A stretch of 33,786 bases of DNA from a virus: positions 1 to 33,786 of IMG/VR virus record IMGVR_UViG_3300036817_000096; one strand, 5' to 3'. Made by a program: the position numbers and the translations under genes. Of this stretch, positions 1 through 33,786 are shown piece by piece. How positions within the stretch are numbered: position 1 is the first letter of the stretch; each line of letters begins with the position of its first letter. The notes beneath the pieces are model-generated. The model was not told the DNA's origin. It was given only the letters and a program-made list of their open reading frames with translations, and did no database searches.

Positions 1-16
1 GAGGTTATAGGGTAGA

Positions 17-39
17 CTGTCAACCTCTATGATTGACAG
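17..39. promoter_or_regulatory. Operator-like palindrome, copy a
   Basis: CTGTCAA (17-23), nine bases, then TTGACAG (33-39); with A16/T40 each arm is 8 bp. Read on the minus strand it continues TTGACAGTC-TACCCTATA, an arrangement repeated at 10903 and approximated at 19908, 25503 and 29385. It overlaps the stop codon of the first leftward gene. Likely a repressor-type binding site; the binding protein is not identified. Confidence 0.6.
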
Positions 40-208
40 TGGTTTTTTCCATTGGCGCAACAGTTGGTTGCGGCGGGTCACGATGCTCATAATCGGGATC
101 GTGTTTGCGGCAGGACGGGCAGACGCCCGAGGCTATAGACTTCGCCTCGAAGCTGGAAACGTTGCAAAATGGGCAGACAAAGACGGGTCTAAACCAAACT
201 CTACTCAT
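20..208 (-). CDS. Small zinc-ribbon-like protein (62 aa)
   Basis: Unrecognised small protein. Residues about 12-33 hold two CxxC pairs (CPFC and CPSC), the spacing of a zinc ribbon, so a metal-binding fold is likely. The start at 208 is chosen because AGGAGG lies about 7 nt upstream on the minus strand and the ATG overlaps the TGA of the upstream gene (ATGA). It is the last gene of the leftward left-end operon, and its stop codon lies inside palindrome a. Role unknown; a nucleic-acid or protein adaptor is an inference only. Confidence 0.7.
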   Translation of the reverse strand: MSRVWFRPVFVCPFCNVSSFEAKSIASGVCPSCRKHDPDYEHRDPPQPTVAPMEKTTVNHRG

Positions 209-438
209 GCATCCTCCTGTTCGCCGGTGTGGGCCTTAATTTCGTCGCGGGTCATGAGCCGCCAGTCGCCAGCGGGGGGCAGGCGCTCGGCGAGCTTGGG
301 GACATCGAACGTGTCCCGAAGCTGCGGGAGTTGGGTGAACTCGCCGACGCGGATGACCGCGCTCGCGTTGAGCGTCTCGGATTTGAGGTAGACGGTGACG
401 GCGATGGTCATGCCTTCCGGCGCGTCAAACAGGGTCAT
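205..438 (-). CDS. Hypothetical protein (77 aa)
   Basis: Not recognised. A compact, mostly hydrophilic protein with a beta-rich N-terminal half and a charged C-terminus (GEQEDA). The ATG at 438 has GGAGA about 7 nt upstream. It overlaps the end of the upstream gene by 14 nt and the start of the downstream gene by 4 nt, so the left-end genes look translationally coupled. No motif points to a function. Confidence 0.7.
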   Translation of the reverse strand: MTLFDAPEGMTIAVTVYLKSETLNASAVIRVGEFTQLPQLRDTFDVPKLAERLPPAGDWRLMTRDEIKAHTGEQEDA

Positions 439-640
439 GGGGCTTCTCCGGCGTGCTGACGGCGCACAGATCAGCCGTCAGCTCGTTTATGAGTTTTTCG
501 AGCATTTCGAGCGCGCTTTGGTTTAGCCACCACTCTTGGTCGTGCTCCCCCTGCGCTCCCTCGCTTTGCACGAGCCTTCGTTTTTTTGCCTCTTGCAGCC
601 ACCTTTGCAGCCTTCGCTGCAATCTTTTTTCGAGCGTCAT
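425..640 (-). CDS. Small basic coiled-coil-like protein (71 aa)
   Basis: Starts MTLEKRLQRRLQRW, a strongly amphipathic basic helix, followed by a second helical stretch rich in Leu and Glu. The ATG at 640 has GGAGG 7 nt upstream; an in-frame ATG 30 nt earlier lacks one. The gene lies largely inside the 3' part of the HTH gene in another frame, about 170 nt of double coding. Either both are read, or the long tail of the HTH protein is real and this frame is not. Function unknown. Confidence 0.55.
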   Translation of the reverse strand: MTLEKRLQRRLQRWLQEAKKRRLVQSEGAQGEHDQEWWLNQSALEMLEKLINELTADLCAVSTPEKPHDPV

Positions 641-947
641 CCCAACCCTCCACGAAGCCGTCATCCACAATTTGCTCGACCGGGACGCCCGACAGTTTGG
701 CGATCATTCGCGCCTGTTTGAGTGTCGGCCGGAATTTCTCTTCCGCCCACACGTAGAGGGTCTGGCGTGACACGCCGATCCGACGCGCTCGGTCGGAGAG
801 GGTGTCGCCCGGAACCTTGGCGAGGATGTCCGCCATCGGGTAACGCAGCTTGTGGGCGACGGCCTGAAGCTCGCGCTTGAGCGTCGCCAACGACAGCGTT
901 CCGATGATACTGTCGAGGTTATCGATTGTCGTTTGATGATCGAGCAT
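471..947 (-). CDS. HTH transcriptional regulator (158 aa)
   Basis: Probable DNA-binding regulator. Residues about 49-90 (TLSDRARRIGVSRQTLYVW, then KLSGVPVEQI) form a helix-turn-helix with the recognition helix at VSRQTLYVW. The C-terminal 50 residues are a low-complexity Ala/Lys/Arg tail that may add non-specific DNA contacts. The start at 947 gives a very short leader (about 9 nt) after a strong minus-strand promoter whose -35 lies in a palindrome shared with the opposite promoter. It is therefore the natural candidate to control the divergent switch. Its tail overlaps the next gene in another frame. Confidence 0.75.
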   Translation of the reverse strand: MLDHQTTIDNLDSIIGTLSLATLKRELQAVAHKLRYPMADILAKVPGDTLSDRARRIGVSRQTLYVWAEEKFRPTLKQARMIAKLSGVPVEQIVDDGFVEGWDDARKKIAAKAAKVAARGKKTKARAKRGSAGGARPRVVAKPKRARNARKTHKRADG

Positions 948-962
948 GTTTGGCACCTGTGT

Positions 963-991
963 TATATAATATGCTTGACACTCTCCGTCAA
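963..991 (-). promoter_or_regulatory. Leftward sigma70-type promoter
   Basis: Minus strand: TTGACG (-35, complement of 986-991), 17-nt spacer, TATATA (-10, complement of 963-968). Predicted transcription start near 956, only about 9 nt before the ATG of the HTH gene. The -35 is one arm of the palindrome at 974-992. Confidence 0.8.
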
Positions 992-992
992 G
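974..992. promoter_or_regulatory. Operator-like palindrome shared by two promoters
   Basis: CTTGAC-N7-GTCAAG. Each arm is the -35 of one of two divergent promoters, so a protein bound here would cover both. The same TTGAC-N7-GTCAA form lies on promoters at 31304 and 31622. Confidence 0.65.
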
Positions 993-1003
993 GATTGTAT
1001 TAC
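975..1003 (+). promoter_or_regulatory. Rightward sigma70-type promoter of recombination operon
   Basis: TTGACA (975-980), 17-nt spacer, TATTAC (998-1003). Predicted start near 1010, about 27 nt before the ERF gene. Confidence 0.75.
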
Positions 1004-1036
1004 AAAAAGCCTGACAGGAACAATGAAGGAACACGG

Positions 1037-1798
1037 ATGACGGACGAACCAAACCCGCTGCCCGCGCCGGTTCCCAACCGGCCGGCGGAGACGTTCGCGA
1101 CGACGCTGATGACGTTGCTGACCAATCCCGAGGTGCCAGCCGACAAGCTCGAAATCATGCTGAAGATGCGCCGCGAGGTGTTGGCGGATCAGGCGCGCGA
1201 GGCGTTCCAAGCGCACTACGCCGACTTCGCCGCCGAGATGCCGCAAGTGGAGCGCGACGGCACGGTGGCGTTGGTCAAGGATGGCGTCGAGAAGGGGCGC
1301 TATCCGTTCACCACCATCGAGGCGATGGACGTCGTGATCCGGCCGCTTCTGGCCAAGCACGGCCTCGCGCTGAGCTTCACGTCGCGCGACGACAAGGACA
1401 TGGTGACAATCACCGGCACGTTGTCGGGCTGGGGCTTCGAGCGGTCGTCAACCTACACGCTGCCGCCTGACGCGGGGCCGGGGCGCAATGCGCTTCAGGC
1501 GCGCGGCTCGTCGCGGCGCTACGCCAAGCGGTACATCACCGACGATCTTTGCAACGTCGTGCGCAAGGGCAAGGATGACGACGGCAAGGGGGCGATGGAA
1601 GCCTTGATCGACGCGACGCAGCTCAAGACGCTGACCGATCTTCTCAAGCGAACCGAGACGGTCGAGGCGAATTTTCTCCGCGTGATGGTGACGGGCTGCG
1701 ACAGTCTCGCCGACGTGCGCGTGCGCGACTTCCCCCGGCTTGAGATGGCGCTGCGCGAGCGGCTGAAAAAAGTTGTGCGAAAGGAGGCGGACAAATGA
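1037..1798 (+). CDS. erf: ERF-family single-strand annealing protein
   Basis: Recombination mediator that anneals complementary single strands, working with the exonuclease encoded downstream. The core AFQAHYADFAAEMPQVERDG, then YPFTTIEAMDVVIRPLLAKH-GLALSF (about residues 56-118), matches the ERF pattern of a short basic helix, an aromatic strand and the late 'HGL' turn. At 253 aa it has family-typical length. The ATG at 1037 follows AAGGA by 7 nt; an upstream in-frame ATG would start before the promoter and is rejected. First gene of the rightward operon. Confidence 0.85.
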   Translation: MTDEPNPLPAPVPNRPAETFATTLMTLLTNPEVPADKLEIMLKMRREVLADQAREAFQAHYADFAAEMPQVERDGTVALVKDGVEKGRYPFTTIEAMDVVIRPLLAKHGLALSFTSRDDKDMVTITGTLSGWGFERSSTYTLPPDAGPGRNALQARGSSRRYAKRYITDDLCNVVRKGKDDDGKGAMEALIDATQLKTLTDLLKRTETVEANFLRVMVTGCDSLADVRVRDFPRLEMALRERLKKVVRKEADK

Positions 1799-2049
1799 AT
1801 GGGCGGCGCTATGAAGTAGGCTTGGATTTGGAGAAGATGTTCAACGCTTCGGATGTCCCGCACGCGCATCACACCGGGTGGGCGTGGGACGCCGTTGACG
1901 ATTGCTACGTGCTGACGTTGCACGATGAGGATGACAAGATTTTCGCCTGCGCCTCGTACACGTTCGCGCATTGGATGGAGGCTTTCGAGCGGCTGAGCGA
2001 GGCTCGCGCCGCGATCCTGACGGGAGGACCGAATGTCAAAGCCCGCTAA
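1795..2049 (+). CDS. Hypothetical protein (84 aa)
   Basis: Unrecognised, acidic, aromatic-rich protein (VPHAHHTGWAWDAVDDCYVL in the N-terminal half). The ATG overlaps the ERF stop as ATGA, and AAGGAGG lies just upstream, so it is translated with ERF. It sits between the annealing protein and the exonuclease, which suggests an accessory role in recombination, but nothing in the sequence proves this. Confidence 0.7.
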   Translation: MNGRRYEVGLDLEKMFNASDVPHAHHTGWAWDAVDDCYVLTLHDEDDKIFACASYTFAHWMEAFERLSEARAAILTGGPNVKAR

Positions 2050-2239
2050 CAAGCACGAATGTCTGTGCTGCCACCAGCTCCACTACAAACAGGGCCAGCC
2101 GTTGAAGGCGCACGAGTTCGTCGAGCAATTCACCCTGTTGGAGGCGATGGGCTACACGCGCGAGGAGCTGTTGGCCGATCATCGCGAGCAGCTCGACTAT
2201 CAGCTTCCCGGCATGGCGCAGTGGTTGGAGGGGCAATGA
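2033..2239 (+). CDS. Small protein with CxxC motif (68 aa)
   Basis: Begins MSKPANKHECLCCHQLHYKQ; the CLCCH cluster near residues 10-14 could hold a metal, although only one clear Cys cluster is present. The remainder is helical. AGGA precedes the ATG by 5 nt, and the gene overlaps the preceding one by 17 nt. Function unknown. Confidence 0.65.
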   Translation: MSKPANKHECLCCHQLHYKQGQPLKAHEFVEQFTLLEAMGYTREELLADHREQLDYQLPGMAQWLEGQ

Positions 2240-2409
2240 TCCGCCTGCACCGCCGAACGACTTGGGAGCGGCTGTTGCGGATTATTCCGGCGATCCGGCG
2301 ACGACAGGACGCGGCGGTTAGGCTGGCGATCCAGCATTTGATGGACGATCCAGATTTGCCTTGCGAAGTCGAAGGGCTCGTCATTCCGAACGGGAGGGGG
2401 CGATCATGA
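2236..2409 (+). CDS. Small basic protein (57 aa)
   Basis: Arg-rich N-terminal half (LHRRTTWERLLRIIPAIRRR) likely forms a basic amphipathic helix. It overlaps both neighbours by four bases (ATGA at each end), the pattern of a coupled operon gene, with GGAGGGG upstream of the start. Could be a small nucleic-acid-binding accessory; unproven. Confidence 0.6.
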   Translation: MIRLHRRTTWERLLRIIPAIRRRQDAAVRLAIQHLMDDPDLPCEVEGLVIPNGRGRS

Positions 2410-3134
2410 AATTCTATCGGGTCGAGCAAGGCTCGGCGGATTGGTACAACTTGCGGCTGGGGCGGCCGACGTCGAGCAATTTCCACAAGATCGTCACCCC
2501 CAAGGGTGCGCCGAGCGCGCAGGCGGTGAAGTATCTCTATCGCTTGGTCGCCGAACGCCTGTTGCATGAAACGACTGACGATCAGCTCGCCTATGTCGAT
2601 TGGGTGCAGCGCGGCAAGGAGCAAGAGCCGAACGCGGTTGCGCAGTTCAATTTCACCAACGAGGTGCAGCTTGAGCCCGGCGGGCTGTTCACCACGGACG
2701 ATGGCCGGATGGCGTGCTCGCCTGACCGCTTGCTGCGCGGCGGCGCCGAGGGCGTCGAGGTGAAATGCCCCGCGCCGTGGACGCAGATCGAGTATTTGTT
2801 GGAAGGGCCGGGCGACGAATACCGGCCGCAAGTCCAAGGGCAGATGTTGATCGCGGAATTTCGCGCCGTCCACTTTTACAGTTTTCATCCTCAGATGCCG
2901 CCGCTGCACAAGGTGACGCCGCCCGACCGCGCCTATCAGGGCGTGCTGCGCAGCGCGCTATCCTCGTTCTGCGACGTGCTCGACGTGACGACGGAGCGGG
3001 CTCGGATGCTTGGGGCCTATGCCGTCATGACCCGCGTGCGGCGCCCGCAAGACGCAGCGTATGGCGATCCGAGCGACGCGCCCGCGCTGACCATCGTCAA
3101 CCCGGAGGAAGGAGCGAGCAGTGACGGTATTTGA
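2406..3134 (+). CDS. YqaJ/lambda-type 5'-3' exonuclease
   Basis: Alkaline exonuclease of the lambda Exo/YqaJ group, which resects double-stranded ends for the ERF annealing protein. The PD-(D/E)xK site is visible: D107 in ACSPDRLL, E118-x-K120 in GVEVKCP, and Q144 in QVQGQM. The N-terminal QGSADWYNLRLGRPTSSNF is the usual 'W...R.G..T.S' entry motif. 242 aa, normal for the family. The start at 2406 overlaps the upstream stop. With ERF it forms a complete two-component recombination pair. Confidence 0.9.
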   Translation: MKFYRVEQGSADWYNLRLGRPTSSNFHKIVTPKGAPSAQAVKYLYRLVAERLLHETTDDQLAYVDWVQRGKEQEPNAVAQFNFTNEVQLEPGGLFTTDDGRMACSPDRLLRGGAEGVEVKCPAPWTQIEYLLEGPGDEYRPQVQGQMLIAEFRAVHFYSFHPQMPPLHKVTPPDRAYQGVLRSALSSFCDVLDVTTERARMLGAYAVMTRVRRPQDAAYGDPSDAPALTIVNPEEGASSDGI

Positions 3135-3387
3135 CGAGCTGAAGCATTTGATTGTCTCGTCGGGGATGAGCGTCAACAGGATCGCGAACGAGAGCAAGGT
3201 GTGTCACGAAACGATTGACAACTGGCTTGACGGTGAGACGCGCTCGCCGCGCATCGACACGATGCTGAAGGTGGCGACGGTCATCGGGCGCGAGATTGAG
3301 CTGACCGGCGCCGTGCGCAAGATGGTCGGTTATTTTCCGCCGCCCAAGCCGCGCCTCAAGTTGTGGAAGATCAGGGTGCTCCGATGA
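3121..3387 (+). CDS. Small HTH DNA-binding protein (88 aa)
   Basis: XRE/Cro-like fold: residues about 15-55 (MSVNRIANESKVCHETIDNW, then RIDTMLKVATVIG) give a scaffold and recognition helix. GTG start with GGAGGAAGGAG upstream; it overlaps the exonuclease end by 14 nt. Being cotranscribed from the rightward promoter it could act as a Cro-like feedback regulator at the shared palindrome; this is inference. Confidence 0.75.
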   Translation: MTVFDELKHLIVSSGMSVNRIANESKVCHETIDNWLDGETRSPRIDTMLKVATVIGREIELTGAVRKMVGYFPPPKPRLKLWKIRVLR

Positions 3388-3608
3388 AGCCGAGCGATCA
3401 CGCCGGCCCGACCGGCAAGTTCCCAATGGGCAGGCTCAACGATGAGGACCGGGGCGAGCTGGCGGTCGCCGTCTCGACCGAAAAGGACATGCTGCGGATC
3501 GACTTCGGGACGCCGGTCAATTGGATTTGCCTGCCGCCGGATGGCGCGCTTGAGTTCGCCGCCGTGATCGTCGCGCGAGCGATGGCGATGAAACGGGGCG
3601 AGGCGTGA
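3384..3608 (+). CDS. Hypothetical protein (74 aa)
   Basis: Unrecognised. Contains a beta-strand-like segment (DMLRIDFGTPVNWICLPPDG) followed by a hydrophobic helix (EFAAVIVARAMAM). The ATG at 3384 overlaps the previous stop (ATGA); an in-frame ATG at 3363 is less likely. Function unknown. Confidence 0.6.
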   Translation: MKPSDHAGPTGKFPMGRLNDEDRGELAVAVSTEKDMLRIDFGTPVNWICLPPDGALEFAAVIVARAMAMKRGEA

Positions 3609-3712
3609 AGTTTCCTTGGTTCCGGTTCGCGCTCGATCTTGCCGAGGTTCTGATCCTGTCCGCGCTGATCGGGCGGGTGCTCGGGCTTGCGGCGGCCCAC
3701 TACTGGCAATAA
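3605..3712 (+). CDS. Single-membrane-helix small protein (35 aa)
   Basis: GTG start overlapping the previous stop (GTGA). After MKFPWFRF the chain is one hydrophobic segment (LAEVLILSALIGRVLGLAA) ending AHYWQ, so a one-pass membrane peptide is likely. Last gene of the recombination operon, directly before a GC-rich hairpin. Function unknown. Confidence 0.5.
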   Translation: MKFPWFRFALDLAEVLILSALIGRVLGLAAAHYWQ

Positions 3713-3714
3713 AA

Positions 3715-3751
3715 ATCGGCCGCCGGGGAGAGTGCGTCCCGACGGCCGATC
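3715..3751 (+). terminator. GC-rich hairpin ending the recombination operon
   Basis: ATCGGCCGcCGGG pairs with CCCGaCGGCCGAT around a 10-nt loop; the arms match except for one opposed pair. No T-run follows, so it may be a weak or Rho-assisted terminator, or an RNA-end stabiliser. It lies 3 nt after the last stop of the operon. Confidence 0.5.
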
Positions 3752-3847
3752 ATCTGAAGCGTGTCAGACGCCCCGTCATGGCTTACGATGGCGGAGAGTG
3801 TTGGCGTTTATCACAAGTTGATGACGCCGCACAACCGAGGGCGCGTC

Positions 3848-4360
3848 ATGGACAACGACGAGTTGCAATATCGCGAGGACGTTTTCGCGCTTGAGCGTGA
3901 GGCCAAGCGCGAGGCCGACATCCTTCGCCTCGCCATCGAGCACGAAAGCACGCCGGCGACGCTTGAGCAGGGCCACCTGTCGCACCGCTGGAAGCGCCGC
4001 GACGGCAACGTGTACCGGGCCGCCGCCGCCCCGTGGTGGAACTTCGAGGCCGATCCCGGCTGGACGGGAAACACAATCCGTTATCGGATTATGAACATCG
4101 GCGGGGCCTCGACGCTGCAAGTCATCGGCGCCATTCAGGCCCCCTTGCCAGCCCAAGCGCGGGCGCGGGTGGGCATTCTGCCAGCGGGGTTTCGCCCGGC
4201 GCAGAACTACTCGATCGCGGGCACGGTGATGTCGGGCCTGACCTATGGGTGGGCGCTATGGGAGCTTGCGCCGAACGGCGAGGTGTGGACGGTGTGGGGC
4301 GTTGGCAGTAGCGGCGTGACGAGCACCGGCTCGATCAACGCCATCGTGCCGCTGGATTGA
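3848..4360 (+). CDS. Putative fibre- or decoration-like protein (170 aa)
   Basis: Not recognised with confidence. An acidic helical N-terminus (about 60 residues) leads into a Gly/Ala/Trp-rich beta-type C-terminus (VGILPAGFRPAQNYSIAG, then GWALWELAPNGEVWTVWG), the alternating pattern seen in phage fibre and head-decoration tips. The ATG at 3848 has GAGGG 6 nt upstream; in-frame ATGs at 3761, 3788 and 3821 are possible. It lies four bases before terminase. A virion surface role is inference. Confidence 0.55.
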   Translation: MDNDELQYREDVFALEREAKREADILRLAIEHESTPATLEQGHLSHRWKRRDGNVYRAAAAPWWNFEADPGWTGNTIRYRIMNIGGASTLQVIGAIQAPLPAQARARVGILPAGFRPAQNYSIAGTVMSGLTYGWALWELAPNGEVWTVWGVGSSGVTSTGSINAIVPLD

Positions 4361-4363
4361 CGC

Positions 4364-6172
4364 ATGGCCATTCCCTCGATCCGCGACGGCATTTACCAAC
4401 TGTTGTCAGCCGTTGAGATTGACACGAAGGAAGAGGGCCGCACGCATGTTGAGCCGTGGCTGAGCCAGCGGCTTGTGATCGATGCGGTGGCGAAGGGGCT
4501 CAACGAGGGCGTCCACGAATTTGTCGTGCTGAAGTGCCGACAGGTGGCGATCACGACGGTCTGTTCGGTGATCGAGCTGTTTTGGGCGTTGGCCAATCCG
4601 GGCGTGCAAGGGGCGATCATCGCCGATCGGACGGACAACCTTGAGCGGTTGCGGCGCATCTTCGCGGCGTTGCTCGAAACCCTGCCGTCCGAGTGGCGCA
4701 GCGGCGACAGTCGGCTCATCGCCAACAATCGCAACGGCATGGTGTTCGCCAACAAGAGCGTGATCGATTTGATGGCGGCGGCGAGCAATCCCGATCTTGG
4801 CGCGAGCCGCGCGCTCAACATGATGCACGCCACCGAATGCGGGCAGTGGAAGTCGCTCGCTGGCGTCGAGAGCCTGAAGGCGTCGCTGGCGCGGATCAAT
4901 CCGCGACGGCTGTACGTGTGGGAGAGCATCGCGAACGGCTTCAATTGGTTCTACAATCACTGCCAGCAAGCGAAGCAAGACCGCCACATGCGGTTCATCT
5001 TCGTCGGCTTTTGGGCCAATCCGACGTACTCGATCCCGAAAACCGACCCGGATTATCGAACCTATTGGGACGGCAAGCTGAGCGACGATGAGCTGCAAAA
5101 GGCGCGGTACGTTCGTCGCGAGTACGGCGTGACGGTCAAGCCGGAGCAAGTCGCATGGTGGAGACGGGAAAGCGAGTTTTCGGCGGAAGAGTACATGTTC
5201 CGTCACTTTCCGTGGAACGAGCGGGAATGCTTCATCGCTTCGGGGTCATCGTTCTTCCCAGCCCAACGCACGTTGGAGCTGAGCGAGAGCCTGACGAGCG
5301 GGCCACCTTACAAGGGTTACAAATATCACTTCGAGGATGCCTTCCTTGGATCGTCGATAAGCCAGACGACCAAGCGCGAAGAGGTGATGCTCAAGGTGTG
5401 GGAGCCGCCGGAGGACAAGGGCGTGTACGTCATCGGCGGCGATCCAAGCGGCGGGGGCGGGGGCGACGCAAATGATCACGCGATCGAGGTGTTCCGCTGC
5501 TACGCCGACCGGCTGGTGCAAGTCGCCGAGTTCCAATCCAACAAGCCGCTGACCTATCAGTTCGCTTGGGTGCTCTCGCATCTGTGCGGCGCGTACAAGG
5601 ATCATCTCGCCAACATCGAAGTGTCGGGCGTCGGGGCCGCCGTGATCCCCGAGGTGCGCAATCTTCGCCAGCTCGCCGAGCGCGGCATTCTTCAGGGCGA
5701 GCCGGGCAGCGAAAACATCCTCAACATGATCGGGGCGGTCAGATGGTTTTTATACAAACGCGCCGACACGCTCGGCGGGGCCGGCAACGTGATCGCGTGG
5801 AAAACCAATCAAGACAACAAATCGATGATCTACAGCTCGCTCCGCGACAGCCTCATGCTGCGGCGAACCGAGTTCCGCTCGATCCGGCTGGTCGAGGAAT
5901 TGCAGGCGGTGGTCGAGGAAGATAGCGGCTGGATCGGCGCGGGGCCGGATACCGGGGTGAACGACGATCTTGTGTCGGCCACGGTGCTCGCCCACCACAC
6001 GTGGACGGAATGGCGCCGCGCCGGGCTGATCGCGCGCAAGCTGACGTGGGACAGCGTGAAGGGGGAGCGTCCGCCGCAAAACGCGGGCACCTTGCTTTCG
6101 TTCGCGTTTAGCGAGCATATTCGGAAAATCAACCAGAAGGCGAATTCGAAGAGCATGGCGGAGAAGTTTTGA
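4364..6172 (+). CDS. terL: Terminase large subunit
   Basis: DNA-packaging motor: ATPase plus headful or cohesive-end nuclease. Walker-A-like VLKCRQVAITT (about residues 55-65) and Walker B LNMMHATE (151-158) lie in the N-terminal half. The C-terminal RNase H-like nuclease shows D360 in YVIGGDPSGG, E419 in NIEVSG and D534/D535 in NDDLVSAT. 602 aa is a normal size. The Walker A is the variant C/A-R-Q-x-x-x-T/S-T form common in phage terminases. No small terminase was recognised next to it. Confidence 0.9.
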   Translation: MAIPSIRDGIYQLLSAVEIDTKEEGRTHVEPWLSQRLVIDAVAKGLNEGVHEFVVLKCRQVAITTVCSVIELFWALANPGVQGAIIADRTDNLERLRRIFAALLETLPSEWRSGDSRLIANNRNGMVFANKSVIDLMAAASNPDLGASRALNMMHATECGQWKSLAGVESLKASLARINPRRLYVWESIANGFNWFYNHCQQAKQDRHMRFIFVGFWANPTYSIPKTDPDYRTYWDGKLSDDELQKARYVRREYGVTVKPEQVAWWRRESEFSAEEYMFRHFPWNERECFIASGSSFFPAQRTLELSESLTSGPPYKGYKYHFEDAFLGSSISQTTKREEVMLKVWEPPEDKGVYVIGGDPSGGGGGDANDHAIEVFRCYADRLVQVAEFQSNKPLTYQFAWVLSHLCGAYKDHLANIEVSGVGAAVIPEVRNLRQLAERGILQGEPGSENILNMIGAVRWFLYKRADTLGGAGNVIAWKTNQDNKSMIYSSLRDSLMLRRTEFRSIRLVEELQAVVEEDSGWIGAGPDTGVNDDLVSATVLAHHTWTEWRRAGLIARKLTWDSVKGERPPQNAGTLLSFAFSEHIRKINQKANSKSMAEKF

Positions 6173-6360
6173 ACGAGCGCCCCAAACGCACTGGCCGCGA
6201 CGCCATCCTTCAAGCCTTGTCGGAGGAAATTGGCCACGGGCTGGACGATGAAACCATTCGCGCCGCCGATCGCATCTTGGCGCGGCTATGGTTGCACGGG
6301 TTCAAGATCGCGCCGCTCGCACCGGAGGACGAACGAGATGCCCGAACCGCCGACCGTTGA
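6169..6360 (+). CDS. Hypothetical helical protein (63 aa)
   Basis: TTG start overlapping the terminase stop (TTGA), with GGAGAAG just upstream. Charged and helical (GRDAILQALSEEIGHGLDDE, then ADRILARLWLHGF). Unrecognised; it sits between terminase and the Acb2-like gene. Confidence 0.55.
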   Translation: MNERPKRTGRDAILQALSEEIGHGLDDETIRAADRILARLWLHGFKIAPLAPEDERDARTADR

Positions 6361-6736
6361 GGTGGGCATCCGAACCGGCGTTGCCGAGCTTGAGGAAATG
6401 CTCAAATCTGGCCGTGACGATTTTGTCCTGACCCCGGATGGTCGGGTTGTTCCAAGGGAGGCGGCGATGACGGAGGCCCCGACGGTGACAGGCTACGATC
6501 GCAAGAACGCGGACAGCTACGGCCACAAGCTGGTCGGCTTCACGTTCAATCCGAGCGGCGATGCGAAGGTGGCGCAGCTCAAGGGGCTGTTCGCCGAAGC
6601 GATTGACATCTGCCACGACGGATTGAAGAGCGCGGAGGACAACGAGCTGGCGTCGCTATGGAACGAGGCGATCTTGCGTTCGCTCGACGCGCAAATGTGG
6701 ACGGTCAAAGCCGCGACTTGGCCGAAGGCGAAGTGA
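6338..6736 (+). CDS. Acb2/Tad1-type hairpin-domain protein, putative anti-CBASS/anti-Thoeris
   Basis: The C-terminal 80 residues (VGFTFNPSGDAKVAQLKGLF, then SLDAQMWTVKAATW) resemble the small helical-hairpin domain of phage Acb2/Tad1 proteins, which bind and hold cyclic nucleotide signals of CBASS or Thoeris defence. I recognise the pattern 'FNPSGD..V..LK ... A.M..VKA.TW'. The first 43 residues are an unmatched extension. Two starts are possible: 6338 (GGAGGACG upstream, 132 aa) and an internal ATG at 6467 with AAGGGAGG 5 nt upstream, which would give an 89-aa domain-only form. Family match by memory; ligand unknown. Confidence 0.6.
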   Translation: MPEPPTVEVGIRTGVAELEEMLKSGRDDFVLTPDGRVVPREAAMTEAPTVTGYDRKNADSYGHKLVGFTFNPSGDAKVAQLKGLFAEAIDICHDGLKSAEDNELASLWNEAILRSLDAQMWTVKAATWPKAK

Positions 6737-7141
6737 ATGGCGCGGGTGATGTTCCTGCGCACCGCTCTGACCGAAGAGCGGATCACGAAACTTGAGGAAC
6801 GTGTCAACGCAATCGAGTTACGCTTAGACGGGGGCGACAATCGGGCGATGGACATCATTCATCGCGCCGCCGAGCGTTTGGAGGAATTAGGTGATAGTCC
6901 GAACGTATCACTGCCCGGCGTGCAACCACCGGATCGAGGTGACGTTGACGGCGGAGGAATGGGACAGCCCGCCGCCGAGCTGCGAAGCGTGCGACCGGAG
7001 GGAGATGAACCAAGAGTTCAAGCCGCCGGCGATCGGGGGGAGCGTCCGATCGAGAGCGGCGGCGATCACGGAAAGCATCATCGCGAACGATTACGGGGTG
7101 GCCAACTTCCAAAGCGACCGCCGTCTCGGCGGAACGCCTAA
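6737..7141 (+). CDS. Hypothetical coiled-coil protein with overlapping 3' half
   Basis: The first 50 residues (TALTEERITKLEERVNAIEL, then IIHRAAERLEELG) look like a genuine coiled coil. From about residue 52 onward the frame runs antiphase over the zinc-ribbon gene and is low-complexity Gly/Arg/Pro, as expected of a non-selected shadow. The ATG directly follows the previous stop. Either a real gene with a long overlap, or its N-terminus is joined to the next frame by a shift. Function unknown. Confidence 0.45.
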   Translation: MARVMFLRTALTEERITKLEERVNAIELRLDGGDNRAMDIIHRAAERLEELGDSPNVSLPGVQPPDRGDVDGGGMGQPAAELRSVRPEGDEPRVQAAGDRGERPIESGGDHGKHHRERLRGGQLPKRPPSRRNA

Positions 7142-7355
7142 AGTCCGCTACAAGGATCAGACCGCCTCCGTCCTGCCTTCCGATTGGCAGGCGGCCGGTC
7201 ACAAGGCGATGCTTGAGACGGCGATCGGGATTGGCAAACAGACCCGGCGCCAGTTCGGCATGGACGGCTTGGACATGCTCAAGCGCAACATCGGGAGCGG
7301 CGCGCAGCCTGATTTGATCGAAGCCTCGAAGCGCCGGGCGATCAAGGTCTGGTAG
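6891..7355 (+). CDS. Zinc-ribbon virion-associated protein (154 aa)
   Basis: N-terminal FmdB-like zinc ribbon with C8/C11 (CPAC) and C31/C34 (CEAC). The rest is helical (IGKQTRRQFGMDGLDMLKRN) without a known catalytic motif. GTG start with GGAGG 7 nt upstream. It lies directly before the portal (stop TAG, then ATG), so a packaging or portal-assembly role is plausible but inferred. Confidence 0.7.
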   Translation: MIVRTYHCPACNHRIEVTLTAEEWDSPPPSCEACDRREMNQEFKPPAIGGSVRSRAAAITESIIANDYGVANFQSDRRLGGTPKVRYKDQTASVLPSDWQAAGHKAMLETAIGIGKQTRRQFGMDGLDMLKRNIGSGAQPDLIEASKRRAIKVW

Positions 7356-9092
7356 ATGGCCCTCCGCATCCCCGACAAGCCCGGTTTCCTTGAGTTGTGG
7401 ATCAAGGAGATTATCGACGAGTGCATGGCCAGCGCGACCGAGCGCGGCATGGTCTACACGCGGGCGGCCCAATACTACTACATGGGCTCGATGGACAGCC
7501 GGGCCGCGCTCTACAACAAGATCGGCCCTTTCGTTGACAAGCTCGCCGGCTACCTCATGCAGCCGACCGACGTTCGCTTCCAACTCAGCTACGACAGCGG
7601 CGAGGAAGAGGACGTGCTTGAGCGCATTCAGCTTGTCGCTGAGAAGCTGAGCAACGATTTTCGCCAGACCGACGCCGACGTGCTGTTCTCGGAAGCCGTG
7701 GCGTGGTCGCTGGTCAACGGTTGCCAGATCATGAAGGTGATGCCCGACGGCGACAGCGGGTCATTCAAGGTCGCGCCCGTGCATCCGCAAAATTTCGGCG
7801 TGCTGAGCGAGACAACCTTATCGATTGACGAGCAGGAGGCGGTCTGTCACGTCAGTTACCCGACGAAGAGCAAACTGCGCACGATGCTGTTGGATCATCC
7901 TGACTACAACAGGATCATGAAACAGCTCGACGACGATCCGGGGCCTGACCGCGATGAGGAAGAACCGACATATTTCCATCAGATGGTTGTTGGAGGGCTC
8001 CAGCCCTTGGGAGACGTCGGCGACGCCCCAAGCTCCGCCGCCGGCATCGTCAATGTGTTCCCTGTTCCGACCCCTTGGCGTCCCCAAAGGCGCTTCGCGC
8101 CCACCGTCAAGCTCTGCGAAGTATGGATCAAAGACCGCGACCGGGCCGAGGACTGGACGACAATCCAAACGATTTACGGGTCAGAGCCAATTATCATTGA
8201 AGGGGAGCGAACCCGACGAAACTTGAGCCGCGTTCCGGGCAAGTCGCCGTTCGTCAAGGTGCAGGGTCAACAGACGCCGGGCTATTTTTGGGGCCGCTCG
8301 ATCATCGCGAGCGTGCAGATGTTGCAGGACATGCTTTCCAAGCGGCTCCGCGACATCAAGGTCATGTGGGATAGGAACGTCAATGCCCCACAAGTATTCA
8401 GCGGGTTCACCTCCGTCACCGAAGAGCAATACTATAAGATTGTCAACGAGGGAGGTTTTATTAACGACCCAAATCCAAATGCGAAAGCGTCGAAACTACT
8501 GGACCCGCCGCCCGAAAACTACTTGGAAGAGCTTGAGTTTATTTTCAAACTCTTCGATGAGGCTAGTGGTTTCAGCCCGATCATGTCTGGACAGGGAGAG
8601 CCGGGTGTCCGCGCTGGCGTCCATGCTCAAACCTTGGTGCGAACATCGGGCGGCCGACTTATCGACCAAGCGGCCCGGATTGAGAGGCAGCTTGCGGATG
8701 TCGGGTTTCTGGCGCTCCGCATCATGCAGGCGATGGACGCGCTCGTGTACACCACCGCCGACACCAAGCAAGAATTTCTCCTTAGCCAGCTCCCCGGCGG
8801 CTACCAAGTTTCAGTTGACAGCCACTCAGCGTCGCCAGCTTTTGCGGAGGATAACCGCCAAGTTGCAATCGCGCTTGCCCGAGCGGGAGCGATCGATGCC
8901 GAGGACTTGATCCACATGCTGCATCCGCCCGGCGCCGAGCTTTTGCTCGCCCGGCTGAAACAGCGGCAGAAGGCGCAGGCCAAGGCGGCGGAAGAGGACA
9001 AGAAAGAACAGTTAATTGCGGGGGTGATGGGGATCAAGTCGAACGCCGGCGGCCGGTCGCCGAAGGGGAAGGCTCGACAGGGCGCGCATTGA
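7356..9092 (+). CDS. Portal protein
   Basis: Head-tail connector ring through which DNA enters and leaves the capsid. Recognised by size (578 aa), location after terminase, and the portal-like core: an acidic helix-rich N-terminus, a beta-rich wing (PTVKLCEVWIKDRDRAEDWT), the segment GYFWGRSIIASVQMLQDMLS with the stem helix, and a charged C-terminal helix (LLLARLKQRQKAQAKAAEED). The variant resembles podovirus-type portals. It starts immediately after the zinc-ribbon stop. Confidence 0.8.
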   Translation: MALRIPDKPGFLELWIKEIIDECMASATERGMVYTRAAQYYYMGSMDSRAALYNKIGPFVDKLAGYLMQPTDVRFQLSYDSGEEEDVLERIQLVAEKLSNDFRQTDADVLFSEAVAWSLVNGCQIMKVMPDGDSGSFKVAPVHPQNFGVLSETTLSIDEQEAVCHVSYPTKSKLRTMLLDHPDYNRIMKQLDDDPGPDRDEEEPTYFHQMVVGGLQPLGDVGDAPSSAAGIVNVFPVPTPWRPQRRFAPTVKLCEVWIKDRDRAEDWTTIQTIYGSEPIIIEGERTRRNLSRVPGKSPFVKVQGQQTPGYFWGRSIIASVQMLQDMLSKRLRDIKVMWDRNVNAPQVFSGFTSVTEEQYYKIVNEGGFINDPNPNAKASKLLDPPPENYLEELEFIFKLFDEASGFSPIMSGQGEPGVRAGVHAQTLVRTSGGRLIDQAARIERQLADVGFLALRIMQAMDALVYTTADTKQEFLLSQLPGGYQVSVDSHSASPAFAEDNRQVAIALARAGAIDAEDLIHMLHPPGAELLLARLKQRQKAQAKAAEEDKKEQLIAGVMGIKSNAGGRSPKGKARQGAH

Positions 9093-9149
9093 CGGCTAGT
9101 TTCGCCCACGCCCTGACGGTTCGAAGCCCCCTAGCACCGCGTCGGGGAG

Positions 9150-9192
9150 GCCGCTCCCGCCGAATTTGCCCCCCAACCCACGCGGGGGCGGC
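9150..9192 (+). other. GC-rich hairpin between portal and next gene
   Basis: GCCGCTCCCGC (9150-9160) pairs with GCGGGGGCGGC (9182-9192) with one G-U pair and a 21-nt loop. It sits in the 115-nt gap after portal. No T-run; possible attenuator or mRNA processing or stability element. Confidence 0.35.
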
Positions 9193-9207
9193 TCTTAGGG
9201 TGATGAC

Positions 9208-9717
9208 ATGCCAGACGGCCTTGATCCGACGCAAGACGACCCTTCGATCGGGCAAGCTGATCCCGGCGGCGGCGGGCCGCCTCCGAGCAGCCCTGCCGGC
9301 GGTGGCGGCGGCGCTCCCCCTCCCGGTCCCGGTCCCGGCATGGCGGCGTTCGCGCGCTCGCGCATGGGGCCGCAAGTCTCGGCGCCCGGCCCCGGCAATC
9401 AGGCGGACAGCCTGAACATGATCATTCAGGCGATCAACATCCTCAAGCAAGCGGGGATGGGGTTGCAGCCGGGCGACAAGCTGCACAGCGACGTCTACAA
9501 AACCATTCAGAACCTCTCGAAGCATCTTGGCGGCGCTGGCGGCATAGGCCCGGCGGTGGGCATCCAAAAGACGATGCTCGGCGATCAGATGCGGCGCACG
9601 GTGCAGAACCAACTGTTGAGCCGCGTGCAGTCGATGATGGGCGGACAGGGCGGCGCTCCGGGTGGTGGAGGCGGCGGCCCGCCGCCCATGCCCTCGACGC
9701 CGCTCCCCGGATCGTGA
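9208..9717 (+). CDS. Gly/Pro-rich virion protein (169 aa)
   Basis: Two low-complexity Gly/Pro tracts (about residues 15-45 and 150-169) flank a helical middle (SLNMIIQAINILKQAGMG, then QKTMLGDQMRRTVQNQLLSR). Position between portal and capsid genes suggests a structural or assembly role. AGGGTG precedes the ATG. No family recognised. Confidence 0.65.
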   Translation: MPDGLDPTQDDPSIGQADPGGGGPPPSSPAGGGGGAPPPGPGPGMAAFARSRMGPQVSAPGPGNQADSLNMIIQAINILKQAGMGLQPGDKLHSDVYKTIQNLSKHLGGAGGIGPAVGIQKTMLGDQMRRTVQNQLLSRVQSMMGGQGGAPGGGGGGPPPMPSTPLPGS

Positions 9718-9757
9718 TAGTCAAATTCCTGCCCCATTTCGGGCAAGGAGAGTGCAA

Positions 9758-10348
9758 ATGAACCGTTTCCTTTTGGCCGCAGCCCTCTTGCTAGCCGCCG
9801 CCGCCCCGAGCGCGGCGGCGATTGTGACCGAGACAGACTTCACCGTGAACGGCAACGGCGTGACCGCCAACCCGGACAGCGACCTTGCGACCGCAACCTC
9901 GCTCGGCGTCACGACTTGGACGGCAAACGAAATCGTTGACGCCCTTGGCGGCTTGCACAACGGCGACGCGATCACGATGACCAACCCAATCTCGACCGCG
10001 ATTGGCGCGTTCATCACCATTTCGTGGGATGGCGGCGCGTTCACCGACACGACCAAGACCAGCTCCGTCCGGTTCGTCGGCGACGAGCTTGACCTTGCGG
10101 GCAGCGGCGTCCTGCACGGGACTGGCATTCCGACGAACACCCTTGGCGTGCTCGATCTGTCGTTTACGCAGGCCGGCGGCTCGGGCGATCTGATCAGCGG
10201 TTCGGGCTCGTTCACCGCGACGAGCGGCGGCGTCAGTTCGTCGGTTCCCGAGCCTTCGACGTGGGCGATGATGATTATCGGCTTCGGATTGATGGGAGGC
10301 TTTGCGTGGCGGAAGTCGGCGGCCCCCCGTTTGGCGGGGTTGGTCTAA
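9758..10348 (+). CDS. Secreted PEPxxWA-CTERM protein (196 aa)
   Basis: Exported protein with a cleavable signal peptide (MNRFLLAAALLLAAAAPSAAA spans residues 1-21, cut likely after AAA). A Thr/Ser/Gly-rich beta-type body follows, and near the end a sorting signal: VPEPSTWAMM (about residue 162 on), a hydrophobic stretch and a basic cluster (WRKS). In bacteria this tail is recognised by exosortase and the protein is surface-anchored. In a phage genome it would depend on host machinery. The ATG at 9758 has AAGGAGA upstream. Ten further residues after the basic cluster are slightly longer than usual. Confidence 0.85.
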   Translation: MNRFLLAAALLLAAAAPSAAAIVTETDFTVNGNGVTANPDSDLATATSLGVTTWTANEIVDALGGLHNGDAITMTNPISTAIGAFITISWDGGAFTDTTKTSSVRFVGDELDLAGSGVLHGTGIPTNTLGVLDLSFTQAGGSGDLISGSGSFTATSGGVSSSVPEPSTWAMMIIGFGLMGGFAWRKSAAPRLAGLV

Positions 10349-10476
10349 TCGTCACGGGGATGCTTTGGGTCGGCCTCAACTTGGTCGGCCCGAACATCCC
10401 CTTCGTCGGATGGATTGAGTTCGTGCTTGGCTCGACCGGCATCTTGACCGGCATCTACATGGTAGCCACGGAATAG
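10306..10476 (+). CDS. Small two-helix membrane protein, holin-like (56 aa)
   Basis: GTG start at 10306 with GGGAGGC 5 nt upstream. The gene begins inside the last 43 nt of the PEP-CTERM gene. Two hydrophobic segments (GGVGLIVTGMLWVGLNLVG and EFVLGSTGILTGIYMVA) suggest an integral membrane hairpin. Holin is one candidate role; no dual-start or endolysin neighbour supports it strongly. Confidence 0.6.
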   Translation: MAEVGGPPFGGVGLIVTGMLWVGLNLVGPNIPFVGWIEFVLGSTGILTGIYMVATE

Positions 10477-10485
10477 GAGAGGGAA

Positions 10486-10893
10486 ATGCCGTTCGTCAGT
10501 GGGTTTTTGAAGGTACGCAAACGGTCGCCGGGGCATCCTGATCAAGGGCTTCCGCCCGGCGAAGGCCCGGTTGACCCGGATTATGGCATCCCCGAGGAAG
10601 GGGTTGACAACGAACTGCCCGAGCCGCCTCCGGGCATCTGGCCGCCGCTCACGCCCGAGCATCCTTGGATACCCGTGCCGCCCGACAAGCCATTGCCGCC
10701 CGGCTCGGTCTGGCCGCCGTTGCCGCCAAGCGTCAGCGGCAAGTATCTCGCGCTCGTCCTGATCGGCGGCGGCGGGCATGGCGCGCACTACCGCTACGTC
10801 GTGATCGACGCCGACGCGCATATCGATCACGGCTTGCCGGTGCATCCCGACCAAGGCTTGCCGAGCACGCCGCCCGGCCAGCCGAAGCGGTAA
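10486..10893 (+). CDS. Proline-rich protein with repeated HPDQGLP motif (135 aa)
   Basis: Proline and glycine make up much of the chain. The heptapeptide HPDQGLP occurs near the N-terminus and again near the C-terminus. The middle has one short hydrophobic strand (KYLALVLIGGGGHG). AGGAGAGGG precedes the ATG. Probably a small virion or scaffold-associated protein; no family recognised. Confidence 0.6.
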   Translation: MPFVSGFLKVRKRSPGHPDQGLPPGEGPVDPDYGIPEEGVDNELPEPPPGIWPPLTPEHPWIPVPPDKPLPPGSVWPPLPPSVSGKYLALVLIGGGGHGAHYRYVVIDADAHIDHGLPVHPDQGLPSTPPGQPKR

Positions 10894-10902
10894 CGACGGT
10901 CG

Positions 10903-10938
10903 CCTGTCAAGCTAATCGTTTGACAGGCAACCCTATAG
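10903..10938. promoter_or_regulatory. Operator-like palindrome, copy b, with ACCCTATAGG
   Basis: CCTGTCAA (10903-10910), nine bases, TTGACAGG (10920-10927), then CAACCCTATAGG. It fills the 54-nt gap before the 61-aa gene, whose GGAGG ribosome site directly follows CTATA. No well placed -10 for TTGACA, so an operator, stoperator or phage-polymerase promoter is more likely than a sigma70 promoter. Confidence 0.6.
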
Positions 10939-10947
10939 GAGGCCACT

Positions 10948-11133
10948 ATGGCGCAGAACCGAAGCTACGATCCTCCGATCACGACGCCCCCCGAGACGCC
11001 GCCGAGGACCATCCTGCAAGTGGACACGCAATCCGAGACGAGCGAGTGGGGCGCGATCCCCGCCGTCGTGCCGAAGCCTGAAGGCGGCGTGCCGCTACAG
11101 CCGGCGATCACGGGCAAGACGAACAACAGCTAG
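10948..11133 (+). CDS. Small Pro/Thr-rich protein (61 aa)
   Basis: Pro/Thr-rich throughout (YDPPITTPPETPPRTILQ), no hydrophobic core, probably extended. GGAGG precedes the ATG by 5 nt, placed directly after palindrome b. Lies before the scaffold-like gene; function unknown. Confidence 0.6.
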   Translation: MAQNRSYDPPITTPPETPPRTILQVDTQSETSEWGAIPAVVPKPEGGVPLQPAITGKTNNS

Positions 11134-11142
11134 GGTTGAGCG

Positions 11143-11682
11143 ATGCCGCGACAAGTCTCGGACGAGGAATACGCCTTCCTCCAAAACAAGCGCATGACGG
11201 CGGATTTCGTCGAGAGCATTTACAACGATCCGACGCTCAACAAAGAGGCCAAGCGCCTCATCAAGCGCAAGTATCCGAACCTCGCCATTCCAGACTTGGA
11301 CATGGAAGAGAAGATCGACCAGCGGCTCGGCGCCGAGGACGAGAAGCGGCGCAAGGAAGCCGAGACGGCGCGCACCAAGGCCGACACGGACGCTTGGAAC
11401 GCCAGCCGCGAAAAAGTCAAAAAGGAATATGGCTTCACCGATGAAGGTCTGAAAGACCTTGAGGGGTGGATGCAGGATCACGCGGTGGCGGATCACGAAG
11501 TCGCCGCGAGCTACAGGGCCAGCAAGAACCCAAAGACCTCAGAGCCTACGTATGACAGTCAATTCTGGCATCACGAAAAGGCCGACAACTTCGCCGAGAT
11601 TGCTAAAGAGCCTGAAGCGTGGGCCAGACGGGAAATTCTAGGCGCAATCCACCGAGACGAGGAACGCGCAAGAGGAAGGTAA
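11143..11682 (+). CDS. Probable capsid scaffolding protein (179 aa)
   Basis: Highly charged and helical (EEKIDQRLGAEDEKRRKEAE, then WNASREKVKKEYGFTDEG), no hydrophobic core, placed immediately before the major capsid gene. Charge, helix content, size and synteny fit a scaffold that fills the procapsid and leaves before packaging. No sequence family was recognised, so the call rests mainly on context. Confidence 0.6.
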   Translation: MPRQVSDEEYAFLQNKRMTADFVESIYNDPTLNKEAKRLIKRKYPNLAIPDLDMEEKIDQRLGAEDEKRRKEAETARTKADTDAWNASREKVKKEYGFTDEGLKDLEGWMQDHAVADHEVAASYRASKNPKTSEPTYDSQFWHHEKADNFAEIAKEPEAWARREILGAIHRDEERARGR

Positions 11683-11688
11683 TATCCC

Positions 11689-12705
11689 ATGCCCCAGCTC
11701 GGCGCAGGCATCATCCCGTCGGGTCCGATCGGCCTTGAACTTGAAGCCACCATTCGGCGCGTGTTCGCGCAGATGGTTGTCATCCTGATCTACAAACAGA
11801 ACCCCCTGCTCGCGTTGCTATTGCGCAATGCGATCCGGGCTAGCGGCGGTGTGTCCCCCTACACCCAGCCGGTGCAGACCGGCCAGTACGTTCAAAGCTC
11901 ATGGATTGGGCCAGCCGGCCAATTCGATTTGCCGCAGGACGTTGCCGCGACCGTCAACGCCGAGTTCAACATGTGCTGCTTGGCGACGCCGGTCAGCTCG
12001 CTTGGGCTCGAACAGCTTGTGACGCAGGACGCGATCGCGGTGGCGAGCCGTCTCATGCTCAAGCTCAACGATCTGAAGAACAGCGCGTTGCAGGCGCTCG
12101 CCGGTTCGCTGTTCGGGCCGCCGACGGCCAACGTGTTGCAGATGTACTCGCTGCAAGACGCCTACGGAACCACGACGCCCTATGGCGGTCTGGCGAGGAC
12201 CGGCGCGGGCGGCTATCCCGATTGGGCGGGCTTGTCTGTTCCGGCCGCTGGCGACGTTCTGACCCGCGCCGCCTTCATCCCGAACATGCTTGCGGCGGTG
12301 AAAAATTCCGGCGGCGAGGCGCTCGACTTCATGGTGCTCAGCGTCGAGGATTGGACGACGCTGTTGACCGATTTCATGGCGGTCGAGCGGTACAACAACG
12401 ATCCGTCGAGCCGTTGGGGCAAGGACGATCCGGTCAATTCCGGCTTCCGTGGGCTTTTGCTCGGCGACACGCCGTTGTTCTTCGATCTGAATTGTCCGCA
12501 GGGGACAGCCTACGGCTTCAACTCGAAGTACATCACCTTGGTTGTGCATGAGGACGCCAACTTTGCGTGGACCGGCTGGTACTCGACCATCCCGCAAGGG
12601 CAGATTGCGAGCGTCGGATTGAGCCTCACCGCGCTCAATCTGGTGTGCTCGAAGCCCTCGACCGGGGTGATTATGGAAGGGATCACGGGAGGCGCGGTTT
12701 TCTGA
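11689..12705 (+). CDS. Major capsid protein
   Basis: 338 aa. N-terminal arm, then a helix-rich region (TQDAIAVASRLMLKLNDLKN; the 'spine') and beta strands (FRGLLLGDTPLFFDL, then YITLVVHEDANFAWTGW) in the order of HK97-type capsids, followed by a closing acidic-poor tail. Position after a scaffold-like gene and before neck genes supports it. AGGAAGG precedes the ATG at 11689. Confidence 0.8.
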   Translation: MPQLGAGIIPSGPIGLELEATIRRVFAQMVVILIYKQNPLLALLLRNAIRASGGVSPYTQPVQTGQYVQSSWIGPAGQFDLPQDVAATVNAEFNMCCLATPVSSLGLEQLVTQDAIAVASRLMLKLNDLKNSALQALAGSLFGPPTANVLQMYSLQDAYGTTTPYGGLARTGAGGYPDWAGLSVPAAGDVLTRAAFIPNMLAAVKNSGGEALDFMVLSVEDWTTLLTDFMAVERYNNDPSSRWGKDDPVNSGFRGLLLGDTPLFFDLNCPQGTAYGFNSKYITLVVHEDANFAWTGWYSTIPQGQIASVGLSLTALNLVCSKPSTGVIMEGITGGAVF

Positions 12706-13286
12706 TGCTTCCGGTCAGTTCATGGCCGCCCGGACCCCCCGGATCGCAACTTTCGCCGTTCGGGAGGCCGCGCGACGTCAATTTGGCGTGGCATCCATGC
12801 GGGTACGTGCTCCCGAAGGGCGCGTGGATCGTGCAAACGGGCTCAAACCGGGTGCTCATGTTCCGACCGGAGGTGGTTCACTTCAATCCGCCCCGAGTTC
12901 CGGGCACGGGCATCCTTCCGGGGCAGGGAAGGCGGCCTCCACCGCCTCCATGTCCGCCCGTGAGCCCGCCGTGTGCTGGAAAGCGGAATTTGCCCCAAAA
13001 AAATTTCGGGCAACCGGGCGTTTCACGTGAAACATGGACGCGGCCGACCCATGACGAGGCTTTGGAGGCTTGGCGGGCTTGGCAGCGCCGAACCGGCCGC
13101 ACCGATGGCCCAATTCGGCCAATTCCCGGCCGTGTTCCGCCTAATTTCTTCGGTTGGCAGCGTGTGAGCGCGCCTGCGACGGTTTTGATCAATTCCAACT
13201 CTGGCGGGACGGTTTTGGCCGATGGGCAGAACGTGGTCATCGCTGGCGGCGGTTTCGCCAACATAACGCAGGCTTTTAGCGTCTAA
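12705..13286 (+). CDS. Proline-rich structural protein containing a parS-like site (193 aa)
   Basis: The ATG overlaps the capsid stop (TGATG). Residues 1-75 are Trp/Pro-rich with beta character, a PPPPPCPPVSPPC tract follows, and the C-terminus ends in a beta-type segment (VLINSNSGGTVLADGQNVVI). The parS-like palindrome at 13019-13034 falls in the codons for GVSRET. Probably a capsid-associated or neck protein; unrecognised. Confidence 0.65.
   Translation: MLPVSSWPPGPPGSQLSPFGRPRDVNLAWHPCGYVLPKGAWIVQTGSNRVLMFRPEVVHFNPPRVPGTGILPGQGRRPPPPPCPPVSPPCAGKRNLPQKNFGQPGVSRETWTRPTHDEALEAWRAWQRRTGRTDGPIRPIPGRVPPNFFGWQRVSAPATVLINSNSGGTVLADGQNVVIAGGGFANITQAFSV
13019..13034. promoter_or_regulatory. parS: parS-like ParB-binding palindrome
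   Basis: CGTTTCACGTGAAACA differs at one base from TGTTTCACGTGAAACA, the chromosomal parS form bound by host ParB in many bacteria, and holds the perfect 14-bp palindrome GTTTCACGTGAAAC. It lies inside a coding region and encodes VSRET, the same peptide parS encodes in some bacterial genes. No ParA or ParB gene is present in the window, so host ParB would be the ligand. Confidence 0.7.
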
Positions 13287-13825
13287 TGGCTGATCCTCCG
13301 ATCATTTCGGCCCCCGTTCCGCCCTCGATCGCAGGCATTCCGCAGCCGGTGATTGTGGCGGGCGGCGACAGCCTTCCGCCGTCATTTCCGCTGGGGACAG
13401 CCGGTACGTGGCTACCTCCCCCGCAAGTCGGCTTCGGCGGCAATGCACCGTTCCCAACGCCGGTTGTCCCGCCGGGTGTTGGGCCAACCTATCCGCAACC
13501 GTGGTTCGGCAGCGGCGACGCCGCGACGCCGACGGCGGCCGATCTATTCCCCGAGTTCACCACCAACAGCCCGAGCCCCCCGATCGTGTTTGCCAACATT
13601 TTCAACATGGGGAACGTCGCCCCGCCTTCGACGCCGACCACGCCTGTCATTCCGACGGCCTTTGCACAGTCGCTCGGCGCCGCCGCCGTTCCCAAGACGC
13701 GGCCACGGCCCAATCCCGAGCCGCCCGATCCGCCTGATCCCCCGGACCCGGAGGACGAGCCGCCGACGGCGGCCAAGCGGTCGCACCACGCCAAGGGCAA
13801 ACCGCATGGCCATCGCCGCCATTGA
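13286..13825 (+). CDS. Proline-rich structural protein (179 aa)
   Basis: TAATG overlap with the previous stop. Pro-rich throughout with a PDPPDPPDPEDEPP tract near residue 150 and a basic, His-rich tail (HHAKGKPHGHRRH). No hydrophobic core. Likely an extended linker or decoration protein on the head or neck. Unrecognised. Confidence 0.6.
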   Translation: MADPPIISAPVPPSIAGIPQPVIVAGGDSLPPSFPLGTAGTWLPPPQVGFGGNAPFPTPVVPPGVGPTYPQPWFGSGDAATPTAADLFPEFTTNSPSPPIVFANIFNMGNVAPPSTPTTPVIPTAFAQSLGAAAVPKTRPRPNPEPPDPPDPPDPEDEPPTAAKRSHHAKGKPHGHRRH

Positions 13826-14231
13826 GGACTATCTGCCGTTCTCCACGATGGGGATCGCGCTCGCGTCCGACGGCGCGGTGTGGATGCTGCATCCGCCGTC
13901 AACTGGCGGGATGATCGAGATTGAGGCGCCAACCACGCCGACCCCGCCGGTCAACACCCTGCCGCCCTCGATCAACGTGATGACGAACCTTGTCGTCGGT
14001 TCGCAATTGGTCATGGTCAACGGCAATTGGGCGAACAGCCCGACGTTCACCCGGACATGGACGAGCGGCGGCGCGACGATCCCCGGCGCGACGACGGCGG
14101 GCTACATCCTCCAAGCGAGCGACGTCGGCAATATGATCGGCGGCACGCTGACCGGGACCAATCAGGACGGTTCTGTTACTGTGCCGACCAGCAACACCGT
14201 CGGGCCGGTCGTCGCGGCGGTGGAGGAATGA
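13806..14231 (+). CDS. Ig-like-domain virion protein (141 aa)
   Basis: Residues about 60-130 follow the phage Ig-like pattern: the strand WANSPTFTRTW, 'IPGATTAGYILQASDVGNMI', then 'GTNQDGSV'. Such domains decorate capsids and tails and may bind cell-surface sugars. The ATG at 13806 has AAGGG upstream and overlaps the previous gene by 20 nt. Residues 40-55 form a Pro/Thr linker. Confidence 0.7.
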   Translation: MAIAAIEDYLPFSTMGIALASDGAVWMLHPPSTGGMIEIEAPTTPTPPVNTLPPSINVMTNLVVGSQLVMVNGNWANSPTFTRTWTSGGATIPGATTAGYILQASDVGNMIGGTLTGTNQDGSVTVPTSNTVGPVVAAVEE

Positions 14232-14235
14232 TGAC

Positions 14236-14970
14236 GTGCTCGCAGCCTATATCGATGAGGTTCAAGGCCACCTGAACGATAGCGGCGGTCAGTTTTTCAC
14301 CATCCCGCGCCTCACCGGCTACATCAATCGAGCCCGCCGACGCATCGCCGCCGTGTCAGGTTGTTTGCGTTTCATCCCGCCGGGAACGCAGACCAAGCCC
14401 GGCCGCGAGATTTATCCTTTCAGCGAGTGGAACGCGCTGGCGCAGCAAGTGTGTCCGGGCGCGCAATCGATCCTCGCCTGCCGTTCGCTGGCGATCGGGC
14501 TCGGCGGCGCGTGGACGCAGGACGTTGACGGCATTTGGTCGATCACGAAGGGCTCGTGGAAGCCGCTTTGGAAGCGGATCGTGTGGACCGATTTTCAAGC
14601 GCGCTTCCGCATTTACGGCGGGACGTTCTATGGCTCGATCAGTCAACCCGGATGGTATGCGCAGTACGGCGAAGGGCCTGCCGGATGCCTGTACGTCGCG
14701 CCGATCCCCTCGATCGCGGCGCCGATGGAAGTCGATTTGACCTTGATCCCGAAGCCGTTGTTCACCGATGACGACGTTGAGCCGATCCCCTATCCGTGGG
14801 TTGACGCGGTGAGCTATTGGGCGGCCTGTCTCGCGCTCCTTCAGCAGCAGCGGAAGGAGGACGCGCAGAACATGGCGGAGATGTTCAATACGGATTTGCC
14901 GATGTGCGCGAGCGTGGTCTGTCCGCAACTGATTATGAACGCCTATGGCGCGACGCTCCGTTCCGCGTAA
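14236..14970 (+). CDS. Head-tail adaptor-like protein (244 aa)
   Basis: GTG start with GGAGGA upstream. N-terminal helix (MLAAYIDEVQGHLNDSGGQFF) followed by 'INRARRRIAA', then a large beta region and a final helix (WAACLALLQQQRKEDAQNMAEMF). This layout and its place before the hub gene resemble the short-tail phage adaptor (P22 gp4-like) group. Call by pattern and synteny. Confidence 0.65.
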   Translation: MLAAYIDEVQGHLNDSGGQFFTIPRLTGYINRARRRIAAVSGCLRFIPPGTQTKPGREIYPFSEWNALAQQVCPGAQSILACRSLAIGLGGAWTQDVDGIWSITKGSWKPLWKRIVWTDFQARFRIYGGTFYGSISQPGWYAQYGEGPAGCLYVAPIPSIAAPMEVDLTLIPKPLFTDDDVEPIPYPWVDAVSYWAACLALLQQQRKEDAQNMAEMFNTDLPMCASVVCPQLIMNAYGATLRSA

Positions 14971-14993
14971 GAGCCGAGCTGATCGAGGCGATC

Positions 14994-15107
14994 TTGGAGG
15001 CGCGGGCTTGGCGCGACAAGCCGCTGTCGTGGCCTCCGGTGGAGAAGGCGGCGTGCGAGCTGGGGGTGTGGTTGAAGTTGTTCACTTCAACAGCATCAAC
15101 GGGATGA
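14994..15107 (+). CDS. Possible small protein with uncertain start (37 aa)
   Basis: An open frame with plausible composition (EARAWRDKPLSWPPVEKAAC) ends at 15107, where its TGA overlaps the ATG of the next small gene (ATGA). GAGG lies 5 nt before the TTG at 14994; a CTG at 14979 is also possible. The junction with its neighbour is the main evidence for translation. No recognised family. Confidence 0.4.
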   Translation: MEARAWRDKPLSWPPVEKAACELGVWLKLFTSTASTG

Positions 15108-15265
15108 CATACGTTGTAGTTTACAGGCCGTTTTGCGTGCTTGGTTATTTCAAGTCGAGGAAGGCCGCTCGAAAGTTCGCCGATGCCCATTCAAAGCGAC
15201 AATCCTCCCGAGCTGATGACGCTCGATCAGTTCAAGGGCCTCAACCAGCAATCGAAACAGGGTAG
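15104..15265 (+). CDS. Small protein (53 aa)
   Basis: Begins MTYVVVYRPFCVLGYFKSRK with a compact alpha/beta-looking core followed by KAARKFADAHSKR. The ATG overlaps the preceding stop. Its last 80 nt run in another frame over the start of the hub gene, so the C-terminus may be non-functional. Unrecognised. Confidence 0.5.
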   Translation: MTYVVVYRPFCVLGYFKSRKAARKFADAHSKRQSSRADDARSVQGPQPAIETG

Positions 15266-16820
15266 CATCGACGACCAAGAGGAATGGTGGAATGAGAACC
15301 TTTTCGCCATTGGTCCGGGGAACCTCCGCTCCTGTTGGGGGCGCGGACCCGTCATCTACACCGCCCCGGCGGGGACCGTCATCTGGCGGATTTTTTTCGG
15401 CACTTACGGCAATCAGACCCCGCAATTTTCTACGCCACCTCCGGGCGCTATGGGCTGGATTTTTCTCTCGGATGGGACGATCGAGGAAGTCGATTTAAAC
15501 ACCCTACAGGTGACGGGCCTTCGCGCGGCCGGGCCAAGCTGGGGGCCGACTGGCACGCCGGCGGGGCCGTATTTGTGGGCGACCGCCAAAGTCTGGCGTC
15601 CGCAATTCGCCGGTTCGTCGCTTGGCCAGCAAGGCGGCGTGCTGTTCGGCAGCCCGGCGGGCTTGTACGCATGGGATGGCGTGACGCTCTCGAAACCCGG
15701 CGATCCGGCGCCCGATTGGCTGACCGATTTGCAAGAGACGGACCCCGGCGGGACGCCGCCGAACATGCCGATCGGGCTCCCCGGCATTTACGACATGGAG
15801 GTTTATCAGTCGCGGCTGTGGGTTGCGGGCAAGGACGTGATCAGCTTCTCGGCGCCGTCGAACGGGGCCGACTTCTCGACCACCAATGGCGGCGGCTCGT
15901 TCGGCTATTTCGGCGACAAGCTGGCGTACAGCTACAACGCCTTGCGCGCGTCGTCGGGCTATCTGTTCGTGTTCGGCGACAGCTCGACCGACTTGATCAG
16001 CAACGTCACGCTCTCCGGGTCTGGCACGCCCGAGAGCCCGTACACGACCAATTTCAACTATGAAAATATCGATCCCCAAGTGGGGCAGCGTTTCCCGCGC
16101 CCGGTCGGCCAGCTCGGGCGGCAGATGGTGCTGTTCAACGGGGCCGGGTTTTTCCTCATGCAGGGCGGCGACGCGCAGCCGATCGGCGAGAAGGTGACGA
16201 ACCTTTGGTTGACGCTCGACATCTCGTACTATCTGCCGACGTTCGCCACGGCGACGATGTTCGGCTTCCGCGTGCTCCTGTGCAACGGTCGCTTCACCGA
16301 CCCGTTCGGTGTCACGCGAAACCTGTTACTCATGTATCATCCGAGCAAGGGCGCGGGATTTTGGAGCGTCGCCAGCCAAGGGATCGAGCTGACGAACATT
16401 GGCCATTATGAGCAAGACAGCCGGATCACGCCTTACGGGACGGACGGGACGAACCTCTATGAGCTGTTCGCGCAGCCCGACCCGACGTTGAACAAACGCT
16501 ATGTGACCAAGCGATTGCGCGGCGAGGGGATTTCGCAGCTTCAGGTGAAGAATTTCAAACGGATTTTCGCCGAGGTTGACGACAACGACGGGCGCGGCGT
16601 CTCGATCCTTGGCGAGCTTCAGACTGGCGACGGCGGCATTCCGGGCGGGATGCAGAGCTTGGATTTCGAGCTGACCGCTGGCGTGGATCACAAGCTCATT
16701 CCACAGCCGGTCGATGGACACGGGATTTGGGGGGCCATTGACTTACAGTCCAAATCGCCGGATTTTACATTGGAGCGCCTGCACGTCGCGGCTGAAGAGC
16801 GGACGTTGTTTGGGGCTTAA
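15183..16820 (+). CDS. Hub/stabilisation-like tail protein (545 aa)
   Basis: Beta-rich protein in which repeated segments (WIFLSDGTIEEVDLNTLQV, YLFVFGDSSTDLISN, QMVLFNGAGFFLMQGGDAQP) suggest a propeller or nozzle fold. The layout is like DNA-stabilisation and hub proteins of P22-type short tails. It follows the adaptor gene, as expected. Start 15183 is chosen; an ATG at 15216 is possible. Identification is by pattern, not search. Confidence 0.6.
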   Translation: MPIQSDNPPELMTLDQFKGLNQQSKQGSIDDQEEWWNENLFAIGPGNLRSCWGRGPVIYTAPAGTVIWRIFFGTYGNQTPQFSTPPPGAMGWIFLSDGTIEEVDLNTLQVTGLRAAGPSWGPTGTPAGPYLWATAKVWRPQFAGSSLGQQGGVLFGSPAGLYAWDGVTLSKPGDPAPDWLTDLQETDPGGTPPNMPIGLPGIYDMEVYQSRLWVAGKDVISFSAPSNGADFSTTNGGGSFGYFGDKLAYSYNALRASSGYLFVFGDSSTDLISNVTLSGSGTPESPYTTNFNYENIDPQVGQRFPRPVGQLGRQMVLFNGAGFFLMQGGDAQPIGEKVTNLWLTLDISYYLPTFATATMFGFRVLLCNGRFTDPFGVTRNLLLMYHPSKGAGFWSVASQGIELTNIGHYEQDSRITPYGTDGTNLYELFAQPDPTLNKRYVTKRLRGEGISQLQVKNFKRIFAEVDDNDGRGVSILGELQTGDGGIPGGMQSLDFELTAGVDHKLIPQPVDGHGIWGAIDLQSKSPDFTLERLHVAAEERTLFGA

Positions 16821-16835
16821 CCGAAGAGGCTGACC

Positions 16836-16874
16836 ATGCGAAGGGCTCGCCGAGGGCGACGCCACATTCGATAG
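16836..16874 (+). CDS. Arg-rich micropeptide 1 (12 aa)
   Basis: MRRARRGRRHIR, eight basic residues plus one His of twelve. GAAGAGG lies 6 nt before the ATG, and the stop TAG is followed by the GGAGA site of the next gene. Too short for statistics alone; its place as first member of a run of basic micro-genes is the support. Confidence 0.4.
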   Translation: MRRARRGRRHIR

Positions 16875-16883
16875 GAGAACATC

Positions 16884-16958
16884 ATGGGACCGACCCGTAC
16901 TTGGCTTGATTTCACTGAAGATCGGCGTAGGCGCAGCGGGCGCCGGCGTCGCCGGTAA
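16884..16958 (+). CDS. Arg-rich micropeptide 2 (24 aa)
   Basis: Starts MGPTRTWLDFTEDRRRRS and ends in a run of five arginines after GRRRRR begins. GGAGA lies 5 nt before the ATG. Nine of the last eleven residues are basic. Likely a DNA-binding or condensing peptide; see the cluster finding. Confidence 0.55.
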   Translation: MGPTRTWLDFTEDRRRRSGRRRRR

Positions 16959-16969
16959 GGGAGGGTCCG

Positions 16970-17044
16970 ATGGCTTGGCGTCGATCCCGCCCCTTGCGGA
17001 TGACCCGTCGAGCCCGCCGCATCCGAGCCCGCAAGCGTCGCTGA
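16970..17044 (+). CDS. Arg-rich micropeptide 3 (24 aa)
   Basis: Composition MAWRRSRPLRMTRRARRI and then RARKRR; 12 of 24 residues are Arg or Lys. GGGAGG precedes the ATG by about 5 nt. Stop TGA ends just before the next ATG. Protamine-like; no known family recognised. Confidence 0.55.
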   Translation: MAWRRSRPLRMTRRARRIRARKRR

Positions 17045-17045
17045 C

Positions 17046-17165
17046 ATGAAACGCTTGGGCCTCCGCAACACCCAAAATTTGCAGAGGCAGCTTAAGCAGA
17101 AGAGCTGGCGCCTGCCGAATTTCAGGCCCCGGCTTTTCTCCTATCGCAAGGGCAGGAGGATGTGA
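17046..17165 (+). CDS. Basic micropeptide 4 (39 aa)
   Basis: Starts MKRLGLRNTQNLQRQLKQKS, less extreme than its neighbours but still strongly basic with no acidic residue. One base separates its ATG from the previous stop; its own stop overlaps the next ATG (TGATG). Likely a virion DNA-associated peptide. Confidence 0.55.
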   Translation: MKRLGLRNTQNLQRQLKQKSWRLPNFRPRLFSYRKGRRM

Positions 17166-17311
17166 TGGCTCGCGGCGTAGACCTTGGGCCGCGCTCTCGC
17201 GTGGACCCTGCTGGAAAACTTGGAACCGTTCGACCGACGACGCGCATCAAACGCGGGCGAGGGCATCGCCAAGGCGTAGGGCGCGGCAAGCGGTCGCGGC
17301 GGAGGGTATAA
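17165..17311 (+). CDS. Basic micropeptide 5 (48 aa)
   Basis: Gly/Arg/Lys-rich tail (IKRGRGHRQGVGRGKRSRRR) after a milder N-terminus. GGAGG is placed about 5 nt before the ATG. It ends TAATG with the next gene. Protamine- or histone-tail-like composition. Confidence 0.6.
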   Translation: MARGVDLGPRSRVDPAGKLGTVRPTTRIKRGRGHRQGVGRGKRSRRRV

Positions 17312-17469
17312 TGGCTCGTCGCTTCAAGGCTCCCGGTCGCGGCCCGACTGTTCGGATGCCTTGGAGTGACGGCGCTTGGCCGTCGGATTGGTCGGGCGCT
17401 CGCAAGGGCCGGCGGAAACAGAAGCGGGGGACGCCGCGTGCGGGCGGCAGGACGGGGCCGAAGCGATGA
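17311..17469 (+). CDS. Basic micropeptide 6 (52 aa)
   Basis: Starts MARRFKAPGRGPTVRMPW; an aromatic middle (GAWPSDWSGARKGR) precedes a basic tail (KQKRGTPRAGGRTGPKR). GGAGG lies about 8 nt before the ATG. It ends ATGA with the resolvase gene, tying the cluster to DNA metabolism or packaging. Confidence 0.6.
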   Translation: MARRFKAPGRGPTVRMPWSDGAWPSDWSGARKGRRKQKRGTPRAGGRTGPKR

Positions 17470-18008
17470 CGACCTATGTCTTGGGGATTGACATCGGCGT
17501 GACCGGCGGCATCGCGCTTTTGAATGAAGCCGGGGCGTTAATTGATGTATTTGTCATGCCTTGCCTGCATGACGGGCCGAAGAACCGGCGGACGATCAAT
17601 GCGCCCCTCCTTGCTGAAGTCGCGTACAAGTCGCACGCACGCACGGCGTTTATCGAGCGCGTCGGCCCGCGCCCTAAAGAGGGAAGTGTTGGGGCTTTCG
17701 CCTTTGGCGATAGCAAGGGCGTTATTCGAGGCGTACTCGCAGCCGCCGCGATCCCCACTGTTTGGATCAGTTCGCCTCAGTGGAAGCGCGTCATCGGGAT
17801 CGCGCCGGGCTCGGCAGGCGCAAAGGACGCGGCGCGTGCGGAGGCGATACGTCGCTGGCCTTCTCAAGCTGGGCGCTTCGCTCTCAAGAACACGGACGGG
17901 CTCGCCGAAAGCGCCCTCATCGGACTTGCGGGCCTCTTGGCATTCGATTTGAAGGTGGTTTCCAATGGCCCGAGGGACAACGGCGCAGAAACGAGCGCGT
18001 CGGCGTAA
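17466..18008 (+). CDS. RuvC-like Holliday-junction resolvase (180 aa)
   Basis: RNase H-fold resolvase that would cut branched DNA before packaging. GIDIGVTGG (D9) is the first strand; E64 is in AFIERV; KNTDGLAESALIG gives D144 and E148 as the late acidic pair. 180 aa fits phage RuvC proteins. The start at 17466 overlaps the preceding stop; an upstream in-frame start is rejected. A basic micro-gene is nested over its 3' end. Confidence 0.8.
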   Translation: MTTYVLGIDIGVTGGIALLNEAGALIDVFVMPCLHDGPKNRRTINAPLLAEVAYKSHARTAFIERVGPRPKEGSVGAFAFGDSKGVIRGVLAAAAIPTVWISSPQWKRVIGIAPGSAGAKDAARAEAIRRWPSQAGRFALKNTDGLAESALIGLAGLLAFDLKVVSNGPRDNGAETSASA

Positions 18009-18051
18009 CCTCCGCAAGGGGCGAGCCAAGCGGCGCGGCAAAAAGAGGTAG
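17965..18051 (+). CDS. Arg/Lys-rich micropeptide 7 (28 aa)
   Basis: 15 of 28 residues are Arg or Lys (AQKRARRRNLRKGRAKRRG). It starts inside the resolvase gene in another frame, 44 nt before that stop. GAAGG is about 12 nt upstream, a weak site. The most protamine-like of the set. Confidence 0.5.
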   Translation: MARGTTAQKRARRRNLRKGRAKRRGKKR

Positions 18052-18053
18052 TC

Positions 18054-18368
18054 ATGGCAGGACAACGGGAATGGCCGAGAGGACGGACCAATGGGACGGA
18101 GCGGCGCGGCCCGACCGGATTTTACGCCGCGCCGGATGGGGTGATGAGGTCCGATCGCTCACTCGCCGGGCCTTTGCGAACGGGGACTTCGGCGGACGTC
18201 GGACCTCGCGCAAACGGCCCCGTGTCGGGCGGCGATAGATACGTTTCGGACTTCGGCATGGACAGAATTTCCCCAAGGGATTTCGACCCGGCCGGGACGC
18301 CGCGCAACCGTTTTGGCGACATCCCTTCGGATGCGATCACCGAACAGCTCAACGGCCGCCGAAAGTGA
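18054..18368 (+). CDS. Basic, Gly/Arg-rich protein (104 aa)
   Basis: Arg/Gly/Pro/Asp-rich without a hydrophobic core (EWPRGRTNGTERRGPTGFY, then NGRRK at the end). It extends the basic cluster in a longer form. AGAGGTAG lies before the ATG. Its stop overlaps the next GTG. Unrecognised; likely virion-associated. Confidence 0.55.
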   Translation: MAGQREWPRGRTNGTERRGPTGFYAAPDGVMRSDRSLAGPLRTGTSADVGPRANGPVSGGDRYVSDFGMDRISPRDFDPAGTPRNRFGDIPSDAITEQLNGRRK

Positions 18369-18703
18369 GCGTTGCGAGCCTTCTCGATCCGAGCGGGCCT
18401 TCGTTCGCCTTCGATCACATGCAAATTCATCAAAACATGTATCAGGGGACGCCCGCGTCCTCCGGCTTCTCCGTCCTGCCCTATTTGCTCGATCCGATCG
18501 GCGACGTGCAAGTTCCGGCCGGATGGTGGAACAGCGACCATGCGCAGGCGCATAGCGATTTCGCTTCGGCCTTTCCTGCGATAGCATGGTCCTCGACCGT
18601 GAATATTAACGACATCAATCTGTCACAGGGACCGGATGCTTGGTGGGCGTTGTCGAACAAGATCGCGCACGATCTCGCGAACACGCAGTTGACTGGCGGC
18701 TAA
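18365..18703 (+). CDS. Hypothetical virion protein (112 aa)
   Basis: GTG start overlapping the prior stop (GTGA). Mixed aromatic protein (FSVLPYLLDPIGDVQVPAGW, then INDINLSQGPDAWWALSNKI) of globular appearance. Sits in the tail/ejection module; no family recognised. Confidence 0.6.
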   Translation: MSVASLLDPSGPSFAFDHMQIHQNMYQGTPASSGFSVLPYLLDPIGDVQVPAGWWNSDHAQAHSDFASAFPAIAWSSTVNINDINLSQGPDAWWALSNKIAHDLANTQLTGG

Positions 18704-19104
18704 TCACCGAACACGACATCCCGTGGATGGTGGAGCTGGCGAAGCGCCGTCTTGGCAACCATGAGTTTGATTTGCTCTCCGCCGAAGGCTGGGTGCGCAA
18801 CATCGTGCTCAAGCAGCCGATGGTGTTCCTGCCGATCCGATCGTCTGACGCTTTCCTGATCGCGATCCTCGCCGTCATCCCGTGGTTGCCTGCGAAGATG
18901 GAGTGCAACGTGGCGCTCGTCTACGCGGAGAACGGCAAAATGTGGCAGGCTTTGACCTTGATCCGCGAGAGCGTCGCTTGGGCTCGAAGGCGCGGTTGCT
19001 TCGAGTGGCACGTCAGCTCGGAGAGCGTTTACGATCTTGCCCCGCTTGCGCGCCGCGTCGGGGCCGAGGAATGTCCGCCGCGCTATCGAGTGAGGCTTCG
19101 ATGA
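18640..19104 (+). CDS. GNAT-like acyltransferase-fold protein (154 aa)
   Basis: DWRLITEHDIPWMVELAKRR resembles the N-terminal strand and helix of GNAT folds, and NVALVYAENGKMWQALTLIR fits the later strand-helix pair, though the classic Q/R-x-x-G-x-G/A acetyl-CoA loop is not evident. TTG start at 18640 with AGGGA upstream overlaps the previous gene; an internal ATG at 18727 would remove the first strand. Role in virion assembly or host modification unknown. Confidence 0.5.
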   Translation: MVGVVEQDRARSREHAVDWRLITEHDIPWMVELAKRRLGNHEFDLLSAEGWVRNIVLKQPMVFLPIRSSDAFLIAILAVIPWLPAKMECNVALVYAENGKMWQALTLIRESVAWARRRGCFEWHVSSESVYDLAPLARRVGAEECPPRYRVRLR

Positions 19105-19520
19105 GCATTGGCGGGACGAGCGGCAACAAGGGCGCGCAGAGCGTCAACATTCCGGCCTTTCAGAGCGCCGGCGGCGTGACGCCGCAACAGAGCGAGCTTG
19201 GCCAGTACACCTATGGCGAGAACCTTTTGGGCCAAGGGAGCGAGTACGGCGGCGAGGGGCTTGGCGACAGCACGATGGCGACGCAGGGCGCCGAGGGAGC
19301 GAAGAACACGGAAGCTCAGCAAATGGGCCAGATGTCCGACACTGACCAAAGCGCCATGTACCAGCTCTATCAAAACGACGTGCAGAACGAGCTTCAGGGG
19401 TTGCAGAACCAAGCGGGCAGCGGCGGCGCCAACAGCGCCAATCTTGGCTCGCTGGCGAGCGCGGCGGGCTTCGGGACCGGATCACAAGGCAGCTTCGGGA
19501 CCGGATCGGCGGCGACATGA
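19101..19520 (+). CDS. Gln/Gly/Ser-rich internal virion protein (139 aa)
   Basis: Starts MSIGGTSGNKG; low-complexity Gln/Gly/Ser/Ala chain with a helical centre (DQSAMYQLYQNDVQNELQGL). The ATG overlaps the previous stop. The next gene also begins MSIGG and has similar composition, so the two look like tandem relatives. Likely ejection or internal head proteins. Confidence 0.6.
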   Translation: MSIGGTSGNKGAQSVNIPAFQSAGGVTPQQSELGQYTYGENLLGQGSEYGGEGLGDSTMATQGAEGAKNTEAQQMGQMSDTDQSAMYQLYQNDVQNELQGLQNQAGSGGANSANLGSLASAAGFGTGSQGSFGTGSAAT

Positions 19521-19891
19521 GCATCGGCGGCAGTCAATCGAAGGGCGGCTATGACGTGACGGGCGGCGGCACGAATGCGCCGTGGAATTGGGGGGTGAGC
19601 GACTTCGATCAATCGCAGATCAACGCGGCGACCGGCTCCAACGAGCAAGCGGTGACGAACCGCTACAACCAGCTCGGGCTTGGCGGCTCGACGATGGAGG
19701 GGCAGGACGTAGCGGGCGCGGGTCAGATGGGCGAGGCGCTCACCGGGCAGGAACAGACCGCCAACGTCGGCACCGCCGCGCTCAATCCGGCGCTTCAGCC
19801 GCAGCTCAATTCGCTGATCGGCGCGCAGTCGAACCCCGGCGTGTCGTTAGGCTCGCTGGCAGGCGCGGCAGGCAAACTCGCGGCTTTGTAG
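19517..19891 (+). CDS. Second MSIGG-type internal virion protein (124 aa)
   Basis: ATGA overlap. MSIGGSQSKGG start, Trp-rich segment (NAPWNWGVSDFDQSQI) and a Gln/Gly/Ala-rich end (GVSLGSLAGAAGKLAAL). Related in layout to the preceding protein; the first carries a similar LGSLASAAGFG near its end. Confidence 0.6.
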   Translation: MSIGGSQSKGGYDVTGGGTNAPWNWGVSDFDQSQINAATGSNEQAVTNRYNQLGLGGSTMEGQDVAGAGQMGEALTGQEQTANVGTAALNPALQPQLNSLIGAQSNPGVSLGSLAGAAGKLAAL

Positions 19892-19900
19892 TAAAGTAAA

Positions 19901-19931
19901 GGTCAGACTGTCAACCGAATAGTGTGACACA
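19901..19931. promoter_or_regulatory. Operator-like palindrome, copy c
   Basis: CTGTCAA (19908-19914), nine bases, then GTGACAC, imperfect. Read on the minus strand it is GGTTGACAGTCT-GACC, matching copy a for twelve bases. It fills the 39-nt gap before the 742-aa gene and occupies the place where a ribosome site would lie. Confidence 0.5.
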
Positions 19932-22159
19932 TGGGCGATGTTGGCGATGCGCTTTCCGGTTTAGCGGGCGGCATTGGCTCCGCCTTGAGCGGCGTTGGCA
20001 GCGCCATGTCGGGCGGCGCGAGCGACATCGGCAGCGCCATGTCGTCGATGATGAGCGGCAGCGCGGCGCCCGGCCAGACCACCGACCCGGCGCAATCCTT
20101 CCAACAGGCGGTTGACCCGTCGGGCTCGGTTGCGGCGAGCGAGGCGATCAATCCGCCCGGCGCGGCGCCGTCGTCGCAACAAAGCCAGCAAGGGACGCAA
20201 CAGCAACAGCCGCCGCCCAAGCCAGCGGCGGCCGAGAAGGCGCCGGAAGGCGCGCTCGATGAGCTGCGCAAGCTCCTTCAGGGTCAAAACAAGCCCAACC
20301 CCTATCAGGCTGGCGGCGGCGCGGGCGCTGGCGGGGGTGGAGGCGGTGGCGGCAACCCGCCGCCTGCGTACAGCGGCATGGGGCCGAAGAGCGTTCCCGA
20401 AGGCCCGATCCAAGACCCGCTCATGCCGAGCCCGTTGGGACAGGCGACGAATATCGACACGTCGGGCATCACGCGCAGCGGCCAAGGGCTCGGGCTCCGT
20501 CCGGGCGACCCGGAACCGCCCGATCAGCCGCAGACCGGCGGGCAGCAAGTCGCCACACGTCCGGGGACGACGCAACCGGCGGCTCAGCCTGCCGCGCCCG
20601 AGATAGGTCCGGGCTCAGCCGCAGCGGCCGGCGGCATTCCGGCGCTGGCGCGCGGCGCGCTTGGCGGCCTCGCCAGCGTTCCTTTCTCCGCCACGCCGGC
20701 GGAGACGGGCGAGCTTCCGCCGACGGCGGCCAACATCCCGCCTGATCAGCGCAACATGCCCTATCCGGGGCAGCAATATCGCCCGGACCCGACCCTTCCG
20801 GCCAATCAGCCGACGCCGCCCGGAACCACGCAAGGCGGGCCGGGAACGCCGAACGCGCCGACGCCGAAGCCGGGCTCGCCGGAAGGCGATCGAGGCCAGA
20901 TGCCTCCGCCTCCGCAAGGTCAAGGCGCGGACGCGGCTGGCCAGCCGCAGACCAAGGCGGAATACGAGAAATGGCTCAAGGCGCAGGGCGTTAAGCCGTC
21001 GGACGCCAAAAAGCGGGCCGATGACAGCGACTTACCGACCAAAAAGCCGAAGGATGCCGAGACGCCGCCTTATACCGGCGGGCAGCGCGGCGTGAGCAAC
21101 ATCACCCGCGATCGAGCGGGGATGCAGGGCGTCCCGGCGATGCTTGGCCAACTGGCGCAGCTCGCGATGCCTTTGATCAGCGGCCTCATGAGCGGCGGCA
21201 TGGGCGGCGGTCGCGGGCGCTTTCACGGGCGGGGTTTCCCGTGGGGACGCGGCGGGCATGGCCGGTTCGGCGGCCCGTGGAGCGGCGGACATCCGGGCGG
21301 CCACGGCTCGGGCATGTACCCCTATCACCATCCCGGCATGGGGTGGAGCGGCTTCAACCATCATCCCGGCGGCGGCTGGATGCCGCTGCATCCGAAGTAC
21401 ATGGCGAGCATGGGCGGCCAAGTCGGCGGCGGCGCGGCGCAAGCCTACGGCGACCAAGGCGGCGGCGACATGAGCCAGCTCGCGCCGATCTTGCAAGCGT
21501 TGGGGATCAATGTTCCGGGCGGCGGGCAGGGCGGCCAAGGCGGTTTCCAAGGCGGCGGCCGGTTCGGCGGTGGGGGCGGACAGGGCGGCGGCGGCGGCGC
21601 GAGCGGCGGGTGGCGTGGCGGCGGTCAAAGCGGGCCTCCGCAGCAAGGGCCGTGGTCGAGCAACCCGTTCCTCTCGACCATCGTTCAAGCGGAGAGCGGC
21701 GGCCGGCAAGGTCCGAATGTTCGCGGCGATGGCGGTCTTGCCAAAGGCTTTTTCCAATTCCACGATGCGACGTGGCAGAACTACGCGCGCAACGTTCCCG
21801 GCGCGAGCCAATACCGGAGCGCGGAGGACGCGCCGCCTGAAGTCCAGCAAGCCGTCGCGATGTCCGCGCCGATCAGCGAGTGGGGACGCAACACCCGCGC
21901 CGCGCTCCATGCGCGGTTCGGACAGTTCGATGAGCATCAGACGATCGGCCAATTGTCGCAGCAATACGGCGGCGGGCAGGGCGGCGGCGCCACGCCTCCC
22001 GGCACGGTGGCGACCGGCGACGCGCGCCAGCCCAACCCGACCGGCAACAACGCTAACCCGCTTGGTGAGTTCGACAGAAACGTGCGCGGCGACAAACTCA
22101 ACACGCCCGCAAATCTGCAACCTTCGCAAGTCACTCCGTCATGGTCGCCTGACGCATGA
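19931..22159 (+). CDS. Internal/ejection protein with lysozyme-like domain (742 aa)
   Basis: Probable peptidoglycan-degrading virion protein. Residues 1-430 are Gly/Pro/Gln-rich low complexity. About 430-500 are Gly/His/Met/Trp-rich (SGGHPGGHGSGMYPYHHPG). From about 577 comes a lysozyme/SLT-like domain: STIVQAESGG with E588 as likely acid, then GGLAKGFFQFHDATWQNYA, the 'G..QF...TW' signature. No Shine-Dalgarno site is evident; palindrome c occupies the leader. Likely injected to open the cell wall. Confidence 0.7.
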   Translation: MGDVGDALSGLAGGIGSALSGVGSAMSGGASDIGSAMSSMMSGSAAPGQTTDPAQSFQQAVDPSGSVAASEAINPPGAAPSSQQSQQGTQQQQPPPKPAAAEKAPEGALDELRKLLQGQNKPNPYQAGGGAGAGGGGGGGGNPPPAYSGMGPKSVPEGPIQDPLMPSPLGQATNIDTSGITRSGQGLGLRPGDPEPPDQPQTGGQQVATRPGTTQPAAQPAAPEIGPGSAAAAGGIPALARGALGGLASVPFSATPAETGELPPTAANIPPDQRNMPYPGQQYRPDPTLPANQPTPPGTTQGGPGTPNAPTPKPGSPEGDRGQMPPPPQGQGADAAGQPQTKAEYEKWLKAQGVKPSDAKKRADDSDLPTKKPKDAETPPYTGGQRGVSNITRDRAGMQGVPAMLGQLAQLAMPLISGLMSGGMGGGRGRFHGRGFPWGRGGHGRFGGPWSGGHPGGHGSGMYPYHHPGMGWSGFNHHPGGGWMPLHPKYMASMGGQVGGGAAQAYGDQGGGDMSQLAPILQALGINVPGGGQGGQGGFQGGGRFGGGGGQGGGGGASGGWRGGGQSGPPQQGPWSSNPFLSTIVQAESGGRQGPNVRGDGGLAKGFFQFHDATWQNYARNVPGASQYRSAEDAPPEVQQAVAMSAPISEWGRNTRAALHARFGQFDEHQTIGQLSQQYGGGQGGGATPPGTVATGDARQPNPTGNNANPLGEFDRNVRGDKLNTPANLQPSQVTPSWSPDA

Positions 22160-24213
22160 GCGACGCATTCGGCTCAGACACGACGGCGAGCGGCGGGCTT
22201 CAGTCCGACATGCCGGGCATTGGCGCGGCGCCGCCGAAGCCGAGCCAAGTCCCGAGCGCGCTTGGCGGCCTCGCGTCGGCGTTCAAACAGATGTTTGGCG
22301 GCGCTCCACCGCCGCAGCCCGCGCGTGGGCCATCGTTCGGGCCGCAAGGCCAGTTGCAGCCGCCGCAGCCGCAACAAGGGCCGCGCCAGCCGCGCATGGA
22401 CAGCACGACGGCGAGCCTCGCCATTCCCAAGGGCTCGCCGCAGCCGCCAGCGAAGTTCACCCCGTACATCAAATCGCAGCCGACGCGCGATTTCAGCGAG
22501 TGGGGCCAGCCCGAGCCATTCCCGTCGCTTCCCGCCTCCTTTGAGGTGCCTTCGATTTACAAGGGCGTCGGCCAATTTTTCAGCGGGCAGGGGCCGGGAC
22601 AGGGCGGTTCGCAGGGCTCAATCCCGCTCGCCTTCCTTTTGACCGGCCACGCGGACGAGTACGTGAAGGGGCTCATGCAGGGGCAGGAGTTCAAGGCGAA
22701 ACAGGCGCGCGAGGCGATGCAGGACGCGGCGCTCAAGCTGCAATTCCAGCAAGAGGAAGAGCATCATTCCTACGCCGACGTGCTGGCGCAATACGCCGCG
22801 CTCAACGAGACGGGCGAGCCGACGAAGATGATCAAGCCGATCAATGGCGTCGGGCTCATGGATGCGATGCACAATCAGGCGGCGCAGCTCGGCGACGACA
22901 AGATGATGGCGCTGATCGAGAACGGGGCCAACGCCAAAGACATCATGGAATTTCAAAAGTTGCGCGACGCGAGCTTGCGCGACTTGCAAAAGGCCAACGC
23001 CAAGACGGACGAACAAACGGCGGCCGATGAGCTTTACGGCCTAAAGCCCGCGACCGCGCAGAGCGGCGGCGGCGCGCTCGACACGACGCCGGATTGGGCC
23101 AAGCAACCCGGCGCGGAGCCGGCCAGCGCCGGCGCTCCGTCGCCATCTGACCCGAGCAAGCCCACGCCGGCGAGCCCCGGTCAGCCCGACGCCAGCGGCC
23201 AAGTCGCAGGCCCCGGCGCTCCGTCGCAACCGGGGCAACCGTTGACCACGGGGGACATCATCAACGACGGCGCGATGCAAATCTTGAAGGGCAGCGAGCC
23301 GCCCGGTTTCCAGCCGCCCGACGTCAAGAACAGGATGGCGATCAGGGCCGCCGACATGCGCAAGCGGGCGGGCGAAATTCTGCGCGATCCGAACCTCAAG
23401 CCCGATCAAGTCGTGTCCGAGGTGGAAAAGCAGCTCGGGCCGCAGGCGGCGGCCGACCTGAAGGGCTATTCGCAATACCGGGCCGGGCCGGGCGCGACGG
23501 GGCAGGCGGGCGGCGGCAAAGAGCAAGGGTATTGGGACATGCTCGGCGACCTCGCGCAGAAGGCGCTTCCGGGCGATCCGGCCAACGCCAAGCCGGGGTG
23601 GAGCAAATCGACCTATCAGGCGGTGCGCGATTTCCGCGAGGGCGCGCAGAAGCCGAATTCGCCAATTCAGCGCATCCCGACTTCGGTCGAGGCGGCGAAT
23701 AACGTGCTCAACGATCTTGACGCGATCCAAAAGCGCGACGGAACGAACGCGAGCGTGAGCCCGGAAAGCCTGTCTGGCGCGGCGGGCAAAGACCCGCTCT
23801 ACGCGCAGCTCAAGATCGATTGGATCAGGTACAACGAGGACATTGACGTTTTGACGCGCGGCACGCCGTCCGTCGGCATGGCGGAGCAAGCGATCAACAC
23901 TCAGCCGCAAATCCCCTATTTCGGCAGCGTTTTCGGCTATCGCGCGGCGGTCAGGCGCGACATGGATCAGGCGCAGAGCCGGGTCCAACAGTTGCACGGG
24001 ACGTGGGAGCAATATCAGACCGGCGACCCGATGCCCGGCTTCAATCCGCAAGCCGAGCGCGACATGGGCTCGATCAGCAAGCTCGATTTCACCACCGGCG
24101 CGAAACCGGGTCAGGTGATCACGCATCCCGACGGATCGAAGTGGCGCTACTTGGGCGCCAATCCTGAAAACCCCGGCGACATCGCGACCAATTGGAGGGT
24201 GGTGAGTGACTGA
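22156..24213 (+). CDS. Large internal/ejection protein (685 aa)
   Basis: ATGA overlap with the previous gene. The N-terminus is Pro/Gln/Gly-rich; the middle (about 170-280) is a helical block (KQAREAMQDAALKLQFQQEE, then DLQKANAKTDEQTAADELYG), and a second low-complexity linker follows. The C-terminal half is helical and ends in a small beta region (VITHPDGSKWRYLG). Size, composition and position fit internal proteins ejected with the DNA. No catalytic motif seen. Confidence 0.6.
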   Translation: MSDAFGSDTTASGGLQSDMPGIGAAPPKPSQVPSALGGLASAFKQMFGGAPPPQPARGPSFGPQGQLQPPQPQQGPRQPRMDSTTASLAIPKGSPQPPAKFTPYIKSQPTRDFSEWGQPEPFPSLPASFEVPSIYKGVGQFFSGQGPGQGGSQGSIPLAFLLTGHADEYVKGLMQGQEFKAKQAREAMQDAALKLQFQQEEEHHSYADVLAQYAALNETGEPTKMIKPINGVGLMDAMHNQAAQLGDDKMMALIENGANAKDIMEFQKLRDASLRDLQKANAKTDEQTAADELYGLKPATAQSGGGALDTTPDWAKQPGAEPASAGAPSPSDPSKPTPASPGQPDASGQVAGPGAPSQPGQPLTTGDIINDGAMQILKGSEPPGFQPPDVKNRMAIRAADMRKRAGEILRDPNLKPDQVVSEVEKQLGPQAAADLKGYSQYRAGPGATGQAGGGKEQGYWDMLGDLAQKALPGDPANAKPGWSKSTYQAVRDFREGAQKPNSPIQRIPTSVEAANNVLNDLDAIQKRDGTNASVSPESLSGAAGKDPLYAQLKIDWIRYNEDIDVLTRGTPSVGMAEQAINTQPQIPYFGSVFGYRAAVRRDMDQAQSRVQQLHGTWEQYQTGDPMPGFNPQAERDMGSISKLDFTTGAKPGQVITHPDGSKWRYLGANPENPGDIATNWRVVSD

Positions 24214-24916
24214 CCGCGTTCCGACCGCCGACGAAGCGCAGAAATTCCAGCAATGGTACACCTCTGGCGCTTCGCCCAAAAGCGCCGGCGCCCCCGGCGA
24301 GGGCGGCGGGTGGATGGGCTCGATCGGCGCCGGCCTGAAGGGCGGCGCGAAAGAGCTTGCCGGCGACGTCGGCATTGCGCCGGAATGGTCGAAGTCCGAG
24401 GACAAGGATCACTCGACGGCGGAGTGGGTGGGGCGGCAGGCGGCCGATTGGGCGCCGGTCGTCGGCTTTGACGCGCTCGCGCCGGAGGTGGGGCTTGGCG
24501 CAACGGCGGCCCGGTATGCGCCGCGCGCGGCTCGGCTCGCCGAGAAGGGTCTGACCGGCCTTTACAAGGGCGCCGTCGGCGGCGCGGCGATGCAGCCGCA
24601 GGACGCGACGCGCGGCGGCGAGACGGGCGCCGAGGTTGGCGCGGCCACCGGCGCAGCGCGGGCCGGGTGGAGTATGCTTCCGGGGTGGGCCAAGGCTGGC
24701 GCAATCGCTGCGCCGGGCTCGCTTGCGGGAATGGCGTCGCTGGCGCATGAGATGGGCGGCGGCGGGCATTACATCTCGCCGTGGGCCGTGCATCACGTGA
24801 TCAGCGCGCTTGGCGGCTTGGCGGGCGCGGCGGCGGCCGGTCCAGCGACGGCGGGCGCGGCAGGGTCCGCCATTCAGAATTGGATGGAGCCGGAAGATGG
24901 CAGTCAAGGAAACTGA
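24206..24916 (+). CDS. Gly/Ala-rich membrane-active virion protein (236 aa)
   Basis: GTG start overlapping the previous gene by 8 nt with GGAGGGTGG upstream. Several Gly/Ala helices with GxxxG spacing (GWMGSIGAGLKGGAKELAG, then AISALG-like HVISALGGLAGAAAAGP) suggest membrane insertion. Third of three ejection-type genes. Confidence 0.55.
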   Translation: MTDRVPTADEAQKFQQWYTSGASPKSAGAPGEGGGWMGSIGAGLKGGAKELAGDVGIAPEWSKSEDKDHSTAEWVGRQAADWAPVVGFDALAPEVGLGATAARYAPRAARLAEKGLTGLYKGAVGGAAMQPQDATRGGETGAEVGAATGAARAGWSMLPGWAKAGAIAAPGSLAGMASLAHEMGGGGHYISPWAVHHVISALGGLAGAAAAGPATAGAAGSAIQNWMEPEDGSQGN

Positions 24917-25232
24917 CCCGCTCAACATCAATCAGCGCCTCTACAAGCAGTTAGGCAAATTGCTTGACGACATGGAGAAGGGGGACGAGAACGAGACGAT
25001 GACGATGCCGCAGCGCATTTCGGCGCTGATTGCGATCGGCCGCGTACAGAAGATGTTCGTGGATTTGCGCAAGGGAGAGTTTGATGTCGGCCGAGGAAGC
25101 GCCATCGACAGGTACGCCACCGCGTTCGCGCCCACCGATGCAGCTCGTCGGGGAACGAACGACGCCGGATCTTACTTCGGCGGCTCAAGCCGCGATGAGG
25201 ATGACGTCCGAGACGAACTCGGCGACGCCTAA
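24897..25232 (+). CDS. Hypothetical protein (111 aa)
   Basis: GGAGCCGGAAG precedes the ATG at 24897. Helical N-terminus (NINQRLYKQLGKLLDDMEKG, then RISALIAIGRVQKMFVDLRK), hydrophilic C-terminus. From 25084 the 3' half is also read in another frame by the membrane-protein gene. Unrecognised; small helical phage structural protein or small-terminase-like proteins are alternatives. Confidence 0.6.
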   Translation: MAVKETDPLNINQRLYKQLGKLLDDMEKGDENETMTMPQRISALIAIGRVQKMFVDLRKGEFDVGRGSAIDRYATAFAPTDAARRGTNDAGSYFGGSSRDEDDVRDELGDA

Positions 25233-25482
25233 GCCGCCCGACCTTCAGACCGAGTTTGTCGCGAGGGGTGCGTGGAAAGCGGGCGTAATGGGCTCGCTCA
25301 ACGTGTTATTCGTCATCCTCGCGGTCAGGGCGGTCCTCTTCCTCGCGGTTATCGGCGCGATCGTCCTCGCGCGTGCTGCGCTCGCCGCCGCGCCCGCCGT
25401 GCAGCAACCGGCGCTTGTGTTGCTCGCCGTGTACTGCGTCACGGTTGTCTGCCCGATCGTTTGGCTCAGCTCGCGGCGGTAA
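25084..25482 (+). CDS. Holin-like membrane protein (132 aa)
   Basis: Hydrophilic N-terminus of about 60 residues, then two strong membrane segments (SLNVLFVILAVRAVLFLAVI and LVLLAVYCVTVVCPIVWL) and a basic end (SSRR). AAGGGAGAG lies about 6 nt before the ATG at 25084. Overlaps the upstream gene by 149 nt; an internal ATG at 25195 would cut the overlap to 38 nt. Last rightward late gene, a usual place for a holin. Confidence 0.6.
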   Translation: MSAEEAPSTGTPPRSRPPMQLVGERTTPDLTSAAQAAMRMTSETNSATPKPPDLQTEFVARGAWKAGVMGSLNVLFVILAVRAVLFLAVIGAIVLARAALAAAPAVQQPALVLLAVYCVTVVCPIVWLSSRR

Positions 25483-25502
25483 ATGGGGTTTCTTGGTCAT
25501 CA

Positions 25503-25518
25503 GTCTACCCTATAGGAA
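25503..25518 (+). promoter_or_regulatory. Partial repeat element CAGTCTACCCTATAGG
   Basis: Fourteen bases are identical to the minus-strand reading of copy a (CAGTCTACCCTATA), without the palindromic arms. It lies between converging genes (25482 and 25549), so it may be a decayed operator or a transcription boundary. Confidence 0.45.
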
Positions 25519-25548
25519 GCCCGCTGGCGGCCGTTTCGCGACTTCGCG

Positions 25549-26067
25549 CTATCCAAGCACCACCCAAGGCCAGTTTTCGTGCCCTGCCCCGGTCCCCGCT
25601 TCGGCATTCAGGTGGTTCACCGGATCAGACACCCGTCGGAAATAGCGGGCGGGGAGAAAATAGCACAATTCGACGTCCATCGGATCACCGCGATCCCACC
25701 GTCCGCCCGTCGCCACCGTCGCGTCAGGCGGCATTCGGCTAAGGGTTGTCACCCATAAACCATCCGGACAATCGACGGCGACGCCGAAATGGGCGCCGGC
25801 GTCCCGCGCGTTGAGGACGATCCGGTCGAGCTTTTGCTTGGCGATCATGTAGCCGCCGCGCTCGATGTACGAGCCCATGAAGGCGACCTTGCGGACCTTC
25901 ACCTCGTAAAGCCGCGCGGGCTGGCGCACGGCTTCGAGCACGGCGTCATGCGCGGTCAGCGGCTCGGTCATCTTCAGCGACCAGCCGGCGCCCTTCAGCG
26001 TCAACAGCCTGAAAGCCACATTCCATTGCGTGAGAATGTTGTCCGGGCGTTCATAGATCGGTCGCAT
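25549..26067 (-). CDS. PD-(D/E)xK-nuclease-like protein (172 aa)
   Basis: The central part (DAVLEAVRQPARLYEVKVRK, then IAKQKLDRIVLNARDAG and GVAVDCPDGLWVTTL) resembles small phage nuclease-fold proteins with an E-x-K on one strand, a tyrosine-rich loop and a K-x-D helix. Catalysis is not proven: the first acidic residue is uncertain (D41 or D-free). Overlaps the upstream gene by 17 nt. Could equally be a nuclease-fold inhibitor or DNA-binding protein. Confidence 0.45.
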   Translation of the reverse strand: MRPIYERPDNILTQWNVAFRLLTLKGAGWSLKMTEPLTAHDAVLEAVRQPARLYEVKVRKVAFMGSYIERGGYMIAKQKLDRIVLNARDAGAHFGVAVDCPDGLWVTTLSRMPPDATVATGGRWDRGDPMDVELCYFLPARYFRRVSDPVNHLNAEAGTGAGHENWPWVVLG

Positions 26068-26452
26068 TCTTTGGCCCCACCAGCCACGACGGCGGCGTTT
26101 GTTGCAACCCGCCGCGATGGCGCCATAGGTGCAACGTGTAGGGATGGTGATTGACGTAATCGCCCTTAGCTGGATGGAATTGGATCACGGTTTCGTGATC
26201 CTCCCAAAACATCGCCTTGACGAAACACATTTCCGGCCAGTTGGGGCAACGCTTCGGCCCGCTCAGCGAGACGCTGACATGCTCCCAAAACTCCGCGTCG
26301 GGGTGCGTCCCGTCGCTGGCGATGATCCGCAAGTCAGGGCCGTTCGGCCCCGGAACGAGGAACGCGCCGTTCAAGCCGTGCTCGGGCGACGATCCCCACT
26401 CGCCCCACGTCACCCGCCAAGCCTCAAGTCCCGCGATCAGTTCTTTGCGCAT
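26051..26452 (-). CDS. DUF7694-like phage protein (133 aa)
   Basis: The run WEHVSVSLSGPKRCPNWPEM, then VKAMFWEDHETVIQFHPAKG and HPYTLHLWRH is a pattern I know from small phage proteins of unknown function (DUF7694-like, by memory). The ATG at 26452 directly follows TTGACA, with no clear ribosome site. First gene of a two-gene leftward unit. Confidence 0.65.
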   Translation of the reverse strand: MRKELIAGLEAWRVTWGEWGSSPEHGLNGAFLVPGPNGPDLRIIASDGTHPDAEFWEHVSVSLSGPKRCPNWPEMCFVKAMFWEDHETVIQFHPAKGDYVNHHPYTLHLWRHRGGLQQTPPSWLVGPKNATDL

Positions 26453-26453
26453 T

Positions 26454-26506
26454 TGTCAACCACAGAGTAGGAACCATAATTACACGAATAATTTGCGATG
26501 GTTGAC
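26454..26506. promoter_or_regulatory. Inverted GGTTGAC pair before leftward gene
   Basis: TGTCAACC (26454-26461) and GGTTGAC (26500-26506) face each other around an AT-rich stretch. The first touches the start codon of the DUF7694-like gene. Candidate operator pair; no convincing -10/-35 was found. Confidence 0.4.
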
Positions 26507-26657
26507 GCGGTTTCACGGTCAGTTGAGCAACCGCCCCCACAGGGGAACCGAACCACGCCTTGAAGGCCCCAGCGCCGCGCGACGAACAAAACGCGGACAG
26601 CCTACCTAGCCGGATGCCATCGCTCCCGCTGCCGGAACCAGACCCCCCGAGGGGCGT

Positions 26658-27167
26658 TCAGGTGTCCAATAATTCCAGAGCCGCGCCGCGCCAGTTGTCG
26701 GCGTCGGTGTCAACCTCGACCAGCGCGGAGCAATTGCCGTGCGTGTCGCGCTTGATTTCCCACATGCGGATCGTCTTGCCGCCTTTCTCGACCGCGACCG
26801 CCATGACGACTTCGCGCCGCTTCGGATGCTGTGCGATCGGATCGACGCGCGGCATGAAGTCGCCAGTCGCGATTTGCGCCTCTTGCTCCGGCGTGAATTC
26901 GCCGGGCTCGGCTTTGCGCATCCAACCCTCATGGATCAGCATGTAGCGGACGATTTGCTCGTCATGCAGGAGCGAGCGCAGCACCCGGAAGGTGATTTCC
27001 TTTTCGGTCGCGTCGCGCCACGGCGTCATCAAAAGGATGTCCTGCCCGTCCTCGCGGCGGACGAGATGGACGAACGGCGTCAGTTCCTCTTTGCCGCCGA
27101 TCAGGATGTTGCGGATATGGTGCTCGCCAGCCTTCAACAGATCGTCGATTGTCAGTGTCATCGTCAT
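26658..27167 (-). CDS. Hypothetical protein (169 aa)
   Basis: Unrecognised globular alpha/beta protein. N-terminus MTMTLTIDDLLKAGEHHIRN, middle FVHLVRREDGQDILLMTPWR, C-terminus KTIRMWEIKRDTHGNCSALV. The ATG at 27167 overlaps the preceding stop (ATGA); a second ATG at 27161 has better spacing from GGAG. End of the regulator operon. The 205 nt between 26452 and 26658 show no gene beyond the operator pair. Confidence 0.65.
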   Translation of the reverse strand: MTMTLTIDDLLKAGEHHIRNILIGGKEELTPFVHLVRREDGQDILLMTPWRDATEKEITFRVLRSLLHDEQIVRYMLIHEGWMRKAEPGEFTPEQEAQIATGDFMPRVDPIAQHPKRREVVMAVAVEKGGKTIRMWEIKRDTHGNCSALVEVDTDADNWRGAALELLDT

Positions 27168-27472
27168 TTCTCCACAAGCGCCGCAGCGCGGGACAGAAGG
27201 ATGTCGGTCGCCGTGAGGCTCGCGACGCGGTTCATGAGCCGCTCGCGCAGCACTTCGATTTCCGGCGCCTCGACGGGCGCAGGCTTCGCCGGCGGCAACG
27301 CCACGACGATCCGCGTGCGCTTGTGCGCGGTGCGGACGTAGCCAGCGGCGAGCTTGGAATGGACGCTCACGCACTTGCCCATGCTGACGCGCAGGATTTG
27401 CCCATAGGGACAGCCCGCGACCGCTGGCGACGCCACAGCGACCGCGACCGCGACAAGGATTGCCTTTCTCAT
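27164..27472 (-). CDS. Exported small protein, possible lipoprotein (102 aa)
   Basis: Signal peptide MRKAILVAVAVAVASPAVAG followed by C21; SPAVAGC could be a lipobox. C34 in SMGKCVSV could pair with C21 if not lipidated. The remainder is a helical, Pro-containing periplasmic domain. It lies among regulators, unusual for an exported protein; superinfection or surface roles are possible. Not a clear spanin. Confidence 0.65.
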   Translation of the reverse strand: MRKAILVAVAVAVASPAVAGCPYGQILRVSMGKCVSVHSKLAAGYVRTAHKRTRIVVALPPAKPAPVEAPEIEVLRERLMNRVASLTATDILLSRAAALVEK

Positions 27473-27837
27473 GCCTTGGCTTTCGTGATCGAGGCGAGCA
27501 ACGCTCGCCCCTTGGGGGTTAGCGAGTACAGCTTCTCGCGCCGATTGAGGACGTTCTCTTTGCCCTCGATCAGCCCGGCGCCTTCCTCATAGTTCCGATC
27601 GCGCTCACCCATGTCAAGGAGATTGCGCGACATGGTGGTGGGCGACAGGCCCGCCCGGCGCGCGTACTCGCCGACGCTCAAGCCCTCCTTTTCGGCGACC
27701 AACAGGAACGCCTGAATGGTGCGCGCTGGCATGGTCGAGCGGATCGAGAACAGCGGATCGAGCAGCGCGAGGATTTGCCTGATCGTCGCCGCTTCGGTGT
27801 CCGACCGCGCGGCTCTGTCAATTGTTCGGCTTGTCAT
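27469..27837 (-). CDS. MarR-like winged-helix regulator (122 aa)
   Basis: Winged HTH: GLSVGEYARRAGLSPTTMSR (about 53-72) is the helix-turn-helix, and REKLYSLTPKGRALLASI is the wing and final helix typical of MarR-type proteins. Start at 27837; ATG overlap of 20 nt with the preceding gene. Likely a DNA-binding regulator; target unknown. Confidence 0.75.
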   Translation of the reverse strand: MTSRTIDRAARSDTEAATIRQILALLDPLFSIRSTMPARTIQAFLLVAEKEGLSVGEYARRAGLSPTTMSRNLLDMGERDRNYEEGAGLIEGKENVLNRREKLYSLTPKGRALLASITKAKA

Positions 27838-28312
27838 CGTGCTCCACTTTCTCATGTTCGCGTTCCTTGAGGACGGCTTCGCCCTTTGCTGTGAGTTTCC
27901 ATGCGCCCTCGCCGACGTTGCGCACGTAGCCGCGCGAGCCGAGTTTCGAGAGCGTCGCGCCCGCGCCATCGGGCGATAGGCCAATCTTGACGTAAGCCTC
28001 TCGCAAAGCGGCGTTGACGTTGGGGACGCCGCTGGCGACGATCTGCAATCCGAGGAACGCGCCCGTTCCGGGCTTGGGCGGATAGAAGCGGCCCTTGTGT
28101 TTGCGTGGCGCAGCGATGTCGCGCGCCGCGACCAATTTCGCGATGGTCGATTGGCGGACGGGCCGCAGCTCAGCGTGCGCCTCGCTCACGCGCTCGATGC
28201 GCAAGTCGCTCACGCCAGCCTCGCCGCGACCGAGCGCCTTGGCGAGCAAGCTGACCAGAACCGAGCCTTGCTCGTTCTCCTGATCGATGGTCAGTGTGAT
28301 CTTGAGGCTCAT
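27818..28312 (-). CDS. Winged-helix-like protein (164 aa)
   Basis: The C-terminal half (NVNAALREAYVKIGLSPDGA, then GSRGYVRNVGEGAWKLTAKG) resembles a winged helix of the kind in the next gene, with 'KLTAKGEAVLKE' like 'SLTPKGRALLAS'. The N-terminal half is unmatched. The ATG overlaps the HTH stop (ATGA). Possibly a partner regulator. Function inferred only from fold. Confidence 0.6.
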   Translation of the reverse strand: MSLKITLTIDQENEQGSVLVSLLAKALGRGEAGVSDLRIERVSEAHAELRPVRQSTIAKLVAARDIAAPRKHKGRFYPPKPGTGAFLGLQIVASGVPNVNAALREAYVKIGLSPDGAGATLSKLGSRGYVRNVGEGAWKLTAKGEAVLKEREHEKVEHDDKPNN

Positions 28313-28557
28313 AGGTCCACGATCCCGAGGCGCTTGCCGTAGCGCGCCAGCACTTTGTTGACGGTGATGGTTTTCGGCGAAACCGTCTTGCCCGAAAACC
28401 AATTGCGCAGCGTCGAGACGCTGACGTTTGTATCGTTTGACACCTTGCGATATTCATCGCGATCGATGAGCGTTCGCATTTCGTCAATGACGGGTTTCTT
28501 CTCGACGAAGTTGTATGACTTCGCGAGGTTCAATGGTCCTTTTGGCACATCTAGCAC
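28309..28557 (-). CDS. HTH regulator (82 aa)
   Basis: XRE-like: DEYRKVSNDTNVSVSTLRNW (about 34-53) then FSGKTVSPKTITVNKVLARY, similar in layout to the 88-aa HTH protein at 3121. GTG start with GGAGAAGAG close upstream. First gene behind the leftward promoter at 28594-28621, so it may autoregulate through the 9-bp repeat over its -10. Candidate repressor for the TTGAC operators. Confidence 0.75.
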   Translation of the reverse strand: MLDVPKGPLNLAKSYNFVEKKPVIDEMRTLIDRDEYRKVSNDTNVSVSTLRNWFSGKTVSPKTITVNKVLARYGKRLGIVDL

Positions 28558-28571
28558 TCTCTTCTCCGAAT

Positions 28572-28605
28572 GTCGCTTATGGGCGAGAGTGTCAATATAA
28601 GCGAC
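28572..28605. promoter_or_regulatory. Inverted repeat over the leftward -10 box
   Basis: GTCGCTTAT (28572-28580) and ATAAGCGAC (28597-28605), perfect 9-bp arms 16 nt apart. The right arm overlaps the -10 box. Candidate operator of the HTH operon or 5'-end structure. Confidence 0.55.
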
Positions 28606-28621
28606 GGTCAGGGGTTGTCAA
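28594..28621 (-). promoter_or_regulatory. Leftward sigma70-type promoter of regulator operon
   Basis: Minus strand: TTGACA (complement of 28616-28621), 16-nt spacer, TATATT (complement of 28594-28599). Start near 28587, about 30 nt before the GTG at 28557. Confidence 0.75.
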
Positions 28622-28696
28622 GTGCATCGCGCGACACTAGCTAATTGGCAACGGATCAACCTTGCGATGGCGCGAGGGATCAGGTTGCGAGGCAAA

Positions 28697-28963
28697 ATGA
28701 AATACGAATGCACAGTGACGGCGCTGACCGCGCGGCCCGAACCGATGGTGCGCTACACATTCACGGTTGAGGCGGACACCGAAATTCAGGCGGCGATGGA
28801 GGCGGCGGCGGAGTGCGCGGCCAAGATTGACGGGACGCCGGGCTTTGTCGCGTCGCAAGAGGACGGGACATTCTTCGCCACCGTCGGGCGCCAGCATCCT
28901 TCCGAGACGGGACTGACGACGCATGGCTTCTCGATCAAGATCGAGGTGGAGGCGAAGCCGTGA
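28697..28963 (+). CDS. Hypothetical protein (88 aa)
   Basis: MKYECTVTALTARPEPMVRY start; alternating beta pattern (VRYTFTVEADTEIQAAMEAA and HGFSIKIEVEAKP) suggests a small alpha/beta fold. ATG at 28697 chosen; an ATG at 28667 is possible. First rightward gene of the right arm. Unrecognised. Confidence 0.6.
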   Translation: MKYECTVTALTARPEPMVRYTFTVEADTEIQAAMEAAAECAAKIDGTPGFVASQEDGTFFATVGRQHPSETGLTTHGFSIKIEVEAKP

Positions 28964-29079
28964 GGCTCTTGTGGTTGCTGATCGGGATTGGGATCGGGCT
29001 CGCGTTCGGGCTCGGGCTCGGGCTCGGGCTCGTCATCGCCCCCGGAGGCCACGAGACTTGGATGGGAGCCGCGTTATGA
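28960..29079 (+). CDS. Gly-Leu repeat membrane micropeptide (39 aa)
   Basis: GTG start overlapping the previous stop (GTGA). The chain is one membrane-helix-like segment (MRLLWLLIGIGIGLAFGLGL) with alternating Gly-Leu encoded by a tandem GGGCTC hexamer, then a short polar end. ATGA overlap with the next gene. Possible membrane peptide or toxin; no homologue known to me. Confidence 0.5.
   Translation: MRLLWLLIGIGIGLAFGLGLGLGLVIAPGGHETWMGAAL
29008..29031 (+). repeat. Tandem GGGCTC hexamer, four copies
   Basis: Four consecutive GGGCTC units inside the Gly-Leu peptide gene, preceded by related GGGATC/GGGCTC units. Copy number could vary by slippage in frame. Confidence 0.8.
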
Positions 29080-29336
29080 TCGATTTCATTCACGCGCCGG
29101 CGAACGAGCGCACCCTCGACCAGATTTACGTGTTTTGCTCGATCGAGGAAAACGGATTGCGCGGCATCGTCGCCGGCATGATCCCCGGTCTTGGGGCGAC
29201 GCCGTTCGTCACCGGCTCGCCGATCGTGTTGGAGTACATGACCAAGATGGCGCCGATCATCGCCAAAAAGACTGGCAAGCGGATCGTCATGTACGCCTAC
29301 ACCCGCGCCGAGCAATTGGCCTCGTTCGATCCGTGA
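29076..29336 (+). CDS. Hypothetical protein (86 aa)
   Basis: MIDFIHAPANERTLDQIYVF start; alpha/beta protein with a conserved-looking YMTKMAPIIAKKTGKRIVMY. ATGA overlap with the membrane peptide. Ends before a 140-nt gap that holds an AT-rich stretch and palindrome d. Unrecognised. Confidence 0.6.
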   Translation: MIDFIHAPANERTLDQIYVFCSIEENGLRGIVAGMIPGLGATPFVTGSPIVLEYMTKMAPIIAKKTGKRIVMYAYTRAEQLASFDP

Positions 29337-29384
29337 TTATAGCATTTTATTTTTGTAAAATATTGAGAAAACGATCTGCGAAAA
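29337..29384. other. AT-rich intergenic stretch
   Basis: Short AT-rich run (ATTTTATTTTTGTAAAAT near 29343) with a weak inverted repeat, unlike the GC-rich surroundings. Could be a terminator, a melting site or a promoter upstream element. No origin iterons seen. Confidence 0.3.
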
Positions 29385-29407
29385 TTATCAAGCTAAAGGG
29401 TTGACAG
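29385..29407. promoter_or_regulatory. Operator-like palindrome, copy d
   Basis: TTATCAA, nine bases (GCTAAAGGG), TTGACAG, followed by TCACCCTTATACC. The right arm is perfect, the left has two mismatches. It shares GCTAA in the spacer with copy b. Confidence 0.5.
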
Positions 29408-29429
29408 TCACCCTTATACCCGCCATGTT
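29401..29429 (+). promoter_or_regulatory. Possible promoter of the 228-aa gene
   Basis: TTGACA (29401-29406), 17 nt, weak CATGTT (29424-29429). The predicted start near 29436 coincides with hairpin GTCGC-aataac-GCGAC (29436-29451), the same layout as other right-arm promoters. Confidence 0.4.
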
Positions 29430-29476
29430 GCATTGGTCGCAATAACGCGACACTACCAACTTCAGAGAGTGCAGCA

Positions 29477-30163
29477 ATGACATTTGTGGAAAACGATGTC
29501 CAGCTTCGCGAGTTCGAGGCGGACTACGAAAAGAAACTTGAGCGCGACGCGGAGGCGGCGCTTGACCGCATTCAGCGCGGCCAGACATGGCTCGACTGGC
29601 GCAAGGTGGCGGAGTTGTTCACCCACGGGCGCAAGCTCGCGATGCTCAACGGTCACGCCAACAAGCCGGAGGGCAAGGGCTACAACCTTTGCTTTTCGGC
29701 GTGGCTCGACGCGCACCCCAAGCTGCGATCCGTGGACAAGGCGACGCGCAATCACGCGATGCAGTGCATGGACAACATTGACGCGATCGAGGCGTGGCGC
29801 GCGACGCTGGCGGAAAACCAGCGGCAGACCATAAACCATCCGACAACCGTCTTGCGGCGGTTCAAGGCGGCCGATCGGGAAACCGCTGGCGGCGAGGCGG
29901 CGCCCAAAAAGCAAAGCGAGCGGGAAGCCTTGCGCGAGGCCAACGCCAACCTTGAGGGCGAAAACGCCAAGCTCAAGCGCACGATCGAGCAGAGCGGCGA
30001 AAACCTATTCTCGCTCAGCGACACGGCGCGCAACATGGCGATCGTTCTCGCCGGCAACCTCTCGACTGGCAAGCTCGGCGAGTTGGCGAAAGAGCTAAAC
30101 GCCGCGCTGGCGAAGCGGCGCAAGCTCGAAGCCGAAAAGAAAAGGGCTGGCCCGCGCTCTTGA
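29477..30163 (+). CDS. Coiled-coil protein, possible DNA-binding (228 aa)
   Basis: N-terminal helical domain with WLDWRKVAELFTHGRKLAML, GKGYNLCFSAWLDAHPKLR and AMQCMDNIDAIEAWRA, resembling plasmid/phage proteins of the DUF3102 type in outline. A C-terminal coiled coil follows (REANANLEGENAKLKRTIEQ, then LAKRRKLEAEKKR). The stop codon lies inside the next TTGACA. Function unknown; replication or partition partner is conceivable. Confidence 0.6.
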   Translation: MTFVENDVQLREFEADYEKKLERDAEAALDRIQRGQTWLDWRKVAELFTHGRKLAMLNGHANKPEGKGYNLCFSAWLDAHPKLRSVDKATRNHAMQCMDNIDAIEAWRATLAENQRQTINHPTTVLRRFKAADRETAGGEAAPKKQSEREALREANANLEGENAKLKRTIEQSGENLFSLSDTARNMAIVLAGNLSTGKLGELAKELNAALAKRRKLEAEKKRAGPRS

Positions 30164-30200
30164 CAATCACCGCCCGTCAACTAAATCAATTGACGGGCGG
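30160..30200. promoter_or_regulatory. TTGACA and operator-like palindrome, copy e
   Basis: TTGACA (30160-30165) contains the stop of the preceding gene. CCGCCCGTCAA (30170-30180), nine bases, TTGACGGGCGG (30190-30200) forms 11-bp perfect arms with the same N9 spacing as copies a and b. A -10 at TAAATC is weak. Confidence 0.55.
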
Positions 30201-30237
30201 CGTTGCCCATTTAGACCGCAAACGGAGACAGTGCAAC

Positions 30238-30528
30238 ATGCGAGTAGACACAGACACATACCTTTGGGGCGTGGCGAAAATCGTCATCGACCACAAAGAC
30301 GTTGGCTCGGAAAACCAGCGGACGCAGCTTCGTTTTTTTGACGAGCACGGCGAAGAGGCGACGGCGATAACGCTGTGCATTTGGGGCGTTGGCTCGATGG
30401 CCAGCCGCACCATGCCGAAAATCACCCTGATCGAGAACGGCGTCGAGCGTGAGCTTGCCCCGCTCGACGAGCCGCAGATCGTCCCGCTCAGCGACCTGAT
30501 CGGCCCGAACCTCACGGAAAACGAATGA
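30238..30528 (+). CDS. Hypothetical protein (96 aa)
   Basis: MRVDTDTYLWGVAKIVIDHK start; beta-rich core (TAITLCIWGVGSMASRTMPK), acidic end. CGGAGA lies 9 nt before the ATG; the longer in-frame start at 30160 would use the promoter as code and is rejected. Overlaps the next gene by 4 nt. Confidence 0.65.
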   Translation: MRVDTDTYLWGVAKIVIDHKDVGSENQRTQLRFFDEHGEEATAITLCIWGVGSMASRTMPKITLIENGVERELAPLDEPQIVPLSDLIGPNLTENE

Positions 30529-30713
30529 TGAACGAATACACGTTCACGTTCGGGCGCGAAAACGAAGAGCGCAAAGAAACAATCGAAGCCGACAACTTCG
30601 AGGACGCGGCGGAAAAGGCTTGCGCGCTGTGCAAGCTCTGGCGCTGCAAAATCACCCATGTCGCTTGGTTCGAGGACAACCGGCGCCAACAAAGTATCGT
30701 GCAATACACTTGA
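30525..30713 (+). CDS. Hypothetical small protein (62 aa)
   Basis: ATGA overlap (ATGATGAAC). Short alpha/beta protein (YTFTFGRENEERKETIEA, then ACALCKLWRCKITHVAWF). Its TGA stop lies in the -35 of the next promoter (30710-30715). Unrecognised. Confidence 0.65.
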   Translation: MMNEYTFTFGRENEERKETIEADNFEDAAEKACALCKLWRCKITHVAWFEDNRRQQSIVQYT

Positions 30714-30737
30714 CACTATGCGAGTGTCACCTATATT
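30710..30737 (+). promoter_or_regulatory. Sigma70-type promoter with palindrome
   Basis: TTGACA (30710-30715), 16 nt, TATATT (30732-30737). TGACACT (30711-30717) and AGTGTCA (30723-30729) form a 7-bp palindrome over the -35. Start near 30744. Confidence 0.7.
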
Positions 30738-30876
30738 GCATTACGCACGGCGGACTTAGATCGTGCAGGGCAGAGAGGCGACGGTCGCCAAACCTCTCGG
30801 CGGACTTAGAGCGACGACCGGCGCCCGCAGCGGTTTAATATCTGCGGGCGTTCCTCAAACCAAAGGCCAGACCAAG
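30738..30876 (+). ncRNA. Structured leader RNA with 13-nt direct repeat
   Basis: CGGCGGACTTAGA occurs at 30748-30760 and 30798-30810. The first is in the loop of GCACG/CGTGC, the second follows a GAGAGG/CCTCTC stem. A third hairpin CGCCCGCAG/CTGCGGGCG (30822-30850) follows, then the A/C-rich ribosome-site region. A riboregulator is possible; no known riboswitch recognised. Confidence 0.4.
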
Positions 30877-31068
30877 ATGAAAACCGTGATGTACGCAATC
30901 ATGCTGCTAACCCACAACGGCGCGACGCCGCAACAGTTGGCGGCAGAGCCCACGATGGAAAAATGTCAGGCGGACATTCGCCAGTTGGAAACGACCGGCA
31001 TGGGCTTTTACGACGCCCACTCTGGCGTCTACTTCTGCAAACGCGTCGTCGAGAGGCTGAACCGATGA
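30877..31068 (+). CDS. Small protein with exported-like start (63 aa)
   Basis: MKTVMYAIMLLTHNGATPQQ; short hydrophobic N-terminus, then two cysteines (C30 in MEKCQAD, C54 in VYFCKRV). Could be secreted or membrane-held. ACCAAG precedes the ATG; no strong GGAG. ATGA overlap with the next gene. Confidence 0.55.
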   Translation: MKTVMYAIMLLTHNGATPQQLAAEPTMEKCQADIRQLETTGMGFYDAHSGVYFCKRVVERLNR

Positions 31069-31307
31069 CCGTGCTCACAAAAGCGCAGCGCGCCGCGTTG
31101 AAAAAGGTTTTCGACCGGCAAGCCCTTGTGCTGCGATGGAACGGGCGGACGTACTCGGCGGATCGATGGGCGAACCATTCGCCCGAACATGCGCCGATGA
31201 CCTATCGCCAGTTCCGCAAGCTGGCGGTCGCCTCGTTCGATTGCGTCATGGTGCCATGGTGCGGAATGTGGCTCGGGATCGAAAAAGACGGCTACACACA
31301 CTCTTGA
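31065..31307 (+). CDS. Hypothetical basic protein (80 aa)
   Basis: MTVLTKAQRAALKKVFDRQA start; Trp- and Met-rich centre (ADRWANHSPEHAPMTYRQFR, then CVMVPWCGMWLGIEKDG). Stop TGA lies inside the next -35 box. Unrecognised; composition resembles other small early phage proteins. Confidence 0.65.
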   Translation: MTVLTKAQRAALKKVFDRQALVLRWNGRTYSADRWANHSPEHAPMTYRQFRKLAVASFDCVMVPWCGMWLGIEKDGYTHS

Positions 31308-31332
31308 CGAATGGCGTCAAGTGATCTAGATG
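31304..31332 (+). promoter_or_regulatory. Sigma70-type promoter with TTGAC-N7-GTCAA
   Basis: TTGACG (31304-31309), 17 nt, TAGATG (31327-31332). GTCAA at 31316-31320 completes the palindrome. A 9-bp hairpin CCGGGGCGA/TCGCCCCGG (31341-31361) starts at the predicted mRNA 5' end. Confidence 0.65.
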
Positions 31333-31340
31333 ACACTGTA

Positions 31341-31361
31341 CCGGGGCGACAATCGCCCCGG
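31341..31361 (+). other. 5'-leader hairpin
   Basis: CCGGGGCGA-caa-TCGCCCCGG, 9-bp perfect stem. Followed by GAACCAAACCAGAAAGCAA, almost identical to the leader of the DUF932 gene. Confidence 0.6.
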
Positions 31362-31385
31362 CGAACCAAACCAGAAAGCAACCCA

Positions 31386-31625
31386 ATGCTAACCACTGTA
31401 GCAACAATCGAAGAATTATTCGACATGGCGGACGCCTTTGAAGATGCACTAGAGCAGTCCCCGGCAGCCACCATCACCCATCTGTCCTTGGAACTGACTA
31501 AGGCTAACATGGGTGCAGCCGCGCTACAGCGCCATATGCCGCGCTACTACCAGTGGACCGTCAACAAGGCCGGACGGTGGCTGCGCGACGCCGAACTGGT
31601 GCAAACGGGAACCGGCGCCCCTTGA
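31386..31625 (+). CDS. Hypothetical protein (79 aa)
   Basis: MLTTVATIEELFDMADAFED start, acidic helix, then LSLELTKANMGAAALQRHMP and TVNKAGRWLRDAEL with basic patches. The leader CCAGAAAG supplies a weak ribosome site. Stop TGA lies inside TTGACG of the next promoter. Unrecognised. Confidence 0.65.
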   Translation: MLTTVATIEELFDMADAFEDALEQSPAATITHLSLELTKANMGAAALQRHMPRYYQWTVNKAGRWLRDAELVQTGTGAP

Positions 31626-31650
31626 CGAAAACCGTCAATCGAATTATATA
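31622..31650 (+). promoter_or_regulatory. Sigma70-type promoter of DUF932 gene
   Basis: TTGACG (31622-31627), 17 nt, TATATA (31645-31650). GTCAA at 31634-31638 completes TTGAC-N7-GTCAA. The hairpin CTGTCGGCGC/GCGCCGGCAG (31655-31680, one G-U pair) lies at the predicted mRNA 5' end. Confidence 0.75.
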
Positions 31651-31707
31651 ACACCTGTCGGCGCAATGTCGCGCCGGCAGAAAACCAAACCAGAAAGCAA
31701 AAACCAC

Positions 31708-32625
31708 ATGACACGTTTAGCATCACGTTTTGGTCGAGGCGCCCGCGACTTGCAGGCTCGCCCCGGCGAATGGCTGACCGAGGATGACATGCGCGCTTCG
31801 TTGCCGGCGATTTTCGCCGATGACAAGCACGACAGCCGCTCGGATCGGTACACCTATGTTTCGACGCTGGAATTGTTGCGCGGCCTCGCAAAGGAGGGCT
31901 TCAAACCCACCTTCGCCATTCAGGCCAACGCGCGCAACGCGGACATGCTCGGACACACGAAACACCTCATTCGCTTGCGGCGTGACTTTTCGCTGGCGAA
32001 GCCCGATGTCGCGGAAGTCGTCATGCTCAACTCGCATGGTGGACAGTCGTCGGCGCAGCTTTTCGGCGGGTGGTTCCGGTTCATGTGCATGAACGGAATG
32101 GTCGTCGGCGACACGCTCGGCGAGGTTCGCGTGCCGCACAAGGGCAACATCGTTGACGAGGTTGTCGAGGGCGCCTACTCGATCGTGGAAGGGCTGACGC
32201 ATGTCGGCGACAGCGTGGACACGATGAAAGCCTTGGCGCTGGCGCCACGCGAGCAGGCGGCCCTTGCTGACGCGGCGCTGACCGTTCGGTTCGACCTTGA
32301 ACCGGGCGAAAAAGCTCCGCTGGCGCCAGAGCAGTTACTACGCGCTCGCCGGTACAACGACAACGGCGCGGACCTTTGGTCAACCTTCAATCGCGTTCAG
32401 GAAAACGTAATGAAGGGTGGATTGCATGGCGTCACACGCGACGCCAACAATCGGCGCCGCAACATGACAACGCGCGAAATTCGAGGGATCGATCAAAATC
32501 TCTCGCTCAATCGCGCGCTGTGGACGCTGGCGCAAAGCATCGTTGATCTGAAGGGCGAAAAACCTTTGGACGCCGTAAATGCTAGCGGCGCCATCAAAGA
32601 CGCGGAGTTTCGCGAAGTCGAGTGA
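31708..32625 (+). CDS. DUF932-family phage/plasmid protein (305 aa)
   Basis: The pattern YTYVSTLELLRGLAKEGFKP, then MLNSHGGQSSAQLFGGWFRF and MCMNGMVVGDTLGEVRVPHK is the DUF932 signature ('NSHDG...F...R.vC.NG'). These proteins are common on plasmids and phages, expressed early; their biochemical role is not known. The start at 31708 is chosen after the leader AACCAAACCAGAAAGC, shared with the preceding gene. A terminator follows at 32663. Confidence 0.8.
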   Translation: MTRLASRFGRGARDLQARPGEWLTEDDMRASLPAIFADDKHDSRSDRYTYVSTLELLRGLAKEGFKPTFAIQANARNADMLGHTKHLIRLRRDFSLAKPDVAEVVMLNSHGGQSSAQLFGGWFRFMCMNGMVVGDTLGEVRVPHKGNIVDEVVEGAYSIVEGLTHVGDSVDTMKALALAPREQAALADAALTVRFDLEPGEKAPLAPEQLLRARRYNDNGADLWSTFNRVQENVMKGGLHGVTRDANNRRRNMTTREIRGIDQNLSLNRALWTLAQSIVDLKGEKPLDAVNASGAIKDAEFREVE

Positions 32626-32662
32626 AGTCGCCCCCCGGCTCGCAACGCTCGACTAGCGGAAA

Positions 32663-32700
32663 GGGCGGCGCCCGTTGCCAATCGGCGGGCGCCGCTTTTC
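32663..32700 (+). terminator. Rho-independent terminator
   Basis: GCGGCGCCCG (32665-32674) pairs with CGGGCGCCGC (32686-32695) around an 11-nt loop, followed by TTTT. The clearest terminator in the window; closes the DUF932 unit. Confidence 0.8.
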
Positions 32701-32705
32701 GCATC

Positions 32706-32734
32706 TTGACACATGGGGCATTCGGTCACATATG
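32706..32734 (+). promoter_or_regulatory. Sigma70-type promoter after terminator
   Basis: TTGACA (32706-32711), 17 nt, CATATG (32729-32734). GTCA follows within the spacer, making a looser TGAC...GTCA repeat. Starts the 82-aa gene unit. Confidence 0.55.
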
Positions 32735-32767
32735 CCAAAAGCACCGAAAAACCTTTGGAGAGTGAAA

Positions 32768-33016
32768 ATGCACTTGGATATGGAAAGCCTAGAGCCGGAA
32801 AAAGCCGGCGAGGTTCTTGACGCACAGACAGAGCTAGAGGCGCTTGTCGATCGCGCGGGACTTGGCAATGTCGTTGAATGCCTCGCAATCATTTGCGAGG
32901 CGAAGGCAGAGCACATTCGCGAGAACTGGCAAGATGCGCGCAGCGCCAGCGTTTGGGAGCGTTGCGCACGGGCCATTGATCGTTGCGCCGCGCGCGTGCG
33001 GTTTCTTGGCTTGTAA
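32768..33016 (+). CDS. Hypothetical protein (82 aa)
   Basis: MHLDMESLEPEKAGEVLDAQ start, GGAGA 8 nt upstream. Entirely helical, with ECLAIICEAKAEHIRENWQD and VWERCARAIDRCAARVRFLG; three cysteines in the C-terminal half. Unrecognised; four-helix or HEPN-like small folds are possible but unproven. Confidence 0.65.
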   Translation: MHLDMESLEPEKAGEVLDAQTELEALVDRAGLGNVVECLAIICEAKAEHIRENWQDARSASVWERCARAIDRCAARVRFLGL

Positions 33017-33048
33017 TATATTGTGATCTGTCATAGTGACCGATTGCG

Positions 33049-33076
33049 TTGACATGTACCGTTTGTGTGGTATCGT
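33049..33076 (+). promoter_or_regulatory. Sigma70-type promoter with leader hairpin
   Basis: TTGACA (33049-33054), 16 nt, TATCGT (33071-33076). The hairpin CGGCGCCG-attgg-CGGCGCCG (33086-33106) follows near the predicted start. GTCA-tag-TGAC lies upstream near 33030. Confidence 0.55.
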
Positions 33077-33124
33077 CGTCCTTGTCGGCGCCGATTGGCG
33101 GCGCCGCACTCGGAACCCAGACAG

Positions 33125-33289
33125 ATGGCACATGTTAAAAAGGCCGCTCACATTCTCATCTTCGCCGTCACCGTTCACGCGTGGCACTTGGTGACGTCGG
33201 ACAGAATGCTTGACGCTGCGGCCGATGTCGGACTGGACAAGGTTGCAACCATTGCGTTGCAGGCGGTCAAGCTCAGCGGAAAGGAGTGA
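33125..33289 (+). CDS. Small protein with N-terminal membrane segment (54 aa)
   Basis: MAHVKKAAHILIFAVTVHAW is a likely signal anchor; the remainder is a short amphipathic helix (LDKVATIALQAVKLSGKE). The leader ACCCAGACAG matches the A/C-rich leaders of other right-arm genes. Unrecognised. Confidence 0.55.
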   Translation: MAHVKKAAHILIFAVTVHAWHLVTSDRMLDAAADVGLDKVATIALQAVKLSGKE

Positions 33290-33294
33290 GGGCG

Positions 33295-33417
33295 ATGTTT
33301 GCACAGTGCAAAGACCCTATCGCCGCGTGGAACGGCGCCGCCGGTAACGACACATGGGGAGGCGCCTTCTGGCGCCTCATCAAATGGACGCTCTTTTCTC
33401 GCGACGATGCGGAGTGA
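33295..33417 (+). CDS. Small Trp-rich protein (40 aa)
   Basis: MFAQCKDPIAAWNGAAGNDT start, then GGAFWRLIKWTLFSRDDAE. AAGGAG lies about 10 nt before the ATG. An 8-bp inverted repeat (GAGGCGCC/GGCGCCTC) lies within the coding sequence near 33358-33379. Peripheral membrane peptide possible. Confidence 0.5.
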   Translation: MFAQCKDPIAAWNGAAGNDTWGGAFWRLIKWTLFSRDDAE

Positions 33418-33422
33418 CCACG

Positions 33423-33500
33423 ATGCAATGGCTTATCCTTTTCGCGTCCTACGGCGTCGCCGTCGCCAGCGTCCTAGCCTACGTGGTTTATGCGCCATGA
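33423..33500 (+). CDS. One-pass membrane micropeptide (25 aa)
   Basis: MQWLILFASYGVAVASVLAY is almost wholly hydrophobic, ending VVYAP. GGAG lies 8 nt before the ATG; ATGA overlap with the next gene. Function unknown. Confidence 0.5.
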   Translation: MQWLILFASYGVAVASVLAYVVYAP

Positions 33501-33772
33501 GACTTGTACTTTTCCTTCTCGCACTATTCGCCGTGGTTCGCTCCATCTGTTATTTTGACGCGCGTTTCCCCGGCCGCTTAGCGCAATTCGGCATTGTGTT
33601 TCGACCGCTCGGCGAGCAATTGCGCGACATGGCAACCGGCCTTGCGGTTATCACCGTGTGGTTTGTTGTCGCGAGCGCGATCGTTCTACTCGGCGCCGTG
33701 CTCACGATAACGCAATTCATTATCGTGCTTTGCGCCATCGTGGTTTGCGTTGTCGTTTGGGTGCGCACGTGA
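33497..33772 (+). CDS. Multi-pass membrane protein (91 aa)
   Basis: Three hydrophobic segments: RLVLFLLALFAVV, LAVITVWFVVASAIVLLGAV and TQFIIVLCAIVVCVVVW, with a basic amphipathic loop between the first two. ATGA start overlap. Could be a holin, an exclusion protein or another membrane-modifying early protein; no further evidence. Confidence 0.6.
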   Translation: MRLVLFLLALFAVVRSICYFDARFPGRLAQFGIVFRPLGEQLRDMATGLAVITVWFVVASAIVLLGAVLTITQFIIVLCAIVVCVVVWVRT

Positions 33773-33786
33773 GCGCATGGCGCGAA
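33769..33786 (+). CDS. Start of a further gene, cut by the window end
   Basis: GTG overlapping the previous stop (GTGA) opens MSAWRE and runs to the last base. Too short to identify. Confidence 0.35.

Follow-up and report, generated by a model that had tools for sequence, protein, structure and literature searches.

The window, that is, the whole stretch of DNA that was analyzed, is an entire virus record of 33,786 bases with its late block on the plus strand. Seven open reading frames of 12, 24, 24, 39, 48, 52 and 28 aa, named A to G, were found on this strand at the positions and lengths given in an earlier note on this DNA. Micro-gene A (16836–16874; 12 aa, MRRARRGRRHIR) is preceded by the Shine-Dalgarno (SD)-like GAGG. 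Micro-gene B (16884–16958; 24 aa; SD AGGAG) encodes an acidic/aromatic head, TWLDFTEDRR, with an Arg tail, and C (16970–17044; 24 aa; SD GGAGG) contains the core TRRARRIRAR. Micro-gene D (17046–17165; 39 aa), with the core WRLPxWxPRLxSYRKGRR, shows no visible SD. E (17165–17311; 48 aa; SD GGAGG) carries the core LGPRSRVDPAGK and an Arg-rich tail, F (17311–17469; 52 aa; SD GGAGG) the cores PWSDGAWPSDW and TPRxGGRTGP, and G (17965–18051; 28 aa), with the core KRARRRNLRKGR, overlaps the last 44 bases of a resolvase gene.

The junctions described previously as TGATG, TAATG and one-base gaps were seen at D–E and E–F (overlaps of one base each) and at C–D, respectively. In addition, F and the resolvase gene overlap by ATGA, and the A–B and B–C pairs are separated by gaps of 9 and 11 bases. 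The earlier statement that most of the genes have their own ribosome site is correct for B, C, E and F and weak for A and G, but fails for D, which is probably translated by coupling since no site is visible.

The cluster sits inside the structural-gene block, as the proposed late-gene position required. Its upstream neighbor (15141–16820, plus strand; 559 aa) is tail nozzle-like by gene order only; it is always found upstream of the cluster and had no match in Pfam or PHROG. The 180-aa product of the gene at 17466–18008 (plus strand) is a RuvC-like protein and a predicted cutter of Holliday junctions: residues 2–158 matched the Holliday junction resolvase family PHROG 1770 (E = 1.4e-22), it shares 33% identity with Caulobacter phage proteins annotated as resolvases, and a GIDIG motif was recognized by eye. 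Downstream lies p104 (18054–18368, plus strand), a conserved gene without any family match that comes next after the cluster in almost every relative whose sequence extends far enough; its product shows the conserved pattern GPLRxGT...GPxG...SDxGMDRISPRGFDPxG. The genome also encodes a large terminase, a portal, a major head protein of the tailed-phage type and, further downstream, two large proteins (742 and 685 aa) placed where ejection proteins would be expected. Separately, the product of a gene located between portal and capsid (9755–10348, plus strand) starts like a signal peptide and carries a PEPxxWA-CTERM sorting domain (NF035944; 41.4 bits against a cut-off of 35). A bacterial surface-sorting signal is unusual on a protein from a phage late region, and may hint at a host with that sorting system.

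The seven peptides sum to 227 residues, with 31.7% Arg and 7.9% Lys. Arg and Lys together make up 31–58% of the individual peptides of 12–52 aa, which are thus both very short and strongly basic. The Arg/Lys ratio reaches 4.0 in A–G, against 1.42 for ten larger ORFs of this phage with a broadly similar choice of Arg codons; therefore, the high Arg content belongs to the peptides themselves and is not explained by GC content alone. Serine is scarce in the translations, and hydrophobic residues are nearly absent from A, C and G. The term protamine-like used in the earlier note is appropriate for this composition, but the peptides are not mere polycations, given that several families have conserved non-basic motifs (TWLDFTEDRR, GPRSRVDPAGK, PWSDxAWPSDW and WRLPxWxPRLxSYRKGRR). 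The conserved aromatic motifs are N-terminal or internal, and the C-termini are Arg-rich.

No match was found for B, C, D, E, F, G and the extra family X (see below) in PHROGs up to E = 10, or for C–G in Pfam up to E = 1. A tblastn search with E against named phages, also up to E = 10, detected nothing, the test being limited by the low-complexity filter and the short query. These genes are absent from family libraries and gene calls, as anticipated for ORFs that ordinary annotation misses. AlphaFold predicted no fold for E and F (pLDDT 60; pTM 0.14 and 0.20), a low confidence of the kind expected for disordered basic peptides. A literature search for protamine-like, Arg-rich, tandem or virion-associated basic micro-peptides of phages found no such system, which is weak evidence of novelty with subscription journals thinly covered. 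In a 2024 review of phage small proteins (PMC11323111), the words "arginine," "basic" and "packaging" appear nowhere in the text.

Viral contigs were searched for relatives with five queries, namely peptides D, E and F, the resolvase and the tail gene, and the same picture was obtained each time. The ordered micro-gene set recurs in 68 viral contigs beyond the window (loci of peptide E), and direct searches located D at 33 and F at 52 viral loci. Families B–F are common to many of the contigs, and extra members are gained or lost: X (VPASRKAARARRRKRR), the Trp/Arg family Y, and some Gly/Arg/Phe-rich ones. Each locus holds two to nine micro-genes (median five); these counts are approximate, as the families of more distant loci were assigned by motifs and a heuristic choice of start. 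The family means of net charge per peptide range from +6.7 to +15.2, with an Arg share of 0.76–0.99. G was found past the resolvase in many relatives of the RuvC type and in several that carry a VRR-NUC enzyme, for example MATKSQRAAARRNLRKARGSRRRRRR after the VRR-NUC gene of locus L020. The cluster is nearly universal in the group. When loci were anchored on the capsid gene, a motif search recognized micro-genes in 21 of 23; one of the two exceptions (L097) has its cluster further downstream on the same contig (L212), and the other (L231) has a 13-aa Arg peptide. A 65-aa Gly/Arg-rich ORF (MARGGGGFGHGVRVG...RRGRRRR) was also noticed in the relative L233; it lies in the head module, some 1.0 kb ahead of the capsid gene and outside the main cluster. 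Searches at the DNA level yielded no relative among named phages, no cultured relative was found, and GTDB genomes searched with peptide E and the terminase returned neither a relative nor a host. The contig sets and GenBank source notes give impressions of soil and aquatic habitats.

These micro-genes are real, co-conserved protein-coding genes in a fixed late-gene synteny beside a resolvase. The pN/pS values were 0.24 for B (15 sequences), 0.24 for C (34), 0.29 for D (29), 0.28 for E (61), 0.36 for F (47) and 0.19 for X, with pN lower than pS in all compared pairs of these families; the pairs had been pre-selected at pN < 0.30, which depresses the ratio. Counts made without the pN limit agree, with variation of 0.53–0.64 at third, 0.12–0.27 at second and 0.22–0.33 at first codon positions, so the low ratios do not come merely from the selection of pairs. 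Micro-gene A is kept in the nearest relatives and has variant forms in others; it differs by 0.56 at position 3 versus 0.38 and 0.21 at positions 1 and 2 (9 sequences), and is the weakest member owing to its shortness. An SD-like site precedes most micro-gene starts in the relatives, and the commonest junction there is the one-base stop/start overlap (98 counted), a design that fits coordinated synthesis. The earlier note had named unconserved frames in related phages as the outcome that would speak against it; instead, both the ordered set and its Arg content proved to be conserved.

It could be argued that the ORFs are not proteins at all, but regulatory minigenes or accidents of GC-rich DNA, in which CGN codons abound; some of the ORFs are also very short. 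This is hardly credible. In 3,000 dinucleotide shuffles of the interval the longest basic chain was of 3 ORFs versus the 6 observed (199 aa), and chains did not exceed 2 in the control phages (BcepC6B and BPP-1, high-GC podoviruses read on either strand, phiKMV and a Hydrogenobaculum phage) or on the opposite strands of the relatives. An Rfam scan of the window gave no match either. Together with the pN/pS values of 0.19–0.36 and the third-position variation, these results already refute the non-protein explanation for B–F and X, while the case for A and G is based on fewer sequences; since the genes are conserved in relatives, a chance origin is untenable. The possibility that the run is a single larger basic protein, frameshifted or broken, was also considered and rejected, as the junctions, the ribosome sites and the selection on each frame are conserved across relatives, none of which has an intact single ORF in place of the run. 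The earlier suggestion that the set replaces one larger internal protein found no support: the downstream proteins of 742 and 685 aa remain, and the slot in the relatives holds no single larger basic protein.

The gene order at the 69 loci, where sequence suffices, is capsid, adaptor, nozzle-like gene, micro-genes, nuclease, p104, p112 and p154, with one additional ORF separating the micro-genes from the nuclease in some loci. The nuclease slot is filled in all 69, by a RuvC-like enzyme in 22, a VRR-NUC enzyme in 38 and an Hjc/PD-DExK enzyme in 9. The VRR-NUC call was supported by PF08774 above the cut-off in the member tested, and the PD-DExK/Hjc-type call by PF24608, PF01870 and PHROG 244 in the members tested. 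The three enzymes are unrelated and replace one another among related phages, and all kinds cut junctions or branched DNA. That the enzyme is swapped yet the slot is always filled suggests, as a positional argument, that junction resolution is needed at this point of the program.

Alignment of the capsid protein extended the comparison, with more than 500 relatives found and 80 kept. The run, or parts of it, is still present in loci with 70–77% capsid identity. The loci with capsids 35–39% identical have a lower GC content, and in the parts of them that were available no run follows the tail gene. Instead, one or two Lys/Arg peptides, mostly of 13–15 aa and led by a ribosome site (for example, MYKKMKRGRKTRR, MARKARKGRKGRK and MMQRKMLRYARPSRR), were found in 35 of 37 such distant loci, several of which are almost the same as one another. 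These peptides are located about 1.35–1.64 kb before the capsid gene, between the portal and scaffold-like genes, and their third codon positions are more than twice as variable as the others. The remaining two relatives (L270 and L276) lack peptides at the usual place, and no additional basic protein was evident among the ORFs that separate their portal and capsid genes; given these two, the trait may not be strictly required in distant relatives. Two complete genomes of uncultured Manatee Spring phages, MW202753 and MW202825, are distant kin by terminase and capsid (34–35%), and their late block likewise encodes Lys/Arg peptides of 13 aa preceded by a ribosome site. They differ from the window in having only one or two peptides, richer in Lys and in the portal/scaffold-like position, and no run after the tail gene. 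Their peptides are unannotated in GenBank, where opposite-strand ORFs are listed across the site. The trait is common to the distant phages and to that of the window, the peptides being too short to judge common ancestry, and their place inside the head module of the distant relatives ties it to head assembly or packaging.

A conserved stretch of about 80 bases (AAGGGTGTGGCTGC...TTCCC...GTGGCCGC) was also observed between the two 13-aa micro-genes of the distant phages, in L108 (~1673–1755), L109 (~1475–1558) and the equivalents in L251–L273. It is predicted to form a hairpin, with two-sided changes in 3 of 11 pairs, and had no Rfam match. It is possibly a structured RNA or a regulatory element.

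Regarding function, we lean, with roughly even confidence, toward a late, translationally coupled set of disordered cationic peptides that would bind the DNA and condense it as the head is filled, and that are probably packaged. This is the best reading because the set is consistently cationic, Arg-biased and coupled, and lies in the structural block beside a nuclease or the portal and scaffold-like genes. The run would be a translationally coupled segment of the late operon, from whose transcript distinct, intrinsically disordered cationic peptides would be made together. These would bind replicated phage DNA, neutralizing and condensing it, and their short conserved aromatic or acidic motifs might contact the inner capsid or the portal. 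The adjoining resolvase would meanwhile clear branched junctions, and in this way the peptides would help the terminase to fill the head. We infer DNA binding, a role in packaging and presence in the virion, where some or all of the peptides would most probably stay with the genome. The combined net charge of A–G is +83. If every subunit of a T=7 capsid (415, an assumed number) came with a single copy of each peptide, about half of the phosphate charge of the 33.8-kb genome would be offset, a plausible scale as an order-of-magnitude argument. Charge neutralization alone fails to explain five to nine different peptides with specific motifs, and the conserved aromatic or acidic motifs of B, D, E and F suggest that each of these peptides also has a specific partner. 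Against condensation, terminase-driven dsDNA phages generally manage without protamine-like proteins, and disordered peptides rich in Arg bind to RNA no less readily than to DNA.

The strongest rivals are DNA or RNA chaperones confined to the cell. The peptides might be late intracellular DNA chaperones that remain outside the virion, aiding the resolvase, a recombinase or the terminase, or compacting phage or host DNA. A junction resolvase, of three unrelated kinds, is invariably adjacent, and G can follow the resolvase of whichever type, but the peptides of the distant relatives adjoin head genes instead, and in other settings resolvases of the same families function with no such peptides at hand; this role is rather unlikely. 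Small rRNA binders or translation modulators that favor late phage synthesis seem improbable: a composition and length like those of the smallest ribosomal proteins would suit them, but neither the absence of Pfam or PHROG matches, nor the late structural location, nor the several distinct families per run does. Less probable still are membrane-active or toxic peptides that serve in lysis or are aimed at the host or at competitors. Membranes can be disturbed by cationic peptides that have Trp motifs, whereas A, C and G have almost no hydrophobic residues, and a coupled set inside a structural block is unlike a lysis cassette.

Whatever their role, genes that normal gene calling passes over as too short are kept throughout this lineage (68 contigs besides the window, together with many that are more distant), and genes of 12–15 aa can be real and conserved. 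If the peptides are packaged, they would be a clear exception to the usual view that only polyamines and ions accompany the DNA in tailed-phage packing, and this would bear on the pressure in the head, on ejection and on how stable the virion is. We tentatively extend this to an uncultured, widespread dsDNA lineage that may package its genome with a "protamine kit" of cationic micropeptides, encoded by one or two genes in some branches and by five to nine in the branch of the window; if true, this would be a DNA-condensing strategy undescribed in terminase-driven phages.

Among known systems, the internal head proteins of tailed phages (T4 IP and others) are basic, made with the head genes and packaged with the DNA, but proteins of the T4 IP type are much larger and scaffold-associated, and none is a run of 12–52-aa peptides. 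The J/VP8 proteins of the Microviridae (phiX174, G4, SpV4) resemble the peptides of the window in being very short, rich in Arg and Lys, and phage-encoded. VP8, an Arg-Lys-rich analogue of J that is important in DNA packaging, is bound on the inner side of the capsid, part of it ordered and part disordered (PMC11281519). In contrast, J/VP8 is one gene in an ssDNA phage, whereas the window has seven such genes in a phage that encodes a terminase; and J/VP8 has a conserved C-terminal anchor in a hydrophobic capsid pocket, whereas the motifs of the window peptides are N-terminal or internal and their Arg is mostly C-terminal. Baculovirus P6.9 and other viral protamine-like proteins are small, Arg-rich and condense viral dsDNA for encapsidation (PMC6163548). 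The window peptides share their Arg-dominated positive charge (Arg/Lys ratio of 4.0), but P6.9 is Arg/Ser-rich, regulated by phosphorylation and found in eukaryotic viruses, whereas the window peptides are Ser-poor and form a multi-gene run. The likeness proposed here is thus functional, without any claim of homology or sequence relation: the peptides may act on the phage genome in a manner analogous to that of Microviridae J/VP8 or the viral protamines.
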